Positions 1 through 64,000 of a stretch of 64,000 bases of DNA are shown piece after piece. Source of the stretch: Thermosynechococcus sp. NK55a (lineage in GTDB: Bacteria > Cyanobacteriota > Cyanobacteriia > Thermosynechococcales > Thermosynechococcaceae); NCBI RefSeq assembly GCF_000505665.1, contig NC_023033.1:310001-374000 (forward strand). The letters run 5' to 3'. Position numbers and translations under genes: made by a program. How positions within the stretch are numbered: position 1 is the stretch's first letter; every line of letters begins with the position of its first letter. The notes under the pieces are model-generated. The model was given only the letters and a program-made list of their open reading frames with translations. It did no database searches and had not been told where the DNA came from.

Positions 1-1817
1 CCGAGCGCATCATTCAGTGGGGACAGCGCACTCTCCCCAACGGTCAAGTGGTGGGCGAGGTAACCAAGCCAGAAACTATTAACTATCGCACCCTCAAGCC
101 GGAGATGGATGGCCTCTTCTGCGAGCGGATTTTTGGCCCTGCTAAGGATTGGGAGTGCCACTGCGGTAAATACAAGCGGGTGCGCCATCGCGGCATTGTC
201 TGTGAGCGCTGCGGCGTTGAAGTCACCGAATCACGGGTGCGCCGCCATCGCATGGGCTACATTAAGTTGGCTGCCCCAGTTACCCATGTCTGGTATCTAA
301 AGGGGATTCCCAGCTACATGGCAATCCTGCTGGATATGCCCCTGCGGGATGTGGAGCAAATTGTCTATTTCAACTCCTATGTAGTCCTGAATCCAGGCAA
401 TCACCCTGACCTCAGCTACAAGCAGCTCCTGAGTGAAGATCAGTGGCAGGAAATCGAAGAGGAGATCTATAGGGAGGACTCGGAGCTAGAAGGTGTTGAG
501 GTGGGCATTGGGGCTGAAGCCATTCAACGCCTGCTGCGGGATTTGGATTTGCAAGCGGAGGCCGACCAACTGCGGCAGGAAATCCTCAACTCTAAGGGGC
601 AAAAACGCGCCAAGCTCATCAAACGCCTGCGGGTCATTGATAACTTTATTGCCACTGGCTCCAAGCCGGAATGGATGGTCCTGACCGTGATTCCCGTGAT
701 TCCACCGGATCTGCGGCCAATGGTGCAGTTAGATGGCGGGCGCTTTGCCACCTCTGACCTTAATGACTTATACCGCCGTGTCATTAACCGCAACAACCGC
801 CTCGCCCGCCTGCAAGAGATTCTGGCGCCCGAGATTATTGTCCGCAATGAGAAGCGGATGCTTCAAGAGGCGGTGGATGCCCTGATTGATAATGGTCGTC
901 GCGGTCGCACGGTGGTGGGTGCCAATAACCGTCCTCTGAAGTCCCTGTCCGACATTATTGAGGGGAAACAGGGACGTTTCCGCCAAAACCTGCTTGGGAA
1001 ACGGGTGGACTACTCTGGTCGGTCGGTGATTGTGGTCGGGCCAAAACTGCAAATGCACCAGTGTGGCCTGCCGCGGGAAATGGCGATTGAACTTTTTCAG
1101 CCCTTTGTGATTCACCGCTTGATTCGCCAACAAATTGTCAACAACATTAAGGCGGCCAAGCGCATGATCCAGCGCAATGATCCTCAAATTTGGGATGTGC
1201 TGGAGGAGGTCATTGAGGGTCACCCGGTGCTGCTCAACCGTGCGCCGACACTCCACCGTTTGGGGATTCAGGCCTTTGAGCCGATTCTGGTGGAAGGGCG
1301 GGCGATTCAACTGCACCCCTTGGTGTGTCCTGCCTTCAACGCCGACTTTGACGGTGACCAAATGGCGGTGCACGTGCCCCTTTCGATTGAGGCCCAGGCG
1401 GAGGCGCGGATGCTGATGCTAGCCTCGAATAATATCCTGTCGCCGGCCACGGGCAAGCCAATTATTACCCCCAGCCAAGATATGGTTTTGGGCTGCTATT
1501 ACTTGACGGCAGAAAATCCTAAGCTGCCGGATTATAGCGATCGCTACTATGCCAACTTCCAAGACGTGGTCATGGCCTACGAACAGGGGCACTTGCCTCT
1601 CCATGCCTTTGTTTGGGTGCGCTACGACGGTGAGGTGGACGATGGCGACACCAGTGAACCCCAGATTACGACCTATGAAGATGGCTCCCGTTTGCTGGAG
1701 TATTCCCTGCGTCGGATCAAGGAGGATGCCAACGGTCAACGGATTTCCCAATACATCCGCACCACCCCCGGTCGCATTATCTACAACCAAACGATTCAAG
1801 AAGCCCTAGCCAGTTAA
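1..1817 (+). CDS. rpoC1: RNA polymerase gamma subunit RpoC1 (5' partial)
   Basis: N-terminal half of the split beta' subunit, which in cyanobacteria forms a separate gamma polypeptide of the core RNA polymerase. The open frame runs in from the left edge (first full codon at base 3), so the true start is outside the window. The zinc-binding region is visible as CHCGKYKR followed by CERCGVE. The catalytic Mg-binding loop NADFDGD is present (about base 1338), preceded by the conserved block [13 protein letters not shown]. The C-terminus is complete, with a TAA at 1815. rpoC2 follows after 19 nt, the usual rpoB-rpoC1-rpoC2 arrangement; rpoB should lie just upstream. No anomalies were seen. Confidence 0.98.
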
Positions 1818-1836
1818 TTTGGGAGACCCCAACACC

Positions 1837-4800
1837 ATGACTGAGAAAAAGCCTATTTTCTTTAACCGCATCATTGACAAAAAAGGCTTGCGGGACCTGA
1901 TTGCTTGGTCCTTTAGCAACTTTGGCACTGCCCGCACAGCGGAAATGGCCGACAAAATCAAAGACCTGGGCTTTCACTATGCCACGCGCGCCGGCGTCTC
2001 CATCAGTGTTGATGACCTGCTGGTGCCCCCCAAAAAACAGGAACTCCTCGCAGCGGCAGAAAGGGAAATTAAAACCGCTCAGGAGCGCTACTCGCGGGGT
2101 GAAATCACGGAGGTGGAACGCTTCCAAAAGGTCATTGATACTTGGAACAGCACAAACGAAGAATTGAAAAACGAGGTGGTGCGGCACTTCCGCAATACTG
2201 ATGTCCTCAACTCCGTGTACATGATGGCCTTCTCCGGGGCGCGGGGGAACCTCTCGCAGGTGCGCCAGTTAGTGGGCATGCGCGGTTTGATGGCTAATCC
2301 CCAAGGGGAAATCATTGACCTGCCGATTAAAACCAACTTCCGCGAAGGTCTGACGGTGACGGAGTACATTATCTCCTCCTACGGTGCACGCAAAGGACTG
2401 GTGGATACGGCACTGCGGACGGCGGACTCCGGTTACCTGACCCGGCGCTTGGTGGATGTCTCCCAAGATGTGATTATCCGCGAAGAGGATTGTGAAACGG
2501 AGCGAGGCATTACGCTGCGCAGTATGACCGTGGGGGATAAGGTCTTGACGCTACAGGATCGCCTTTTGGGTCGGGTGGCCCTCAATGATGTGTGCCATCC
2601 GCAAACGGGCGAAGTGCTGGTGGCCAAAAATCAAGCCATCTCCGCTGATATCGCTAAGAAAATTGTTGATGCTGGTATTGAAGAAGTGGTGGTGCGATCG
2701 CCCCTCACCTGCGAGGCCACTGGCTCTGTGTGTCGTCTTTGCTACGGCTGGAGCCTTGCCCATGCCCGACTGGTGGACATGGGAGAAGCGGTGGGCATTA
2801 TTGCTGCTCAATCCATTGGCGAACCCGGCACGCAATTGACGATGCGCACGTTCCACACCGGCGGGGTGTTTACCGGGGAAGTGGCCCGCCAAGAGCGCGC
2901 TCCCTTTGCCGGTACGGTGGAGTACGGCAAGAAATTGCGGGTGCGTCCCTACCGCACTCGCCACGGTGATGATGCCTTTATTGTCGAAACCGCTGGCAAG
3001 CTTGTGATCAAAGGCGGTCAGCAAAGTCAAGAATTTGACCTCTCCCAAGGGTCAATTGTCCTGGTGGCGGATGGCGAAACCGTCGAAGCGGGTCAATTAT
3101 TGGCGGAAGTGGCCCAGGCCTCCCGCAGTGTCCGTAAGTCCACGGAGAAAGTAACTAAGGATGTGGCCTCGGATTTGGCGGGTCAAGTGAAGTTCGTCAA
3201 CCTCGAAGTGGAGGAGAAGCGCGATCGCCAAGGCACTACAACGCGCATTGCCCCCAAGGGTGGGTTAATTTGGGTACTGTCTGGGGAAGTGTATAATCTG
3301 CCCCCTGGTGCTGAGCCGGTTGTTCAGAATGGCGATCGCATTGAAGCGGGGGCCGTGCTTGCAGAAACCACTGTGAAAACCGAGCATGGAGGTGTGGTGC
3401 GTCTTCCTGAACAACAGGACAGCAAAGGCAGTCGCGAGGTGGAAATTATTACCGCTTCGGTGATGCTGGATAAAGCGAAAGTGCTCAAGGAAACGCAGCA
3501 GGGACGCGAGCACTACATTATTGAGACCGCCACTGGCCAGCGCTTTTCCCTGAAGGCAGCTCCTGGCACCAAGGTGGCCAATGGCCAAGTGGTGGCTGAG
3601 CTGATTGACGATCGCTACCACACCACGACGGGCGGTATCCTCAAATACGCCGACATCGAAGTGGCCAAAAAAGGTAAGGCCAAGCAGGGCTATGAAGTCC
3701 TCAAAGGGGGGACCCTCCTATGGATTCCCGAAGAAACCCATGAAGTGAACAAGGATATTTCCCTGCTGATGGTGGAGGACAACCAATACGTCGAAGCGGG
3801 GACTGAGGTTGTCAAGGACATCTTCTGTCAAAACAGCGGTGTTGTCGAAGTCATCCAGAAAAACGACATCCTGCGGGAAATTATTATTAAGCCCGGTGAA
3901 CTTCACCTTGTGGATGATCCGGAAGCTGCACGGCTAAAGCATGGCATCTTGGCCCGTCCCGGTGAAGAGGTCCTCCCCGGCCTTGTGGTCGAAGCCCTCT
4001 CGCAAGTAGATTATCTGGAGGACACCCCCGAAGGACCAGCGATTCTTCTGCGCCCCGTTCAAGAATTTAACGTTCCTGATGAGCCATCGGTACCCAGTCA
4101 GGACTCCAGTGATAATTCAGGGCAGTCGATTCGCCTGCGGGCCGTGCAGCGGTTGCCCTACAAACACGATGAGCGGGTCAAATCCGTTGATGGCGTTGAT
4201 CTGCTGCGGACGCAGTTAGTCCTTGAAATTGGCAGCGAAGCCCCACAACTGGCTGCTGACATTGAAATTGTCACGGATGAGGTGGATCCAGAAGCCCAGC
4301 GCCTCCAACTGGTGATTCTGGAGTCCTTGGTTATTCGCCGTGACATTGCTGCGGATCAGACCCAAGGGAGCACCTTTACCTCCCTTCTGGTCAAAGATGG
4401 TGATCACATTCGCCCCGGTGCTGTGATTGCCCGCACGGACATTAAAGCCAAGCAAGCGGGTGAGGTGCAGGGAATCTTGCGCAGTGGTGAATCTGTTCGC
4501 CGCATTCTGGTCGTTACTGAGAGCGATCGCCTGCGGGTACAGACCAATGGTGCCAAGCCCACCGTCAAAGTTGGCGATCTGGTGCGTCCTGGCGATGAAC
4601 TGGCCAAAGGGGTCACCGCTCCTGAAACTGCCGCTGTCATGGCAGTGGCCGATGACCACGTGATCCTGCGCTTGGCCCGTCCCTACCTGGTCTCGCCGGG
4701 GGCCGTGCTGCAAATTGAAGAGGGCGACCTTGTGCAACGGGGGGATAACCTCGCGCTGTTGGTGTTTGAGCGGGCGAAAACGGGTGACATCATTCAGGGG

Positions 4801-5820
4801 TTACCTCGGATTGAAGAACTCCTTGAAGCTCGCCATCCCAAGGAAAAATGCGTACTGGCGGTGCGCCCCGGCACCTGTCAAGTCACCTACAACAGTGACG
4901 ACAGCGTAGACATCAAAGTCATTGAAGAGGATGGCACGATTCAGGAATACCCTGTCTTGCCGGGCCAAAACCCCTTGGTGGTGGATGGTCAAAAGGTCAA
5001 TCTTGCTGACCCCCTCACCGATGGTCCTGTGGATCCCCACGACATCCTCTCAATTTACTTTGAGTACTACAAACCCCAAGGGTTGCTCAAAGCTGCCCAA
5101 ACTAGCCTTGAGAAGGTGCAATCCTTCTTGGTCAACGAGGTGCAGTCGGTGTATCTCAGCCAAGGTATTGAGATTGCCGATAAACACATTGAGGTGGTTG
5201 TCCGCCAGATGACCTCCAAGGTTCGGATTGACGATGCGGGCGATACAATCCTGCTCTCCGGTGAACTCATGACTCTGCGTCAGGCGGAACAAGCCAACGA
5301 ACCCATGGCGCTTACCGGTGGTGCACCCGCCCAATATACCCCTGTTCTGTTGGGGATTACCAAGGCCTCCCTGAATACCGATAGCTTCATTTCAGCCGCC
5401 AGTTTCCAAGAGACGACCCGGGTACTCACTGAAGCGGCCATTGAAGGTAAGTCCGACTGGCTGCGGGGACTCAAGGAAAACGTGATCATTGGCCGTCTCA
5501 TCCCAGCGGGTACCGGCTTCAACAGCTACGAGGAAAGTGGCAACGGCGATGAAGAGTGGGAAGAGGGTGAAGATCGCTTGGGCCAAACCCACGTTATCAG
5601 CCCCGAACCTGAATCACCAAAGATGACGACGGTCAATGTGACTGCTGACCTTGGTGAAGATGTCCTCATTGATGATGAAACCGCACCCCATGTGATTGAA
5701 AAGATTACGGGAGGGGCTCGCGATTTTGAATTCGCCAGCAGTGATGTTGAGGATGAGGAGGACGAACTCGCAGACGAGGACGATGACTATGGGGATGAAG
5801 AGGAGGAGGATGCCTTCTAA
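1837..5820 (+). CDS. rpoC2: RNA polymerase beta' subunit RpoC2
   Basis: C-terminal half of split beta', 1327 aa. I place the start at ATG 1837, behind a GGGAG ribosome site at 1821, rather than at the TTG at 1819 that immediately follows the rpoC1 stop. Visible family blocks are a cysteine set ending CRLCYGW (about residue 300) and the trigger-loop region [19 protein letters not shown] (about residue 330-350). A very long insertion of repeated beta-rich modules then matches the SI3 insertion typical of cyanobacterial RpoC2. Further blocks are [17 protein letters not shown] (about residue 985) and, near the end, [20 protein letters not shown]. The last 25 residues are almost entirely acidic ([12 protein letters not shown] and similar). 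It is cotranscribed with rpoC1 and followed by a strong hairpin terminator. Confidence 0.98.
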
Positions 5821-5844
5821 CTAAAATTCCCTTGATTAAAGAAG

Positions 5845-5907
5845 GCTACGGTAGGACTTGGCACCCAATCCAGTAGGAGGTTGTCGGTGCCCTCGCCGTA
5901 GCTTTTT
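5845..5907 (+). terminator. Rho-independent terminator after rpoC2
   Basis: Outer stem GCTACGG (5845-5851) pairs with CCGTAGC (5896-5902). Inside it, GGCACC (5860-5865) pairs with GGTGCC (5886-5891). Five T residues follow directly at 5903-5907. It lies 25 nt after the rpoC2 stop, so it most likely ends the rpo operon. The two-stage stem is longer than a minimal terminator. Confidence 0.8.
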
Positions 5908-6029
5908 GGGTCTTAGGCGAGAAGAGCATGCCAGCGCAGAAAGCGCAGAATGTTTTTGCAGGGATGCGAGAAGTCTGTGCCATACTCTAAAATTGGCAGT
6001 GGAGGGGTCAAGGTAAAAATTACGATTTC

Positions 6030-6860
6030 ATGCCTGTTCCAGCGTCTGCCAGCCTGAGGGCCGATCAGTTTCGTCATCCCCGCGATCGCGAGGCCACCCA
6101 AGCACTCCAGCAACTGCCGGGGTTAGATATTCTCGTGCGATCGCTTTTAGGTTCGGTGGCGGAGCAGGCCTTTTACCTGGAGAACATTGGCAGTAGCCTG
6201 CGCCTGAGTGAACGGCAATTGCCAGAGATTTACGCCCTCCATCTGGAAGCATGTCGTATTTTAGGCCTAGAGCCGCCCCAGTTGTATCTCAAACAACACC
6301 CCGTTGCCAATGCCTACACCTTTGCTATGCAGGGCAAACAGCCTTTTGTGGTCCTGCACTCGGCGCTCGTGGAACTGCTGACACCCAAGGAATTACAAGC
6401 GGTCTTAGCCCATGAGTTGGGTCACCTCAAATGTGAACATGGGGTTTATCTGACCGTCGCCAACCTGTTGCTGTTGGCCACCAGTCAATTGTCTCCTTGG
6501 GGTTTGCTTTTGGCCCAGGGACTGCAAATGCAACTGTTGCATTGGCTTCGCTGTGCTGAACTCACCTGCGATCGCGCTGCCCTATTGGTGACCTGCGACC
6601 CCCGTATTGTTGCTTCAGTTCTGATGAAACTCTCTGGAGGTTCGCCACAGTGGAGCGATCGCCTGAATCTCGACGCCTTTATTGCCCAAGCGCGGGATTA
6701 TGAGGCGGCCGATCGGGGCTGGTATGGGCTTTTCAAAGAATTACAGACCGCGCAGCTGACCCACCCGCTACCGGTACTGCGGGCACGGGAAATTCTGGAT
6801 TGGGCGGAAACGCAGCAGTACGATCGCCTCGTCAAGCAATTACACCCTGCTTCCCAATAA
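6030..6860 (+). CDS. M48 family zinc metalloprotease
   Basis: 276 aa. The zinc-protease motif HELGH occurs in VLAHELGHLKCEHG (about residue 129-142). A downstream glutamate in CAELTCDRAALL (about residue 180) fits the third zinc ligand and the ExxxD pattern of the M48 (HtpX/Ste24-like) family. Hydrophobic stretches around residues 143-165 suggest membrane association. The family includes membrane-linked housekeeping proteases that degrade damaged membrane proteins; the substrate here is unknown. The cytochrome b561-like gene begins 2 nt after the stop, so the two are probably cotranscribed. The zinc site is intact, unlike the M48-like protein at 50266. Confidence 0.85.
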   Translation: MPVPASASLRADQFRHPRDREATQALQQLPGLDILVRSLLGSVAEQAFYLENIGSSLRLSERQLPEIYALHLEACRILGLEPPQLYLKQHPVANAYTFAMQGKQPFVVLHSALVELLTPKELQAVLAHELGHLKCEHGVYLTVANLLLLATSQLSPWGLLLAQGLQMQLLHWLRCAELTCDRAALLVTCDPRIVASVLMKLSGGSPQWSDRLNLDAFIAQARDYEAADRGWYGLFKELQTAQLTHPLPVLRAREILDWAETQQYDRLVKQLHPASQ

Positions 6861-6862
6861 CG

Positions 6863-7528
6863 ATGGCCAAACCTATTCCCTATCAACCCCTTTCCCTGCG
6901 CCTTGTCCACGGGGCAATTGCGATTTTGGTGCTCCTTGCTCTCCTGTCAGGGTTTTGGGTCTATAACACCTACGATGGCCGCTGGGGATCACTGCCCCTA
7001 CCCAAGATTCCCGATATTCAAGGCCTCCACGGTACAATTGCCCTGGTGCTGCTATTGCTATTCCCCTGCTTTGCCCTTTACTGCTTCCATTGGGGCGATC
7101 GCCGGCTGTTGTACAAAAAATCCTTGGCGCAACTTTCCCAAGGGAATTGGCTTGCTTGGCATCGGTTAGCAAATACCCTAATGCTGGTGGCCGTCACGTT
7201 TGCCCTGATCACGGGGCGGATGATGAAAGAGGAGTGGTTGCCCGCAGGGGAGCTCAATCGAGGCTGGTACTTAGCTCATTTAGCGGCTTGGAGTGTGGTG
7301 CTCCTGAGTTTGCTGGCTCACCTCATTCTAGGGGCAAAGGCGGGGGGGCAGCCACTTTTAGTTTCAATGCTCAGTTTTGCAATCCGGCCAGAGGATCGGC
7401 GGGTCAGGAACTGGTGGCGGGGCGGTAGGCTTAAACCTGCCAGTCCTCTGTTGATCGGCCTAGAAATCATTGTTTTACTGGCAACGGGGGCGGCTTTTGT
7501 CTTGCCGGCTATCATAACTGCTCAATAA
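6863..7528 (+). CDS. Cytochrome b561-like membrane protein
   Basis: 221 aa. Four hydrophobic segments are visible: LVHGAIAILVLLALLSGFWV, LHGTIALVLLLLFPCFALY, HRLANTLMLVAVTFALITG and LAHLAAWSVVLLSLLAHLIL. Histidines in the first, second and fourth (LVHG, GLHG, LAHL) are placed to ligate two hemes, as in the bacterial cytochrome b561 / Ni-Fe hydrogenase b-type family. The role is electron transfer at a membrane, partner unknown. I chose ATG 6863, just after the protease stop. The last 17 nt overlap the 3' end of the convergent gene at 7512-8114. Confidence 0.7.
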   Translation: MAKPIPYQPLSLRLVHGAIAILVLLALLSGFWVYNTYDGRWGSLPLPKIPDIQGLHGTIALVLLLLFPCFALYCFHWGDRRLLYKKSLAQLSQGNWLAWHRLANTLMLVAVTFALITGRMMKEEWLPAGELNRGWYLAHLAAWSVVLLSLLAHLILGAKAGGQPLLVSMLSFAIRPEDRRVRNWWRGGRLKPASPLLIGLEIIVLLATGAAFVLPAIITAQ

Positions 7529-8114
7529 TGCCCCGCAGGCGATCGTAGTCATCCTTGAGGAGTTGGTTCAGGTATTGGGCTGCCTGCACTAGCCACTGGC
7601 GATCGCGCTGTCGGAGTTGATACAAGGAACGGAGGGTTGCGGCCACCAGGGCATCACCGGGACCATAGCGCAGGGTCAACAGGGTTCGCAAAAAGGTCAA
7701 TGTGCCACTGAAGGCAATCACCTCCTCCGGGGGACACCCATAGACCTGCTGGTGCATTTGGGGTGGGTGGGGGGGCAAATGGTGATAAAAGTGTTCCCTT
7801 TCCTGAAAGCCAGCAATGGCGATCGTGACCTCGGTTTTCAACATGGCAAAGATATGGGGCTGCTCTTGCCGTAGTTGCTCTAGGGATAGCCCCAAGGCGG
7901 TGGCACGGTGAATTGTGTCAATGGGCGCCGTGACTACGTAGGCAACAATGCCATAAATCACGCGATCGCTTTCCGGGATGCGCACCCAACTGCCCAGGGC
8001 AGGCACAGCCGGAAAATCTAGGGTAGCGGGCTCGTGGCACTGGGCAATGCAGTGATCCGTTGCTGTCTGGATAATCTCAGCAAAGGGCTGGGGGGGAGGC
8101 GATCGCCACGCCAT
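7512..8114 (-). CDS. Conserved cyanobacterial protein, HAS-barrel-like N-terminus
   Basis: 200 aa. The N-terminal part (about residues 35-65) includes GSWVRIPESDRVIYGIVAYVV, which looks like the small beta barrel (HAS barrel) at the N-terminus of HerA and ATP synthase subunits. The rest is helical, with charged C-terminal repeats such as LLKDDYDRLRGIIEQL. No ATPase domain is attached, so this is a stand-alone barrel protein. The function is not known to me. It is transcribed downstream of ndhS with a 3 nt gap, so the two probably share an mRNA. Confidence 0.6.
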   Translation of the reverse strand: MAWRSPPPQPFAEIIQTATDHCIAQCHEPATLDFPAVPALGSWVRIPESDRVIYGIVAYVVTAPIDTIHRATALGLSLEQLRQEQPHIFAMLKTEVTIAIAGFQEREHFYHHLPPHPPQMHQQVYGCPPEEVIAFSGTLTFLRTLLTLRYGPGDALVAATLRSLYQLRQRDRQWLVQAAQYLNQLLKDDYDRLRGIIEQL

Positions 8115-8117
8115 CGT

Positions 8118-8342
8118 TTACTTTTTGGCTTGCGCTTTTTTCTTGGGCGTGCTCACCACTGGCTCTAGCTCGCTGGCCTGAAAAGTAACCAATTTATCCC
8201 AGTTTCCTCCTTCAAAGAGCACTGCTACTTTGCCGTCTGTGACCCGCTGCACAATCCCCTGAAATTGGTAATAAGTATCGTTGGGATTGGTGACCTTCAC
8301 GGTCATGCCGGGGAGAATCGTTATTATTAAGTCACTGGCCAT
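8118..8342 (-). CDS. ndhS: NAD(P)H dehydrogenase-like complex subunit NdhS
   Basis: 74 aa, start at ATG 8342 (the longer frame to 8450 has no family-like N-terminus). An SH3-like small barrel is recognisable from [18 protein letters not shown] followed by [24 protein letters not shown], with a lysine-rich tail ending KKKAQAKK. NdhS is the ferredoxin-docking subunit of the cyanobacterial and plastid NDH-1 complex, which drives cyclic electron flow and respiration at the thylakoid membrane. The assignment rests on the sequence motif as remembered for the family. The gene lies 3 nt upstream of the HAS-barrel-like gene and downstream of tRNA-Ser on the same strand. Confidence 0.8.
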
Positions 8343-8476
8343 CGTTTTATCCCAAAGCTGTTTATGTGAGTTTATTATCTCCTGCCCTTGACCCATTCGG
8401 GCTTTGCTCAGGGAGAGCAAAGGATAAGGGTCAGTTATTGGCTTGATCATATTTTCTTTAACTTCTTTTTCTTTAA

Positions 8477-8568
8477 CGGAGAGGGAGGGATTCGAACCCT
8501 CGGATAGGAGTTACCTGCCTATCAACAGATTAGCAATCTGCCGCTTTCGACCACTCAGCCACCTCTCC
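8477..8568 (-). tRNA. tRNA-Ser (anticodon GCU)
   Basis: Class II tRNA of 92 nt. Acceptor stem GGAGAGG (from 8568) pairs with CCTCTCC (8484-8478), with G as discriminator at 8477. The anticodon loop reads GCT between the CAGATT and AATCTG arms. The long variable arm and the T-arm GGTTCGAATCC fit tRNA-Ser reading AGC/AGU. The CCA end is not encoded. Confidence 0.95.
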
Positions 8569-8794
8569 TGATTTGGCAGATTCCCTATTCTAGATCAGTT
8601 TTATCCCCCTTTTCAATCCTCGTGGTCTGCGGCGGCGGCTCTAGCAGGCGATCGCAACTGAGAATCCATGCTAGAGTTTTGCAGAATGGGTGTGTTGTGG
8701 GAGTGAAGCAAATGGCTGGATGCTGGCAATCTTCACCAGTGCTTAGGCGCAGTTCTACCGTCGCTAACTTGAGCAGGTTGCACTCTAAGTTCCC

Positions 8795-10551
8795 ATGTTG
8801 AATGATTTTGCCCTGAATCTCCCCAAAATGCTGCTGTCGGGACTCCTTGCACTTGCCCCTGTGACGCTGCCTAGCCTCGCTCAAGCTGCACCCAAAACTA
8901 CTCCAGTGGTACAGGCGTCTTCTCAAGCCCCAGGGGCGGATGCCCTCACGCCTCTCAATCCCAATCCCGATAAACTGGCGCTTCCTGAGACGCTCAACAT
9001 TGATCTCAATCAAGCCCTCACCCTAGAGCAAGCGATTGAGGTGGCGATTCGCAACAACATTGGTCTCCAAATTAGTGAGCTACAACTACAACAGGCACAG
9101 GCCCAACTGCGACAGGTGCAAGCCCAGCTTTATCCCACCCTGACCTTTCAAGCTAGCATTGGCCAAAATACTACCCCCGGCGGCCAGCCCGCCTACCTCC
9201 CCCTCAACTTTCAGCAGCAGCTCTCTTTACAACAGCAGCAACAGCAACAAACTCAGCAACAGCTTCTGGCTCAGCAACTGGCTGCCAGCAGTCTTTTGAA
9301 TACTCAGGTGCAACGGCTCCAACAGCGATTTCAAGGCCCCCAACTAACGGCATTTTCAGATCAGCAAAACCTTGAGCTGCAACAGCAACTCCAGCAACTG
9401 CAAAACAGTGCCAGCCAAGCTGCAACCCCCCCAACGTTACCCGAATTACCTTGGCACCTGTGAATCAACTGAATTACAGAAATTTTTTCACTAACCTTTT
9501 TGGTGCCACCGCTGGCGCCACTGCCAACGCAGCACTCGTGATGAACTATACCCTGTTTGCTGGGGGAGGGCGATCGGCGGCCATTCAAGCGGCTCGCGAC
9601 CAAGTGCGCCTCAGTGAACTGGAGGTACAACGCCAACTCCAACAACTCATCCTGGATGTTACAAACGATTACTATTTGGCGCAACAGGCCAAGGTGCAGG
9701 TACAAATCGCTGAAGCAGCAGTAGCCAATGCCCAGGTGACCCTGCGGGATGCCACCGCCTTTGAGCAAGCAGGGATTGGGACGCTATTGGATGTCCTCAC
9801 GGCCGAGGTGAACCTTGCCAATGCGCAGCAAAACTTGAATCAAGCGCGCAATTTGGAAATCACGACCCGCCGACAGTTGGCACAGCGATTGAATGTGAAT
9901 CAGATGGTGGACGTGGCGATCGCTGAGCGCGTTGAACCCGCTGAGAAATGGTCACTTTCCCTTGAGGACAGTATTCTCCTTGCCTATCAGAACCGTGTGG
10001 AGTTAGAGCAGCAACTGCTGCGGCGTCGCATTGCCCTAAGCAATCGTCAACTGGCCTTAGCTACTACCCGCCCTCAACTCAGTCTCTTTGCCAGTGGCAA
10101 TATGCTGGACAAAGTCACAGATGATCTAGGCCCTCGCTTTGGCTATGGGGTAGGGCTGCAAATGCAACTAGCCCTCTTTGATGGTGGCAATGCCCGGGCA
10201 AGTGCCGCTCGTCAAGAAGCCCTTGCAGCCAGTGCCGAGGAACAGTATGCCAACCAAAAGGACAGCATTCGCCTTGAGGTGGAAACAGCCTACATCAATC
10301 TCAAGGCCAACGAGAAAAACATTGCCACTGCCCAAACTGCTGCTACCCAAGCCACTGAAGGACTGCGCCTAGCGCGGTTGCGCTTCCAAGCGGGAGTGGG
10401 GACTCAACAGGAAGTGACTAACGCCGAAGCTAATTTGACCCAAGCCCAAGGCAATCTGCTTGCAGCTATTTTGGACTACAATCGCTCTTTAGCAGCGTTA
10501 AAGCGGGCCGTGGGTTATCCAGAACGCACAGGTTTAGGAGGAAGGCAATAA
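8795..10551 (+). pseudogene. TolC-family outer membrane efflux protein, frameshifted
   Basis: Outer-membrane exit duct of type I secretion and multidrug or polysaccharide export. The N-terminus has a signal peptide ending LAQA (about residue 31). The family repeat is clear in both halves: LTLEQAIEVAIRNN with QAQAQLRQVQAQLYPTLTF in the first and LEDSILLAYQNR with LATTRPQLSLFASG in the second. A glutamine-rich stretch lies between them. The reading frame breaks at a run of seven C (9426-9432): the first frame stops at 9463 and the rest continues in another frame from before 9451. One more C would join them as TPPPNVTRITLAPVNQL, giving about 585 aa. This could be a sequencing error, a slippery tract or a true mutation. 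gmd follows after 3 nt. Confidence 0.85.
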
Positions 10552-10554
10552 CGG

Positions 10555-11634
10555 ATGGGCGATCGCAAGCGGGCATTGATCACCGGTATCACTGGCCAAG
10601 ATGGCTCCTACCTCAGTGAGCTGCTCCTAGAGAAAGGCTATGAAGTGCATGGCATTATTCGCCGCACCTCCACATTTAATACTGATCGCATTGACCACAT
10701 TTACGTTGACCCCCACCAAGAGGGGGCTACTCTGCGCCTACACTATGGCGATCTCACCGATGGCGGCACCCTGCGGCGCATTATCGAACTTAGCCAACCT
10801 GATGAAATTTATAATCTGGGGGCACAATCCCACGTGCGGGTAAGCTTTGATGCCCCCCAATATACCGTTGAAACTGTTGCCATGGGAACCCTGCGGCTCC
10901 TAGAGGCCATTCGCGAATACCAAGAGCGCACCAGCAAACAGGTGAAGTTTTACCAGGCGGGTTCTTCGGAGATGTTTGGTCTGGTGCAGGAGGTACCGCA
11001 GCGGGAAACGACGCCCTTTTATCCCCGCAGTCCCTATGCCTGTGCCAAGGTCTATGCCCATTGGCAAACGGTCAATTATCGCGAGGCCTATCACCTTTTT
11101 GCCTGTAATGGCATTCTCTTTAACCACGAAAGCCCGCGGCGGGGTGAAACATTCGTGACCCGCAAAATTACCCGTGCCGTTGCCCGCATTGTGGCTGGCC
11201 AGCAAAACAAGCTCTATTTGGGCAACTTAGACGCCAAACGGGACTGGGGCTACGCCAAAGACTATGTGCGTGCCATGTGGCTGATGCTGCAACAGGAGCA
11301 ACCCGATGACTATGTGGTGGCCACGGGGGAAACCCACTCTGTGCGGGAATTTCTCGAGCTGGCCTTTGGGTATGTGGGTCTGAACTGGGAGGATTACGTG
11401 GAATTTGACCCCCGCTATCTGCGTCCCACGGAGGTGGATCTACTCTTGGGAGATCCCACTAAGGCAAAAACAGTATTGGGTTGGCAGCCCTCGGTTACAT
11501 TTCCTGAGCTGGTGGCCCTGATGGTGGAAGCGGATCTCCATGCCGTGGGGATTCAAGGAACCACTCCCAAAACCAGCTCCGACACCGTGCTGGACCTCAT
11601 TGCGCAGCGACAGTTTATCAGTAAGGCAGACTAG
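10555..11634 (+). CDS. gmd: GDP-mannose 4,6-dehydratase
   Basis: 359 aa, full length. Converts GDP-D-mannose to GDP-4-keto-6-deoxymannose, the first step of GDP-L-fucose synthesis. Signatures are the nucleotide-binding motif [10 protein letters not shown] at the N-terminus, GSSEMFG, the catalytic YxxxK in [15 protein letters not shown] (about residue 155), and [20 protein letters not shown]. The coding sequence opens with the HIP1 octamer (ATGGGCGATCGC). It is followed after 2 nt by fcl, the next enzyme of the pathway, and preceded by the TolC gene, consistent with a polysaccharide export cluster. Confidence 0.96.
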
Positions 11635-11636
11635 CC

Positions 11637-12578
11637 ATGGATTTGAGTCAAAAAAGAATTCTCGTTACAGGAGGGGCAGGATTTTTGGGATGCCATGTGG
11701 TGGCACAGTTGCAGGTAGCTGGCGCCGTCCCTGAGCAAATTACGGTGGTGCGATCGCGCGACTACGATCTACGGCAACTGTCCGCTTGTCAAGCTGTGGT
11801 TCAAGGCCAAGATATTGTCATTCACCTTGCTGCCCATGTGGGAGGGATTGGTCTCAATCAAGCCAAGCCCGCCGAGCTGTTTTATGACAATTTGATCATG
11901 GGGGCCCAACTCATTGACTGTGCCCATCGCGCTGGCGTGGAAAAATTCGTCTGTGTGGGGACGATTTGCGCCTATCCTAAATTTACCCCCGTTCCCTTCA
12001 AAGAAAGTGATCTCTGGAACGGTTATCCCGAAGAAACAAACGCTCCCTACGGCATTGCTAAGAAAGCCCTTCTCGTGCAACTGCAAGCCTATCGGCAGCA
12101 GTATGGCTTTAATGGTATTTATCTTCTGCCGGTAAACCTCTATGGCCCCGGAGATAACTTTGATCCTGAGAGTTCCCATGTGATTCCTGCCTTGATTCGC
12201 AAAGTGCATACTGCCCAGCAACAGGGGGATTCTCGGATTGCCGTATGGGGCGATGGCACTCCTAGCCGTGAATTCCTTTATGTGGAGGATGCTGCCCGCG
12301 GCATTGTCATGGCTACCCAAGCCTACAATGATCCCGATCCTGTTAACCTTGGCACCGGTGAGGAGATCACCATTCAAAATCTGGTGGCTCTAATCTGTGA
12401 ACTGATGGGGTTTCAAGGTCAAATTCAGTGGCAAACCGATAAGCCCAATGGTCAACCCCGGCGCTGTCTCGATACCACTAGGGCAAAGGAGGCCTTTGGT
12501 TTTCGTGCCCAGGTTTCCCTTAAAGAAGGCTTAGAACGTACAATTTCTTGGTACCGTCAGCACGCTACATCCCTATGA
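11637..12578 (+). CDS. fcl: GDP-L-fucose synthase
   Basis: 313 aa. Epimerase/reductase of the extended SDR superfamily that turns the gmd product into GDP-L-fucose with NADPH. GGAGFLGCHV is the dinucleotide-binding loop and PYGIAKKALL carries the catalytic YxxxK; the segments NLYGPGDNFDPESSHVIPALIRK and WGDGTPSREFLYVEDAARG are typical of the family. It is coupled to gmd. Its stop overlaps the start of the decayed GxxExxY gene (ATGA at 12575). Confidence 0.96.
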   Translation: MDLSQKRILVTGGAGFLGCHVVAQLQVAGAVPEQITVVRSRDYDLRQLSACQAVVQGQDIVIHLAAHVGGIGLNQAKPAELFYDNLIMGAQLIDCAHRAGVEKFVCVGTICAYPKFTPVPFKESDLWNGYPEETNAPYGIAKKALLVQLQAYRQQYGFNGIYLLPVNLYGPGDNFDPESSHVIPALIRKVHTAQQQGDSRIAVWGDGTPSREFLYVEDAARGIVMATQAYNDPDPVNLGTGEEITIQNLVALICELMGFQGQIQWQTDKPNGQPRRCLDTTRAKEAFGFRAQVSLKEGLERTISWYRQHATSL

Positions 12579-12961
12579 AGGACTGGCTCCAGATAATTCA
12601 GGAGATTGCCCAAGACATCTTTTGAGAATTAGGAAGTGGTTTTAGCGAGGCGATCTACCAAAAAGCTTTTGAGGTTGCCCTGCGGGAACGGCAAATTGAG
12701 TACGAAGAACAACGCAAGGTACCGATTTTCTTTCACGGTTATTTTGTAGGGGAAGCTATTCCCGATCTCATTGTCCGTGACAATGGCCAAGGGGTTGTTG
12801 TGGTTGAACTCAAAGCTGTTCAGAATATTGGCGATAAGGAAGTCAAGCAAGTCAGGAAGTACATGGCGACCCTGAAGATTCCTGTGGGGGTTGTCATCAA
12901 TTTTCCTGCTTCCACAGCAGCAGATCGGCCACCAATCATTGAGGTAAACCTAAGTTCTTAA
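12575..12961 (+). pseudogene. GxxExxY family protein with an in-frame TGA
   Basis: Starts at ATG 12575, overlapping the fcl stop, and reads 129 codons to TAA 12959. After 16 residues there is an in-frame TGA at 12623-12625. The frame then continues as ELGSGFSEAIYQKAFEVAL, containing the family signature GFSEAIY, then IPDLIVRD and VVVVELKAV, which is the D/ExK pattern of a PD-(D/E)XK-like fold. In relatives the position before ELG is often arginine; CGA to TGA would explain the stop. The family often occurs near nucleotide-sugar genes, which fits the fcl neighbourhood, but its role is not established. It could still make a shorter protein from an internal start. Confidence 0.75.
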
Positions 12962-12996
12962 TCCTTCAGAATTCCCCTCTCCTAAAGGCTTGCCCG

Positions 12997-13335
12997 CTAC
13001 TGAGCCAGTAGGGCAATCACCGGCATCAGCACCTCTTGATTGGGGGGCGAGGCGTCAACCAAAAAGTTTAGGAGGGCAAGATGGCGTTTAGCTTCGATTC
13101 TAGCTCGGCAAGCTGCTCGTTCTGCCTCTGCCATGTTCTTCAATCATTCTTCGTTGCTCTTCTGTAATTCTTTTCTTTAAGGCTCTGCTTGTGCCAAGCG
13201 ATCTGTTTCTCGATTTCGACGGTTCCACTCAAGGCCGCGATTAACCACTGCCACCAGGAGGGCTGCCACGGTGAGTCGGTTGCTCCAGATGCGGGGGGGC
13301 AAGGTATCCGAGGAGGGTGCAGTCGGTCTGGTCAT
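12997..13335 (-). pseudogene. Decayed small coiled-coil gene with two in-frame stops
   Basis: One reading frame of 112 codons from ATG 13335 to TAG 12997 is broken by TAA at 13177-13179 and TGA at 13144-13146. Read through, it gives a hydrophobic patch (LTVAALLVAVV), a charged helix (EWNRRNRETDRLAQAE), then RKELQKSNEE, LKNMAEAERAACRARIEAKRHL and the tail LLNFLVDASPPNQEVLMPVIALLAQ. The helix continues smoothly across both stops, as expected if they were once CAA (Gln) and CGA (Arg). The family is unknown to me. It lies next to another gene with the same type of lesion (12575-12961). Confidence 0.45.
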
Positions 13336-13429
13336 AAAATTTCAGAAAGGTCTGTATCGATAGTCTAGTGATGATTGCTTCACTTGACGCACCTGCACCA
13401 TATGCTGAATGTCAAAGTTGGTTGCGCCC

Positions 13430-14880
13430 TTAGGCTGGGTGTTGTCGTTGTTGGCAATTGGTTGTGGGACAGGGGACGCGATCGCCCACAATTAGGGTAC
13501 GCCATTGGTCTGGCTTTAAGCGGGTTTGTGCCACCCGTTGCAGATCCGCCGCGGTTGCTGCTTTGACAGCTTGCTGATAGCGGAAGATAAAATCCTTCGG
13601 CAAATCATAGTATTCGTAGCGCAAGAGGCGATTTAGAATTTGCAGGCGATCGCGAAAATTAAAACAAATGAGTTGAGAATGCTGTCCTTGGCATAATTTA
13701 GTTCTGCTGAGCCAACCGGTTCCTGTTGCAATCGCTCAATTTCCTGGCGGAGGGCGCTGAGAAACTTGGCTGTGGTCTCTGTTTGGGTTTGGCCGACACC
13801 ATAAAACACCCCCGGATAGTCAAACTCCGGACTCCAAGCGGCATAGACACTATAGGCCAACCCTTGGCGCGATCGCACTTCATTGAAAAGACGCCCGCCA
13901 AAGCCATTGAGAACTCCATTGAGGACATAAAGGGTAAACACATCTGGATCCTTGAGGGTTCCCCCCAATTGGCCGGTATAGATGTAGCTTTGGGAGAGAT
14001 GGGGCCGATGAATTACCACTGTTGCTGGGGAGGTATCAGCCGTCACTGGCGGCAAGGGAGGCAGGGGCGGTAAGTTCGGCGGATCCTGCCATGGGCCAAA
14101 AATTGCCGCCAGGCGATCGCCCATTTCCGAGGCATCAAAATCGCCCACCAACCCCAAAATGCAGCGGGAGGGAGCCAGATAGGTCCGGTAAAATTGCTGC
14201 ACATCGGCAGGGGTAATGTTGGCAAGTGTTTCTAGCTCTTGAGTGCGGGCGTAGGGACTCTTAGGGCCATAAATCAGCTTGTAAAATTCCCGTTCTGCTT
14301 GGGCATTGGGTTGATCATCACGGCGTTGAATAATTCCCTGGCGGCGCCGAATCGCCAATTCAAAGCGCTCTGGTTCTACTGCTGGGGCTTGGAGCATTTC
14401 CGCCAGTAGGTTCAGTACTGCCTCGCTGTGTTCCTTAAGACTGTTGAAATTAATCCGTCCTAAAGTTTTGCCGACGCCGGATTCAATAGATGCCGCCCGA
14501 TCCTCCAACCATTCGTCAATTGCAGCAGCCCGGTGGGCTTGGGTGCCCCCTGTGCGAATTAGATCGCCGCTGATTTCTGCCAAACCCACCTGCGCCGGTG
14601 GATCCCAGCGACTACCTGCCCGAAAGATCACAGTTCCCCGCACTAGAGGCCACTCGTGATCCTCAAGGAGATAGACCACCATGCCATTGCTCAACTGACG
14701 GCGCTCATAGGCCGGTACTTGCAGTTCTGGTAATGGGGGAAAGGTCAATTCGGTGTAGTGCTTGGGGGTCATGGCCATTGCCGGGGAGGGTGGGATCAAC
14801 CATAGCAGCAGCGCAGATAAAACACCAAGACAGAGCGATCGCCCAAATGAGCGGCACAGTTGTAGACAGACAGCCATCAT
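13430..14880 (-). pseudogene. M16-family peptidase-like protein, frameshifted near its C-terminus
   Basis: Begins at ATG 14880 with a signal peptide ending PAMA (about residue 35), so the product is exported. M16-type blocks are RRQLSNGMVVYLLEDHEWPL, GRINFNSLKEH and NEVRSRQGLAYSVYA. The usual HxxEH zinc motif is not obvious, so it may be the non-catalytic partner type found beside an active M16 protease. The frame breaks near 13661-13664 (AAAA on this strand's complement): the first frame runs out at 13633 while the conserved tail LLRYEYYDLPKDFIFRYQQA continues in another frame to 13430. One extra T in the coding strand restores SFVFNFRDRLQILNRLL. Probably a sequencing undercall. Confidence 0.8.
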
Positions 14881-15104
14881 GGGAATCAGCAGCGGCTAAG
14901 AACAAGATAATTGAGTGAAGCTCACTCAGTATCAATAACAGTCAGCAAAAATGACTCTAAGAATTTAAAGAATGGTTAACTCATTCTAGGCAGTGTCAAG
15001 AAAAGATTGCATCAGAGTCAGGGAAATTTTCTGGAAACAGGATCAAACTTCAACCCCTAGAATAGGAATCGCAGTATTCTGTCTGCTACCAAAACGGGTG
15101 GGAT

Positions 15105-17699
15105 TTGGTAAGCTTTAAGCAAAAACGATTCCCTCAAGTACTCCTTGCCGAGGCCATTGATGTGAAGTCTGATCTGCCGCAGAGATGGCGCCATCTCCTT
15201 GTCATTCAGGATCGCGAAGGCCGGCGTACCATTCACTTGGAAGCTGGCACCTATACCATTGGGCGGCACCCCAGCAATAGGATTGTGCTTAAGTCGCCAA
15301 TGATTTCCCGTCAGCACGCGGTTTTGCTACGGATGTTGGATTCTAGCAGCGGTAACTTTTTCTTTCGCCTCATTGATGGTGACCTCCAAGGAAGGCGCAG
15401 TGTCAATGGTCTGACTGTCAATGGCAAGCCCTGCCAGTCCCACATTCTTCAGCATGGAGATGTAATTGTCTTTGGGGGTGATGTGCGCGCCCGCTACCAC
15501 GTGATCGCTGACATTTCTGACTCAGGGCTCGATCGCTACACGCGCGCCCTCGAAAGATGTAGCCTTCCAGATCAAGCGGTGGCCTCCTGGGGAACTGCCT
15601 TCAGCAGCAGTGAAATGTCAGAGGTGACGGAAATTCAACTGCTGCGGTTATCCTCGTTTCCAGAGTTAAGTCCCTATCCCATTATTGAACTGGCTGCCAA
15701 TGGTCAACTCACCTACCTCAATCCAGCGGCGATTCAGGAATTTCCCGATCTAGGAGAACTGGATGGGCAACATCCGCTGCTATCGCGCCTCAAAAGCTGG
15801 TCGTTGCAGGAAAAGCGATTTGCCGTCGAGGAAATCAATGTTGGCGATCGCACCTACGAAGTGACGATCCATATGCTGCGGGAGAGCCAATTAATTCGCT
15901 GCTACCTCACTGACATTACGGAGCGCAAACGTTCAGAACTGGCCCTGCGAATTAGTGAGGAACGCTATGCTCTGGCGGCTGAAGCGGCCAATGATGGCCT
16001 CTGGGATTGGCACATTAGCAATCGCTCCGTGTACTATTCTCCCCGCTGGGAGCTGCTGATTGGGGAGCCTGCCGGTACCCTCCAACCCACCATCGAGGAA
16101 TGGTGGCGGCGAGTCCACCCCGATGACCTAGAGCAGTTGCGCCTGAACATAAAGGAGCACCTCTTCGGCACCCGTCCTTACTTTGATTGTGAATTTCGGA
16201 TAAGGCATCGCGACGGCAGTTACCGCTGGATGCGATCGCGGGGAAAAGCCCTGCGCAACGAGAAGGGTCAGCCCTACCGCATGGGAGGTTCCATGACCGA
16301 TGTCACGGAGTACCACCTAATTCAGGAGCAAATTCTTCACGATGCCCTCCACGATGCCATGACGGGTCTGGCCAACCGCGTTCTCTTTGTAGACCATCTG
16401 AGCCAAGCCATTGCTCGCCGCCAGCGGCGTCCTAACTCCCTCTTTGCGGTGCTGTTTTTAGATGTGGATCGCTTTAAGGTGATCAACGATAGCCTAGGGC
16501 ACTTAGCTGGGGATCAACTCCTGATTGGCATTGGCCAGCGACTGAGGGCTTGTACTCGCCCTGAGGATACGGTCGCCCGCCTTAGTGGCGACGAATTTGC
16601 GATTCTGCTAGAAGACCTCACTGATCCAGCCCAGGCGATGAAAGTAGCAGAACGAATTTTGAACACCCTGGGCCGTCCCTTTCTGCTGGAAGGCCGTGAA
16701 ATCTTTACCAGTGGCAGTATTGGCATTGCCTTTCCGAGCGAGGACAGTCAGACCCCTGAGGACCTACTGCGGGATGCCGATACTGCTATGTACCGCGCCA
16801 AATCCCTTGGCAAGGCTCGCTACGAGGTCTTTAGTATGACGATGCGTGCCCAGACGATAGCCCTCATGAAAATGGAAACGGAGCTGCGACAGGCGGCAGA
16901 GCGTGAGGAATTTTTGGTGTACTATCAGCCGATTGTTGATCTATCAACGCTCAAGATTGTGGGTTTTGAAGCGCTGCTGCGTTGGCAACATCCCGAACGG
17001 GGCATCATTTCCCCTGGCGAATTCATGGCGGTGGCCGAAGAGATGGGGTTGATCCTACCCATCAGTTGGTGGGTCATGGCAGAGGCTTGCCGCCAAATGC
17101 AGCGCTGGGCAGTGGTCTTTCCCCGCAGTCGTGGACTCAGGATTAGTGTCAACCTCAGTGGACGTCATTTTCAACAGGCGGATCTGCTGCCCAAGTTAAG
17201 GTCTATTTTGGCGGAAACGGGATTTCCAGCACAGCGACTCTGCCTTGAGGTCACTGAAGGGATTCTCATTGATAACAAGGAGGTGGCGATCGCCACCCTT
17301 GAGGAAATTCGGGCCATGGGCATCCCCGTGTACATGGATGATTTTGGCACAGGCTATTCTTCCATGAGCTATTTGCACCGCTTTCCCATTGACACCCTTA
17401 AAATTGATCGCACGTTCATTTCTGGCCTCAATTGTGAGGAATCTTCGGCAACAATTGTGCATACCATTCTTATGCTGGCACATTCTTTGCGGCTAAAGGT
17501 GGTGGCGGAGGGCATCGAAACCCGCGAACAGTGTCGTGTCCTGCAAGCCCTAGGGTGCAACTATGGCCAAGGTTATTTCTTTGCCCGCCCCCTCTCGGCG
17601 CTGCAGGTGGAAAAATTATTAGCGAGACAATCTTTACCGCCTCTAGTACGCCCCAGTACCGAAGAGCACAATACGCAGAGTCTCCACAAGAATTTCTAA
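15105..17699 (+). CDS. FHA-PAS-PAS-GGDEF-EAL protein (c-di-GMP turnover)
   Basis: 864 aa with no membrane segment. Domains in order: an FHA phosphothreonine-binding domain (about residues 40-130, with YTIGRHPSNRIVLKSPMISRQHA), two PAS domains (about 195-270 and 275-405), a diguanylate cyclase domain (about 415-575) and an EAL phosphodiesterase domain (about 590-840). The cyclase motif reads SGDEF rather than GGDEF, with an inhibitory I-site RPED five residues before it. The EAL site looks complete: FEALLRW, NLSGRHF, LEVTEG, DDFGTGYSS, KIDRTFI, EGIET, QGYFFARP. It may make or degrade c-di-GMP in response to a phosphoprotein partner. The start is uncertain (TTG 15105). Its 3' end overlaps the convergent sugar transferase by 57 nt. 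Confidence 0.9.
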   Translation: MVSFKQKRFPQVLLAEAIDVKSDLPQRWRHLLVIQDREGRRTIHLEAGTYTIGRHPSNRIVLKSPMISRQHAVLLRMLDSSSGNFFFRLIDGDLQGRRSVNGLTVNGKPCQSHILQHGDVIVFGGDVRARYHVIADISDSGLDRYTRALERCSLPDQAVASWGTAFSSSEMSEVTEIQLLRLSSFPELSPYPIIELAANGQLTYLNPAAIQEFPDLGELDGQHPLLSRLKSWSLQEKRFAVEEINVGDRTYEVTIHMLRESQLIRCYLTDITERKRSELALRISEERYALAAEAANDGLWDWHISNRSVYYSPRWELLIGEPAGTLQPTIEEWWRRVHPDDLEQLRLNIKEHLFGTRPYFDCEFRIRHRDGSYRWMRSRGKALRNEKGQPYRMGGSMTDVTEYHLIQEQILHDALHDAMTGLANRVLFVDHLSQAIARRQRRPNSLFAVLFLDVDRFKVINDSLGHLAGDQLLIGIGQRLRACTRPEDTVARLSGDEFAILLEDLTDPAQAMKVAERILNTLGRPFLLEGREIFTSGSIGIAFPSEDSQTPEDLLRDADTAMYRAKSLGKARYEVFSMTMRAQTIALMKMETELRQAAEREEFLVYYQPIVDLSTLKIVGFEALLRWQHPERGIISPGEFMAVAEEMGLILPISWWVMAEACRQMQRWAVVFPRSRGLRISVNLSGRHFQQADLLPKLRSILAETGFPAQRLCLEVTEGILIDNKEVAIATLEEIRAMGIPVYMDDFGTGYSSMSYLHRFPIDTLKIDRTFISGLNCEESSATIVHTILMLAHSLRLKVVAEGIETREQCRVLQALGCNYGQGYFFARPLSALQVEKLLARQSLPPLVRPSTEEHNTQSLHKNF

Positions 17700-19060
17700 A
17701 TCCAGATTCAGGGACCAGTTGTCAATGTAGTAAAGGTCAAGGCGTGCCGCTTCATCAAAATTGCTAATCCGAGAGCGGCCAGAAATTTGCCACAGCCCTG
17801 TAATGCCGGGCATCACCTGATGGCGAATATGATGCCAGGAATGGAAACGGGCAACATCCCGCAGGGGTAGGGGACGGGGTCCCACTAAGCTCATATCTCC
17901 CCAGAGGACGTTCAACAGTTGGGGCAGCTCATCAATGCTGGTTTTGCGCAGAAAACTGCCGAGGCGGGTGCGGCGGGGGTCGTTTTTTACCTTGAAGAGA
18001 ATGCCATCGGCGGATTCGTTTTGTGCCTCCAAATAGGCTTGGAGTTGCGGTGCATCGGCACGCATGGTGCGAAATTTCCACATCTGAAAGACTTGTCCAT
18101 GGAGTCCCACTCGCTCTTGGCGAAAAAAGATAGGACCTGGGGAGGTGAGTTTGATGGCGATCGCCACCACGACAAATAGGGGCGCCAGGACCACAAGGCC
18201 AATGAGGGCCAAAATCACGTCCAAATAGCGTTTCAGCCGATACTCCCAGCCATTGAGATAGGTCATATCTACCCGCAGGGTGGGCAAAGCCGCCACAATT
18301 TCCGGGGCGCCCCGTCGGTAAAGCATTTCCAAGCTGGAGGGGATCAACCGTAGGGAAATGCCCTCTTGGCGCAGTTGCCAATAGAGTGCTGAGGCGAGGT
18401 GGGCGGGGGGAGGCCTTCTACGATCACCTCTTGGGCTTGGCAGTTGAGAATCTCCGTCAAGGTTTGCGGTTCGTTGGCCATAGCAGCGATCGCACTGCCG
18501 ACAATTTTGTAGTTGGCGCGTTGTTCCAGCAGGGCGCTCAGATACTCCTGCCGCTCTGGGGGGGCCACCAGAAACGCCCGTATGGGGCGCCGCAGGGTGA
18601 ACATTTTGAAGCCCAAACTTACCCCTAGGCGCAAGATCACGGCCAACACGACACTTAGGCCCCAAGCACTAAAAAACAGTGAGCGCGGCAAATCCACTTT
18701 GGGGTCATAGAAGTAGGCGATCGCCAGCGCCAACAGGTAGCCCAAGCTCAATACCTTGGCGAGGCGCAAATAATTTTTCCAATGGCCGCGCGGATGATAC
18801 AGCCCACTCACAGCAATCAAAAACAACAGACCCGCTGCAAACAGCCAAAAGACACTGGGCAATCCCCACCAATACCACCCTGCCAAATCAGGGGGCAAGG
18901 GCGCATAGAAGCGATTGAGTTGTAAGCCCAATTTCCAAGCCAACACCAGCCCCCCGAGGTCACTGGTCAGTAGCAGCAGGGCAAAAGCCGTTTCTGAGCG
19001 CAGCCCCCTCCAACGGCAGCGGGGTGCCCGAAGATCACGGAGAAAAGCTTGCGAACGCAT
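17643..19060 (-). pseudogene. Exopolysaccharide undecaprenyl-phosphate sugar transferase, frameshifted
   Basis: Starts at ATG 19060. The N-terminal half has about four membrane helices (LLTSDLGGLVLAWKLG onward) and a soluble linker. The C-terminal half is the bacterial sugar transferase domain: a fifth helix DVILALIGLVVLAPLF, then [48 protein letters not shown] and GITGLWQISGRS. This WcaJ/CpsE type loads the first sugar phosphate onto undecaprenyl phosphate. The frame breaks at six G on the plus strand (18405-18410); one more would give EGLPPAHLASALYWQLRQEG with no interruption. The function fits the gmd/fcl/TolC neighbourhood. I suspect a sequencing undercall. Confidence 0.88.
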
Positions 19061-19204
19061 TATCGAAGCAAGACAACAACAATGGCTAGGGTTTAGTATT
19101 CCGCAGAACTGAGGGTGGCGATCGCAGTGCAAGATCTCTTTGCAGACCCCAATAGATGCTTGAGAATGGGGATAGATAGCCCATCAAGCCCCCTGAAAAA
19201 CGCC

Positions 19205-19716
19205 ATGTCCAGCGACTTAATTTACCCTTCCACCCTCCTGCTCACGAGCCTCTTGGCCATTGGGTTTGTATTTTTATTCGTGCCTCCACCAAAGAACGCA
19301 TTGAAACCAAAGAATGGTTCATTGCCCAACCCCTTGCTAAACTTGCTCCCCAGCTCAAGCACTATTTCCAGCAGCGGGGCTACCGGCTCCACGCCGTCAG
19401 TGCCGATGGCGCTGAAGTGACCTTTCAGGGACAGGTTGCCGCCAGTCCCTGGATGGCTGCATTCCTCTTTGCCCTAGCTGTTGCCACTACCACAGCCATT
19501 GCCTTAGTGTTGATGGTGCTCTTTCCCAACGGCGGTATTTTGGCCTTTGGTCTCGTTGGCCTCACCCCCATTGCCCCCTGGTTCTACTGGCGCGGTGCCC
19601 AGCGGCTCGAAACTGTCAAACTCTCGTTGCAACCCCATGGGATCGGAACCCAAGTCACCCTAGAGGGACATCGCGATGAGCTAATCACCTTTGAGGATAC
19701 TGTGCTGAGGGCATAG
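19205..19716 (+). pseudogene. CCB-type cofactor assembly of complex C protein, frameshifted
   Basis: Starts at ATG 19205 with a membrane helix (LLLTSLLAIGFVF), then, after a frame break at five T (19271-19275), IRASTKERIETKEWF, a soluble stretch ending EVTFQGQV, two more membrane helices (FLFALAVATTTAIALVLM and ILAFGLVGLTPIAPWFYW) and a short tail. Adding one T makes a single protein of about 170 aa. The pattern FIRASTK(D/E)R is what I remember from the cyanobacterial proteins called cofactor assembly of complex C subunit B, related to plastid CCB factors that attach heme c' to cytochrome b6. The family call is moderately certain. Confidence 0.65.
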
Positions 19717-19804
19717 GAGAAAGTCGGGGGCATGCTTTAGATCAGGCGCATAACCCAAAAGACAGCACAGGATAATTTTTTGACCACCTGTAATAGAACG
19801 GGCA

Positions 19805-20081
19805 ATGACCGACTCCCCGACTACCAGTGCCACCGACCAACGCACGTTTGGCCAACTCCTCCTTGACCTTGATATTCACCTCAGTCCCGAAGAGGTGGAT
19901 TTTTAGGGGGTAAATTTCGGGTGTATTTGGCCTGTAAGAGCTATCCCTTGACGACAGTGCTCTACGGTGGTGTGAGCGTCACACCGACAGCGAGGGTCGC
20001 TTGATTGCTGAAACGGTCAAGCCCGGTTCCTTTGAAATAAATGCCTCCTTCGAGGGAGCCGCCCAATGCAGATGTCCCTGA
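19805..20081 (+). pseudogene. Broken small hypothetical gene
   Basis: From ATG 19805 the frame gives 33 residues (MTDSPTTSATDQRTFGQLLL and so on) and stops at TAG 19904. The stop sits in five T (19900-19904). One more T continues it as DFLGGKFRVYLACKSYPLTTVLYGG. A second shift near 19974 (GTGAGC, perhaps GTGGAGC) would lead into ERHTDSEGRLIAETVKPGSFEINASFEGAAQ and a stop at 20079. Both repairs would be added bases. I do not recognise the family. The proposed gene ends overlapping the start of the next small ORF. Confidence 0.35.
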
Positions 20082-20317
20082 GTCACCTCAGTACGATGAG
20101 CCAACGCTTGCTGGGAGGTCTCCAAGACTTGGCCACAAGCTACGGTTACCCCAAGCGGTTGGAAACGGATCTCGCGCGGGGAATTCTCGCCAACTATTGG
20201 CAACAGTGGCGGCGGGAACGGTTTTACCAATGGGTGATTTGGTTGGTGGAAAATTACACCAATGAATCGACGGCAGAAATTCGTAAATTGAGCACAATAA
20301 TTGAGCACAATCTATGA
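20066..20317 (+). CDS. Small hypothetical protein
   Basis: 83 aa from ATG 20066, overlapping the end of the broken gene upstream (CAATGCAGATG), which suggests coupled translation. The sequence is helical and rich in Trp/Tyr in the middle (ILANYWQQWRRERFYQWVIWLVENYTNE), without a signal peptide. No family recognised. The small size leaves the possibility that it is the C-terminal part of a longer frameshifted protein that includes the upstream segment. Confidence 0.4.
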   Translation: MQMSLSHLSTMSQRLLGGLQDLATSYGYPKRLETDLARGILANYWQQWRRERFYQWVIWLVENYTNESTAEIRKLSTIIEHNL

Positions 20318-20494
20318 AACAGCGTTAGAAATTTATGATTAACTGTTTCGTGATTATTGCGGCTTTTCACCGCGTCTAGGGGCGAAATAATCCCCAACTT
20401 CAGCGGGGGACTTTGCTAGAATCAGTCAACAGATAGTTTTTCTGTGGTCAGCGGTAGGCTATCGCTCCTAGGTATCTTGCGAGGTCGGGTTTTT

Positions 20495-22411
20495 ATGCAC
20501 CTAAGTGAACTTACCCATCCCAACCAGTTGCATGGGTTGTCCATTGCCCAATTGACTCAAATTGCCGCCCAAATTCGCGACAAGCATCTGGAAACTGTGG
20601 CGGCGACCGGCGGCCACCTTGGTCCTGGCTTGGGCGTTGTTGAACTCACCCTCGCACTCTACCAAACCCTTGATTTAAATAAGGATCGCGTGGTCTGGGA
20701 TGTGGGGCACCAAGCCTATCCCCACAAAATGTTGACCGGTCGCTACAACAACTTCCACACCCTGCGCCAAAAAGGGGGGATTGCTGGTTACTTAAACCGG
20801 CGGGAAAGTCCCTTTGATCACTTTGGGGCTGGGCATGCCTCCACGAGTATTTCGGCAGCTTTGGGGATGGCGATCGCCCGCGATCTCAAGGGGGAAAACT
20901 TCAAGGTAGTGGCCATTATTGGCGATGGCGCCCTGACGGGGGGCATGGCCCTAGAGGCCATTAATCATGCCGGCCACCTGCCCCACACCAACCTGATGGT
21001 GGTGCTCAACGACAATGAAATGTCTATTTCCCCCAATGTGGGGGCGATTCCCCGCTATCTGAATAAAATCCGCCTCTCACCGCAGGTGCAATTTATTACC
21101 GATAATCTCGAAGAGCAGTTCAAGCATATCCCCTTCTTTGGTGAAAACCTGACCCCGGAGATGCAGCGCATCAAGGAGGGGATGAAGCGCCTTGCGGTTC
21201 CTAAGGTGGGCGCTGTCTTTGAGGAATTAGGCTTTACCTATGTAGGCCCTGTGGATGGCCATAATTTAGAGGAGCTGATTGCCACATTCCAGCATGCCCA
21301 CACCATTCCTGGCCCGGTACTCGTCCATGTTGCAACCGTGAAGGGCAAAGGCTATGCAATCGCCGAGAAAGACCAAGTGGGCTACCATGCCCAAAATCCC
21401 TTTGATCTGGTCACTGGCAAGGCCAAACCCTCTAGTAAACCCAAGCCCCCCAGCTACTCCAAGGTCTTTGGCGAAACCCTGACGAAGCTGGCAGAAAATG
21501 ATCCGCGCATTGTGGGCATTACAGCGGCGATGGCCACGGGCACAGGCCTAGATATTCTCCAAAAACGGGTGCCAAAACAGTACATTGATGTCGGGATTGC
21601 CGAGCAGCATGCGGTAACAATGGCGGCGGGGATGGCCACCCAGGGAATGCGCCCCGTAGCGGCAATTTACTCCACATTCCTCCAGCGCGCCTATGACCAA
21701 ATTGTCCATGATGTCTGCATCCAAAAGCTACCGGTTTTCTTCTGTATGGATCGGGCGGGGATTGTCGGTGCCGATGGCCCTACCCACCAAGGGATGTATG
21801 ACATTGCCTATTTGCGCTGCCTACCCAATATGGTGCTGATGGCACCCAAGGATGAGGCGGAACTGCAACGGATGATTGTAACAGGCATTAACTACACCGA
21901 TGGACCGATCGCCCTGCGCTATCCCCGCGGCAATGGCTATGGTGTCGCCCTCATGGAGGAAGGCTGGGAACCCCTTGAAATTGGCAAAGGAGAGCTTTTG
22001 CGCTCTGGTGAAGATCTTCTCCTAGTGGCCTACGGCTCAATGGTCTATCCGGCGATGCAGGTGGCGGAAATCCTCAAGGAACACGGCCTGGGTGCTGCCG
22101 TGATCAATGCTCGCTTTGCCAAGCCCTTGGATACGGCGTTGATTCTGCCCTTGGCAAAACAAATTGGCCGCGTGGTCACACTGGAGGAGGGCTGCCTGAT
22201 GGGGGGCTTTGGCTCGGCGGTACTTGAGGCACTGCAGGAGGCGGATATTCTGGTGCCGGTACTGCGTTTGGGGGTACCGGATATCTTGGTGGAGCACGCC
22301 AGCCCCGATGAATCAAAGGCCGACTTGGGACTGACGCCCGCCCAAATGGCGGAAACCATTATGCAAAAGTTTGGGGTTCCTCAACGGACAACCGTTGTCG
22401 CAGCCTCCTAG
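20495..22411 (+). CDS. dxs: 1-deoxy-D-xylulose-5-phosphate synthase
   Basis: 638 aa, start at ATG 20495 ([12 protein letters not shown]), where the family alignment begins; the frame upstream to 20444 is not family-like. A thiamine-diphosphate enzyme joining pyruvate and glyceraldehyde 3-phosphate, the first step of the MEP isoprenoid pathway that feeds carotenoids, the phytol of chlorophyll, and squalene. The ThDP/Mg site is [18 protein letters not shown] followed by [29 protein letters not shown] lies in the N-terminal domain, and the transketolase pyrimidine domain has [17 protein letters not shown]. It overlaps the end of the convergent ketoacyl synthase gene by 4 nt. Confidence 0.98.
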
Positions 22412-23502
22412 GCGCGGGCGAGGACAACAACTGCATTTTGCCCCCCAAAGCCATAACTACAGCAGAGAATGTGCTCTAGGTGAGCAGAACGTGTCTGTTG
22501 GACAATATCCAACTCAAAGTTGGGGGTTTGACAGCCAACACAGGGGGGAATCTGTTGTTCCCGCAACGCTAGGCAGGAGAGGGCGATCGCGATCGCCCCA
22601 GCAGCCCCTAAGGTATGTCCAAGGGCCCCTTTGTGACTGGTGACTGCAACCCCTTGACCAAAAAGGGTTTGAATCCAAGCGGCTTCGGCGGCATCGTTAC
22701 GCCGCGTGCCCGTACCGTGGCTATGGATACAGTCAATCTGGCGCGGTGTTAGCTCTGCCTGAGCCAAGGCCTTTTGAATCGCTAGGAGAGCACCGGTTTG
22801 GTTGACACTGGGCGCAGCCATATTCTCAGCATCGGCACTGAGACCCACCCCAGCAATTCGGGCATAGGGTTCAATACCTCGCGATCGCGCCCGTTCTGGA
22901 GATTCCAAGACAAGAAGGGCGCCGCCGGCCGCTAAGCCAAATCCCTGCCGCTGGCGATCGAAGGGAGCTGCCCGCTCCTGAGCCAAGACCCCTAACTGGC
23001 GAAAGCCGGCCAAGGTTAAGGGGGAGATGGCGGATTCAACGCCTCCAGCCAACACCAAATCGCAATCCCCCTGGGCAATCAACAGTGCCCCTTGGGCAAT
23101 TGCCCAGATTCCCGTGGCACAGGCGGCTGTGGGATTGAGCACTATCCCCTGAATGCCTGCAATTTGTGCTACCTGCTGCGAAACAGTTGCTGGCAAGGTT
23201 TGTAACCATGTTTCTCGCGAAAGAGCAGGCTGTCGTAACCATCTTTCCCACTGGGCTTGAAAGCCGCGACTGGAGCCGACCACTGCCCCGGCACTGCCCA
23301 GGGGAGCCGTTAATTTTGCATCCTTGAGCGCTTGAGTCGTAGTCGTTTCAATAATTTTCTCGACAGGCAAGCTCGTTGCACCCACCAGTCCTTCAGGGGT
23401 GGCTATGAGTGCTGTCTTGCCCTGACAGTACCGCTGCCATGTGGCGATCGCGGTGTCCCCAAGCGCTGTCCATAGACCAATGCCAGTAATAACAACATTC
23501 AC
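22408..23502 (-). CDS. Beta-ketoacyl-ACP synthase (KAS II-like)
   Basis: 364 aa thiolase-fold condensing enzyme. Catalytic residues are visible: Cys in [13 protein letters not shown] (about residue 127), His in [11 protein letters not shown] (about residue 262) and Lys-His in [14 protein letters not shown] (about residue 293). It is shorter than typical FabF (about 410 aa), lacking part of the N-terminal and capping segments, and may be a second KAS specialised for a particular chain or a modified lipid rather than the housekeeping FabF. It is transcribed towards dxs and away from cutA, with which it shares a short divergent intergenic region. Confidence 0.85.
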
Positions 23503-23521
23503 TGCACAATTAATTCAAGAT

Positions 23522-23914
23522 ATGATCAACCTAATCAACATCGTGACGCAACATCCTGACGTGAGGACAGCAGGTTTGGAAACGGCGGCAGAGTACTGTG
23601 TAGTGATTGTTACTACAGCTACGGAAGCTGAGGCACTCTCCTTGGCCGATCAACTGGTGGCGGAGCACCTGGCTGCCTGTGTGCAGGTTCTACCTGTTCA
23701 ATCAATATACCGTTGGCAAGGAGCGGTGCATCGCGCTCCAGAATGGCAATTGCTGATTAAAACCCGCATCGCTTTATTTGAGCAGGTGCGCGATCGCCTG
23801 CTGGCATTACACAGTTATGAAGTCCCAGAGATCATTGCCATGCCAATCATTGCTGGTTCTTCTGCCTATTTGAACTGGATCAAAGAGCAAACTCAAAAGC
23901 CACCTGGAGGTTAA
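23522..23914 (+). CDS. cutA: Divalent-ion tolerance protein CutA
   Basis: 131 aa from ATG 23522. The open frame extends further upstream to 23441 but that part overlaps the divergent ketoacyl synthase start, so I reject it. The family core begins near residue 27 (YCVVIVTTATEAEALSLADQLV) and continues with LAACVQVLPVQSIYRWQG, EWQLLIKTR and HSYEVPEIIAMPI. CutA forms very stable trimers resembling PII proteins; the name comes from copper tolerance but the real role is unclear. The 25 residues before the core are unusual and a start at a later codon is possible. Confidence 0.9.
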   Translation: MINLINIVTQHPDVRTAGLETAAEYCVVIVTTATEAEALSLADQLVAEHLAACVQVLPVQSIYRWQGAVHRAPEWQLLIKTRIALFEQVRDRLLALHSYEVPEIIAMPIIAGSSAYLNWIKEQTQKPPGG

Positions 23915-24165
23915 GAAGATCTGAATCCAAGATCATCAAGATCATAAAGTTTCTATTACATTACCCATGTCAATAACCTACCCTCTATCTTTCAGTATGG
24001 TATTCTTTCCCACTCACAAGTTATCGAGCGTCGTCTTTTTCCCCCCTACCGAGTGAATTTTGAGCCAAGGATTTCCTATGGGCTTGTTAGGGCGATCGCG
24101 AATCTCTGTGCGCCAACTGGCTGAAACACCTAGACACCGCTTCAGCTAAAACTTAAGATGGAAAA

Positions 24166-25347
24166 ATGGTCTCCCTTGCTCGAAAAAATCTTTTAGAAGA
24201 CTTTAGTCGCTTTCTCGTTGCTCAACTGGGCATCACGTTTGCTGTCAGTCTCGTCACTATTCAAACGGGACTCCTTGAGGGATTTAGTCGCTCCGCCACT
24301 CTCTTGGTGAGCAAAAGCCAAGCGGATTTCTGGATTGCCTCGAATGAGCTGCGTTATTTTGGCCTGACATTGCCCATTGAGTATCAAGTTGTCCTTGATG
24401 CCCAAGCAGTTGAAGGGGTTGCGGCTGCAGAACCACTCCTGATGCAGTCGGCCATGTGGCGCCGTTCAGAGACAGAGGCGATCGATCCAGTGCAAGTGGT
24501 GGGTGTTGAACCGACAGGAACCTTGCTGCCTTTGACGACAGTTGCTGGTGCAGCCCTGAGGAAGCTAGAGGAACCCTACAGTGTCATCGTGGATCGCATT
24601 GACCTCAATGCCCTTTCCCTCACGGCTTTGGGGGAGAAAGGTCGTGTGAATAACTACCCAGCGACGGTCATTGGCTGGACGCGCGGTGTTAAATCAATTG
24701 TCTCTAGTCCCTATGTCTTTACCTCGCTGGAAACTGCGAACCTTTACTTGAACTTCCCGCGGTTTGATCCCAGTGAACCGGTACCCGAATTTTTGCCGTT
24801 GGTCTCCCCGAGTACCCGCATCACTTATGTCATGGTCAAAGCAAAGCCGGGAGAGGATTTAGCAAAGGTGCAGGAGCGATTGCGGGCAGCGTTTCCCAAC
24901 TATCAAGTGCTCAGTCGTGCTGCCCTGACTGAAATGACCCGGCGCTATTGGTTGGCCAGCACCAGTGTGGGGTTCATTTTGGGTCTAGGGGCAGGGGTGG
25001 GCATGGTTGTAGGGATAGTGATTGTGAGTCAGATTCTCTATTCCTCCGTGAGCGATCGCCTACAGGAGTATGGCACCCTGAAGGCAATGGGGGCTTCTGA
25101 CGGGTACTTGTATCGAATTATTATTGAGCAAGCCCTGTGGATGGCTGTACTGGGTTATCTGCCCGGTTTAGGCCTGTCCTGGGGGTTGGGGATGTGGACC
25201 ATGCAAGCTCGTGCCATCCAAATCATCATTACCCCTCAACTTGCCTTAGCCGTTTTTAGTGCCACCGTGGCCATGTGTGTCAGCGCTTCCCTATTGGCAG
25301 TGCAAAAAGTGATGCGCCTTGATCCTGCCCAAGTCTTTCGAGCTTGA
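24166..25347 (+). CDS. DevC-like ABC transporter permease (FtsX/MacB fold)
   Basis: 393 aa. One N-terminal membrane helix (FLVAQLGITFAVSLVTIQTGLL), a large periplasmic domain (about residues 40-260), then three C-terminal helices (VGFILGLGAGVGMVVGIVIVSQIL and onward), the FtsX-type topology. The cytoplasmic loop YSSVSDRLQEYGTLKAMGAS is the conserved signature of DevC-like permeases, which normally work with an HlyD-type adaptor (DevB), an ATPase (DevA) and TolC to export glycolipids or other products. No adaptor or ATPase lies beside it. A 23-codon ORF at 24079-24150 upstream has no recognisable content. Confidence 0.85.
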   Translation: MVSLARKNLLEDFSRFLVAQLGITFAVSLVTIQTGLLEGFSRSATLLVSKSQADFWIASNELRYFGLTLPIEYQVVLDAQAVEGVAAAEPLLMQSAMWRRSETEAIDPVQVVGVEPTGTLLPLTTVAGAALRKLEEPYSVIVDRIDLNALSLTALGEKGRVNNYPATVIGWTRGVKSIVSSPYVFTSLETANLYLNFPRFDPSEPVPEFLPLVSPSTRITYVMVKAKPGEDLAKVQERLRAAFPNYQVLSRAALTEMTRRYWLASTSVGFILGLGAGVGMVVGIVIVSQILYSSVSDRLQEYGTLKAMGASDGYLYRIIIEQALWMAVLGYLPGLGLSWGLGMWTMQARAIQIIITPQLALAVFSATVAMCVSASLLAVQKVMRLDPAQVFRA

Positions 25348-25457
25348 ATCATGCCTCACCCTGTCCTCCCTTGGTCAACCGCTCCGCCGCCAGCGAAACC
25401 TGTTCTCAGTGGTTGGGAACAGGCCTGAAGTGCCCCATTGCCCCCCTTATCCCCCAG

Positions 25458-25877
25458 ATGATCCCCTCTCCTCGCGCGGCCTTTGCCTGTGCTCTCCATA
25501 TGCAGCAGCCGACAATTCCAGTAGGGGAGGACGGCCGCCTAATCAGTCACTTGCAGTATATGCTGATGCATCCCCATAAGGAGGACAATTACAACGCAAG
25601 TCAATTTCTTTGGTGTTATTGGCGCATGGGGGATTGGATGCCCCAGTTGGTGACTGAGGGCTGTCAACTTCGGATAATGCTCGATGACTCCGGCAACCTG
25701 CTTTGGGGTCTGGAGCAGATGGGGCAAGAGGAAGCACTGGCGGCCCTGCGGCGGATTACCGTGGATACCTATGCCCCCTACCTGGAGTGGCTGGGTACCT
25801 GCTGGGGACATGCGGTGATTCCCTCAAGCCCAGTTGCCGACATTGAGTTGGACATTCGCGCTTGGCAGCATCCATAA
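25458..25877 (+). CDS. Hypothetical protein
   Basis: About 139 aa from ATG 25458; ATG 25500 is an equally good start. Mostly hydrophilic, with aromatic-rich stretches (NASQFLWCYWRMGDWMP and YAPYLEWLGTCWG) and no signal peptide or membrane helix. I do not recognise a family. It sits between the DevC-like permease and the NYN-domain gene, 16 nt ahead of the latter, so it may be cotranscribed with it. Confidence 0.5.
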   Translation: MIPSPRAAFACALHMQQPTIPVGEDGRLISHLQYMLMHPHKEDNYNASQFLWCYWRMGDWMPQLVTEGCQLRIMLDDSGNLLWGLEQMGQEEALAALRRITVDTYAPYLEWLGTCWGHAVIPSSPVADIELDIRAWQHP

Positions 25878-25893
25878 ATCTGTAGAATAAACT

Positions 25894-27461
25894 ATGGCAT
25901 GGCAGAACTGGTACATACCTCCTTTAGGAGCAATTGTGGCGGGCTCCCTCGCTGTCACCCTTACCCGTGAACCGCTCCCTGTGGTGGCGGTCAGTTCTGT
26001 GGGGGCATTGGTGGGCACTTGGGTACAGGAGCGTCAATGTCATTCCCTTACTCCCCACATCGAGGACCTGCTGCAGCGTTTAGAGGAAAGACTGGAGCAT
26101 CTTGAAACCGGAATGTCTGGGCATCACCAGCGCTGCACTGCTATTTTCTACGATATTGAAAACTTGATTAAAGGCTACAACATCAAAGCTGCAGATGTGG
26201 CCAAAATCTCCCTAGGTGCCATCCAAACCCATATTCGCCAAGCCTACCCCATCGACCGAGTGCTACTGCAACGTGCCTATGCCAACTGGAGTGATGCTCG
26301 CCTTGGGTCACTGCGCCGTGAAATGCACCAATTGGGCATTGAGCCTGTACAAGTCTTTGGCTTTTCCTACGAAAATCGCAAAAATGCCGCCGATATTCAA
26401 TTGGCTATTGATGTGGTGGACTTGATTTTTCAGGATGACCGCTTTGATACATTTGTGATCGTCTCCGGGGATGGTGGCTTTGGCTCCCTTGCCAAGAAGT
26501 TACGGCAGTACGGCAAAACGGTGATTGGCTGTGCCTACGAAGATGCCGCTGGCAAGAGTTTTCAGGCCATTTGTGATGCCTTTGTGCACATTCCCGATCC
26601 AACGGTGAAATCCCGCCCGCCTGTGGTCAGTCCCGCCTGCCCCATGGAAGCTCCGGCATCAACCATCACCCCCGCCACCATTCCCTTAGATGCGGATAAT
26701 CGTCGTTTGTGTGCCGATTTGAGTGTCAGTTTGGTTCGCCATGCCGAGGGGGCGATCGCTAAAACGCGGCAGATTCTCGATTGGTATCGCCGTGATTTGC
26801 TGTGTGGCAAGCTTCTGCGGGAGGAAGGGCTACCTATTAGTAAAGTCCAAGGGGCAGTGCAAGTCCTGCTGCCCAACTTTGACATTTTGCTGTTGGGGAT
26901 GGTCAAGTTTTCGGAATACTTGCGCTACGTTTGCAAAAACACGATCTTCTGTGTCTTTTATTGCCAAGGCAGTGCCAATCAACTGCGTCTTGGTCTACGG
27001 GAGCATCTTCCCGCCGGTGCTGTGGTGATGGCCAATTTTGAAAAGCGTCCCCTCCACAGTCTGGCAACCTATCGGGCCCTGCTTAGTCACGAACGGGTGG
27101 CGATCGCCCAACCTACAGCCTTGGCTCATACTCTAGCATGGCTCCTTGACCATTACGAGGGCGTTGCTACCTTAGAGGAACTGGCCACTATGATTGAGAA
27201 AACCGCACCAGCAGAGATTAGTTCTAGCCAAATTGCAATTGCTTTGAATAACTGCCAAAGGGCCAATATTCTCGTGCCAGCTCCCCACGGTGGCGATCGC
27301 TATTTTGTCGCTGCCAAAATCACAACACTTCGCGAAGGCTATGCAGCACTGGCACAGTGGCTACACCAGATCCTTCAGGGTTTTTTGAACGGGTGGGGAC
27401 GGAGCCGCAACCAGAACTGTTACAGGCACTCATTGAGCCCTCTGTTTCAGTGCCCAGGTAG
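25894..27461 (+). pseudogene. Membrane-anchored NYN-domain RNase-like protein with LOTUS-like region, C-terminal frameshift
   Basis: The N-terminus has a hydrophobic segment (PLGAIVAGSLAVTL and VVAVSSVGALVGTWV), then a short coiled coil (LLQRLEERLEHLE). An NYN (PIN-like) domain follows with its acidic residues visible: FYDIENL (about residue 88), NAADIQLAIDVVDL (about 155) and VSGDGGFGSL (about 185). The region around residues 290-350 (KLLREEGLPISKVQGAVQVLLPNF) resembles an OST-HTH/LOTUS domain, and a winged-helix-like part precedes the end. As given, the frame runs over the birA start to 27495. Adding one T at six T (27381-27386) gives the natural ending FFERVGTEPQPELLQ with TAG at 27459-27461, just before birA. 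Probably a sequencing undercall and a working RNA-processing protein. Confidence 0.8.
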
Positions 27462-27467
27462 ATCGCC

Positions 27468-28172
27468 ATGGATTTTCCTTGGTTGGTGTGGCTAGAGACC
27501 TGTGGGAGCACGAATACATGGGCGCTGCGCCATGCCGATCAGCTCTACGGCGGCCAAGTCATCTATACTCAGGCCCAAACGCGGGGGCGAGGTCAGTACA
27601 ACCGCCCTTGGCAATCCCCCCAGGGAGTGTTGACGGCCTCCTTTATTTTGCCCCATTCGCCAGCGATCGTTGCTCCCAGCGTCCAAGCAGGGATAGCGGT
27701 GATGCGTGCGTTGAGTGGGCTGCGGCCAGCGCTGGATCGCCATCTGCAATTGAAGTGGCCCAATGATGTTATGGCTCAGGGCAAGAAACTAGCGGGAATT
27801 CTCTGTGAAAGCTGTTCCCCTTGGTTGGTGGTGGGGGTGGGGCTGAACCGCTGTGTAGATGTTGAGGCAATGGGCCTTCCCCAAGCTATGAGTCTTCATC
27901 AGCTTCTTGATCCTTGGGAAGCAGTACCCACAGATTTGGAACTCTTGGCGACCATTCGTGCTGAACTGCTTTGGTGTTGGCAACGGTCACAGTGGGCGGG
28001 GGTGGCTGCGCAGCGCGACTTTCTGCGGGGGCGATCGCTCACTCTTGTCCAAGGAGAACAGAGGTGGCAGGGCATCAGTCTGGGAATTAGCGATCGCGGG
28101 ACATTGCAGGTGCGCCTAACTAATGGCGAAGTGCGGGAATTTAGCAGTGGCCATGTGATCTACAGCCCCTAG
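27468..28172 (+). CDS. birA: Biotin--[acetyl-CoA-carboxylase] ligase
   Basis: 234 aa, start at ATG 27468. Attaches biotin to the carrier protein of acetyl-CoA carboxylase through biotinyl-AMP. Family motifs are CGSTNTWALRH, RGRGQYNRPWQSP (the GRGRxxRxW biotin/ATP loop), LKWPNDVMAQGKKLAGILCE and VGVGLNRC, followed by a C-terminal SH3-like part (GISLGISDRGTLQVRL). It has no N-terminal DNA-binding domain, so it is a monofunctional ligase. It overlaps the uncorrected end of the NYN gene. Confidence 0.95.
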   Translation: MDFPWLVWLETCGSTNTWALRHADQLYGGQVIYTQAQTRGRGQYNRPWQSPQGVLTASFILPHSPAIVAPSVQAGIAVMRALSGLRPALDRHLQLKWPNDVMAQGKKLAGILCESCSPWLVVGVGLNRCVDVEAMGLPQAMSLHQLLDPWEAVPTDLELLATIRAELLWCWQRSQWAGVAAQRDFLRGRSLTLVQGEQRWQGISLGISDRGTLQVRLTNGEVREFSSGHVIYSP

Positions 28173-28241
28173 AATTGGTTGCGGAAGTGGGCAGCCCGTC
28201 TGCGAAAATTGTCCTTGGTACTACAACCATCTGAGGTGCGC

Positions 28242-29531
28242 ATGAAGGGTTGGCAGGTCTGTTGGCAACGGGCGATCGCTTTGGTTCTCAGCATCGTTCT
28301 CCTCTGGTCAATGGGGGACATCGCAGCGGCAAAATCCAGTGGCTCGCTGGCAGAGGTGGCAGCTCCTGTGGCCATTGAGGATATGAAAAATTGGTTCGAT
28401 CGCTATGAACCCCGGCTGAAAATTCTCACCCCCGAAGTCAACCAAACGCTCCAAAGTCGCAACGTCACTGTCAAGCTCAGTGTCCAAGGGCTACGCCTGT
28501 TTCAGGATCAGCCCACAGGCTTGGGCCCCCATGTGGAGGTGGTGCTCGATGATCTGCCCAGCCGCAGTGTCTATGACCTGAGCACCCCCATTGAATTGAC
28601 TAACCTTGAGCCGGGAACGCACCTTCTCCGTGCTTTTGTCGTCTACCCCTGGGGGGAAAGTCTGAAAAATCCCCTTGCCTATGCTCAAACCGTGTTTCAT
28701 CTCTACACCGCAGATGAGGACACTCGAGCTGCTAGTCTTCCCCTGCTCACCTACAATCAGCCCAGCGGTACCTATGGCGCTGAACCGGTGCTCCTCGACT
28801 TTTATCTCAGCAACCTACCCTTGGATCAGCTACTAAACAACGAGAAGGTGTGGCAGGTGCGCTGCACGATCAATGGTCAATCTTTCACTGTCGATCGCTG
28901 GCAGGCCTACTATCTCACTGGACTGCAGCCGGGGGATAACTGGGTGCGGCTTGAACTCCTGGATGGGAATGGTCAGCGGATTCCCTCTCCCTACAATCCC
29001 ATTACCCGCCTTGTCACCTATCAACCCAATGGCAAGGATGTCCTCTCGCGCCTGCTACGGGGAGAACTGGCGGCGAAAAATCTCCAAAGCAGCCTCAGTC
29101 CAGATCTGCCCAGCAACCTCCCCCCTGAACCCACCCCAGAACCAATGCCTGTTGTTGAGGCACCCCCTACTCCCGTTGCTCAGGAATCCCCACCCACACC
29201 CCAGCCAGTAGAGGAAGTCCCACCCACCCCTGAACCCCCAGAAGAAACCCCTGTTGCCCCTGAGCTAACCCCAGAACCAACAGTTAGGGTTGAAGCAGAA
29301 AAAGAGACACCAGCACCGCAAAAACCCTTCTGGCAGCGTCTGAATCCCTTCAAAAAAACAGAAACTCCAACTCGTTCTGTTCTCGCTAGCCCGCGCGTCC
29401 CTGCTCAACCCGCTCCTTCTGGGGATGAACCCACCCCAGCGGCTCCTGCATCTGAAGTCACTGAAGAGGCGACTGCTCCCACTCCAAAGGATTTGCCACA
29501 ATTAGAGGAGTCAACCCCCCCTCAGGAGTAA
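28242..29531 (+). CDS. Exported proline-rich protein of unknown function
   Basis: 429 aa from ATG 28242, which places a good signal peptide (ALVLSIVLLWSMGDIAAA) at the N-terminus; the frame to 28179 would add 21 residues. The central part (about residues 50-290) is beta-rich with two apparent similar modules (KILTPEVNQTLQSRNVTVKL and LLTYNQPSGTYGAEPVLLDF), suggestive of immunoglobulin-like folds. The last 150 residues are mostly Pro, Glu, Thr and Ala (PTPEPMPVVEAPPTPVA and similar), probably a flexible or wall-spanning linker. It is followed by DUF3119, DUF3086 and plsY, each tightly spaced. Function unknown. Confidence 0.65.
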   Translation: MKGWQVCWQRAIALVLSIVLLWSMGDIAAAKSSGSLAEVAAPVAIEDMKNWFDRYEPRLKILTPEVNQTLQSRNVTVKLSVQGLRLFQDQPTGLGPHVEVVLDDLPSRSVYDLSTPIELTNLEPGTHLLRAFVVYPWGESLKNPLAYAQTVFHLYTADEDTRAASLPLLTYNQPSGTYGAEPVLLDFYLSNLPLDQLLNNEKVWQVRCTINGQSFTVDRWQAYYLTGLQPGDNWVRLELLDGNGQRIPSPYNPITRLVTYQPNGKDVLSRLLRGELAAKNLQSSLSPDLPSNLPPEPTPEPMPVVEAPPTPVAQESPPTPQPVEEVPPTPEPPEETPVAPELTPEPTVRVEAEKETPAPQKPFWQRLNPFKKTETPTRSVLASPRVPAQPAPSGDEPTPAAPASEVTEEATAPTPKDLPQLEESTPPQE

Positions 29532-29535
29532 ACCC

Positions 29536-29940
29536 ATGCAAGAAACCTCCTTAGCCACTGTTCGCCTTCAACCTTCATTTGCTGTCCCTCTCGGTGTGCT
29601 GCTGTTGAGTGTGCCCCTGTGGTGGCTGCGTTGGTGGTTGGGGTTGCCCCTTTCACTCTTTGCCCTATTTTTGGCTGTGCAGGCGGCAACGCTACGCCTG
29701 GAGTTTACGTCAACCGCTCTCGATGTCTATCGGGGTAGCCAACAGATTCGGAACTTTCCCTATCAGCAATGGCAGCACTGGGAAGTCTTTTGGCCGACCT
29801 TTCCTGTTCTTTTCTATTTTCGGGAGGTCAAGAATATCCACTTTCTGCCGATTCTGTTCGACGCCAAAACTTTAGTACAATGCCTCCAAGAACGCTGCCC
29901 ACGTACAGCCTTTATTTCCACGGTTCACAATGACGGATGA
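29536..29940 (+). CDS. DUF3119 family membrane protein
   Basis: 134 aa with two adjoining hydrophobic segments near the N-terminus (FAVPLGVLLLSVPLWWLRWWLG and LPLSLFALFLAVQAATL), followed by a PH-like soluble domain (LEFTSTALDVYRG, NFPYQQWQHWEVFWPTFP, FYFREVKNIHFLPILFD). This matches the cyanobacterial/plastid DUF3119 group as I remember it. The function is unknown. It overlaps the next gene (DUF3086) by 11 nt, so translation is probably coupled. Confidence 0.8.
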   Translation: MQETSLATVRLQPSFAVPLGVLLLSVPLWWLRWWLGLPLSLFALFLAVQAATLRLEFTSTALDVYRGSQQIRNFPYQQWQHWEVFWPTFPVLFYFREVKNIHFLPILFDAKTLVQCLQERCPRTAFISTVHNDG

Positions 29941-30898
29941 CCCTACAGTGACTGATCCCTCTGAACCCACCTCAGAGGAACTAGCAACTCTCAAAGCCCA
30001 GCGCGATGCCCTCAAAGCTGAAATTCAAGCCCTCGATGCTGAGTTTCATCGTTTGGTCCACGATCGCCTCAAGTCCCTTGAAGAGCGGCAGCAAAGTCTG
30101 CAACTGACCATTGAACAACTAGAACGGCGCAAGGAACGCATTGAACAGGAGCTACGCCGTAATTTTGTGGGTGCCTCCCAAGAACTTGCGATTCGGGTGC
30201 AGGGGTTTAAGGAGTTCCTAGTCAAGAGCATGCAGGAGTTGGCGGCCACCGTTGAGGAAATGGAATTGCTGCCCCCGGCACCCGCTGTAGCGGAAACTGT
30301 CCCTGCCCCAGCAGAAACGGCCACAACACCCCCTAAGTTAATTCTGGATGAGGGCTTTCAGGAGGAAGCGGATCGGATTCGCCGTTTGCTAGAGCAATAT
30401 CGGAGTAGTCCCAACTACTACGGCCCTCCTTGGCAGTTGCGACGCACCTTTGAGCAAGTTCACGCTGAGCGGGTTGAAAGTTGGTTCTTTGATCTGGGGG
30501 GACGAGGTGCCCTGCGATCGCTCCCGAGTCGGTTGCAAAATATCCTTGTTGCCTCGGCAGTCATCTCGATCCTACGGGACTTCTATGGGGAGATGTTGCG
30601 GGTTTTGGTTTTGGCTGATTCCCCTGAGCGCTTGGGAGACTGGCGACGTGGCCTCCAGGACTGCTTGGGAATCACTCGCCAAGACTTCGGCCCCGACCAA
30701 GGGGTCGCCCTATTTGAATCCGCCGATGCCCTCGCCTTTCGTGCGGATCGCCTCGAGCAGGAGGACTACATCCCCCTGATTCTCATTGATGATTCCCAAC
30801 CCCAAGTCAGCCTTTCGCTGCTGCAATATCCCTTGCTCTTGGGTTTTGCCCCTGAACCCCAGTTGCGTCCTAGCCGTAGTTCTGATTTCTTTGAATAG
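29930..30898 (+). CDS. DUF3086 domain protein
   Basis: 322 aa soluble protein. Residues 15-75 form a strong coiled coil (LKAQRDALKAEIQALDAEF and RQQSLQLTIEQLERRKERIEQEL); residues 120-140 are a Pro/Ala linker. The C-terminal domain (about 145-310, with YGPPWQLRRTFEQVH, VESWFFDLGGRGALRSLPSRLQN and DDSQPQVSLSLLQYPLLLGFAP) matches cyanobacterial DUF3086. No enzymatic motif is visible. It overlaps DUF3119 upstream and lies 24 nt before plsY. Confidence 0.8.
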   Translation: MTDDPTVTDPSEPTSEELATLKAQRDALKAEIQALDAEFHRLVHDRLKSLEERQQSLQLTIEQLERRKERIEQELRRNFVGASQELAIRVQGFKEFLVKSMQELAATVEEMELLPPAPAVAETVPAPAETATTPPKLILDEGFQEEADRIRRLLEQYRSSPNYYGPPWQLRRTFEQVHAERVESWFFDLGGRGALRSLPSRLQNILVASAVISILRDFYGEMLRVLVLADSPERLGDWRRGLQDCLGITRQDFGPDQGVALFESADALAFRADRLEQEDYIPLILIDDSQPQVSLSLLQYPLLLGFAPEPQLRPSRSSDFFE

Positions 30899-30922
30899 TT
30901 TCAGTCCCCTTTGGAGGCTCCT

Positions 30923-31558
30923 GTGACCACTGCACTGATCCTTGGACTGCTGGCGCTCATTAGCTATCTGCTTGGCTCGATTCCCACAGGCTACCTCCTG
31001 GCAAAAGCGCTGCGGGGTATTGATATTCGTGAGCATGGCTCTGGCTCAACGGGGGCGACCAATGTGCTGCGGGTGGTGGGCAAAGGCCCCGGATTGGTGA
31101 CGTTTTTAGTCGATGTGGGCAAGGGCCTAGGAGCAATTCTTGTGGCGCGTTGGGTCTTGGGGCAATCTTGGAGTACAGTGCCCGCTGGTTGGTTTGAATT
31201 TGTGCTGCTGGCGATCGCCTTCATTGCCGTTCTGGCTCACAGTAAGCCGATTTGGTTAGGCTGGCGGGGCGGCAAATCCGTTGCCACTGGTTTAGGGGTG
31301 CTCCTTGCCCTGAATGCCCCCACTGCATTGGCCACCTTTGGGGTGTTTCTGGTGGTCTTGACGGTCAGCCGCATTGTCTCCCTGAGTTCAATTACTGCTG
31401 CTATAGCCTTGCCCTTTTGGTTTTGGTTCTTTACGCAGTCGTGGCCGTTTGTGGGCTTTAGCGTGATTGCAGGGGCTTTTGTGATTTGGCGACACCAGAG
31501 TAATATCCAACGCCTCCTTGCAGGAACGGAGCCGCGGTTGGGAGCCTCGCAGGGATAG
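30923..31558 (+). CDS. plsY: Acyl-phosphate:glycerol-3-phosphate acyltransferase PlsY
   Basis: 211 aa, start at GTG 30923, preceded by a GGAGG ribosome site at 30913. An integral membrane enzyme of phospholipid synthesis that moves the acyl group from acyl phosphate to glycerol 3-phosphate. Signature loops are visible: LLGSIPTGYLLAK, HGSGSTGATNVLRVVGKGPG and GWRGGKSVATGLGVLL. Five or more membrane helices. Ends the cluster that starts with the exported proline-rich protein. Confidence 0.95.
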   Translation: MTTALILGLLALISYLLGSIPTGYLLAKALRGIDIREHGSGSTGATNVLRVVGKGPGLVTFLVDVGKGLGAILVARWVLGQSWSTVPAGWFEFVLLAIAFIAVLAHSKPIWLGWRGGKSVATGLGVLLALNAPTALATFGVFLVVLTVSRIVSLSSITAAIALPFWFWFFTQSWPFVGFSVIAGAFVIWRHQSNIQRLLAGTEPRLGASQG

Positions 31559-31698
31559 ATCTCTTAGAAGGTCACTTTTGAACAGGCCGGGAGTTCCTCA
31601 ATGCCCCCGTATTTTAGAAAACGGCTGTATTTGTACCATTGCAAGGCCTCTGAGATTGCTACCATGAGTGGATACCAGTTTTGGTGGGGAGATTTGTG

Positions 31699-32613
31699 AT
31701 GGAAACACTGCGGGGCCGTGATTTGCTGAGCATCGCCGACCTCTCACGGGCAGAGGTGGAATATCTGCTGGATTTAGCAGCCCAGATGAAAATCGGCAAG
31801 GTGGCTCCCCAGTGTCCTAAGGTCTTGGGGCTGCTGTTTCAGAAGGCCTCCACCCGTACCCGTGTCAGCTTTACGGTGGCAATGTACCAACTAGGCGGCC
31901 AAGTCATTGACTTGAATCCCCAATCCACACAGGTGGGGCGCGGTGAACCGTTGCCCGATACAGCACGGGTATTGGATCGCTATTTGGATGCGGTGGCGAT
32001 TCGCACCTATGGTCAGGCAGAACTGCAACTTTTTGCCGATTATGCACGGATACCGGTGATTAATGCCCTCACCGATCGCGAGCACCCCTGTCAGATTTTG
32101 GCGGATCTGTTGACGCTGCGGGAATCCTTTGGCACATTGACGGGACTGACCCTCTGCTACATTGGCGATGGCAATAATGTGGCCCATTCACTGCTACTGG
32201 GCTGTGCGCTCTTGGGGGTAAATATTCGTGTGGCTTCACCACCACAGTTTGCGCCTTTGCCCGATATTGTGGCGCAAGCCAAGGCACTGAGTGGCGGGAA
32301 AAGTGAAGTGACTATTCTCACGGATCCACAGGCAGCGGCTCAGGGTGCCCAGGCCCTTTACACCGATGTTTGGGCCAGTATGGGACAGGAGGCGGAAGCG
32401 GGCGATCGCCAACCCATTTTTCAGCCCTACCAAATTAATGATCAACTCCTAGCCCTTGCGGATCCGCGGGCGATCGTTCTCCATTGCCTGCCGGCTCACC
32501 GCGATGAGGAAATTACCGCCAGTGTGCTTGAAGGACCGCAGTCGCGGGTTTGGGAGCAGGCAGAAAATCGCCTCCATGCCCAGAAGGCTCTACTTGCCAG
32601 TCTCTTGGTATAG
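31699..32613 (+). CDS. argF: Ornithine carbamoyltransferase
   Basis: 304 aa from ATG 31699; GGGGAG at 31686 is the likely ribosome site. Makes citrulline from ornithine and carbamoyl phosphate in arginine synthesis. Motifs are STRTRVSF (carbamoyl phosphate), DREHPCQILADLLTLRE and HCLPAHRDEE (ornithine-binding cysteine). An 11-codon ORF (31664-31699) ends by overlapping the start codon (TGATG), which may couple translation. The permease gene follows after 4 nt. Confidence 0.97.
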   Translation: METLRGRDLLSIADLSRAEVEYLLDLAAQMKIGKVAPQCPKVLGLLFQKASTRTRVSFTVAMYQLGGQVIDLNPQSTQVGRGEPLPDTARVLDRYLDAVAIRTYGQAELQLFADYARIPVINALTDREHPCQILADLLTLRESFGTLTGLTLCYIGDGNNVAHSLLLGCALLGVNIRVASPPQFAPLPDIVAQAKALSGGKSEVTILTDPQAAAQGAQALYTDVWASMGQEAEAGDRQPIFQPYQINDQLLALADPRAIVLHCLPAHRDEEITASVLEGPQSRVWEQAENRLHAQKALLASLLV

Positions 32614-32617
32614 GGGA

Positions 32618-33463
32618 ATGATCTACCACCGTTGGCAGAAATTCAGCCTCTCGGATTGGTTATTGCTGGTGGGAGGGGTCATTTGTGGGGCTTTTCTGCT
32701 ATTGGCGATTCTTGCTCCCCTTGGCCAAGCCCTCGGTTGGATTGCCAACCCCCAAGAATTTCTTGACTTTCCGATTCATGCACCCCCCTCGCCGCAGCAC
32801 TGGTTCGGCACCAATCGCCTTGGGTATGATGTGTTTGCGCGCACAATCTTTGGTGCCCAAGCGGCTTTGCAGGTGGTCTTTGTGGCAACGGTTTTGAGCT
32901 TGCTGGTGGGGGTACCCCTCGGACTGCTCAGTGGTTACCAAGGGGGCTGGCTAGATCGCGGGCTACTCTTTTTTATGGATACGCTCTACACGTTACCGGG
33001 GCTATTACTGGCGGTGACGGTGGCCTTTGTGGTTGGCAAGGGGGTGCTCAATGCGGCGATCGCCCTCAGTGTTGCCTACATTCCCCAGTACTATCGGGTA
33101 GTGCGCAACCACACGGTGAGCCTAAAAAACGAGGTTTTTATCGAAGCTGCCCGCGCCCTTGGTGCCTCTACTCCCCGAATTCTGCACCGGTATCTTTTGG
33201 TGAATGTGCTTCCCAGTATTCCGGTGCTCTTTACGCTCAATGCCGCCGATGCCATCCTCACCTTGGCAGGGCTGGGGTTCTTGGGCTTAGGGTTGCCGCC
33301 CCAGGTACCAGAATGGGGGCAAGATCTACGACAGGCCTTGGATGGGTTGTCGGTGGGTGTGTGGTGGACAACCCTCTTTCCGGGGCTGGCCATGACACTG
33401 CTGGTAGTGGGTCTCTCGCTCCTTGGAGAGGGGCTAGGGGAGCGTCTTGATCCGCGAAGTTGA
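32618..33463 (+). CDS. ABC transporter permease, DppC/OppC type
   Basis: 281 aa from ATG 32618 (the frame open to 32456 overlaps argF and is not real). About six membrane helices. HWFGTNRLGYDVFARTIFGAQ is the typical N-terminal signature of dipeptide/oligopeptide/nickel permeases; the cytoplasmic EAA loop reads EAARALGASTPRILHRYLLVN. No companion permease, ATPase or binding protein is adjacent, so the rest of the transporter must be encoded elsewhere. Located 4 nt after argF. Confidence 0.88.
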   Translation: MIYHRWQKFSLSDWLLLVGGVICGAFLLLAILAPLGQALGWIANPQEFLDFPIHAPPSPQHWFGTNRLGYDVFARTIFGAQAALQVVFVATVLSLLVGVPLGLLSGYQGGWLDRGLLFFMDTLYTLPGLLLAVTVAFVVGKGVLNAAIALSVAYIPQYYRVVRNHTVSLKNEVFIEAARALGASTPRILHRYLLVNVLPSIPVLFTLNAADAILTLAGLGFLGLGLPPQVPEWGQDLRQALDGLSVGVWWTTLFPGLAMTLLVVGLSLLGEGLGERLDPRS

Positions 33464-33484
33464 GTTAGCCAGCAGGGCCTAATC

Positions 33485-34051
33485 ATGCCTGATCATGTGT
33501 TGGTGACCGGTCCGACTCGCAGCGGCAAGAGTGAATGGGCAGAAGCCTTGGCTGCCCAAAGCAAACAACCTGTGATTTATATTGCGACGGCGATCGCCTC
33601 CCCAGGGGATAGGGAATGGTTACAGCGGATTGAACAGCACCGTGCCCGCCGCCCCGCTGCGTGGGAATTGCGAGAATGTCCCCTTGAACTGGCTGCCCTA
33701 GTGCGTGACCTGCCGCCTGATCATTGCGCTCTTGTGGACTCCTTGGGAACATGGGTGGCCAATTGCCTAGATCAATCCCAAGATCAATGGCAAGCAACCG
33801 TTGCCGAATTGCTGGCGAGTGTGCAAGCCTGTGCCGCTCAACTCATTTTGGTTGCTGAAGAGGTGGGTTGGGGAGTCGTTCCTGCCTCCGCCAGTGGTCG
33901 CTGTTTTCGAGATCGCCTCGGTGCCCTGTGTCAGCAACTGAGTCCGCTGATGGCGGAAGTGTATCTTGTAACGGCTGGCTTTGCCCTGCCCCTCCACCAA
34001 TGGGGTATCTGCCTCAAGGGTCTTAGGGATAAATTGGACGCGCAAGGATAA
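33485..34051 (+). CDS. cobU: Adenosylcobinamide kinase / guanylyltransferase
   Basis: 188 aa. Phosphorylates adenosylcobinamide and adds GMP in the nucleotide-loop assembly stage of cobalamin synthesis. The P-loop GPTRSGKSEWAE is at the N-terminus, followed by YIATA, the conserved EQHRARRP (guanylylation histidine region), DSLGTWVANCL and AEEVGWGVVP. Together with the cobalamin riboswitch at 46651 it indicates that this cell makes or salvages B12. Its stop is 3 nt from the stop of convergent radA. Confidence 0.92.
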   Translation: MPDHVLVTGPTRSGKSEWAEALAAQSKQPVIYIATAIASPGDREWLQRIEQHRARRPAAWELRECPLELAALVRDLPPDHCALVDSLGTWVANCLDQSQDQWQATVAELLASVQACAAQLILVAEEVGWGVVPASASGRCFRDRLGALCQQLSPLMAEVYLVTAGFALPLHQWGICLKGLRDKLDAQG

Positions 34052-34054
34052 GCC

Positions 34055-35446
34055 TCATGGGGATTCCCCAGGGGCAAGCGGGGCAAGGGCAGCCACAATA
34101 GCATCGCTAACGCGGCGCACCGGATAAATCTCTAGGCCGGCGATGGCACCGGCTTGGCTTTCAGGAATAATGGCACGGCGAAATCCCAACTTCAGCGCCT
34201 CCCGCAGGCGTAATTCCAATTGAGAGACAGCTCGCACCTGTCCCCCTAGACCCACTTCGCCAATGATCACCGTTTGGGGTTGCACCCAGCGATCGCGAAA
34301 ACTGGCCACAACTGCCACTGCTACCCCCAGATCCGCAGCGGGTTCCGCCACATTCAGCCCCCCCGAGGAGGCCACATAGGCGTCTAGCTTTGAGAGGGGC
34401 ACGCCTAGGCGTTTTTCCACCACTGCTAAAATTTGCAGAAAGCGATTGTACTCAATGCCTGTGGCTGTGCGGCGAGGAGAGGGATAACTGGTGGGGCTAA
34501 CTAAACTTTGCAACTCAACCACGAGGGGACGGGTCCCTTCACAGGCAACAATGGTGGCACTGCCGGGGGTTGGCTCGCGATCGCCCAAAAACAGAGCGGA
34601 GGGATTTGTGACCTCGGCTAAGCCCTGCGCCCCCATTTCAAAAACGCCGATTTCTTGACTGGCCCCAAAGCGATTTTTTACACTGCGCACAAGGCGGTGA
34701 CTGGCAAAGCGATCGCCCTCAAAGTAGAGCACTGTATCCACGAGATGTTCTAGTACCTTCGGACCGGCGATCGCCCCCTCCTTGGTTACATGACCAACAA
34801 TAAATAAACTGATCTGCTCCCGCTTGGCTAAGCGCATCAAGGCGGCGGCTCCCTCCCGTACCTGAGACACCGATCCCGGAGCAGCGGTCAGTTGGGGCAA
34901 ATACACTGCTTGGATGCTATCAATAATCGCCAGATGGGGTTGCAGATGGATGAGTTCCTGTAGGATGACGTCTAAATCTGTTTCTGCTAAAAGATACAGG
35001 GAAGGAGGAGCAGCAATACCCAGTCGTTGCGATCGCAACTTTACCTGTTGCGCTGATTCCTCAGCACAGACATAGAGCACCCGCTGCTGTTGCCCTAAGG
35101 TGGCTGCCATCTGTAACAAAAGGGTAGACTTGCCAATTCCCGGTTCTCCCGCCACCAACACCAGAGAGCCAGCAACAATCCCTCCTCCCAAAACCCGATC
35201 CAACTCAGTAAATCCAGAGGCAGAACGGCTCTGGGCCTGTTCGCTAACCTCTCCTAAGGCTTTGGCACTGAGGGCCTGCAGCGTTTTCGATTTTCGGGGT
35301 GCGGTCCAGCGAGCAGCGGTCTCTACCGGCGTAACCACCTGCTCATCAAGGGTATTCCACTGGCCACAACTGGGACAGCAACCAAAGTACTGGAGGTGCT
35401 GAGCACCACACTCGCGGCAAATGTACAGTACTTTAGGCTTGGGCAT
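34055..35446 (-). CDS. radA: DNA repair protein RadA
   Basis: 463 aa RecA-superfamily branch-migration ATPase acting in recombination. An N-terminal C4 zinc finger (CRECGAQ and CPSCGQW), the Walker A GEPGIGKSTLLLQ (about residue 104), a RadA KNRFG motif (RSVKNRFGASQEIGVF) and a C-terminal Lon-protease-like domain (SSGGLNVAEPAADLGVAVAVVASF, VIIGEVGLGGQVR). The FKBP gene lies 8 nt upstream on the same strand. Confidence 0.97.
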   Translation of the reverse strand: MPKPKVLYICRECGAQHLQYFGCCPSCGQWNTLDEQVVTPVETAARWTAPRKSKTLQALSAKALGEVSEQAQSRSASGFTELDRVLGGGIVAGSLVLVAGEPGIGKSTLLLQMAATLGQQQRVLYVCAEESAQQVKLRSQRLGIAAPPSLYLLAETDLDVILQELIHLQPHLAIIDSIQAVYLPQLTAAPGSVSQVREGAAALMRLAKREQISLFIVGHVTKEGAIAGPKVLEHLVDTVLYFEGDRFASHRLVRSVKNRFGASQEIGVFEMGAQGLAEVTNPSALFLGDREPTPGSATIVACEGTRPLVVELQSLVSPTSYPSPRRTATGIEYNRFLQILAVVEKRLGVPLSKLDAYVASSGGLNVAEPAADLGVAVAVVASFRDRWVQPQTVIIGEVGLGGQVRAVSQLELRLREALKLGFRRAIIPESQAGAIAGLEIYPVRRVSDAIVAALAPLAPGESP

Positions 35447-35454
35447 GCCTTGCC

Positions 35455-35943
35455 CTATTGCACCCCCAAAAGTTCCACATCAAAAATCAGCGTGGCATTG
35501 GGGGGAATGACCCCACCCACACCCCGCGCACCATAGCCTAGATTCGGGGGAATAATCAGCCGCCGCTGACCACCCACGTGCATTGAGCCAACCCCTTCAT
35601 CCCAGCCTTTAATGACTTGACCGACACCAATTTGAAATTGGAAGGGCTGACCGCGATCGCGGGAGCTATCAAAAATACGGCCATCAGTGAGCATTCCTGT
35701 GTAGTGCACCGTGACGCGATCGCCCGCTTGAGGCTGTGCCCCTGAGCCGACAACAATATCTTCGTATTGCAAACCTGAAGCGGTAGTCACCACCTTTGAA
35801 TTCCCCATAAGTCCTGCAGCCTCCGCTGACGCTTCCAGCGGCACACCGGCGATCGCCATTGGAGCGGCCACCAACCATACCACTACTAGGACAATACCAC
35901 AGAGGAGCCAGCCGCAGACTCGATGTACCCGTTGTTTTACCAT
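35455..35943 (-). CDS. FKBP-type peptidyl-prolyl isomerase, exported
   Basis: 162 aa with an N-terminal membrane/signal segment (LLCGIVLVVVWLVAAPMAIA), so it acts in the periplasm or thylakoid lumen. The FKBP domain starts near residue 55: TASGLQYEDIVVGSG, VTVHYTGMLTDGRIFDSSRDRGQPFQF, VIKGWDEGVGSMHVGGQRRLIIPPNLGYG and a final LIFDVELL. Aids protein folding by proline isomerisation. It overlaps the upstream phasin-like gene by 7 nt. Confidence 0.93.
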   Translation of the reverse strand: MVKQRVHRVCGWLLCGIVLVVVWLVAAPMAIAGVPLEASAEAAGLMGNSKVVTTASGLQYEDIVVGSGAQPQAGDRVTVHYTGMLTDGRIFDSSRDRGQPFQFQIGVGQVIKGWDEGVGSMHVGGQRRLIIPPNLGYGARGVGGVIPPNATLIFDVELLGVQ

Positions 35944-36257
35944 GAACGATTTTTTAACTCCCTAAGGTCACGTTCTAGGCGATCAATGCGTCCCCGCAGT
36001 TCATCAATTTCTGACTGTTGTGGCACCCCCAAGCCCTCTAAAAACTGGCGCGTTTGTCGTTGCACCGCTGCATCGAGGGAGGCGGCATCTTCTTTGAGGT
36101 GGGTCAGGACTTCATCCACCATTGCCTTGGCTTGATCGGCATTGAGGCGTCCCTCTTTCACCCATTGGTTGCTCACTTGACGTAACTTTTCGGCCACAAG
36201 GGAGGTGGTGCCGACACCAATTAAAAGCAATTGCTGAAGCAGATTTTGCTGGTTCAT
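35937..36257 (-). CDS. Phasin-like coiled-coil protein
   Basis: 106 aa, almost entirely helical: a weakly hydrophobic N-terminus (NLLQQLLLIGVGTTSLVAEKL), a middle helix (ADQAKAMVDEVLTHLKEDA) and a C-terminal coiled coil (IDELRGRIDRLERDLRELKNR). This layout fits the small phasin-superfamily proteins of cyanobacteria. No polymer-granule genes are nearby, so the role is open. It overlaps FKBP downstream. Confidence 0.6.
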   Translation of the reverse strand: MNQQNLLQQLLLIGVGTTSLVAEKLRQVSNQWVKEGRLNADQAKAMVDEVLTHLKEDAASLDAAVQRQTRQFLEGLGVPQQSEIDELRGRIDRLERDLRELKNRSW

Positions 36258-36377
36258 GGGGCACGTTCAAAACGCCTATCTTGTATTGTGCCACTGGTTC
36301 TTGGGGTTGCGGTAAGATGGAAAAGAGGTCAAATTGGATAGATTTTGTATAGATTCGCATCGCCAGCGAGGTGGAGG

Positions 36378-36611
36378 ATGATTGAAAAAATTGCCATGGG
36401 TCTGTGGGCATTTTCAGCCGTCGGCCTGATTGTATTGGTCTTGCTCCACAGTCCGAAGGGGGATGGCCTCGGTGCTATTGGCGGTCAAGCTCAGCTGTTT
36501 ACCAGCACCAAAAGTGCAGAAACCACATTAAACCGTGCCACGTGGACATTGACAGTGTTGTTTATGGCCCTCACGATTGCCCTCAGTGCCGGTTGGCTGC
36601 GCTCGATTTAG
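36378..36611 (+). CDS. secG: Preprotein translocase subunit SecG
   Basis: 77 aa from ATG 36378. Two membrane helices (IAMGLWAFSAVGLIVLVLLH and ATWTLTVLFMALTIALSAGW) joined by the typical loop SPKGDGLGAIGGQAQLFTSTKSAETTLNR. A component of the SecYEG protein-export channel. Followed after 10 nt by a GNAT acetyltransferase gene. Confidence 0.95.
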   Translation: MIEKIAMGLWAFSAVGLIVLVLLHSPKGDGLGAIGGQAQLFTSTKSAETTLNRATWTLTVLFMALTIALSAGWLRSI

Positions 36612-36621
36612 TTGAGGCGAC

Positions 36622-37119
36622 GTGTCTTTCTCCTTTGCGATTCGTCCAGCGACGCCGGAGGATGTTCCCATCCTCTTCCAACTGATTCAAGCCCTTGCCG
36701 CCTATGAAAAACTCAGTCATGCAGTCAGCGGTACAGAGGAGGCGCTGCGGGAGCATTTATTTGGCGATCGCCCCTATGCCGAGGTACTCCTTGCCCATAG
36801 CCCTACAGAAATCATTGGCTACGCTCTCTTTTTTACCACCTATTCCACGTTCCTGACCCGCCCCGGCCTTTGGCTAGAGGATTTGTTTGTCCTCTCTGCC
36901 TATCGGCGCCAAGGGGTAGGCACTGCTTTACTGAAGGCATTGGTACGCCTGGCCAGGGATCGCGACTATGGCCGTATCGAGTGGACCGTCTTGGACTGGA
37001 ATACCCCTGCCATTCAATTCTACGAGCGCCTGGGTGCCACTGTTCTACCTGAGTGGCGTATCTGCCGCCTGAGTGATGATGTCCTCAAGCACTTCGGAAG
37101 TCCTAACGAGCCTGGGTGA
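36622..37119 (+). CDS. GNAT family N-acetyltransferase
   Basis: 165 aa from GTG 36622. The acetyl-CoA-binding loop is RRQGVGTALLKAL (about residue 95), preceded by LEDLFVLSAYR and followed by WTVLDWNTPAIQFYERLGA. The layout resembles spermidine/diamine acetyltransferases, but the substrate cannot be told from the sequence. The last 17 nt overlap the 3' end of the convergent decayed kinase gene. Confidence 0.88.
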   Translation: MSFSFAIRPATPEDVPILFQLIQALAAYEKLSHAVSGTEEALREHLFGDRPYAEVLLAHSPTEIIGYALFFTTYSTFLTRPGLWLEDLFVLSAYRRQGVGTALLKALVRLARDRDYGRIEWTVLDWNTPAIQFYERLGATVLPEWRICRLSDDVLKHFGSPNEPG

Positions 37120-38489
37120 GCGGTCGCCCCAGATAGCGGCCAAGGGTGTAGGCCAACCATTCCAAATCTCTTGAGGTCACGTTAGGGGCCTTTTCGCTGA
37201 GTTCAATGCTTTGGCTGCCGGCACGAATCACCAGTTTGCTCGACAGCTCTTGGCGATTGCCCTCCAGATCGCGGTACGTACGGCAGGGCTGAAATTCAAT
37301 CTGTTCAATCAATTCAAGGGGGAGAATTTTGGGGTCACGCCAGCGGTAACCAAGGATATATTCGTAGCAACGCAAATCCCTACGGGTAACGATCAGCACC
37401 TGCTATCCCAATAGCATGTAAAGAATACCGCCAATGAGGCCTAAACCAACCACAAGGTGACCCGTGGCAAAAACAGCCATCAGCCACATCAGCCAATTGC
37501 CAGAAGCAATTGCTATGCTGTACCAGAACACTAAAAAAACATTCCAAACCACTGCAAAGAAGAATAGATTGCCATCGAATCCAGCAGGGGGAATTTGTAC
37601 CAGCAGTCCTTGGGGGGTTTCCCTCACCCGTAGGCGGGAACCGCAGGGGGGTGTTTTTGTCATGAGCGACGCATCGTTGGGTGACCTGTCCAATTGCTTT
37701 AGGGCTTGGCGAGCAGCGGTAGCAGAGCCAAATCACTCCTCAAGGGCGGGGGCGACCATTTTTTCAAGCCAGCGGATAAAAGGGGGACTCAAGGACACCA
37801 AAGGTTGAAACTGAACCCGCAGTTCTTTTTGGGGCAGCTGATCGGGGGGAGTGCCGGTTGCTAAATAGATGAGTGTCATTCCCAAGGCGTAGAGGTCGCT
37901 AGCGGGTAAGGTTTTACCGCCGAATTGTTCCGGGGGCATATAGCCATAGGTGCCAACCACGGTTTGGGCGCGGCTTGCTGTTGCTGTTTGTACTGCGCCA
38001 AAATCCACAAGATAGACCTTGCCCAGATCATGACCAGAGCGATCGCCCAAGAGAACATTTGTCGGCTTAATGTCGCGGTGAATGACGGGTGGTTGACGGC
38101 TATGGAGATAGATCAAAATATCCAGCAGGCGGTCAGCCAAAAGCCGCAAATCCTCTTCACTAAACACCCGTCCCTCTGCTTGCCATGTGGCGAGGGATTT
38201 TGCCTCAATGTTAGGTTTGGACGAGGGCAAAGCCCTTGAGATCAGGGGTATTGATTTCAAAATAGTCGAGATAGCGGGGAATAGCCGGGTGATCCAAGGT
38301 TTGCAGGACAGCCACCTCCCGTTCAAAGACCTTAAAGTCATCCCATGTCATACCGCCGCCAAAAAGCAGCAGCTGGAGCACCACCTGTTCATAGCGGTAC
38401 CGATCCAACGCCAGATAAGTCCGCCGCCCCAGATGACACCCCAGTTCGCGTAGGAGTTCATAGCGATCGCCGAGAATTTGACCAATCAT
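37103..38489 (-). pseudogene. Ser/Thr protein kinase with membrane C-terminal domain, multiply disrupted
   Basis: Begins at ATG 38489 (MIGQILGDRYELLRELG). The first frame stops at 38211, where AA (plus-strand TT 38211-38212) should be a single A to give VQTYIEAKSL. The kinase core then reads HRDIKPTNVLLG, VYLVDFGAVQ and GTYGYMPPEQ, and hits TGA at 37733-37735 (ALEE, stop, FGSATAARQALKQL; CGA would fit). The same frame continues through a membrane domain (NLFFFAVVWNVFLVFWYS) to TAG at 37403-37405, then QVLIVTRRDLRCYEYILGYRW to the final stop at 37103. The ATP-binding lysine position reads Gln (VVLQLLLFG). Three breaks plus loss of a catalytic residue indicate real decay. Confidence 0.85.
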
Positions 38490-38525
38490 CTCCGCGGCAT
38501 CTTTTTCTTGGTGGTCAACCCTATT

Positions 38526-39176
38526 CTAGCGAGTGAGTTGCTGAAGGATCTCTGGGGCAATTTCTGCGAGCACTTTGAGGGCCTTGAGGCTGCCTTGAAT
38601 CAAGTGTGCCGCCCCAAGGGGGTTGCGGAGCATGGCGGTAGCCAGTGCCCCCGGCCGCAAACTCCCCTGCGAATCATAGGCTTGACTCAGGTCGGGTAGG
38701 TCGCGATCGCCCCCGTCACTGATCACCCGCACCATCACCACCGGTATCCCCGCTAAAGCCCTCAGCAGCGGTACCCCCTCCATATCCACCACCTCCACCC
38801 CCCAGCGAGCCGCAAGGGCTTGTTTTTTCTGAGCCTTAGAAAGGATTTTTGCCGTTGTGATGCCTTTGACCCGTCGCCACGAAGGCTCCAATTTCCCGAA
38901 TAATCTCTGGTCTAAAGAATACATCTGCCCTGCCTCATCCTGACAAGTGGTGTAGACAACCACTTCACCGACGCGATCATTAGGACGTAAGCCGCCACAG
39001 ACCCCCAAGATAAGAACCATAGCAGGGGATTCCCTGAGGGCCTCAATCAATCCTGGTGTAGTCACTGCGGCCGCCCCTGCTCGTATGGGAATCATCACCT
39101 CCTTGGAGGACTTTAGCCCCCGTTGTACGGCTTGATATTCTGCCCCTTGGGGCACAAGGACAAGGCATGGAGTCAT
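38526..39176 (-). CDS. Nucleoside phosphorylase / nucleosidase family protein
   Basis: 216 aa of the PNP/MTAN fold. Features are LILGVCGGLRP (substrate loop), VEVVDMEGVPLLRAL (ribose-binding Glu, about residue 128) and MVRVISDGGDRDLPDL (catalytic Asp region). Family members cleave methylthioadenosine or S-adenosylhomocysteine; a branch (HpnG) removes adenine from adenosylhopane. It lies head to head with a squalene-synthase-like gene, which favours a hopanoid role, though this is inference. Confidence 0.75.
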   Translation of the reverse strand: MTPCLVLVPQGAEYQAVQRGLKSSKEVMIPIRAGAAAVTTPGLIEALRESPAMVLILGVCGGLRPNDRVGEVVVYTTCQDEAGQMYSLDQRLFGKLEPSWRRVKGITTAKILSKAQKKQALAARWGVEVVDMEGVPLLRALAGIPVVMVRVISDGGDRDLPDLSQAYDSQGSLRPGALATAMLRNPLGAAHLIQGSLKALKVLAEIAPEILQQLTR

Positions 39177-39671
39177 TGTTCTCTGATGGGTTTTCTTATG
39201 GGGAGTACTGCTGCTGCCCTGTTAACACCACCCGCCACGCTGGGAGTAGACATTTTCAAGTTCACTAACGGCTTCACTTTTGATAGGCCGATCGCGGGCA
39301 ATTTAGAAACTGACCAATGGAAAGAGTGTCACACTCAAGCGTCCGCTATGGTAGACAGGAGGCATTTTCCGCCAAATCTGATACCGTTGTTAATTGTTGA
39401 AGCTATGTTATTGTTCTGGCAAATTGTGAGCTATCCCCGATTCTCCCTCAGGCAAGCTGGGCAACTGTCACAGGCCACCTAGACAAACAAAAAATGAGTA
39501 TGATAACTATAGACTTTGCTCAATTGTTATTTGTGGAAGTCGTCCCCTGCTGGGTTGCGATCGCGAGGCCTCTTCGGAGAATCGTGAATTGACTGCCCGA
39601 GAGCGTTGGCCCGAGGAACGGTCAAGGATTGACTCAACGATCGATCAATGCGTGTAGGAGTGAACCCCCCT
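39177..39671 (+). other. Intergenic region between phosphorylase and squalene-synthase-like genes
   Basis: About 495 nt shared by two divergent genes, so it should hold both promoters. An open frame (39180-39482) has no family-like content and I do not call it. A plausible -10 element TATGAT lies near 39498, and a TAGGAG ribosome site at 39655 precedes ATG 39672. One HIP1 octamer is present near 39559. Nothing else recognised. Confidence 0.4.
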
Positions 39672-40727
39672 ATGATTCAAATGGTGCTGGAGAACCCAGT
39701 TTCCGTCAAGGATGCTGAGCGCTTTTGCCAAGAGATACTCCCCCAAGTCTCACGCACATTTGCCCTCAGTATTCGTTTCCTCCCCGGAAACTTGGGTCGG
39801 GCGGTTCTTGTGGCCTATCTTATCTGTCGCATTGCCGATACCGTTGAGGATGATCCGGTTGCCAGTATTGCCGCCAAAACAGCCCTATTGGATCACCTCC
39901 TGGAGTGTTTTGACAGCCCCGCCCTGGCCAATAGCTATGGTGAAACGGCACGGGGGGTTCAAGGGGAGCCAGCCCATGTGCAACTGGTGAAACATACGGG
40001 ACTCGTCTTTGCCCTCTACCGTTCTTTACCCCGTACGTCCCAACAGCACGTCCAACGCTGGGTCAGCGAAATGGTGCATGGGATGAAAAAGTTTATTAAC
40101 CTCTATCCCAACGGCATTCGCATTCAGACCCTCGATGAATATAAAGAGTACTGTTACTACGTTGCAGGTACGGTTGGCTATCTCCTGACGGATCTGTGGT
40201 ACGAACACTCCCCCAGTATTGGAGCCGATGAATACCAAGTGCTGCTCAAGCGCTGCGCTGCTTTTGGCGAAGCTCTCCAAACAGTGAACATTCTCAAGGA
40301 TATTGCTTGGGATGCAGAGCACGAAAACTCGATCTATATTCCCAATGAATCCCTAATACTTCAAGGCAGCAGTCATCAGTCCATTCTCAGTGCCGAGCAT
40401 CTTCAGCAAAATCATGCAGCCATTAAAGAATTGATTGCCCTCGCTTGGCACGATCTCGATGAAGCCCAAGCCTACTTGCTATCCGTACCCAAGGCGGCGA
40501 TTCCGATTCGTCTTTTCTGCGTCTTACCGCTGCTTTTTGCCTATGCCACCCTGCGGGAGCTCACCCACTCAACGGCGATGCTCCAACCGGGGGGTGGGGT
40601 TAAAATTAGTCGCGCAGAGGTGAAATCCCTCATGGTTATGGGGCCTTTATCTATTCTCAGTAACCACGGTCTCCGCTGGTTAATTGGCCAAGTGCGGCAG
40701 AAGCCTTTTATCCTTGGCGGCCTCTAG
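39672..40727 (+). CDS. Squalene/phytoene synthase family, probably squalene synthase
   Basis: 351 aa from ATG 39672, with TAGGAG ten bases before it; ATG 39648 is an alternative. Head-to-head prenyl synthase with both aspartate-rich motifs: ICRIADTVEDDP (about residue 57) and NILKDIAWDAEHENSIYIP (about residue 212). YCYYVAGTVGYLLTDLW and VSRTFALSIRFLP also fit. The length and the YVAG(T)VG element are closer to squalene synthase than to CrtB; squalene would feed hopanoids. The phosphorylase facing it supports this. Confidence 0.82.
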   Translation: MIQMVLENPVSVKDAERFCQEILPQVSRTFALSIRFLPGNLGRAVLVAYLICRIADTVEDDPVASIAAKTALLDHLLECFDSPALANSYGETARGVQGEPAHVQLVKHTGLVFALYRSLPRTSQQHVQRWVSEMVHGMKKFINLYPNGIRIQTLDEYKEYCYYVAGTVGYLLTDLWYEHSPSIGADEYQVLLKRCAAFGEALQTVNILKDIAWDAEHENSIYIPNESLILQGSSHQSILSAEHLQQNHAAIKELIALAWHDLDEAQAYLLSVPKAAIPIRLFCVLPLLFAYATLRELTHSTAMLQPGGGVKISRAEVKSLMVMGPLSILSNHGLRWLIGQVRQKPFILGGL

Positions 40728-40820
40728 GGAAGTGTGTCAAAAAAGCCAATACTTAGGAGAGCCAGAATCCGTTACGATAAGGAGAGAGGGTACAATTGTT
40801 GCAAATCTTCATAAATTGAC

Positions 40821-41693
40821 ATGGATTGTATTATTCACCGCCGTGCTGAGTTTGCCGCCAGTCATCGCTACTGGCTGCCGGAATGGTCTGACGTAGAAAA
40901 TCGGGCTCGGTTTGGTGGAAATAGTTACTTTCCCGGTCACGGCCACAACTACGAACTGATTGTTTCGATAAGGGGCACGGTGGATGACTTTGGAATGGTG
41001 CTGAATCTGTCTGAGGTCAAGCATGTTATTCGCCGTGAAGTCATTGAACCCCTGAATTTTTCCTATCTCAACGAGGTGTGGCCAGAGTTTCAAGCCACGT
41101 TACCCACGACTGAGCATATTGCGCGGGTGATTTGGGATCGACTCTTTCCCCATTTACCCCTTGTGCGCATTCGCCTGTTTGAACATCCCCGCCTTTGGGC
41201 GGACTATACGGGAGACCCTATGGAAGCCTATCTTTCTGTTGGTACTCACTTTAGTGCGGCCCATCGCCTAGCCCTTCAGGACCTCAGCTACGAAGAGAAC
41301 TGCCGCATCTATGGCAAGTGTGCCCGCCCCCACGGCCATGGCCACAACTACCACGTGGAGATTACGGTTAAGGGCTCTATTCATCCGCGTACCGGCATGG
41401 TTGTGGATTTGGTCAAACTCGAGGAAGTCCTCAGGGAACAGGTGATTGAACCTTTGGATCACACGTTTTTGAATGAGGATATTCCCTACTTCGCGACGGT
41501 GGTGCCAACGGCAGAAAATATCGCCATTTACATTGCCCAGTTGTTGCAGGAGCCGATTCGCCAATTGGGTGCGACGCTTCATAGGGTAAAGTTGATTGAG
41601 AGTCCCAATAACGCTTGCGAAATCCTCTGCGAAGAATTGCCCCCTCGAAATGAGGGGATCAGTGCTGCTCTACCGGTGTTGGAGCGAGCCTAG
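40821..41693 (+). CDS. Two-domain 6-pyruvoyl-tetrahydropterin synthase / QueD-like protein
   Basis: 290 aa with two PTPS domains in tandem. Domain 1 (about 1-130) has zinc histidines in ASHRYW and GHGHNYEL. Domain 2 (about 135-275) has FSAAHRLAL and HGHGHNYHVE. The catalytic cysteine is present in domain 2 (IYGKCARPHGHGHNY) but the equivalent segment of domain 1 (FGGNSYFPGHGHNY) lacks it, so domain 1 may be structural or have altered chemistry. Related enzymes make 6-carboxytetrahydropterin (queuosine) or tetrahydropterins; cyanobacterial members can have either role. MAPEG follows immediately. Confidence 0.88.
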   Translation: MDCIIHRRAEFAASHRYWLPEWSDVENRARFGGNSYFPGHGHNYELIVSIRGTVDDFGMVLNLSEVKHVIRREVIEPLNFSYLNEVWPEFQATLPTTEHIARVIWDRLFPHLPLVRIRLFEHPRLWADYTGDPMEAYLSVGTHFSAAHRLALQDLSYEENCRIYGKCARPHGHGHNYHVEITVKGSIHPRTGMVVDLVKLEEVLREQVIEPLDHTFLNEDIPYFATVVPTAENIAIYIAQLLQEPIRQLGATLHRVKLIESPNNACEILCEELPPRNEGISAALPVLERA

Positions 41694-42107
41694 ATGATGT
41701 TGAGCAATATCCCTTGGCTACTGGCTGCCAGTTTACTGATGGCAACACTGCTTATCTATTTCCCCTACATTTTTGTGGTGGTAGGACGCCTGCAGGCGGG
41801 CTTTGATATGGCGGCTCCCCGTGCCCTTTTTGTGAAGCTCCCTCCCTTTGCGCAGCGGGCGGTATGGGCCCATGAAAATAGCTTTGAAACCTTTATGCCT
41901 TTTGCTGCGGCGGTGCTGCTAACTCTCTTTGCGGGTGTGAATGATGCAACGGTGGCGATCGCCAGCCTTAGTTTTGTCGTAGCTCGCTTTTTATACAGTA
42001 TTTGCTACATTGCCAATTTTCCCTTAGGGCGCTCCCTGATGTTTGGTGTCGGGACGGCAGCCACCCTGACGCTTTTTTGGCAAAGTCTTACCACCCTCGC
42101 CACTTAA
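41694..42107 (+). CDS. MAPEG family membrane protein
   Basis: 137 aa with four hydrophobic helices (WLLAASLLMATLLIYFPYIFVVV, FMPFAAAVLLTLFAG, ATVAIASLSFVVARFLYSICYIANF, LMFGVGTAATLTLFW). ARFLYSICYIANFPLGRSLMFGVG is the C-terminal family signature; RAVWAHENSFETFMPF fits the second helix entry. The family includes glutathione-dependent membrane enzymes; the substrate is unknown. It begins directly after the PTPS stop (zero gap), so the pair is coupled. Confidence 0.88.
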   Translation: MMLSNIPWLLAASLLMATLLIYFPYIFVVVGRLQAGFDMAAPRALFVKLPPFAQRAVWAHENSFETFMPFAAAVLLTLFAGVNDATVAIASLSFVVARFLYSICYIANFPLGRSLMFGVGTAATLTLFWQSLTTLAT

Positions 42108-42155
42108 GATAGTTTAGTTTATTGGGGTAGATGCACCAAGCATAGAGTACTCTCA

Positions 42156-42641
42156 ATGTCTATTGATAATCTTCGCACCCTCTACCAGCAGGTTATTCTG
42201 GACCACTATAAGAAACCCCGCCATCGGGGTCGCACCCAGCCTGTGGATCGCCAGCAACGGGGACATAATCCCTCCTGTGGAGACACGATTGATTTAACCG
42301 TTGCCCTACAGACAAATGAGCAGGGCGAAACAATCATTAAGGATATTCAGTTTGAGGGGGAAGGCTGCGCGATCGCGATGGCCTCAGCAGACTTGATGGC
42401 CGATGCCCTGCGGGGTCAGCCCGTCAGTCGCGCCCTTCAAATGGTGGAGCAGTTCCAAGCCATGATGAAGGGGCAATTTGAGTTTCCCCCAGAATTCCGG
42501 AAGCTGAATGTGATGCGGGGGGTGGCTCAGTTTCCCGTACGGATTAAGTGTGCCACCTTGACCTGGCATACCCTCCGCGCAGCCTTGCAACAAGATCAAG
42601 CCCCTGTGAATGGCTTTGTCAGTAATGAGGAGGAACAGTAG
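42156..42641 (+). CDS. sufU: SufU/IscU-type Fe-S cluster assembly protein
   Basis: 161 aa. The three family cysteines are visible: HNPSCGDTIDL (about residue 42), FEGEGCAIAMAS (about 70) and RIKCATLTW (about 131), with DHYKKPRHRG near the N-terminus. The insertion between the second and third Cys (VEQFQAMMKGQFEFPPEFRKLNVM) is characteristic of SufU rather than IscU. SufU relays sulfur from SufS through a zinc site. The stop TAG overlaps the GTG start of ycf51 by 1 nt. sufE, a functional counterpart, lies at 47021. Confidence 0.9.
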   Translation: MSIDNLRTLYQQVILDHYKKPRHRGRTQPVDRQQRGHNPSCGDTIDLTVALQTNEQGETIIKDIQFEGEGCAIAMASADLMADALRGQPVSRALQMVEQFQAMMKGQFEFPPEFRKLNVMRGVAQFPVRIKCATLTWHTLRAALQQDQAPVNGFVSNEEEQ

Positions 42642-43129
42642 TGCTGACCCCCACTGATTTTGCCACCTATAGCCGCTGGGCAGGCATTGCCACCCTTGCC
42701 ATGACCGGCTTGACTGCACTCGCTTTTGTTTTTCGCTGGGGTGTGCGCTTTCGCTTTGTCGGTATTAGTGGGTTTCTTGGTGTTGTGACGGTCGGACTCT
42801 TTGCCCTGAGTATTGTGCCGATTGTTCACTCCCCAGTGCCTGGTGCCGGCAAATACACCCTCGTCTATGACAATGGTGCCACTCAAGCCGTGATCACTGT
42901 TCCTGCCGATATTGACTTCAGTACCCTTGAAGCAACGCTAGTACAAGCAGCCAATGATTTATTTTCCTTGGGACGGCTAGGCCGAGGGGGCGATCGCCTG
43001 ACCGTGATTGCCCGTACTATCCAACATCCTGAACCGGGGGTAAGTGAGCCGGTCATTTTAGGGGTGGCTACGCGGTCGTTGAGCGATCGCGCCGATACAA
43101 ATGTAACGGTTAAACTGCTGCAAGATTAG
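42641..43129 (+). CDS. ycf51: Ycf51 family protein
   Basis: 162 aa from GTG 42641, overlapping sufU by 1 nt. Two N-terminal membrane helices (GIATLAMTGLTALAFVF and FLGVVTVGLFALSIVPIVH), then a soluble domain (STLEATLVQAANDLFSLGRLGRGGDRLTVIARTIQHPEPGVSEP) that matches cyanobacterial and plastid Ycf51 (DUF2518). Function unknown. tRNA-Val follows 29 nt downstream. Confidence 0.85.
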   Translation: MLTPTDFATYSRWAGIATLAMTGLTALAFVFRWGVRFRFVGISGFLGVVTVGLFALSIVPIVHSPVPGAGKYTLVYDNGATQAVITVPADIDFSTLEATLVQAANDLFSLGRLGRGGDRLTVIARTIQHPEPGVSEPVILGVATRSLSDRADTNVTVKLLQD

Positions 43130-43158
43130 CCTTGTGTATGCTAAACTAGTAAAGCCAA

Positions 43159-43232
43159 GGACGCATAGCTCAGTTGGTTAGAGCACCACGTTGACATCGT
43201 GGGGGTCACTGGTTCGAGTCCAGTTGTGTCCA
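43159..43232 (+). tRNA. tRNA-Val (anticodon GAC)
   Basis: 74 nt. Acceptor GGACGCA (43159-43165) pairs with TGTGTCC (43225-43231), with A at 43232. D-arm AGCTCAGTTGGTTAGAGC, anticodon loop TTGACAT giving GAC, T-arm TGGTTCGAGTCCA. CCA is not encoded. Confidence 0.95.
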
Positions 43233-43332
43233 TAACCAACCAACTGTTTTAAATAAATCTAGAAAGAAGGATTTTTAAGCAACCTATTTACTAGGCCTCA
43301 ATTCATTGGTTCTGGTATAGGCAAATCCAAAG

Positions 43333-43788
43333 CTACTGCATAGTTTGGCGCTGCCCTTGACAAATAGCTGGCTGAAACTCTTGCCAATTTCTACGCACCT
43401 GTTCATAACATTGAGGCGGGGCGATCGGTAAGTTCTTCAGATAGAAAAACGTTACTCGATTAAAGGATTCCAAGAGGAATATTAATTCGGTAGCTGGATG
43501 GTAAGAATCCACTGCTTCCAAAATGTGGGCAGTCATAAAGTGATGGCGCAAAATCACAGTATCAGGAGCGGCTAACCAAGCATTTAAGAAGGGAGCAAGG
43601 CGGGAACGGGGAACAAAGTGGGTTCGGAAAGATTCCCCTGCAATGCCAAACTCAGGAGAATTGGTACTGCAAATAACCACTCCTCGCTCACCCCATAGGT
43701 AACCTGCCCAAGCGTTATATCCAAGTACTAACAAATTCGTGGCAATAAAGGCTTGCTGCCAATGTGGCATTTCCGATAGTTCATCCAT
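43333..43788 (-). CDS. Hypothetical protein
   Basis: 151 aa from ATG 43788 (a longer frame starts at 43857, but its first residues are low-complexity Ser/Gly). A mixed alpha/beta protein with WQQAFIATNLLVLGYNAWAGYLWGERGVVICS at the N-terminus and ELIFLLESFNRVTFFYLKNLP towards the end; no signal peptide. No family recognised. It stands alone between tRNA-Val and metE. Confidence 0.5.
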   Translation of the reverse strand: MDELSEMPHWQQAFIATNLLVLGYNAWAGYLWGERGVVICSTNSPEFGIAGESFRTHFVPRSRLAPFLNAWLAAPDTVILRHHFMTAHILEAVDSYHPATELIFLLESFNRVTFFYLKNLPIAPPQCYEQVRRNWQEFQPAICQGQRQTMQ

Positions 43789-44084
43789 TAGTTTCTCCTT
43801 AAGAGAGCCATTCAGGCCAGAACTGGACTCAACAGGATTAGGATTGCCCCTGGACATAACAGTCCTTCGCTGAGATATCGCGGTTGCTTAGGAAGTTGAT
43901 ATTGCTAATTCCTACCGATGACCAAAAGTCCAACTGTGTAGGGTAGGCCACCGATAGGAATTGAGCCCAGCCTCTCAATCACTGTGGGAAGGAATGCCAT
44001 TGTCAACCCTAAACACCATCTCTTCCTCACCGACATCCGGAATATACTGCTACCTGGGTTTTGCCAGGAGCTACAACAGAGTGT

Positions 44085-46361
44085 CTAGGCGTTATTTTGA
44101 GATTGCATCGCCTCTTGCCGGATAGTTCTGGTGGCTTCTACCATATTTTTCAGGGATGGAATCACTTCCTCCCAGCGGCGCGTCTTTAATCCACAATCAG
44201 GGTTGACCCAAATCTGTTCAGGGGGTAAATTTTCAACTGAAGTTCGGAGCTGTTGCACTAGCTGCTCAACACTGGGCACCGCTGGGCTGTGGACATCATA
44301 AACACCGACGCCGACTTGATGTCTGTAGCCGGCATCCGTAATTTGAAATAGGGTCTCATTGTTGCTGCGGCTATTTTCAATTGACAACACATCCGCATCG
44401 AGCCGCTCGATGTGCTCAATGATGTCACCAAACTCGGAGTAGCACATGTGGGTGTGAATTTGGGTCTCAGGCTTAGCAACGCCAGCAGCTAACCGAAACG
44501 CATCCACAGCCCAAGACAAATACTCATTCCAGCGTTCTGCTTTCAGGGGTAGCCCCTCCCGCAGGGCAGGTTCATCAATCTGTATTATCTTCGCACCGGC
44601 TGCTTCCAAATCCGCAACTTCATCTCGCAAAGCAAGGGCAATCTGCATTGCCTGTTCACTGCGAGGAATGTCAGTGCGGGTAAATGACCAGTTAATCATA
44701 GTGACAGGCCCAGTCAGCATCGCCTTAACAATTTTGTCGGTGAGGGATTGTGCCACCTTAAACTCGCGAACGGTCATTGGCTGAGTGCGGGCAACGTCAC
44801 CATAAATAATGGGTGGACGTACACAGCGGCTGCCATAGCTTTGCACCCAACCGTATTCTGTAAAGGCAAATCCAGAGAGCTGCTGGCCAAAGAACTCGAC
44901 CATATCGGAGCGCTCAAACTCACCGTGCACCAACACATCTAGACCCACTTCCTCTTGTAACCGGATGCACTTGGCAATTTCCTCATCGATTGCTGCTTCA
45001 TACTCGGCTTGGGTAATTTCATGCCGTTTTAACTTCACCCGCAGTTGCCTAACCTCGGCGGTTTGGGGAAATGATCCAATCGTTGTCGTTGGAAAGGGCG
45101 GCAGGGTTGGCTGGAGTGTTCGACGTTGCTCGTAAGGCAGCGGGCGCTCTAAATCACGCACACTCAGATTGCGAAGCCGCGCCTGTACCGTTGGATTGAC
45201 AGGGCTAAATTGCTCAAAAGCTTGCCATTGAGCTTGTATGGCTATGAATTCGGGGTTTTTCGTTAAGATTTCGCGATGGGTTCCATCATTGCTATTGAGC
45301 ACCTGAGCCAAGAGGACTACCTCATCCAGCTTTTGCTCAGCAAAACTCAAGACCTCTCGCAGAGGCTCTGGTAGCTTGACCTCTCGCTTTGCATCATAGG
45401 GGACAAATTGCAGGGAAGATGAAGGATGTAGCCGAATATTGGCGGTGATGCTTTGAATCGTTTTCAAGGTTGACAACACCGATTCAGGCCGAATTTTCCA
45501 AATATTGCGGCCATCAATAATTCCTACCCCCAACTGCTTATCTGCTGGGAAGCCATGCTGTTGCAGCAGGGCTAGGTTGTGCCCACGGGTAAAGTCTAAA
45601 CTGATGCATGTCACAGGTAACTCCATCACCCACGGCCAGGCTGCCCCTAGGTCATCAAAGTAGGTCACAAGATGGATCGGTAGGTTGGCTTGACGCAGTG
45701 TATCAAATGTGGATTGATAGAAGCTCTTAAGGCTATCAGCGTCTTCTAAGACCAAGGCGGGTTCGTGTATTTGCACTTCAACGACACCTAGATTTTTGAG
45801 TTCCCTCAACAGGATGAGATAGCGATCGCCCAAGTAGGAAACAGCTTGCTCTAGGTTCGTCTCTAGCCGACTGAGCCGTAGGAGGGTGAGAGGCCCCAGC
45901 ACGATTGGAACGGCGCGATCGCCCAAGAGGGTTTGAGCACGACGAACAGTTTCTAGGAAATCACTGAAGTCAGTTGGTTGAAAAGACTCACTAATTTCAG
46001 GTACTAAATAGTGATAGTTGGTATCAAACCACTTAGTCATCTCAAGGGCTGGAATACCATCCTTGCCCCTTGCCATTGCAAAGTATTGATCCAGACCTGT
46101 AAAAGAGCGGTACCGCTCTGGAATGATGCCAAGCCGGATGCTCCAATCTAAAACAGAATCGTAAAGACTCAAATCACCAATACCAATGCGATCAATGCCC
46201 GCCTCAAGCTGCTTTTGCCAATTCTGCAATTCAATGTCTTGCGCTTTTTTGAGCAAAGCTTCTGCATCCAGTTGATTGCTCCAAAAGGCTTCTAGGGCCT
46301 TTTTTAACTCACGGTTTTTGCCAATACGGGGATAGCCTAGGGTTGCGGTTTGAATGTTCAT
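44085..46361 (-). CDS. metE: B12-independent methionine synthase
   Basis: 758 aa, full length. Transfers methyl from 5-methyltetrahydropteroyltriglutamate to homocysteine without cobalamin. The N-terminal domain opens TATLGYPRIGKNRELKKALE. In the C-terminal half the zinc ligands are visible in HTHMCYSEFGDI (about residue 635) and WVNPDCGLKTRRWEEV (about residue 720); TTIGSFPQTAEVR marks the second barrel. A cobalamin riboswitch lies 290 nt upstream on the same strand, so the enzyme is expected to be shut off when B12 is available for MetH. Confidence 0.97.
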   Translation of the reverse strand: MNIQTATLGYPRIGKNRELKKALEAFWSNQLDAEALLKKAQDIELQNWQKQLEAGIDRIGIGDLSLYDSVLDWSIRLGIIPERYRSFTGLDQYFAMARGKDGIPALEMTKWFDTNYHYLVPEISESFQPTDFSDFLETVRRAQTLLGDRAVPIVLGPLTLLRLSRLETNLEQAVSYLGDRYLILLRELKNLGVVEVQIHEPALVLEDADSLKSFYQSTFDTLRQANLPIHLVTYFDDLGAAWPWVMELPVTCISLDFTRGHNLALLQQHGFPADKQLGVGIIDGRNIWKIRPESVLSTLKTIQSITANIRLHPSSSLQFVPYDAKREVKLPEPLREVLSFAEQKLDEVVLLAQVLNSNDGTHREILTKNPEFIAIQAQWQAFEQFSPVNPTVQARLRNLSVRDLERPLPYEQRRTLQPTLPPFPTTTIGSFPQTAEVRQLRVKLKRHEITQAEYEAAIDEEIAKCIRLQEEVGLDVLVHGEFERSDMVEFFGQQLSGFAFTEYGWVQSYGSRCVRPPIIYGDVARTQPMTVREFKVAQSLTDKIVKAMLTGPVTMINWSFTRTDIPRSEQAMQIALALRDEVADLEAAGAKIIQIDEPALREGLPLKAERWNEYLSWAVDAFRLAAGVAKPETQIHTHMCYSEFGDIIEHIERLDADVLSIENSRSNNETLFQITDAGYRHQVGVGVYDVHSPAVPSVEQLVQQLRTSVENLPPEQIWVNPDCGLKTRRWEEVIPSLKNMVEATRTIRQEAMQSQNNA

Positions 46362-46603
46362 CGTTTGCCTAACCTAAATTGTGTAGAATTGTGTAAGTCC
46401 AATGGAGAAGCTAGCTGCTTCCGGATTCAGAAACAGCGCCATTCAGGAACTCGCGGAGATGGCTAACTAAAATCCGCGAAAAGTCGGCAAAAAGCTAGTT
46501 GCCACCTTTACACCAGCAGCACTACTCCCTAGCAGCAGTTGGTTAAACTCAGATAGTTTGGCCTCGGGGGGTCAAAGCTTGAAGTTCGACAGTAATAGAA
46601 ATC

Positions 46604-46640
46604 AAAAAAACTTGCTTTTATCATCTGTACCTCGCAGATG
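46604..46640 (-). terminator. Possible riboswitch expression platform (hairpin plus T tract)
   Basis: On the metE strand, directly after the cobalamin aptamer, CATCTG (46640-46635) pairs with CAGATG (46627-46622) around a 7-nt loop. Twelve bases later comes a run of seven T (46610-46604). The stem is short and the T tract is not immediately adjacent, so it is only a candidate for the terminator that aptamer folding would favour. Confidence 0.4.
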
Positions 46641-46650
46641 TTGACGTATC

Positions 46651-46790
46651 GGGTTGACCACTCGGCGGGCATTCTGACTTAGAGAGGGATATCTCTCCTC
46701 ACAGCTGCGGGACAGCGGCAGATTCACACTGCACTTTCCCCCTTACGTCTGATGGCTGATCCCCACCAGAACCGAGCAACTAAGTGAACC
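46651..46790 (-). promoter_or_regulatory. Cobalamin riboswitch (metE leader)
   Basis: Read on the minus strand, the B12 aptamer core is plain: GTGAATCTGCCGC, then GCTGTCCCGCAGCTGTGA (the B12 box region, about 46724-46698), and AAGTCAGAATGCCCGCC towards 46663. The closing helix pairs GGTTCACT (46790-46783) with AGTGGTCAACC (46661-46651), and CTCGG with CCGAG inside it. It precedes metE, whose product is the B12-independent methionine synthase, the classic target for repression by adenosylcobalamin or methylcobalamin. Confidence 0.9.
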
Positions 46791-46962
46791 ATAGCATAAC
46801 CCAGCGGGGATATCAAAGCAAATCCCAAGGAAGCCAGCTCTTGCTCAATAGAAGTAACAACTTTGGGTGATGAATCCGGATCTGGGAATGTCATTGTAGG
46901 TTTTAAGTTTAGCCCAGGCAGCCGATGGGGGGTCACAGGGGGTCTCCCTAGGCAAGTGAAGG

Positions 46963-46991
46963 TATAATCGAAGTGAAAATGATTTTCACTT
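46963..46991 (+). promoter_or_regulatory. sufE promoter with Fur-like palindrome
   Basis: A perfect -10 box TATAAT (46963-46968) is followed at once by a perfect inverted repeat at 46971-46991: arms AAGTGAAAAT and ATTTTCACTT around a single G. The core TGAAAAT-G-ATTTTCA fits the 7-1-7 pattern of a Fur box (TGAxAATxATTxTCA). It covers the expected transcription start, where a bound repressor would block RNA polymerase. This suggests iron-dependent control of the downstream Fe-S assembly gene sufE. Confidence 0.75.
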
Positions 46992-47020
46992 TCTGTCGCC
47001 AGCTCGTTGCTAGAATCGCC

Positions 47021-47569
47021 ATGTCACCTTTTTTCCAGCCCTTGCCTCCCCGTCTTGAGCAGATTGTCCAACGTTTTCAACAGATCCCAGAGCAGCGACG
47101 GCGCTATGAGTATCTACTTTCATTTGCGAGGTGCCTACCCCCTTTCCCTGAGGAGCAAAAGGTACCGGAAAATAAAGTTCCCGGCTGCGTCTCTCAGGTA
47201 TATGTGACTGCTAGTTTGCAGGAGGGGAAAGTGATCTTTCAGGGAGATTCTGACTCCCAGCTCACTAAGGGATTAGTGGGGCTGTTAATCGAGGGGGTAA
47301 ATGGCTTGACTCCGGCAGAAATCCTCCAGTTAAAGCCTGATTTTATTCAGCGAACGGGCCTCGAAATTAGCCTAACCCCCTCGCGGGTGAATGGTTTTTA
47401 CAACATTTTTCGATTTATACAAAAGAAAGCAATTGCCTATTATTTGCAGGAGTCTGGATCAGATTCTAGAGTGCGGACGGAGGGACTTGAACCCACACAC
47501 CTTGCGGTACTAGAACCTAAATCTAGCGCGTCTGCCAATTCCGCCACGTCCGCAGCAAACCTAGTTTAG
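47021..47569 (+). CDS. sufE: Cysteine desulfuration protein SufE, C-terminus reads through tRNA-Leu
   Basis: Start at ATG 47021 (MSPFFQPLPPRLEQIV); the two upstream starts lie inside the Fur-like operator. SufE accepts sulfur from SufS on its cysteine, here in NKVPGCVSQVYV (about residue 56). Other blocks are RRRYEYLLSFAR and LTPSRVNGFYNIFRFIQKKA. The family normally ends about residue 140-150. Here the frame has no stop and continues antisense through the whole tRNA-Leu gene to 47569, adding about 35 unrelated residues (ending SANSATSAANLV). A shift of one base before 47466 would reach a TAG at 47467, just ahead of the tRNA, so the tail may be an artefact. Confidence 0.88.
   Translation: MSPFFQPLPPRLEQIVQRFQQIPEQRRRYEYLLSFARCLPPFPEEQKVPENKVPGCVSQVYVTASLQEGKVIFQGDSDSQLTKGLVGLLIEGVNGLTPAEILQLKPDFIQRTGLEISLTPSRVNGFYNIFRFIQKKAIAYYLQESGSDSRVRTEGLEPTHLAVLEPKSSASANSATSAANLV
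47472..47553 (-). tRNA. tRNA-Leu (anticodon UAG)
   Basis: 82 nt class II tRNA. Acceptor GCGGACG (47553-47547) pairs with CGTCCGC (47479-47473), with A at 47472. The anticodon loop TTTAGGT between CTAGA and TCTAG gives TAG. Variable arm TACCGCAAGGTGTG, T-arm GGTTCAAGTCC. The opposite strand is read by the extended frame of sufE. Confidence 0.95.
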
Positions 47570-47582
47570 CGCAATTTTAGCC

Positions 47583-47598
47583 GGGGGCGATCGCCCCC
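47583..47598. repeat. HIP1-centred palindrome after flv3
   Basis: A perfect 16-nt palindrome, GGGGGCGA followed by TCGCCCCC, with the HIP1 octamer GCGATCGC at its centre. It lies 10 nt after the flv3 stop, between flv3 and tRNA-Leu. It could form a short hairpin in the flv3 mRNA end, but no T tract follows. Confidence 0.6.
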
Positions 47599-47608
47599 CT
47601 CGTCGAGT

Positions 47609-49324
47609 TTAGTAATGGTTCCCTACTTTGCGATGGTGAACAGCGGTCATGCCATCGGGCTTGGAAACGCGGCCACTGTCAACGGTGCTATAGACAATCC
47701 AGTGATCGTGGGCATCCAGACGACTGACAACAGTGCATTCCAGATAGGCAAGGGCGTCGGCCAAAATCGGACTGCCATTACTGGCGGGATAGGTTTTCAC
47801 ATGGGCAAAGCGATCGGCCCCTGGGGGGAATCGTTTCAGGAAATGGCGCATCAGGGGTTGGTAGTTCCCCTCTTCGAGAACGTTGAGGACAAAGGTATCC
47901 CCCACATGCAGAAATGACTCAATTGCCCGATCCTTGGCCACGGCAATGGAAACCCCCAAGGGTTCGGTACTGGCCTGCGCTACCCAAGAGGCCAACATGG
48001 CACTGTTAATGGCGCCTTTTTGGGCTGTGATAATGTACAGGCCGCCACTGAGGCGACCAAGGGCCTTATCGAGATCAGTGTTTAGGGCCTTCATTTGCTT
48101 GACTGTGCGATCGCGCAACAGCCATTGACCCATGTCAGTGCCTGCTTCTTCCGCCTGTTGAAAGAGGGCGTCGGTGGGGGTGGCGGTTACCTGAATCACT
48201 GGAAATGAGGGCACTAGACCGGCATCCCGAAATTGGTTGAGCAGCGGATAGGCGGGTTCAGCATCGGCCACGCCACTTTCAAAGACACCAATGGCCTGTT
48301 TGGCGTGGGCGGCAGCGCGAATTGTACTGAGGGCCGTTTGAGCCACAGCGGTCGCCGGTGGTGTGCCGATAATAATTCCAGCGGCAATCTCCGTCAGTTC
48401 ACGAATATCTTGAGGTTCAGCCGTGAGCAGATCCATTTTTTCAACCACCACCCCTGTTTTGGCGGCACCCCGTTCAATGGCCTCTGCCAAGGCATTGCTA
48501 TAGCCATAGTTGGCAGCATAGAAAATGGCTACGGTTGTAGCGGCCTTAGCCTGCTCTTGGCTCCAATTGCGGTAGGACTCCAGCCATTGATCCAAATGAT
48601 GGCGCAATAGCGGACCGTGACCAGTGGCAACGAGCTGCACCGGTGGCAGGGGTTCTAGGCGCTTGAAGGCGGAGAGAACAGAGCGGGCATTGGGCCCCAT
48701 GAGACAGTCGTAGTAGAACTTGAAATCTGGCGCCAGCAGTTCTGGCTCGCTGTCAAAGGGATCATCGTTGCAGAAGTGAGCGCCAAAGACATCGCAGGTA
48801 AAGAGCGTCTGGGTGCCGTGGTCGTAGGTGAGGATGGTGTCTGGCCAGTGGAGATTCGGTGCCATGACAAACTCAAGAACATGCCCTTTCCCTAAATCAA
48901 GGCGATCGCCATTTTTCACCTGCTGCTGACTAAAGGGCTGATGGATCAAATCCCCAAGAAACTGCAATGCCACCTTTGAGGCCACCACGGTTACATGGGG
49001 GGCTTTGGTCAATACGTCCTTGACGAGGCCACTGTGATCGGGTTCGGTGTGGCTGACGATGAGATAGTTCAAGTCACTGGGGTTCACTAGTTGCCAGAGT
49101 TGATCGAGGTAGCGATCGCCAAATTTGGCATGGGAAGTATCCACAAGGGCAATGCGTTCACCCTTGATTAGAAACGAGTTATAGGTGGTGCCGTTTTCAA
49201 GGGCAAACTCAATATCAAAGCGATCGCGATCCCAATCTAGGCAACGAATTGCCGTCGTCTCAGGGGCAATGTCCAACACCTGCAGGGTTAAGCGGGGTGG
49301 GCGTTTGGTCGTAGTGACGGGCAT
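47609..49324 (-). CDS. flv3: Diflavin flavodiiron protein, Flv3 type
   Basis: 571 aa in three parts: a metallo-beta-lactamase-like diiron domain (about 1-260), a flavodoxin domain (about 262-400, TVAIFYAANYGYSNALAEAI) and a C-terminal flavin-reductase domain (about 420-571, LSGGLYIITAQKGAINSAMLASWVAQAS). The diiron ligands are canonical, HTEPDHSG, as in Flv3 and Flv4, unlike Flv1/Flv2. ITxIRCLDWDRDRFDIEFALENGTTYNSFLI and the ending VHHRKVGNHY are Flv3-like. Such proteins reduce oxygen to water with electrons from photosystem I, protecting against light changes. The Flv3 label is from remembered similarity; Flv4 is the main alternative. Confidence 0.85.
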   Translation of the reverse strand: MPVTTTKRPPRLTLQVLDIAPETTAIRCLDWDRDRFDIEFALENGTTYNSFLIKGERIALVDTSHAKFGDRYLDQLWQLVNPSDLNYLIVSHTEPDHSGLVKDVLTKAPHVTVVASKVALQFLGDLIHQPFSQQQVKNGDRLDLGKGHVLEFVMAPNLHWPDTILTYDHGTQTLFTCDVFGAHFCNDDPFDSEPELLAPDFKFYYDCLMGPNARSVLSAFKRLEPLPPVQLVATGHGPLLRHHLDQWLESYRNWSQEQAKAATTVAIFYAANYGYSNALAEAIERGAAKTGVVVEKMDLLTAEPQDIRELTEIAAGIIIGTPPATAVAQTALSTIRAAAHAKQAIGVFESGVADAEPAYPLLNQFRDAGLVPSFPVIQVTATPTDALFQQAEEAGTDMGQWLLRDRTVKQMKALNTDLDKALGRLSGGLYIITAQKGAINSAMLASWVAQASTEPLGVSIAVAKDRAIESFLHVGDTFVLNVLEEGNYQPLMRHFLKRFPPGADRFAHVKTYPASNGSPILADALAYLECTVVSRLDAHDHWIVYSTVDSGRVSKPDGMTAVHHRKVGNHY

Positions 49325-49452
49325 AGGCAGTTCCTCAATCTCTGGGACTACCTTTTATCCTGACATATGAAGAAAGGTAACAGGATTCAAAGTTTTTAAT
49401 AGCCGTGATAACACCCTAACACCCTTTATAAAGGACTGATAAATAACAATCC

Positions 49453-49737
49453 TTATTCGGGTTCGAGGGGCGCCATTGTCAGGCCCGCCCGCAAAAGTTG
49501 CTCATGGTACAGTTCTGCCTGTTCTTGGGGACCCACCCAAACAATGGCTTGGCCTTCGTAATGGACTTGGTTCGTTAATTCCCAAGCGCGATCGCTGGTC
49601 ATGTTGGGAATGTACTTCATCAAACAGGCAGCCACGTGCTGAAAGGTATTGAAGTCATCGTTAAGGACAATGACTTTGTAGTTGGGGTAGTGTTTGCGGG
49701 TAACCTGTTGCCGTTCTTGAGGAACAACACTCGGCAT
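49453..49737 (-). CDS. clpS: ATP-dependent Clp protease adaptor ClpS
   Basis: 94 aa from ATG 49737. The ClpS core is clear: NYKVIVLNDDFNTFQHVAACLMKYIPNM, then AWELTNQVHYEGQAIVWVGPQEQAELYHEQLLRAGLTMAPLE. NDDxxTxxxV binds N-degron residues and hands substrates to ClpC/ClpA. A clpP gene lies at 61698. The longer open frame to 49803 is not family-like and overlaps the next gene. Confidence 0.95.
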   Translation of the reverse strand: MPSVVPQERQQVTRKHYPNYKVIVLNDDFNTFQHVAACLMKYIPNMTSDRAWELTNQVHYEGQAIVWVGPQEQAELYHEQLLRAGLTMAPLEPE

Positions 49738-49869
49738 AGACCAAGTTAGGATGGTAAGGGTACCGTCTCCTAGTTTAGCTGATGGCAAAGCAATTGGGTG
49801 CAATCAGGACATTCAAGAAATTTCTATGCTATGGCTAAACTGAGAGTTAAGGACTTGGGGACATTTGTG

Positions 49870-50247
49870 ATGACGGCAATGAATGTGTTGGGAACCCCCT
49901 TAGAGTGCTGCTGTCAAAATCCACTCACAGGATTCTATCGGGATGGTTTTTGTCGGACGGGGGCGGGGGATGTCGGTGCCCATGTGGTCTGTGCAGAAAT
50001 GACGACAGCATTTCTCACGTTTACCCGTTCGCGGGGCAATGATCTTTCGACCCCTGTGCCTGCCTATCAATTTCCGGGGTTGAAACCGGGCGATCGCTGG
50101 TGTCTGTGTGCCTCCCGTTGGCGTGAAGCCCTTGAAGCAGGTGTTGCTCCCCCTGTGATTCTAGAGGCCACCCATGTCAGTGCCCTTGAGTATGTCTCCC
50201 TAGAGGATTTGAAAGCCCATGCCCTCGGTGGTAACCAGCAACCGTGA
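49870..50247 (+). CDS. DUF2237 family protein
   Basis: 125 aa from ATG 49870 (GGGGA eight bases before); earlier ATG at 49831 is possible. Cysteine-rich beginning (NVLGTPLECCCQNPLTGFYRDGFCRTG), then HVVCAEMTTAFLTFTRSRGNDLSTP, PGLKPGDRWCLCASRWREA and a final VSALEYVSLEDLKAHA; this is the DUF2237 pattern. The conserved cysteines suggest metal binding or redox use; function unknown. It is 18 nt ahead of the M48-like gene. Confidence 0.85.
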   Translation: MTAMNVLGTPLECCCQNPLTGFYRDGFCRTGAGDVGAHVVCAEMTTAFLTFTRSRGNDLSTPVPAYQFPGLKPGDRWCLCASRWREALEAGVAPPVILEATHVSALEYVSLEDLKAHALGGNQQP

Positions 50248-50265
50248 GCTAGGGAATACTTGGAT

Positions 50266-52326
50266 ATGCCTGATCCAGAATCTGATTTTCGCCTAGATCC
50301 TCGCTATGTTGCGGGTTTGGCTGCCTTTAATCGCGGCGATTATCAACTGGCGATCGCTGCCTTCAAAGCAGTCATTGCCAGCTACGGTCAACGCCGCGAA
50401 GGTCTGAAGGCTCACCTGCACCTGATTAAAGCCTATGCCCACACTCACCAATGGCAGGAGGCCATTGATCTGTGCCAACTCTTGGCGCGATCGCCCCTGC
50501 CACCAATTCGGGCTTGGGCACAAAAACATCTACCAGCACTAGAACGCTATATGGATGAGGAACCGACCTCCCCCCATCTTGTATTTGTTGCGGCAAAGGC
50601 TTCCAATCCACCCATGGAACTGCGGCAGGTGCCTCGCATCTATCTGTGGCTAAGCCAGGGGGCAACACTGCTGCTAATTGCTTGGCTGCTGCAAGGGGTG
50701 ATTGCTGTCATTCTCAGTGAGGTCAATGAGCAACTGGGAGTCCTGCAGGGCTGGGAAGGGCTGATGGCGTGGTTTTTGGTGGGTTGCTTGGGGCTGGGGC
50801 TGCTCAGTGGCGGCAGTTGGCTGTGGTCGTGGCGATTGAGCGCCTGTTATGGTCTGCGTCCTGTTAGTCCTGGCGAACTTGAGGAGTATAGTCCCGAAAC
50901 GGTGATGCTCTTGGGGCGTTTGCCGTGGTCATGGTGGCAACCCCGTCCCCAAGTGGCCTGTCTGATGACGGCAGCACCGGTGATTTTTAGCTATGGACGG
51001 TGGCAGCGGCGAATTATTGTCAGCGAAGGTTTGTTGCGATCGCTCTCTAGGGAGGAACTGCTGGCTCTAATGGCCACTGAAATTGCCCAACTGCGGCTGG
51101 GGCTCAATACGCTAGTAACGCCCCTTGTACTGCTGTTGCAACTGCCCTATGACGTTTACTATTGGTGTAGCCGTTGGGGGGATCGCCATGCACCTCCCTA
51201 CAGCCGCCAGTGGCAACAAAGACTCCTTAGGGGAACGGTTTATGGTTTGTGTGCCCTCCTGAGTCAGGGGAGTTATCTCCTATTTCGGGGGCTAGAATTG
51301 CTCTGCTTTTGGAGCAATCAACTGCGGCAGTACTATAGCGATCGCCAAGCCGCCGCCCTGGTGGGGAATCCCAATACCCTTGTGATGGCTTGGTTGCGCC
51401 TCATGGAAGTCACAGCAACGGCCGTGCGTGCCCAAGGCGAAATCGGTGCTTCCCTAGAATCCCTGCGCCTGCTTCTGCCTCTAAACCCCACCCAAGCTGC
51501 CCTGTGGGGCGATCAACCCCTCGATTGGCCAGTGCTGCTCCAGTGGGATACCGCCCACCCTCTGCGGTATTGGTTTCGCTTGACCTCTTCCCATCGTCCC
51601 CTTGGACTGCGCCTGCAAGCCCTGATGACCTATGCGCGGCAATGGCAACTGGATCCCCTGCTTTCCCTACCCTCTGCCTCCTCCCCTCGCTGTCAACGGG
51701 CTTGGCAACAACTTGCTCCCTTCTGGGGGGCGATCGCCGGCCTTGTTGTCGCCCTCATACTCACAGGTATTGGCCAACTTGCCCTGTGGCTGGGTCCGGT
51801 CGCATTTCCCCTTTGGTGGTTAGCCGATGGGTTGACGCTGGCGCGGGGCTTCATTGCCATTGGTATTGGTTTAGGTCTGCTTCTGCGGTTCAATGCCTAC
51901 TATCCCCTGCGACAACCGCAAACCTACACCCTGAGTCAACTCCTCCATTATCCCTCGGCCCTGCCCCTCGACAGTATCACCGTGGAGCTGAAGGGAAGGT
52001 TGTGTGCAGCTAAGGGCTTGCGCAATGGCCTCGGACAGCACCTGTGGCTGGAGACGGATCATGGCTTGTTTCTGCTGCGCTGCTGGCATAGAGCTTGGGG
52101 GCCGATTTGGCCAATCCTTGAGCCAGCCTATCTCAAAACCTTGTCGGGGCGATCGCTAGTGATTCGCGGTTGGTTTCGACGGGGTACCCTGCCCTTTGTG
52201 GAAGTCCAAGAGTGGCACTCCCCAGACCACCAACGAAAACGATTGTGGGCAGCTCCCTATTGGGCGATCGCCACTGCCACGCTGTGGATTCTCTACGGCA
52301 TCATGACACTATTGGGTTGGATCTAG
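50266..52326 (+). CDS. TPR-containing M48-like membrane protein with degenerate zinc site
   Basis: 686 aa from ATG 50266. Residues 10-95 contain TPR-like helices (GLAAFNRGDYQLAIAAFKAVI, LIKAYAHTHQWQEAIDLCQLL). Two membrane helices follow near 125-145 and 165-185, then an M48-like region, then further helices and a C-terminal soluble domain (LDSITVELKGRLCAAKGLRNGLGQHLWLETDHGLFLL). At the place of HExxH the sequence is LMATEIAQL, so both histidines are gone, and the third-ligand segment RExxAD reads RQYYSD. It should be proteolytically inactive and may be a scaffold or chaperone-like pseudoenzyme. It lies between DUF2237 and a nuclease gene (3 nt gap). Confidence 0.75.
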   Translation: MPDPESDFRLDPRYVAGLAAFNRGDYQLAIAAFKAVIASYGQRREGLKAHLHLIKAYAHTHQWQEAIDLCQLLARSPLPPIRAWAQKHLPALERYMDEEPTSPHLVFVAAKASNPPMELRQVPRIYLWLSQGATLLLIAWLLQGVIAVILSEVNEQLGVLQGWEGLMAWFLVGCLGLGLLSGGSWLWSWRLSACYGLRPVSPGELEEYSPETVMLLGRLPWSWWQPRPQVACLMTAAPVIFSYGRWQRRIIVSEGLLRSLSREELLALMATEIAQLRLGLNTLVTPLVLLLQLPYDVYYWCSRWGDRHAPPYSRQWQQRLLRGTVYGLCALLSQGSYLLFRGLELLCFWSNQLRQYYSDRQAAALVGNPNTLVMAWLRLMEVTATAVRAQGEIGASLESLRLLLPLNPTQAALWGDQPLDWPVLLQWDTAHPLRYWFRLTSSHRPLGLRLQALMTYARQWQLDPLLSLPSASSPRCQRAWQQLAPFWGAIAGLVVALILTGIGQLALWLGPVAFPLWWLADGLTLARGFIAIGIGLGLLLRFNAYYPLRQPQTYTLSQLLHYPSALPLDSITVELKGRLCAAKGLRNGLGQHLWLETDHGLFLLRCWHRAWGPIWPILEPAYLKTLSGRSLVIRGWFRRGTLPFVEVQEWHSPDHQRKRLWAAPYWAIATATLWILYGIMTLLGWI

Positions 52327-52329
52327 GCC

Positions 52330-53124
52330 ATGGAACTTTCCCAAGCCCATCTGCGCACTCTGCAAACCTGTCCACGGCGATATCAGTACCGCTATCTTGA
52401 GAGCTTGATGCTGCCAGAGGCCACACACTTGATCCAAACGGCAGCCCAAAAGCGCGGTCGCGACTTCCACCGCTTGCTCCAACAACATTTTCAAGGACTC
52501 GATGTCAGCCCTATTCTTGAGGTTCAGCCCGAATTAAAATCCTGGTTTGCGGCCTTTCAAGCAACCCCACCGCCGATGATTGCAGGTCAAGGGGAAGCAG
52601 AACATCTGCGCAGTCTGGGCTGGCAGGAGTTTACCCTTGTGGGCATTTATGACTACGTGATTTTTGGCCAAGGGCAAGCACAAATCCTCGACTGGAAAAG
52701 CCATGCCCACCCACCCGCCCCAGAAATCCTCATCCACCATTGGCAGACTCGCCTCTACTGTTATCTTTTAGCTGCCACCAGTCCCTACTCCCCCAGCCAG
52801 ATTTCCATGACCTACTGGTTTCCTCGAGGAGAGAAGGGGGCGAATTTCTATACCTTTCCCTACGGAGAGGCAATGCATGAGGAAACCCGCCAGATGCTAC
52901 AGCAGTGTTTTAGTCAATTGCGCCAATGGCTGCGAGCCTATGAACAGGGGCAAAACTTACCCCAAGTTCCCGAAGCGAAGAGGCAGCAATACTGCGATGG
53001 GTGCCCCTTTTGTGAGCGTTGCCAGCCCAGCTCTGTTTCAAGTCTTGATCCGTTTCTAGCCGTGTTCAAAGACTTGGGTGTAACCTGCCAAGTCCAGATC
53101 AACGATCGCAGGCAGGCAACTTAG
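52330..53124 (+). CDS. PD-(D/E)XK nuclease family protein (RecB/Cas4-like)
   Basis: 264 aa. An N-terminal LRTLQTCPRRYQYRYLE helix carries the first cysteine. The active-site pattern is GRDFHRLLQQHF (His), LVGIYDYVIF (Asp region), ILDWKSH (D-x-K) and HHWQTRLYCYLLA (QxxxY). The C-terminus has CDGCPFCERC, completing a likely 4Fe-4S cluster as in Cas4/AddB-type nucleases. No cas genes are present, so this is a stand-alone DNA-processing or repair nuclease. The last 69 nt overlap the 3' end of RNase D on the other strand. Confidence 0.88.
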   Translation: MELSQAHLRTLQTCPRRYQYRYLESLMLPEATHLIQTAAQKRGRDFHRLLQQHFQGLDVSPILEVQPELKSWFAAFQATPPPMIAGQGEAEHLRSLGWQEFTLVGIYDYVIFGQGQAQILDWKSHAHPPAPEILIHHWQTRLYCYLLAATSPYSPSQISMTYWFPRGEKGANFYTFPYGEAMHEETRQMLQQCFSQLRQWLRAYEQGQNLPQVPEAKRQQYCDGCPFCERCQPSSVSSLDPFLAVFKDLGVTCQVQINDRRQAT

Positions 53125-53691
53125 GGCCGTCTGGAATAACTCAAAGCGTTCTTCCCGTTTTAACATCGCGGTTAGTTGCTGCCGCAGAGGAATGAGATAG
53201 CGCACATCATTGGCGGCATAACGCAGTTGATCTTCCCGCAGTGCCATGGCATTGCCCCAGTCAGAGCTTTGGGCCGATTTATCAATTTCCACCCCCAGCA
53301 AATCCAAAACCAAATCCTTAAGGCCGTGGCGGGGTGAATAGGTACGGGCAATCTTGCTGGCAATTTTGGTGCAGAAGATAGGATGAACACGGATACCCAA
53401 GTGGTAGCGCAATGTGGCCAGATCAAAGCGAGCATAGTGGAAGATTTTGGTAATGCGGGGGTGCTCTAGGAGTTGCTGAAGGTGGGGTGCTTCTTTTTGT
53501 CCGCGGCCAATCTTGACCACTGCCACTTGTCCTTCGGGGTCACACACCTGCACTAAACACAGGCGATCGCGGGGGATATTCAAGCCCATTGTTTCCGTAT
53601 CCACAGCCAACTGATCGGCATTCAGAAAGTGCGCCAAGGCAGTGGTACTCAAGTCGTAGTCAAAGCACTCCAGGGGAAATTCCAGATCCAT
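53056..53691 (-). CDS. rnd: Ribonuclease D-type 3'-5' exonuclease
   Basis: 211 aa DEDDy exonuclease. Motifs in order: LAVDTETMGL (D-x-E), FHYARFDLATL (Asp), and YAANDVRYLIPL (Tyr and Asp). It lacks the HRDC domains of E. coli RNase D, as is usual for the short cyanobacterial and alpha-proteobacterial type. It trims RNA 3' ends. Its 3' end overlaps the convergent PD-(D/E)XK nuclease gene by 69 nt. Confidence 0.92.
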   Translation of the reverse strand: MDLEFPLECFDYDLSTTALAHFLNADQLAVDTETMGLNIPRDRLCLVQVCDPEGQVAVVKIGRGQKEAPHLQQLLEHPRITKIFHYARFDLATLRYHLGIRVHPIFCTKIASKIARTYSPRHGLKDLVLDLLGVEIDKSAQSSDWGNAMALREDQLRYAANDVRYLIPLRQQLTAMLKREERFELFQTALSCLPAIVDLDLAGYTQVFEHG

Positions 53692-53705
53692 GATTCACTC
53701 GCAAA

Positions 53706-54035
53706 CTAGGTCGGGGGCAATTCTGAGGACTGCTCTTTGGCAACATCAATGCGTTCCAATTGCCAGAGAATTTGGTTGCTTTCACGGCGTACCCGCGAGA
53801 TCTGCCAGTTGCGCCATACCCATTCTTCACCGCGACTGGTGACGGCACTGGCGTGCACATCCATCAATTCTGCCAATTCGCCACTAGTAATCAAGTATTT
53901 ACCAGCCGCCAATTCATCGGCAATTCGCAGTGTCACAATTAGTTCTTCAAGGCGGGCACGGCGCTCAGACCACTGGGGTGATTTTCCCCCCAACCATTCA
54001 CCGTCACCATCAAGCCCCAAGGATGGTTGCACCAT
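53706..54035 (-). CDS. Conserved small protein of unknown function
   Basis: 109 aa from ATG 54035; the frame opens at 54065. Hydrophilic, with a helical part (RRARLEELIVTLRIADELAAGKYLI), then TSGELAELMDVHASAVTSRGEEWVWRNWQISRVRRE, which looks like a small winged-helix-type DNA-binding region (GELAELMDV followed by AV). This resemblance is tentative. It lies 14 nt upstream of RNase D and is probably cotranscribed. Confidence 0.6.
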   Translation of the reverse strand: MVQPSLGLDGDGEWLGGKSPQWSERRARLEELIVTLRIADELAAGKYLITSGELAELMDVHASAVTSRGEEWVWRNWQISRVRRESNQILWQLERIDVAKEQSSELPPT

Positions 54036-54170
54036 GGTTTTTTCTCGCGATTGACCTTGCTCCAAAAATCTTAGCGAGAAATGGTGATTTTTTGCCCATT
54101 GGGGCGATCGCCCGCAGTGGCGAGGATAGGGTTAGAATAGTTTTAAGATTTATTAATTAAACCGAGCGTC

Positions 54171-55511
54171 ATGACGGCAACCTTGACCTGTGCATCCACC
54201 CTTCACGAGCGAGTTGCAACGATTGCCCGCCGCCTTGGTATTGAGAAGTTTGACCTGGGTGGCTCCCATGTGGATGAGGTGAGTGTCCAAGTGCAGCAGG
54301 GAGAACCCAAACAGGTGAAGGCCTCCCAGCGATCGGGTATTACCGTGCGCGTGTGGAACTCAGCAGGTCGCCTAGGGGTGGCCAGTACCACCCAATTGGA
54401 CGATCGCGGTCTGGAAACCGCCCTAGAAATGGCAAAAGAGGCCAGTGCCTTTGGGGTGACAGAGGACATCCCCGACTTTAGCCCCCTGGCCACTGCACCC
54501 CTTGGCGAGACAACGGTAACGACACCTGATGTGCCCCTTGCTTCGGCAAAAACCCTCTTGGATCAATTGATTGCTGCGGAGCGAGAACTGCTGAGCCGAC
54601 ATCCGGCGATCGCCAGTGTCCCCTACAATGGCCTCAGTCAGCGGCGCCTCGAACGCTTTTATCTCAACAGTGAGGGCGCCAATCGCCAACAAACCACCAC
54701 CACCACCACCCTCTACCTCTACAGCAAAACCGATGAGGCGGGTCGCAAACCCCGCAGTGCGGGTGCCATTCGCCTGAGTCCCGACCTTGAACATTTAGAT
54801 ATTGCCGGCTGCATTGATGAGGTGGCCGACAAAACCCTTCGCCATCTGGCCTATGAACCCATTGCTTCGGGTCAATACCCGGTACTGTTTTCGGCCGCTG
54901 CCTTCCTCAGCTTGCTCAACGCCTTTAGCAATCTCTTTAATGCCCAAAGCATTTTGGATCGCCAGAGCCTCTCCACACCGGAGTCTCTGCATCAGGCGAT
55001 CGCTAGCCCCCTTCTGAGCATCTATGATGACGCTCGCCACCCTGAAAATGTCGGTCAACCCCTGTTTGATGGCGAAGGCACACCCACCCGCCGCATCCCT
55101 TTGATTGAGCAGGGGGTTCTCACAGGTCTCTACCACAGTGCCGGTACTGCCCGCCGTTTTCAAACCCAACCCACGGGGCATGCCAACCTGGGAGCAAAGG
55201 TGACGGTGAGTGGTCACTTCTACGATGTTGCCGCGGGCGCAGGGGGCGATCGCGCCGATGGCCTTGTCTGGATTGATGAACTTCATGCCCTGCACGCCGG
55301 TGTTAAAGCGCTCCAAGGCTCATTTTCCTTGCCCTTTGACGGTTGGCTCTTGCGCAACGGCGAAGCCATTAGTATTGAAGCAGCCACTGTAGCTGGAGAC
55401 ATTCGCAGCCTGCTGAAAAATATCTGCCATCTGGGCACTGAGGTGGAAATCACCCCCTACGGCTGTTGTCCGCCCGTGTGGGTGAGTCCCCTTGCCATCA
55501 CCGGTGAATAG
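54171..55511 (+). CDS. TldD/PmbA family metallopeptidase (PmbA-type)
   Basis: 446 aa. The N-terminal part has VSVQVQQGEPKQVKASQRSGITVRVW, which is the usual PmbA/TldE pattern; EVTLDRQ-type HExxxH is absent, consistent with the PmbA (non-zinc-binding) partner of TldD. Further blocks are NSEGANRQQTTTTTTLYLY, PVLFSAAAFLSLLNAF, LFDGEGTPTRRIPLIEQGVLTGLYHS and LLRNGEAISIEAATVAGDI. With TldD it forms a heterodimer that degrades or matures small peptides. Its stop abuts the stop of deoC. Confidence 0.88.
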   Translation: MTATLTCASTLHERVATIARRLGIEKFDLGGSHVDEVSVQVQQGEPKQVKASQRSGITVRVWNSAGRLGVASTTQLDDRGLETALEMAKEASAFGVTEDIPDFSPLATAPLGETTVTTPDVPLASAKTLLDQLIAAERELLSRHPAIASVPYNGLSQRRLERFYLNSEGANRQQTTTTTTLYLYSKTDEAGRKPRSAGAIRLSPDLEHLDIAGCIDEVADKTLRHLAYEPIASGQYPVLFSAAAFLSLLNAFSNLFNAQSILDRQSLSTPESLHQAIASPLLSIYDDARHPENVGQPLFDGEGTPTRRIPLIEQGVLTGLYHSAGTARRFQTQPTGHANLGAKVTVSGHFYDVAAGAGGDRADGLVWIDELHALHAGVKALQGSFSLPFDGWLLRNGEAISIEAATVAGDIRSLLKNICHLGTEVEITPYGCCPPVWVSPLAITGE

Positions 55512-56165
55512 CTAGACTTGCATCAAGTCGAGACTGCGGGAGGTGCCCAAGCGCGTGGCACCCGCATTGATGAGTTCAAGGGCTTGCTCACGGGTACGAA
55601 TGCCGCCAGAGGCCTTGATGCCCACGCGATCGCGACTCAGGCGCTTAAGAAGACGCACATCGGCAACCGTTGCCCCACCGCGCCAGCCAGTACTGGTTTT
55701 CAGGAAGGCCACCCCAGCATCCAAGCAAATATCCACCGCCAGTTGCTTTTCTGCCTCCGTGAGCACTGTGGTTTCCAAAATTGCCTTGACCGTCACCCCC
55801 GTTTCAGCACAGATTTGGGCAATATCGCGATAGACAGCCTCTGTGTTTCCCTCCTTCAGCCAACCCCAGTTAATGGCCACATCCAATTCCGTTGCGCCAC
55901 TGTCAACCGCCTCTTGCGCCTCATAGAGTTTGGTCGGACTGGTGTGGGCACCACTGGGAAAGCCAATGACAGTACAGACTTTCACAGGTGTACGATGGAG
56001 TAATTGGGCTGCAGTCTTGACCCATACGGGCATCACACAGACAGCAGCAAACTTCCATTGCTCGGCCTCCCCACAGCAACGTTCAATATCCGCTCTGGTT
56101 GCCAAGGGGTCCAGCTGGGTATGATCAATGTAGGGCGCAAGGTCAAACAAATCATGCTCCGTCAT
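55512..56165 (-). CDS. deoC: Deoxyribose-phosphate aldolase
   Basis: 217 aa. Cleaves 2-deoxyribose 5-phosphate to acetaldehyde and glyceraldehyde 3-phosphate. Signatures: [54 protein letters not shown], the Schiff-base lysine in [10 protein letters not shown] (about residue 153) and the second lysine in [15 protein letters not shown] (about residue 180). Confidence 0.96.
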
Positions 56166-56349
56166 AGAGACTTTCCAAGTACAACCCTATTTTCAGTACT
56201 TGAATAATAATAAAAACAGGGCGGAAAATGAGACCTGCGGAGATCGGTTCTCCCACCCCCTACTTAAAATTCACCGCTGCTAGATTAAATCTAGGTTATC
56301 GCAGGCAACAACACCTGTGGACCACACTATCTCTTTGGGAGGACACTTT

Positions 56350-56676
56350 ATGGAGCCAACCATGAACCCTCGCAACCTTCAGGAAAGTGCCGATTCCCTC
56401 TGGAACTATCTGCAAAGTTTGGATGCAGAAGTGGTGGCTCGCCTGTCCCGTCCCGCGTCGCCAGAAATGGCTATTGTGATGGAACGCCACATTGGTAACC
56501 TGCTGGGCTACTTGCCACCGGAGGGGTTTGAGGTTTCCATTACAACCAATCGGGAGCACCTTGGGCGTCTCTTGGCTTCGGCAATGATGAGTGGTTACTT
56601 CCTGCGAGGTGCCGAACAACGCCTTGAGTTCGAGCGATCGCTCCAAGCAGCGGCTCAAGCGGAAGACAGCAAATAA
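56350..56676 (+). CDS. DUF760 family protein
   Basis: 108 aa from ATG 56350; GGGAGG ahead of it supports this start. All-helical: NLQESADSLWNYLQSLDAEVVARLSRPASPEMAIVMERHI, NLLGYLPPEGFEVSITTNREHLGRLLASAMMSGYFLRGAEQRLEFE. The GYLP..F.V...N.E.L..LL..AM.SGYF.R..EQR pattern is the cyanobacterial/plastid DUF760 signature; function unknown. mutY begins 3 nt later. Confidence 0.85.
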   Translation: MEPTMNPRNLQESADSLWNYLQSLDAEVVARLSRPASPEMAIVMERHIGNLLGYLPPEGFEVSITTNREHLGRLLASAMMSGYFLRGAEQRLEFERSLQAAAQAEDSK

Positions 56677-56679
56677 TCC

Positions 56680-57786
56680 ATGCCAACGGTACAGGACAGG
56701 GGGGGCGGGTACGCATTACCTGCCCTTCGTTTTGCCCTCTTAAATTGGTATCAGCAGCAGGGGCGGGACTTACCTTGGCGGCACACGCGCGATCCCTACG
56801 CCATCTGGGTCTCAGAAATCATGCTCCAGCAAACCCAAGTGGCCACGGTGATTCCCTACTACCAGCGTTGGCTGGCCACCTTTCCCACCCTTCCCGATTT
56901 GGCCGCCGCGGAGCTAGAAACGGTTCTGAAACTGTGGCAGGGACTCGGTTACTATGCACGGGCACGGCACTTACATCGCGCTGCCCAACAGATCATGACC
57001 CATCACGCCGGCAAGTTTCCCCGCACCTACGAAGCTGTGGTGGCATTACCGGGAATTGGCCGCAGTACTGCAGGTGCGATCCTGAGTGCCGCCTTCAACC
57101 AACCCCAGCCTATCCTCGATGGCAATGTCAAACGGGTTCTTGCCCGTCTTTACGGACTCACGGTTCCCCCAAAGCAAGCGGAAGCCCAACTGTGGCAGTG
57201 GTCAGCACAACTGCTGTGTCCCCAGTCTCCCCGCGATTTTAATCAAGCCCTCATGGATCTGGGGGCAACGATCTGTACACCCCGCCAACCCCTGTGTCAT
57301 GCTTGTCCTTGGCAGCGCCATTGCTTGGCCCATCGCCACCAGTTAACCCATGAGATTCCTCGCAAAATGAGCCGTTCCCCCTTACCCCACAAAAAGATTG
57401 GCGTCGCGGTGATTTGGAATGAGACAGGTCAGATTCTCATCGATCGCCGGCCACCGACGGGTCTATTGGGAGGACTATGGGAATTTCCGGGGGGCAAAAT
57501 TGAACCCAACGAGACGGTTCAGGAATGTATTCAGCGGGAAATTCGTGAGGAATTGGGGATTGAGATTCGTGTTGGCGAGCACCTAATTGACATTGATCAT
57601 GCCTATACCCATTTCCGGGTAACGCTCTATGTTTACTACTGTCAGCATCTTTCAGGAACTCCTCAGCCTCTGGGATGCGATGCCATCCGTTGGGTGACCC
57701 CTGAGGAATTGCAGCAGTTTCCCTTCCCCAAAGCCAATACCGCTATTATTCAGGCCATTCACGAACGGGGCAGGCCCACAGCCTAG
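56680..57786 (+). CDS. mutY: A/G-specific adenine glycosylase MutY
   Basis: 368 aa. Removes adenine mispaired with 8-oxoguanine. Catalytic Glu in WVSEIMLQQTQV (about residue 36), helix-hairpin-helix ALPGIGRSTAGAI, catalytic Asp in ILDGNVKRVLARLYG, then the 4Fe-4S loop C-x6-C-x2-C-x5-C (CTPRQPLCHACPWQRHC). A C-terminal NUDIX-like domain (GVAVIWNETGQILIDRR, WEFPGGKIEPNETVQECIQREIREELG) carries a complete Nudix box, which is richer than in E. coli MutY where the box is degenerate. The domain may have kept MutT-like hydrolysis. Confidence 0.95.
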   Translation: MPTVQDRGGGYALPALRFALLNWYQQQGRDLPWRHTRDPYAIWVSEIMLQQTQVATVIPYYQRWLATFPTLPDLAAAELETVLKLWQGLGYYARARHLHRAAQQIMTHHAGKFPRTYEAVVALPGIGRSTAGAILSAAFNQPQPILDGNVKRVLARLYGLTVPPKQAEAQLWQWSAQLLCPQSPRDFNQALMDLGATICTPRQPLCHACPWQRHCLAHRHQLTHEIPRKMSRSPLPHKKIGVAVIWNETGQILIDRRPPTGLLGGLWEFPGGKIEPNETVQECIQREIREELGIEIRVGEHLIDIDHAYTHFRVTLYVYYCQHLSGTPQPLGCDAIRWVTPEELQQFPFPKANTAIIQAIHERGRPTA

Positions 57787-58508
57787 GCATTTTCAAGGAC
57801 ACCCTCAGCGGCCGCCTCATCCAAAAACCAAAGGGCATTGCCAGTAATCAGCCGCGCCGGATAGAGATGGGGATCACCGGTATCGGCAAAAATATGGCGC
57901 AGGGCAGTTTGTTTATTAGCGCCGCTCACAAGAAAAAGAATTTGGCGGGCATGGTTAATCAGGGGAACGGTAAACGTCAGGCGAGACTGACCATCCTTGT
58001 TGCCCACGGTCATCAGGCGATCGCTCACCGTCAGGGCTGTTGTGTGGGGAAAAAGGGAAGCCGTATGGCCATCGGGCCCCATCCCCAACAAAATCAGATC
58101 AAAGCTGGGAAATTCTCCTTCAGGGGTGCCAAAGGTTTGGCGCAGGAGTTGCTCATAGCGATCGGCAGCGGTCTGCGGATCCGCATCCTCCGTGGGCATT
58201 GGGTGAATCTGGTCTCTAGGAATCGGTACATGATTGAGCCACGCCTGAAGGGCCATCCCCGCATTGCTATCGGGATGATCGAGGGGCACATAGCGTTCAT
58301 CGCTCCAGAAAACATACCACTGTAACCAAGGAGTATCCGCACCAACCAGGCTTTCGTAGAGGGGTTTGGGTGTCTTACCACCGGCTAAAGCAACTGTGAA
58401 TCGTCCTCGTTGGGCGATCGCCCCCCTCGCCTGCTCAAGAACAAACTGCCTTGCCGCCGTCGTCAGGGCAGCCAAATCTGGAAAAACACGTCCATTGGGT
58501 GTTGGCAT
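57783..58508 (-). CDS. pgl: 6-phosphogluconolactonase
   Basis: 241 aa DevB/SOL-type lactonase of the oxidative pentose phosphate pathway. FTVALAGGKTPKPLYESL, YVFWSDERYVPLDHPDSNAGMA, LILLGMGPDGHTASLFP and FLVSGANKQTALRHIF are the family blocks. The last 4 nt overlap mutY, which converges on it. Confidence 0.95.
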   Translation of the reverse strand: MPTPNGRVFPDLAALTTAARQFVLEQARGAIAQRGRFTVALAGGKTPKPLYESLVGADTPWLQWYVFWSDERYVPLDHPDSNAGMALQAWLNHVPIPRDQIHPMPTEDADPQTAADRYEQLLRQTFGTPEGEFPSFDLILLGMGPDGHTASLFPHTTALTVSDRLMTVGNKDGQSRLTFTVPLINHARQILFLVSGANKQTALRHIFADTGDPHLYPARLITGNALWFLDEAAAEGVLENA

Positions 58509-58531
58509 AGGGGCATCCTCCTAATTAGATC

Positions 58532-60487
58532 CTAATTAGAGCGAATCACACCATCAGTTACTGTGCCCAGTCCAGGACTGGAAAAGGGATCCGCATTGCC
58601 GCGCCAGTTAAATCCATTGATACGAAATAGAATCGCACCCAGCCGATTATCCAAGTTATAGCGAAAAATCACCCCATAGGTGCGCCGACTATATTCCACA
58701 ATGATGTCTGTATCAAAGATCCGGCCCGTGTCCACATTAATTTTCATCTGTGTCCCTACTCGCAGAGGACCGTAAACCTGCTGCAACAATCCCACATTCA
58801 AGACACTAAAATCAGTAATACGATCAAAAATAAATGGTGAGGATGGCTCCCCCAGCGTCTGTGTAAATCCCAGATTAAAACTTGTGTAATCCAACCAGTT
58901 GCGGGAAAAATGACCCACTTGACCGCGAAAACCTGCCCCTGCAACTAAGGCGGGTTGAGTACTGCCATTGGTGTAGTAGTTAGCTGCACCGCCCAACTGA
59001 CTATAAAACTCCAGGAAGGGTTGTACAGGACGTGGGCTATAGCGCAGCCCTTGGGTTTGTGTCGGCGGTAGGGGGGTACCCCGCCAAAGGGGCAGGGCCC
59101 AGTTAAGACTTGCGGCAGCTTGAAGACGGCCTAGGCTGGGCTTAGGGGGTAGGGATGGATCATCGCTGGCGGCCGTGACGTATTGTCCTCCCACCAGATA
59201 ATTGAGGGCTAGGCCTTGAGTTAAGGGAATGTCTGTACCACTGAGCGTGCCCCCAAGGCTACTGCTAATTTCCTGCTCCCCAAGGGAATTAAAGACGCGC
59301 TGGCGATAAATGGCAGACACGGTCAGGAGATGGCGTGCACCAAGATTGTGGAACAGGTCTATTCCTGCCCGTGAGGTACGTGGCCAATCACTGGGGTCTA
59401 GGGTGTTTAAGAAACCGTAACCCCGCAGGCGGGTTTGGGAGGTGAAGCGATGCCCCACTTCGATCGCCCCGCCATAACTATTGGCGTCAAAGAAATTAAA
59501 GTCATTGCTAACGATCCGTTCTAGATAAATGGATGGTAGAAAAGTGACTTGGGTATTGGGGGTATTGATTGCTCTGTAGCGATAGAGAAGAAATAGCCCA
59601 CCGCGATCGCGCTCATCATAGCCAAACTCAAAGGGCAGAATCTCATAGGGACGACCCACAACAAATTGCCGCAGGACAATGGGTAAAGCCACGCGCTGAT
59701 CAAAAACAATCCTGCCTCGTCGAACTTTTAGCAGGGTTTCATCATCGGCACGGACAAGGGGTTCTGCTATTGCTTCCTGTGCCCGTGCTTCAAGTTCCGG
59801 AGGATTAAAGGGGTCATTGGTGATCCGAAGATTAGTTGCAAACCAACGGCGGCCATCAAACTCCAAGCGATCGGCCTCAAAGCGCAGGCGATCCAAGCTT
59901 TCCGTGGCGGCGGCTTGGGGCTCCACCTGCTGTTGGCCAAAGCCGGGGAGAGTCCTAGGGGGTAGAGAGTCAGGAGAAAGGGTCAGGTTCAAGTCCCGAT
60001 TCACCCTGGCAGCACTGACAACGCCGCGGGCATTCGTGAGGGAGCCTTGATCCAGTCTCAGGTTATACTCCAAGCGATCGCCCTGTAGGACTTGATCACC
60101 GCGGGTAATTGTTACATTCCCTTCCGCCACCAGAATTTGGGCGTCAATATCCGTTTGAATGCGATCGGCGCTAAGTTCGGCTTCCTTGAATCGCAGGAAA
60201 ACATTGCCAATGGCATTGAATAACCGCCGCAGCAGGTCAAATTCTTGGCGATCCGCGGTCACCTCTAAGGGTTGATCACGGACAACAGAGGTTTCAGCAT
60301 TTGCCTGCCCCAGGGGAAAGGGGGCTGTAAAATCAGGTCTTGGCTCAGGGCTGATCGGCGTTGTATTGCTTAGATCAGGGGCTACCGTTGTTCCAAGTAA
60401 GTCTGCTTGTGAGGTGCCGATAACCGCTGTCAATTCTGCGGGTTGGGTAGGGGGGGGCAGACTAACAAAAAGGGGTAAGAACAACAA
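58532..60487 (-). CDS. LptD-like / DUF3769 outer membrane protein
   Basis: About 651 aa. An N-terminal OstA/LptA-like segment (LSADRIQTDIDAQILVAEGNVTITRGDQVLQGDRLEYNL) precedes a long beta-barrel-like region with frequent aromatic strands to the C-terminus (RRTYGVIFRYNLDNRLGAILFRINGFNW). In cyanobacteria this protein is the outer-membrane LptD counterpart. The start is uncertain: the called TTG 60487 gives a poor signal peptide, and eight G on the plus strand (60450-60457) could hide a frameshift from a GTG at 60504. psbI lies 65 nt upstream on the same strand. Confidence 0.75.
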   Translation of the reverse strand: MLFLPLFVSLPPPTQPAELTAVIGTSQADLLGTTVAPDLSNTTPISPEPRPDFTAPFPLGQANAETSVVRDQPLEVTADRQEFDLLRRLFNAIGNVFLRFKEAELSADRIQTDIDAQILVAEGNVTITRGDQVLQGDRLEYNLRLDQGSLTNARGVVSAARVNRDLNLTLSPDSLPPRTLPGFGQQQVEPQAAATESLDRLRFEADRLEFDGRRWFATNLRITNDPFNPPELEARAQEAIAEPLVRADDETLLKVRRGRIVFDQRVALPIVLRQFVVGRPYEILPFEFGYDERDRGGLFLLYRYRAINTPNTQVTFLPSIYLERIVSNDFNFFDANSYGGAIEVGHRFTSQTRLRGYGFLNTLDPSDWPRTSRAGIDLFHNLGARHLLTVSAIYRQRVFNSLGEQEISSSLGGTLSGTDIPLTQGLALNYLVGGQYVTAASDDPSLPPKPSLGRLQAAASLNWALPLWRGTPLPPTQTQGLRYSPRPVQPFLEFYSQLGGAANYYTNGSTQPALVAGAGFRGQVGHFSRNWLDYTSFNLGFTQTLGEPSSPFIFDRITDFSVLNVGLLQQVYGPLRVGTQMKINVDTGRIFDTDIIVEYSRRTYGVIFRYNLDNRLGAILFRINGFNWRGNADPFSSPGLGTVTDGVIRSN

Positions 60488-60552
60488 CGGTCAAACTTCC
60501 TCACGACCACTGCCTAGTTACCTTACCCGATGCCTGCCCCCTTTGGCGAGGA

Positions 60553-60669
60553 TTACTCGAGATCCTTGCGCTTGGGATTACGAGCTGGGTCACCCGAGAG
60601 GAACCCGAAAACAAACAGCAGTACAAAGAAGGTTACAACGACATAAACGGTAATCTTGAGTGTTTCCAT
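60553..60669 (-). CDS. psbI: Photosystem II reaction centre protein PsbI
   Basis: 38 aa, too short for most ORF callers. Reads [19 protein letters not shown] then [19 protein letters not shown]: one membrane helix with a charged C-terminus, essentially identical to known PsbI proteins. PsbI binds beside D1 and CP43 in photosystem II. Start ATG 60669, stop TAA 60553. A TATGAT box about 30 nt upstream may be its -10 element. Confidence 0.97.
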
Positions 60670-60707
60670 GATGTTGTGTTTTTCGTAGCGTCAACTTCTG
60701 ATCATAC

Positions 60708-60732
60708 GGGATGAGGGACTTCCTCGCATCCC
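60708..60732 (-). terminator. Hairpin after tic20
   Basis: GGGATGAGG (60708-60716) pairs with CCTCGCATCCC (60722-60732), with one bulged base, directly after the tic20 stop codon. No T tract follows, so termination is uncertain; it could be an mRNA-end stabiliser. psbI begins 38 nt further on. Confidence 0.4.
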
Positions 60733-61206
60733 CTAAAACACTTGGCTTTTTGTCGCATCTGAGAGTGTGGGAATTTCGGCATAGATGCCGCGCACAGACT
60801 GCACCACCCCATAGACAACGCCAATCACTGTGGCAATAAAGATAAAGTTGAAGAGCACCTTAATCAACAGGTCAAAACTAGCAATGCGGACAAGGAGTTC
60901 TATTAGCAGTTGGGCAATAAACAACACAATCCCCATCAACAGTGCTTGCATTGTGTTGTAGCGAATAAAGAGACTCACACGGTTATTGCGTACCACCAGC
61001 AGGTACAGAAGCATAAAAACGAGTAGCCCCGCAAAGGGAATTGAGTAGATTAAGGCAACGGGCAGTACCACCAAGACTAATGCTTGCAGCGGCGGAAATA
61101 GCTCAAATAAAAAGCCGCCAAAGGGCATGACGTAGAACAGGGGTAGTAGATAGGCTAAACTGGCGAAGATACGATCCGGCACAGTGGTGGTGGCACGCCA
61201 ACTCAT
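60733..61206 (-). CDS. Tic20-family membrane protein
   Basis: 157 aa with four hydrophobic helices (FASLAYLLPLFYVMPFGGFLF, LVLVVLPVALIYSIPFAGLLVFMLLYLLVV, FIRYNTMQALLMGIVLFIAQLLIELLV, IKVLFNFIFIATVIGVVYGVVQ). The RFIRYNTMQA-type motif (here LFIRYNTMQALLM) is the Tic20 signature. In plastids Tic20 is part of the inner-envelope import channel; in cyanobacteria the role is unknown. It lies 10 nt downstream of the next gene and is probably cotranscribed. Confidence 0.88.
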   Translation of the reverse strand: MSWRATTTVPDRIFASLAYLLPLFYVMPFGGFLFELFPPLQALVLVVLPVALIYSIPFAGLLVFMLLYLLVVRNNRVSLFIRYNTMQALLMGIVLFIAQLLIELLVRIASFDLLIKVLFNFIFIATVIGVVYGVVQSVRGIYAEIPTLSDATKSQVF

Positions 61207-61216
61207 AGATTGCTCC

Positions 61217-61660
61217 TTAGAGTGTAGAGGGGGATTGACTCATCACCTTCAGTAGGAGTTCGGGGGAAATCATGTTGCACTCTATGGTTTTACTAATCAA
61301 GGGTGGTCCTACCCGCGAGGCAATAATGAGTTGAAGCTCAGGGCTGTTCTTAATCGAGAGCATGACCGCACCCATAATCGAGCTAGGATCAGGCGCTGAA
61401 TTGCTGCTATTGGTGGGAAGCATTTGGATCAACTGGGCAATATCGGCGCAACTAGCCCCTGATACGTATTTTGCAAGGGCATCACTCATCTGCTCAACTG
61501 TGGTTTTCATCATCTCTGGCGGCAGAGGACTGGCGCCCTGGGCACGCACTGGCTGAACTGTTCCCATTGCAATCAGGGTACCCAAAAGAAGAGGCAGACT
61601 GCTCACCGATAAGCCCATGTCAATGGCACGCTTCAGCGATCGCCACATCATAAGTCTCAA
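61217..61660 (-). CDS. Exported hypothetical protein
   Basis: 147 aa with a signal peptide (SVSSLPLLLGTLIAMGTVQPVRA) near residue 40. The mature part is helical with two cysteines (GASCADIAQLIQML and KTIECNMISPELLLK) that could form a disulfide, and repeats the wording of a small periplasmic helical domain. No family recognised. tic20 follows after 10 nt on the same strand. Confidence 0.6.
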   Translation of the reverse strand: MRLMMWRSLKRAIDMGLSVSSLPLLLGTLIAMGTVQPVRAQGASPLPPEMMKTTVEQMSDALAKYVSGASCADIAQLIQMLPTNSSNSAPDPSSIMGAVMLSIKNSPELQLIIASRVGPPLISKTIECNMISPELLLKVMSQSPSTL

Positions 61661-61697
61661 TACCTCAATAACATCTTAGATAACCCCTTTGGGCAGG

Positions 61698-62294
61698 CTA
61701 GTTAGCACGCTCCTCAATCACCCGATCAATCAGGCCGTAGTTTTTTGCCTCTTCAGCGGACATGAAGAAGTCGCGATCCATATCCCGCTCAATTTTTTCC
61801 AGGGGCTGGCCCGTATGGTAGGCATAGAGCTCATTGAGTTGGCGCCGTACCCGTAAAATTTCGCGAGCCTCGATTTCAATATCCGTTGCTTGGCCACGGG
61901 TGCCACCGGAGGGCTGGTGAATCATGATGCGGGAGTGGGGGAGTGCCAACCGCTTGCCTTTGGTGCCAGCTGCAAGGAGGAAAGACCCCATCGAGGCAGC
62001 CAGACCGACACAGATAGTGACGACATCCGATTTAATATGTTGCATCGTGTCGTAAATTGCCATACCGGCGGTGACGGAGCCACCCGGGGAGTTGATGTAG
62101 AGCATGATGTCTTTGCCCGGATCTTCGGAGTCAAGGTAGAGCATCACCGCCACAATTTGGTTGGCAATCTCATCATCCACTTCTTTACCCAGGAAAATAA
62201 TCCGCTCGCGATAGAGACGGTTATAGATGTCAATCCACTGGGTGTAGGGTTCACCGGGCATCCGGTAGGGGACTTTGGGTACTCCGATGGGCAT
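61698..62294 (-). CDS. clpP: ATP-dependent Clp protease proteolytic subunit
   Basis: 198 aa serine protease subunit. Catalytic Ser in [14 protein letters not shown] (about residue 100), His in [15 protein letters not shown] (about residue 125), Asp in [12 protein letters not shown] (about residue 174). [20 protein letters not shown] is the substrate-binding strand. Cyanobacteria carry several clpP paralogs; I cannot assign the number. ClpS at 49453 would serve the same machinery. Confidence 0.96.
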
Positions 62295-62366
62295 AGAATC
62301 CTTCCAGGCTGAGCTATCAACGCCGCTTTTCTCCCTGATTCTAACCTAATTCCTAGAGCCTTCGCT

Positions 62367-63338
62367 CTACACTTGGCAAAGGCAGAGGGCAAACCACTGC
62401 TGAGGATCAGTAAAGGTGTTGATCCATTGGAACCCGGCAGCGGTGAATGCCTCCTTGAGGGCAGTAAGGTCAAACTTGCGGGAAATTTCGGTGAGAATTG
62501 GTTCACCAGCAGCAAAGGTGCACTGAAAATCAAGGGCAGCCAAGGTAACGGCTTGTCTCTGTTGCGAATCTAGATACATTTCAATTTGCTGGGCAATTGG
62601 GTTATAGATGGCGCGATGGGCAAAGGCTTCGGGCTGAAAATTTCCTTGAAAGCGCCAATTGAGGTGATGGAGGATATTGCGGTTAAAAGCAGCCGTCACC
62701 CCTTGGCCATCGTTGTAAGCAGAAAGCAAAATACTCGTGTCTTTGATGAGATCCACGCCCAGCAGGAAATAGTCCCCTTTCTTAAGAACCCGATGCACCT
62801 GTTGAAACAGGGTCTGGCATTCGCTGGGGGAAAGGTTGCCGATTGTACTACCGAGAAAGCAGAGCAAGCGGCGGGGGGCTAAGGGGGGTGGTAGGTGCTC
62901 TAAGCCTACTTGATAGGTGCCAACAAGGCCATGAATGCTCAGCTGGGGGTAATCGGCAAGAAGAGCCATGGCACTGGTCTTGAGGATCGAGCTGCTGACA
63001 TCAATGGGACAGTAGTAAAGATGGGATTGCACTTGAGTATAGGCGGACAGGAGGAGGCGAATCTTGCGATCGCTACCGCTTCCCAGTTCCACAAGTTCAC
63101 AGGCGCCCGTGAGTTGGGCGATCGCCCCGGCGGCGGTCTTTAAAATGCCCAATTCTGTACGAGTGGGGTAGTATTCCGGTAACTCACAAATTTGTTCAAA
63201 GAGGCGCGATCCCGCAGCATCATAGAAATAGTAGGAGGGAAGAGACTTGGGTTCCTGAGTCAGACCCCGGATGACATCTTGGCCGTCCTGTTCTGTGGTG
63301 AGACTGGGTAAGTGGGTCAGGCGTAGGCGATCGCTCAC
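62367..63338 (-). CDS. egtD: L-histidine N-alpha-methyltransferase EgtD-like
   Basis: 323 aa. SAM-dependent methyltransferase of the EgtD/DUF2260 family: YYFYDAAGSRLFEQICELPEYYPTRTE, the SAM loop CELVELGSGSDRKIRLLL, LCFLGSTIGNLSPSE and FLLGVDLIKD. EgtD makes hercynine, the precursor of ergothioneine, a thiol antioxidant. No egtB-like gene is in the window. The assignment of substrate is by family only. Confidence 0.9.
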   Translation of the reverse strand: MSDRLRLTHLPSLTTEQDGQDVIRGLTQEPKSLPSYYFYDAAGSRLFEQICELPEYYPTRTELGILKTAAGAIAQLTGACELVELGSGSDRKIRLLLSAYTQVQSHLYYCPIDVSSSILKTSAMALLADYPQLSIHGLVGTYQVGLEHLPPPLAPRRLLCFLGSTIGNLSPSECQTLFQQVHRVLKKGDYFLLGVDLIKDTSILLSAYNDGQGVTAAFNRNILHHLNWRFQGNFQPEAFAHRAIYNPIAQQIEMYLDSQQRQAVTLAALDFQCTFAAGEPILTEISRKFDLTALKEAFTAAGFQWINTFTDPQQWFALCLCQV

Positions 63339-63639
63339 AGGGAAAACGGCTCCAGAATGGGCAAGTCTTAGGATATTCTAGCTTTTAGCCGCTGCTCCAA
63401 ACGGCGCCCCCACCCCGCGATCGGCAAATTCATAAAATTCCTAAGGCGCCATAGGGAAGTGCCAAGGCTGCCACTCCCGCTGTCTAGGTATTCACTGCAG
63501 TTGCAAGGTTCATGTGGACTCACACTGCACCAACACCGCATGGGTAATCATGGGAGTATTGCCAAGCCCTGGCCAGTGCAGAAACAGAAAGGGGGATGGT
63601 CAGCCATCGAGGATTTTGGGTTACACCGGTTGCTACTGC
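63339..63639. other. Intergenic region with no recognised gene
   Basis: About 300 nt between egtD (start 63338) and the end of the solute-binding protein gene. Reading frames over it have no family-like content. I see no tRNA or terminator with a T tract. Confidence 0.4.
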
Positions 63640-64000
63640 TTAAACAATACCAATTTGCGCCTGTTGATCATTCCACATGTTCCACTTTTCGTAGATGCGG
63701 CGCAGTGTGCCATCTTTCTTGAGGATATCAAGGGCTTGGTCAATCTCTGTCTTGAGGGTTTCTGCTTTGGGGTTGTTTTTGTTAAAGGCAATAACATAGT
63801 TATTCAAAAAGATTGGGACACCAATTAGCCGTAGGTGATTGTTTACTTTGCCCCCCGGACCGGTGCCAAGAACGTAGTAGGCAACAATTGGAAAGTCTAG
63901 CATCACGGCATCAAGGCGCCCCTGAGCCAACTCATCAAAGATCAGGTTGTTACTAGAGTAGGTACGGGTTTTAATTTTTTATCCCCTTCAAGAATTTCTT
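63640..64000 (-). pseudogene. Amino-acid ABC transporter solute-binding protein (5' partial, frameshifted)
   Basis: C-terminal part of a family 3 solute-binding protein. Ends LAQGRLDAVMLDFPIVAYYV, then LNNYVIAFNKNNPKAETLKTEIDQALDILKKDGTLRRIYEKWN, typical of polar amino-acid receptors. The N-terminal part lies beyond the right edge. Within the window the frame is broken at six T on the plus strand (63975-63980): reading from the edge gives EILEGD, and one further A is needed to continue KKIKTRTYSSNNLIFDE; without it a TAA appears. Likely a homopolymer undercall, so the real gene may be intact. Confidence 0.75.

Follow-up and report, generated by a model that had tools for sequence, protein, structure and literature searches.

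The window, i.e. the whole 64-kb stretch of DNA analysed, hosts a sufE gene (47021-47569, plus strand) encoding a SufE protein (PF02657, E=3e-41, 140 bits) with the catalytic-cysteine motif PGCVSQVY. Its likely start is the ATG at 47021, where homologues begin. The metE gene (44085-46361, minus strand) is divergent from sufE, and a cobalamin riboswitch of metE (46647-46791, minus strand; RF00174, 59 bits) lies between the two. A hypothetical gene, metE, the riboswitch and sufE together fill a segment of ~4.2 kb (43234-47468) placed between tRNA-Val and tRNA-Leu. In five other genomes of the genus (G001, G004, G006, G007 and G008) the two tRNA genes are ~85-115 bp apart, and the ~4.2-kb segment is absent between them. 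The same metE-sufE pair occurs in G034, a member of a distant family, and in G004, where metE, riboswitch and sufE are at another place. Both occurrences suggest that metE, riboswitch and sufE have been transferred as a unit. Homology to SufE ends near 47455, and the final ~33 codons of the frame (47468-47569) run antisense to tRNA-Leu(tag) (47471-47553, minus strand). The tRNA marks the end of the inserted segment, and the native stop codon of sufE thus seems to have disappeared at the insertion junction. Short protein matches to the SufE frame of the window (P0001) occur in many genomes, and correspond to the antisense tRNA only.

Upstream of sufE resides a 21-nt perfect 10-1-10 inverted repeat, AAGTGAAAATGATTTTCACTT (46971-46991), a candidate Zur operator, as argued below. 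Its 15-nt core, TGAAAATGATTTTCA, spans residues 46974-46988. Exactly as described in the original prediction, the repeat starts after a gap of two bases from the hexamer TATAAT (46963-46968, plus strand). The hexamer is a candidate -10 element of sufE, and the repeat ends 30 nt from the ATG. The position fits a location over the predicted transcription start site of sufE, ~7-10 nt 3' of the TATAAT. A sigma-70 scan at sufE did not find a full promoter, and no clear -35 element was seen. An in-frame GTG (46973) and an in-frame ATG (46979) both fall within the palindrome. No other perfect 10-1-10 palindrome occurs in the whole window, where 0.064 are expected by chance. Yet, ~2.5 such palindromes are expected by chance in a 2.52-Mb genome, and the sufE palindrome per se is therefore only mildly surprising. 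A second exact copy of the core TGAAAATNATTTTCA was not found among the matches listed by a pattern search of the 2.52-Mb genome, and a repeat search of the region, at its settings, did not report the palindrome.

Conservation of the palindrome and its candidate regulator

The half-sites of the core are identical in two other Thermosynechococcus species, three in all, and the flanks vary. Among 134 sufE upstream regions taken from across the class, 31 carry a box matching TGAWAATNATTWTCA at 12 or more of 14 positions, versus 0.95 expected from dinucleotide shuffles, and 20, versus 0.05 in the shuffles, match at 13 or more. The most frequent form is TGAGAATGATTATCA, and the site of the window is a more symmetrical variant within this family of boxes. 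In several relatives a TAT-AT-like hexamer immediately precedes the box, and the start codon of sufE lies mostly 17-40 nt past the box centre. The number of palindromes expected per genome could be taken to mean that the repeat arose by chance and plays no regulatory role. The retention of half-sites in three Thermosynechococcus, and the presence of an equivalent box at an equivalent place in many families, make this hardly credible.

The boxes fit the published consensus of cyanobacterial Zur, given as NTNANAATGATNATCATTNTNAN in PMC9337993. The sufE site of the window matches 13 of the 16 specified positions of the consensus TNANAATGATNATCATTNTNA, departing in the right half, with TTTTCAC instead of TTATCAT. 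Matches in relatives reach 16/16, and five sufE boxes have all the specified positions. Among the matches listed for the genome hosting the window, intergenic sites with at most two mismatches to the Zur consensus stand in front of both sufE copies, znuA, one gene for a porin and one for a pentapeptide protein. The znuA box is TGAGAATGGTTATCA in six of seven Thermosynechococcus, and is found 16 nt 5' of the znuA ATG in the genome under study. In G005 the znuA box is TGAGAATGATTATCA, the same as most sufE boxes of relatives. In relatives, boxed sufE opens clusters of zinc-starvation genes. The order sufE-znuA-znuC, with boxed sufE as first gene, was found in G032, G057, G103 and G114; in other relatives boxed sufE heads sufE-COG0523 clusters, with folE often, and thrS or cysS sometimes, nearby. 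The sufE gene of the window does not adjoin any zinc-uptake gene. Three Fur-family proteins are encoded in the genome. One of them (L105) is Zur-like by sequence comparison, as its best match among solved structures is 7ne9 (E=5e-28), an entry named in the paper on the Synechococcus Zur (SynZur), and is the candidate Zur of this organism.

The original prediction had assigned the palindrome to Fur, and sulfur delivery for Fe-S assembly to the control of iron. A Fur-superfamily 7-1-7 metal-sensor box does lie at the sufE promoter, is conserved in distant cyanobacteria, and plausibly ties sulfur delivery to a metal; what the data do not support is Fur as the protein, and iron as the metal. If the palindrome were a Fur operator, sufE would be derepressed when iron is limiting, in the manner of the suf operon of E. 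coli. The 7-1-7 symmetry is consistent with the superfamily as a whole, and the inverted repeat TGATAATNATTATCA, from which the window site differs at two positions, is common to Zur and Fur. A similar box is present on a gene of the 'iron uptake porin' family in the same genome. In Anabaena, sufE is up 7.9-fold when FurA is turned off, yet no shift of this promoter by FurA was seen in EMSA (PMC4788461). The published FurA consensus of Anabaena, AAATAAATTCTCAATAAAT (PMC4005646), is unlike the sufE box, and so is the TGCTACTAATTCTCAATAA-like site found upstream of the iron gene isiA in the genus, which resembles the FurA consensus. In the genome hosting the window (G000), the isiA site matches the FurA consensus at 16 of 19 positions, and the 7-1-7 form at 11 of 14. 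No box was found upstream of two futA-like genes and of feoB. The check on isiA, futA-like and feoB upstream regions hence does not favour Fur. Moreover, the genes next to boxed sufE are zinc genes, not iron genes. As the sufE boxes fit the Zur consensus, resemble znuA boxes, head operons of zinc genes and differ from the isiA site, exclusive control by Fur is quite improbable. Zur and Fur, or PerR, might alternatively both bind, making sufE responsive to zinc as well as to iron or oxidative stress. Boxes of Fur-family proteins overlap in sequence, znuAB is co-regulated by FurA and Zur in Anabaena (PMC4005646), and both PerR-like and Fur-like proteins are encoded in the genome under study. However, Zur alone suffices to explain why the box goes specifically with SufU and zinc genes, and strong Fur-type matches were not found at the sites. 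We regard dual control as the less likely arrangement.

Distribution of SufE, SufU and the SufS histidine

A sufU gene (42156-42641, plus strand; TIGR01994, E=8e-54, 181 bits) is also present in the window. SufU is zinc-dependent, SufE zinc-free (PMC10216065). The metal-ligand motifs NPSCGD, GEGC and IKC (Cys-x-Asp, Cys, Cys) are conserved in the alignment of the encoded protein with the zinc SufU of B. subtilis (5xt5). All of 11 Thermosynechococcus genomes encode SufU, and in six of these SufE was not detected. The two proteins are largely mutually exclusive: in a set of 291 genomes, SufU was found in 107 and SufE in 211, with 36 genomes carrying both, 71 SufU only, 175 SufE only, and nine neither.

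The distribution of the box follows that of SufU. A box was found on 25 of 38 sufE genes in SufU-bearing genomes, versus 1 of 93 elsewhere (Fisher p=2.6e-16, a value which counts genomes, not independent events). The apparently unboxed sufE genes of three SufU-bearing genomes (G025, G026 and G074) reside inside operons having a strong box on the first gene. Exceptions are known in both directions. G018 has a boxed sufE, and SufU was not detected; G006, G064, G123, G173, G179, G221 and G228 encode both SufE and SufU, and lack a sufE box. Some assemblies are fragmented, and the absence of SufU in these may be false. Resolution is poor in the SufE tree of 74 rows, where the box arises separately, with good support, at least twice. 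A phylogeny-aware independent-pairs test had three usable pairs only, and was underpowered; Fisher values thus overstate independence.

SufS sequences differ in parallel. All 17 SufU-bearing genomes sampled have the motif HPHD, while HxHD occurs in 3 of the 11 sampled without SufU (p=5e-5, not phylogeny-corrected). Across the loci compared (L313-L342), HPHD goes with SufU, and mostly H-[AP]-[NQS]-D with SufE only. The position corresponds to what we take to be His342 of B. subtilis. This histidine is described as important for the swapping of zinc ligands with SufU (PMC10216065 and PMC12803347).

Some SufU-bearing genomes, as G003 and G249, host several copies of sufE. In the genome under study a second copy (L061; G000:C1:771768-772190, minus strand) carries a TAG stop in frame behind its first 20 codons, and has a degenerate box 40 nt upstream. 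Its counterpart in G003 has no internal stop.

A putative zinc-sparing switch

The palindrome, its conservation, the match to the Zur consensus, the sharing of the box with znuA, the linkage to zinc genes, and the association of SufE, SufU and the SufS histidine have all been observed. Taken together, these sequence data indicate that the palindrome is probably a Zur operator, and SufE a Zur-repressed, zinc-free stand-in for SufU. From them we infer that Zur binds the site and represses sufE, that zinc depletion induces the gene, and that SufE can cooperate with the native SufS. In the model proposed, when zinc is sufficient zinc-loaded Zur would sit over the -10 element and the transcription start of sufE, keeping the gene off, and SufU, which depends on zinc, would receive the sulfur from SufS. 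At low zinc, Zur would be released and sufE transcribed; the zinc-free SufE would then take sulfur from SufS and deliver it to SufBCD, so that Fe-S assembly is maintained and zinc is spared. A broader scenario, to which we lean with some reserve, extends the model to SufU-reliant cyanobacteria at large. According to it, these organisms keep a zinc-free SufE under Zur control, and zinc supply switches the sulfur carrier for Fe-S assembly, and hence for photosynthetic Fe-S proteins. Loss of SufU would be accompanied by the release of sufE from Zur, and by loss of the zinc-swapping histidine of SufS.

The operator might be recognized by Zur, and SufE nonetheless serve a purpose other than the replacement of SufU, as an example by providing sulfur for thio-modifications, or for another client, in zinc shortage. 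The multiple sufE copies of G003 and G249 would agree with such a role, as would the retention of the SufU-suited histidine by SufS in SufU-bearing genomes. In a cross-species pairing, moreover, E. coli SufE could not activate M. tuberculosis SufS (PMC10216065), a result which also calls for caution about the pairing of SufE with a His-type SufS in the model above. On the other hand, the sufE gene of Synechocystis has been reported as essential (PMC7058544), and in 175 of 291 genomes no acceptor other than SufE was detected, which argues that it is able to serve the whole pathway in cyanobacteria. A separate role for SufE is, on these grounds, unlikely, and its function as a stand-in for SufU is preferred.

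Replacement of zinc-dependent proteins under Zur control is a known phenomenon, exemplified by folE2, hemB2, thrS2 and zinc-free ribosomal proteins. The switch proposed here is alike in that a zinc-free protein would be derepressed to take over from a zinc-dependent one, and differs in the pair involved, SufU and SufE, which belong to the SUF sulfur relay. In E. coli, the sufABCDSE operon is under the control of Fur. There too a repressor of the Fur superfamily acts on SUF genes, as predicted here, but the E. coli system couples Fur and iron to a whole operon, whereas in our case a separate sufE is most likely coupled to Zur and zinc. The metal ligands of SufU from B. subtilis and M. tuberculosis (5xt5; PMC10216065) are conserved in the SufU of the window; those bacteria, however, have SufU in place of SufE, whereas both are encoded here. 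The Zur regulon described in cyanobacteria includes znuABC, folE-II, hemB-II and a FAD oxidoreductase (PMC4628125, PMC6103462, PMC9337993). Consensus box, placement at the promoter, and neighbours such as znuA, COG0523 and folE are alike; in the available portions of the three papers sufE is not listed among the members, and the target considered here belongs to the Fe-S assembly pathway. A recent preprint (PMC12803347, 2026) proposed on evolutionary arguments that SufE is an ancient zinc-independent alternative to, or 'rescue' of, SufU. Our data agree on SufE as a zinc-free alternative, and the available part of the preprint does not include zinc-responsive regulation. No report of the control of sufE by Zur, or of a link of sufE to Zur or COG0523, was found in the open-access literature searched. 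Zur-controlled zinc-free stand-ins are hence of a known kind, and the inclusion of sufE among them is not described in the open-access literature found.

Should the model hold true, zinc supply would directly control the building of Fe-S clusters in cyanobacteria that depend on SufU, and would connect two metal economies which are usually kept separate. The patchy distribution of SufE and SufU, the existence of strains keeping both, and the difference of SufS at one histidine would find an explanation, and the natural misreading of the sufE box in terms of Fur and iron would be corrected.

Other genes near similar boxes

Overlapping boxes of the Zur/Fur type, AGAATGATAATCATTAGCATTCT, are located at G000:C1:863117-863141 (L192/L247), between a divergent gene and a gene encoding a SomB-type porin. 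The latter is annotated as an iron uptake porin, and may be regulated by zinc instead. A perfect box, TGATAATCATTATCA, precedes the gene of a dinucleotide-binding protein (FAD-type) which in turn precedes sufE-COG0523 in L037 (G026) and L041 (G025), and was also found in L168. In L037 and L041 this box is ~1.34 kb upstream of sufE. A FAD-dependent oxidoreductase is part of the zinc-limitation gene set of PCC 7002, according to PMC4628125, and is a candidate counterpart of the FAD-type protein. In G179 (L306) a Zur-type box matching at 16/16 positions is found ~463 nt 3' of the sufE start, after sufE and ahead of the next gene. Finally, the hypothetical gene of the ~4.2-kb segment (43333-43857, minus strand) has a product without a match in Pfam. 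In L167 the gene of a similar protein lies 1.1-1.7 kb 5' of a boxed sufE, and the hypothetical gene may thus be another zinc-linked one.
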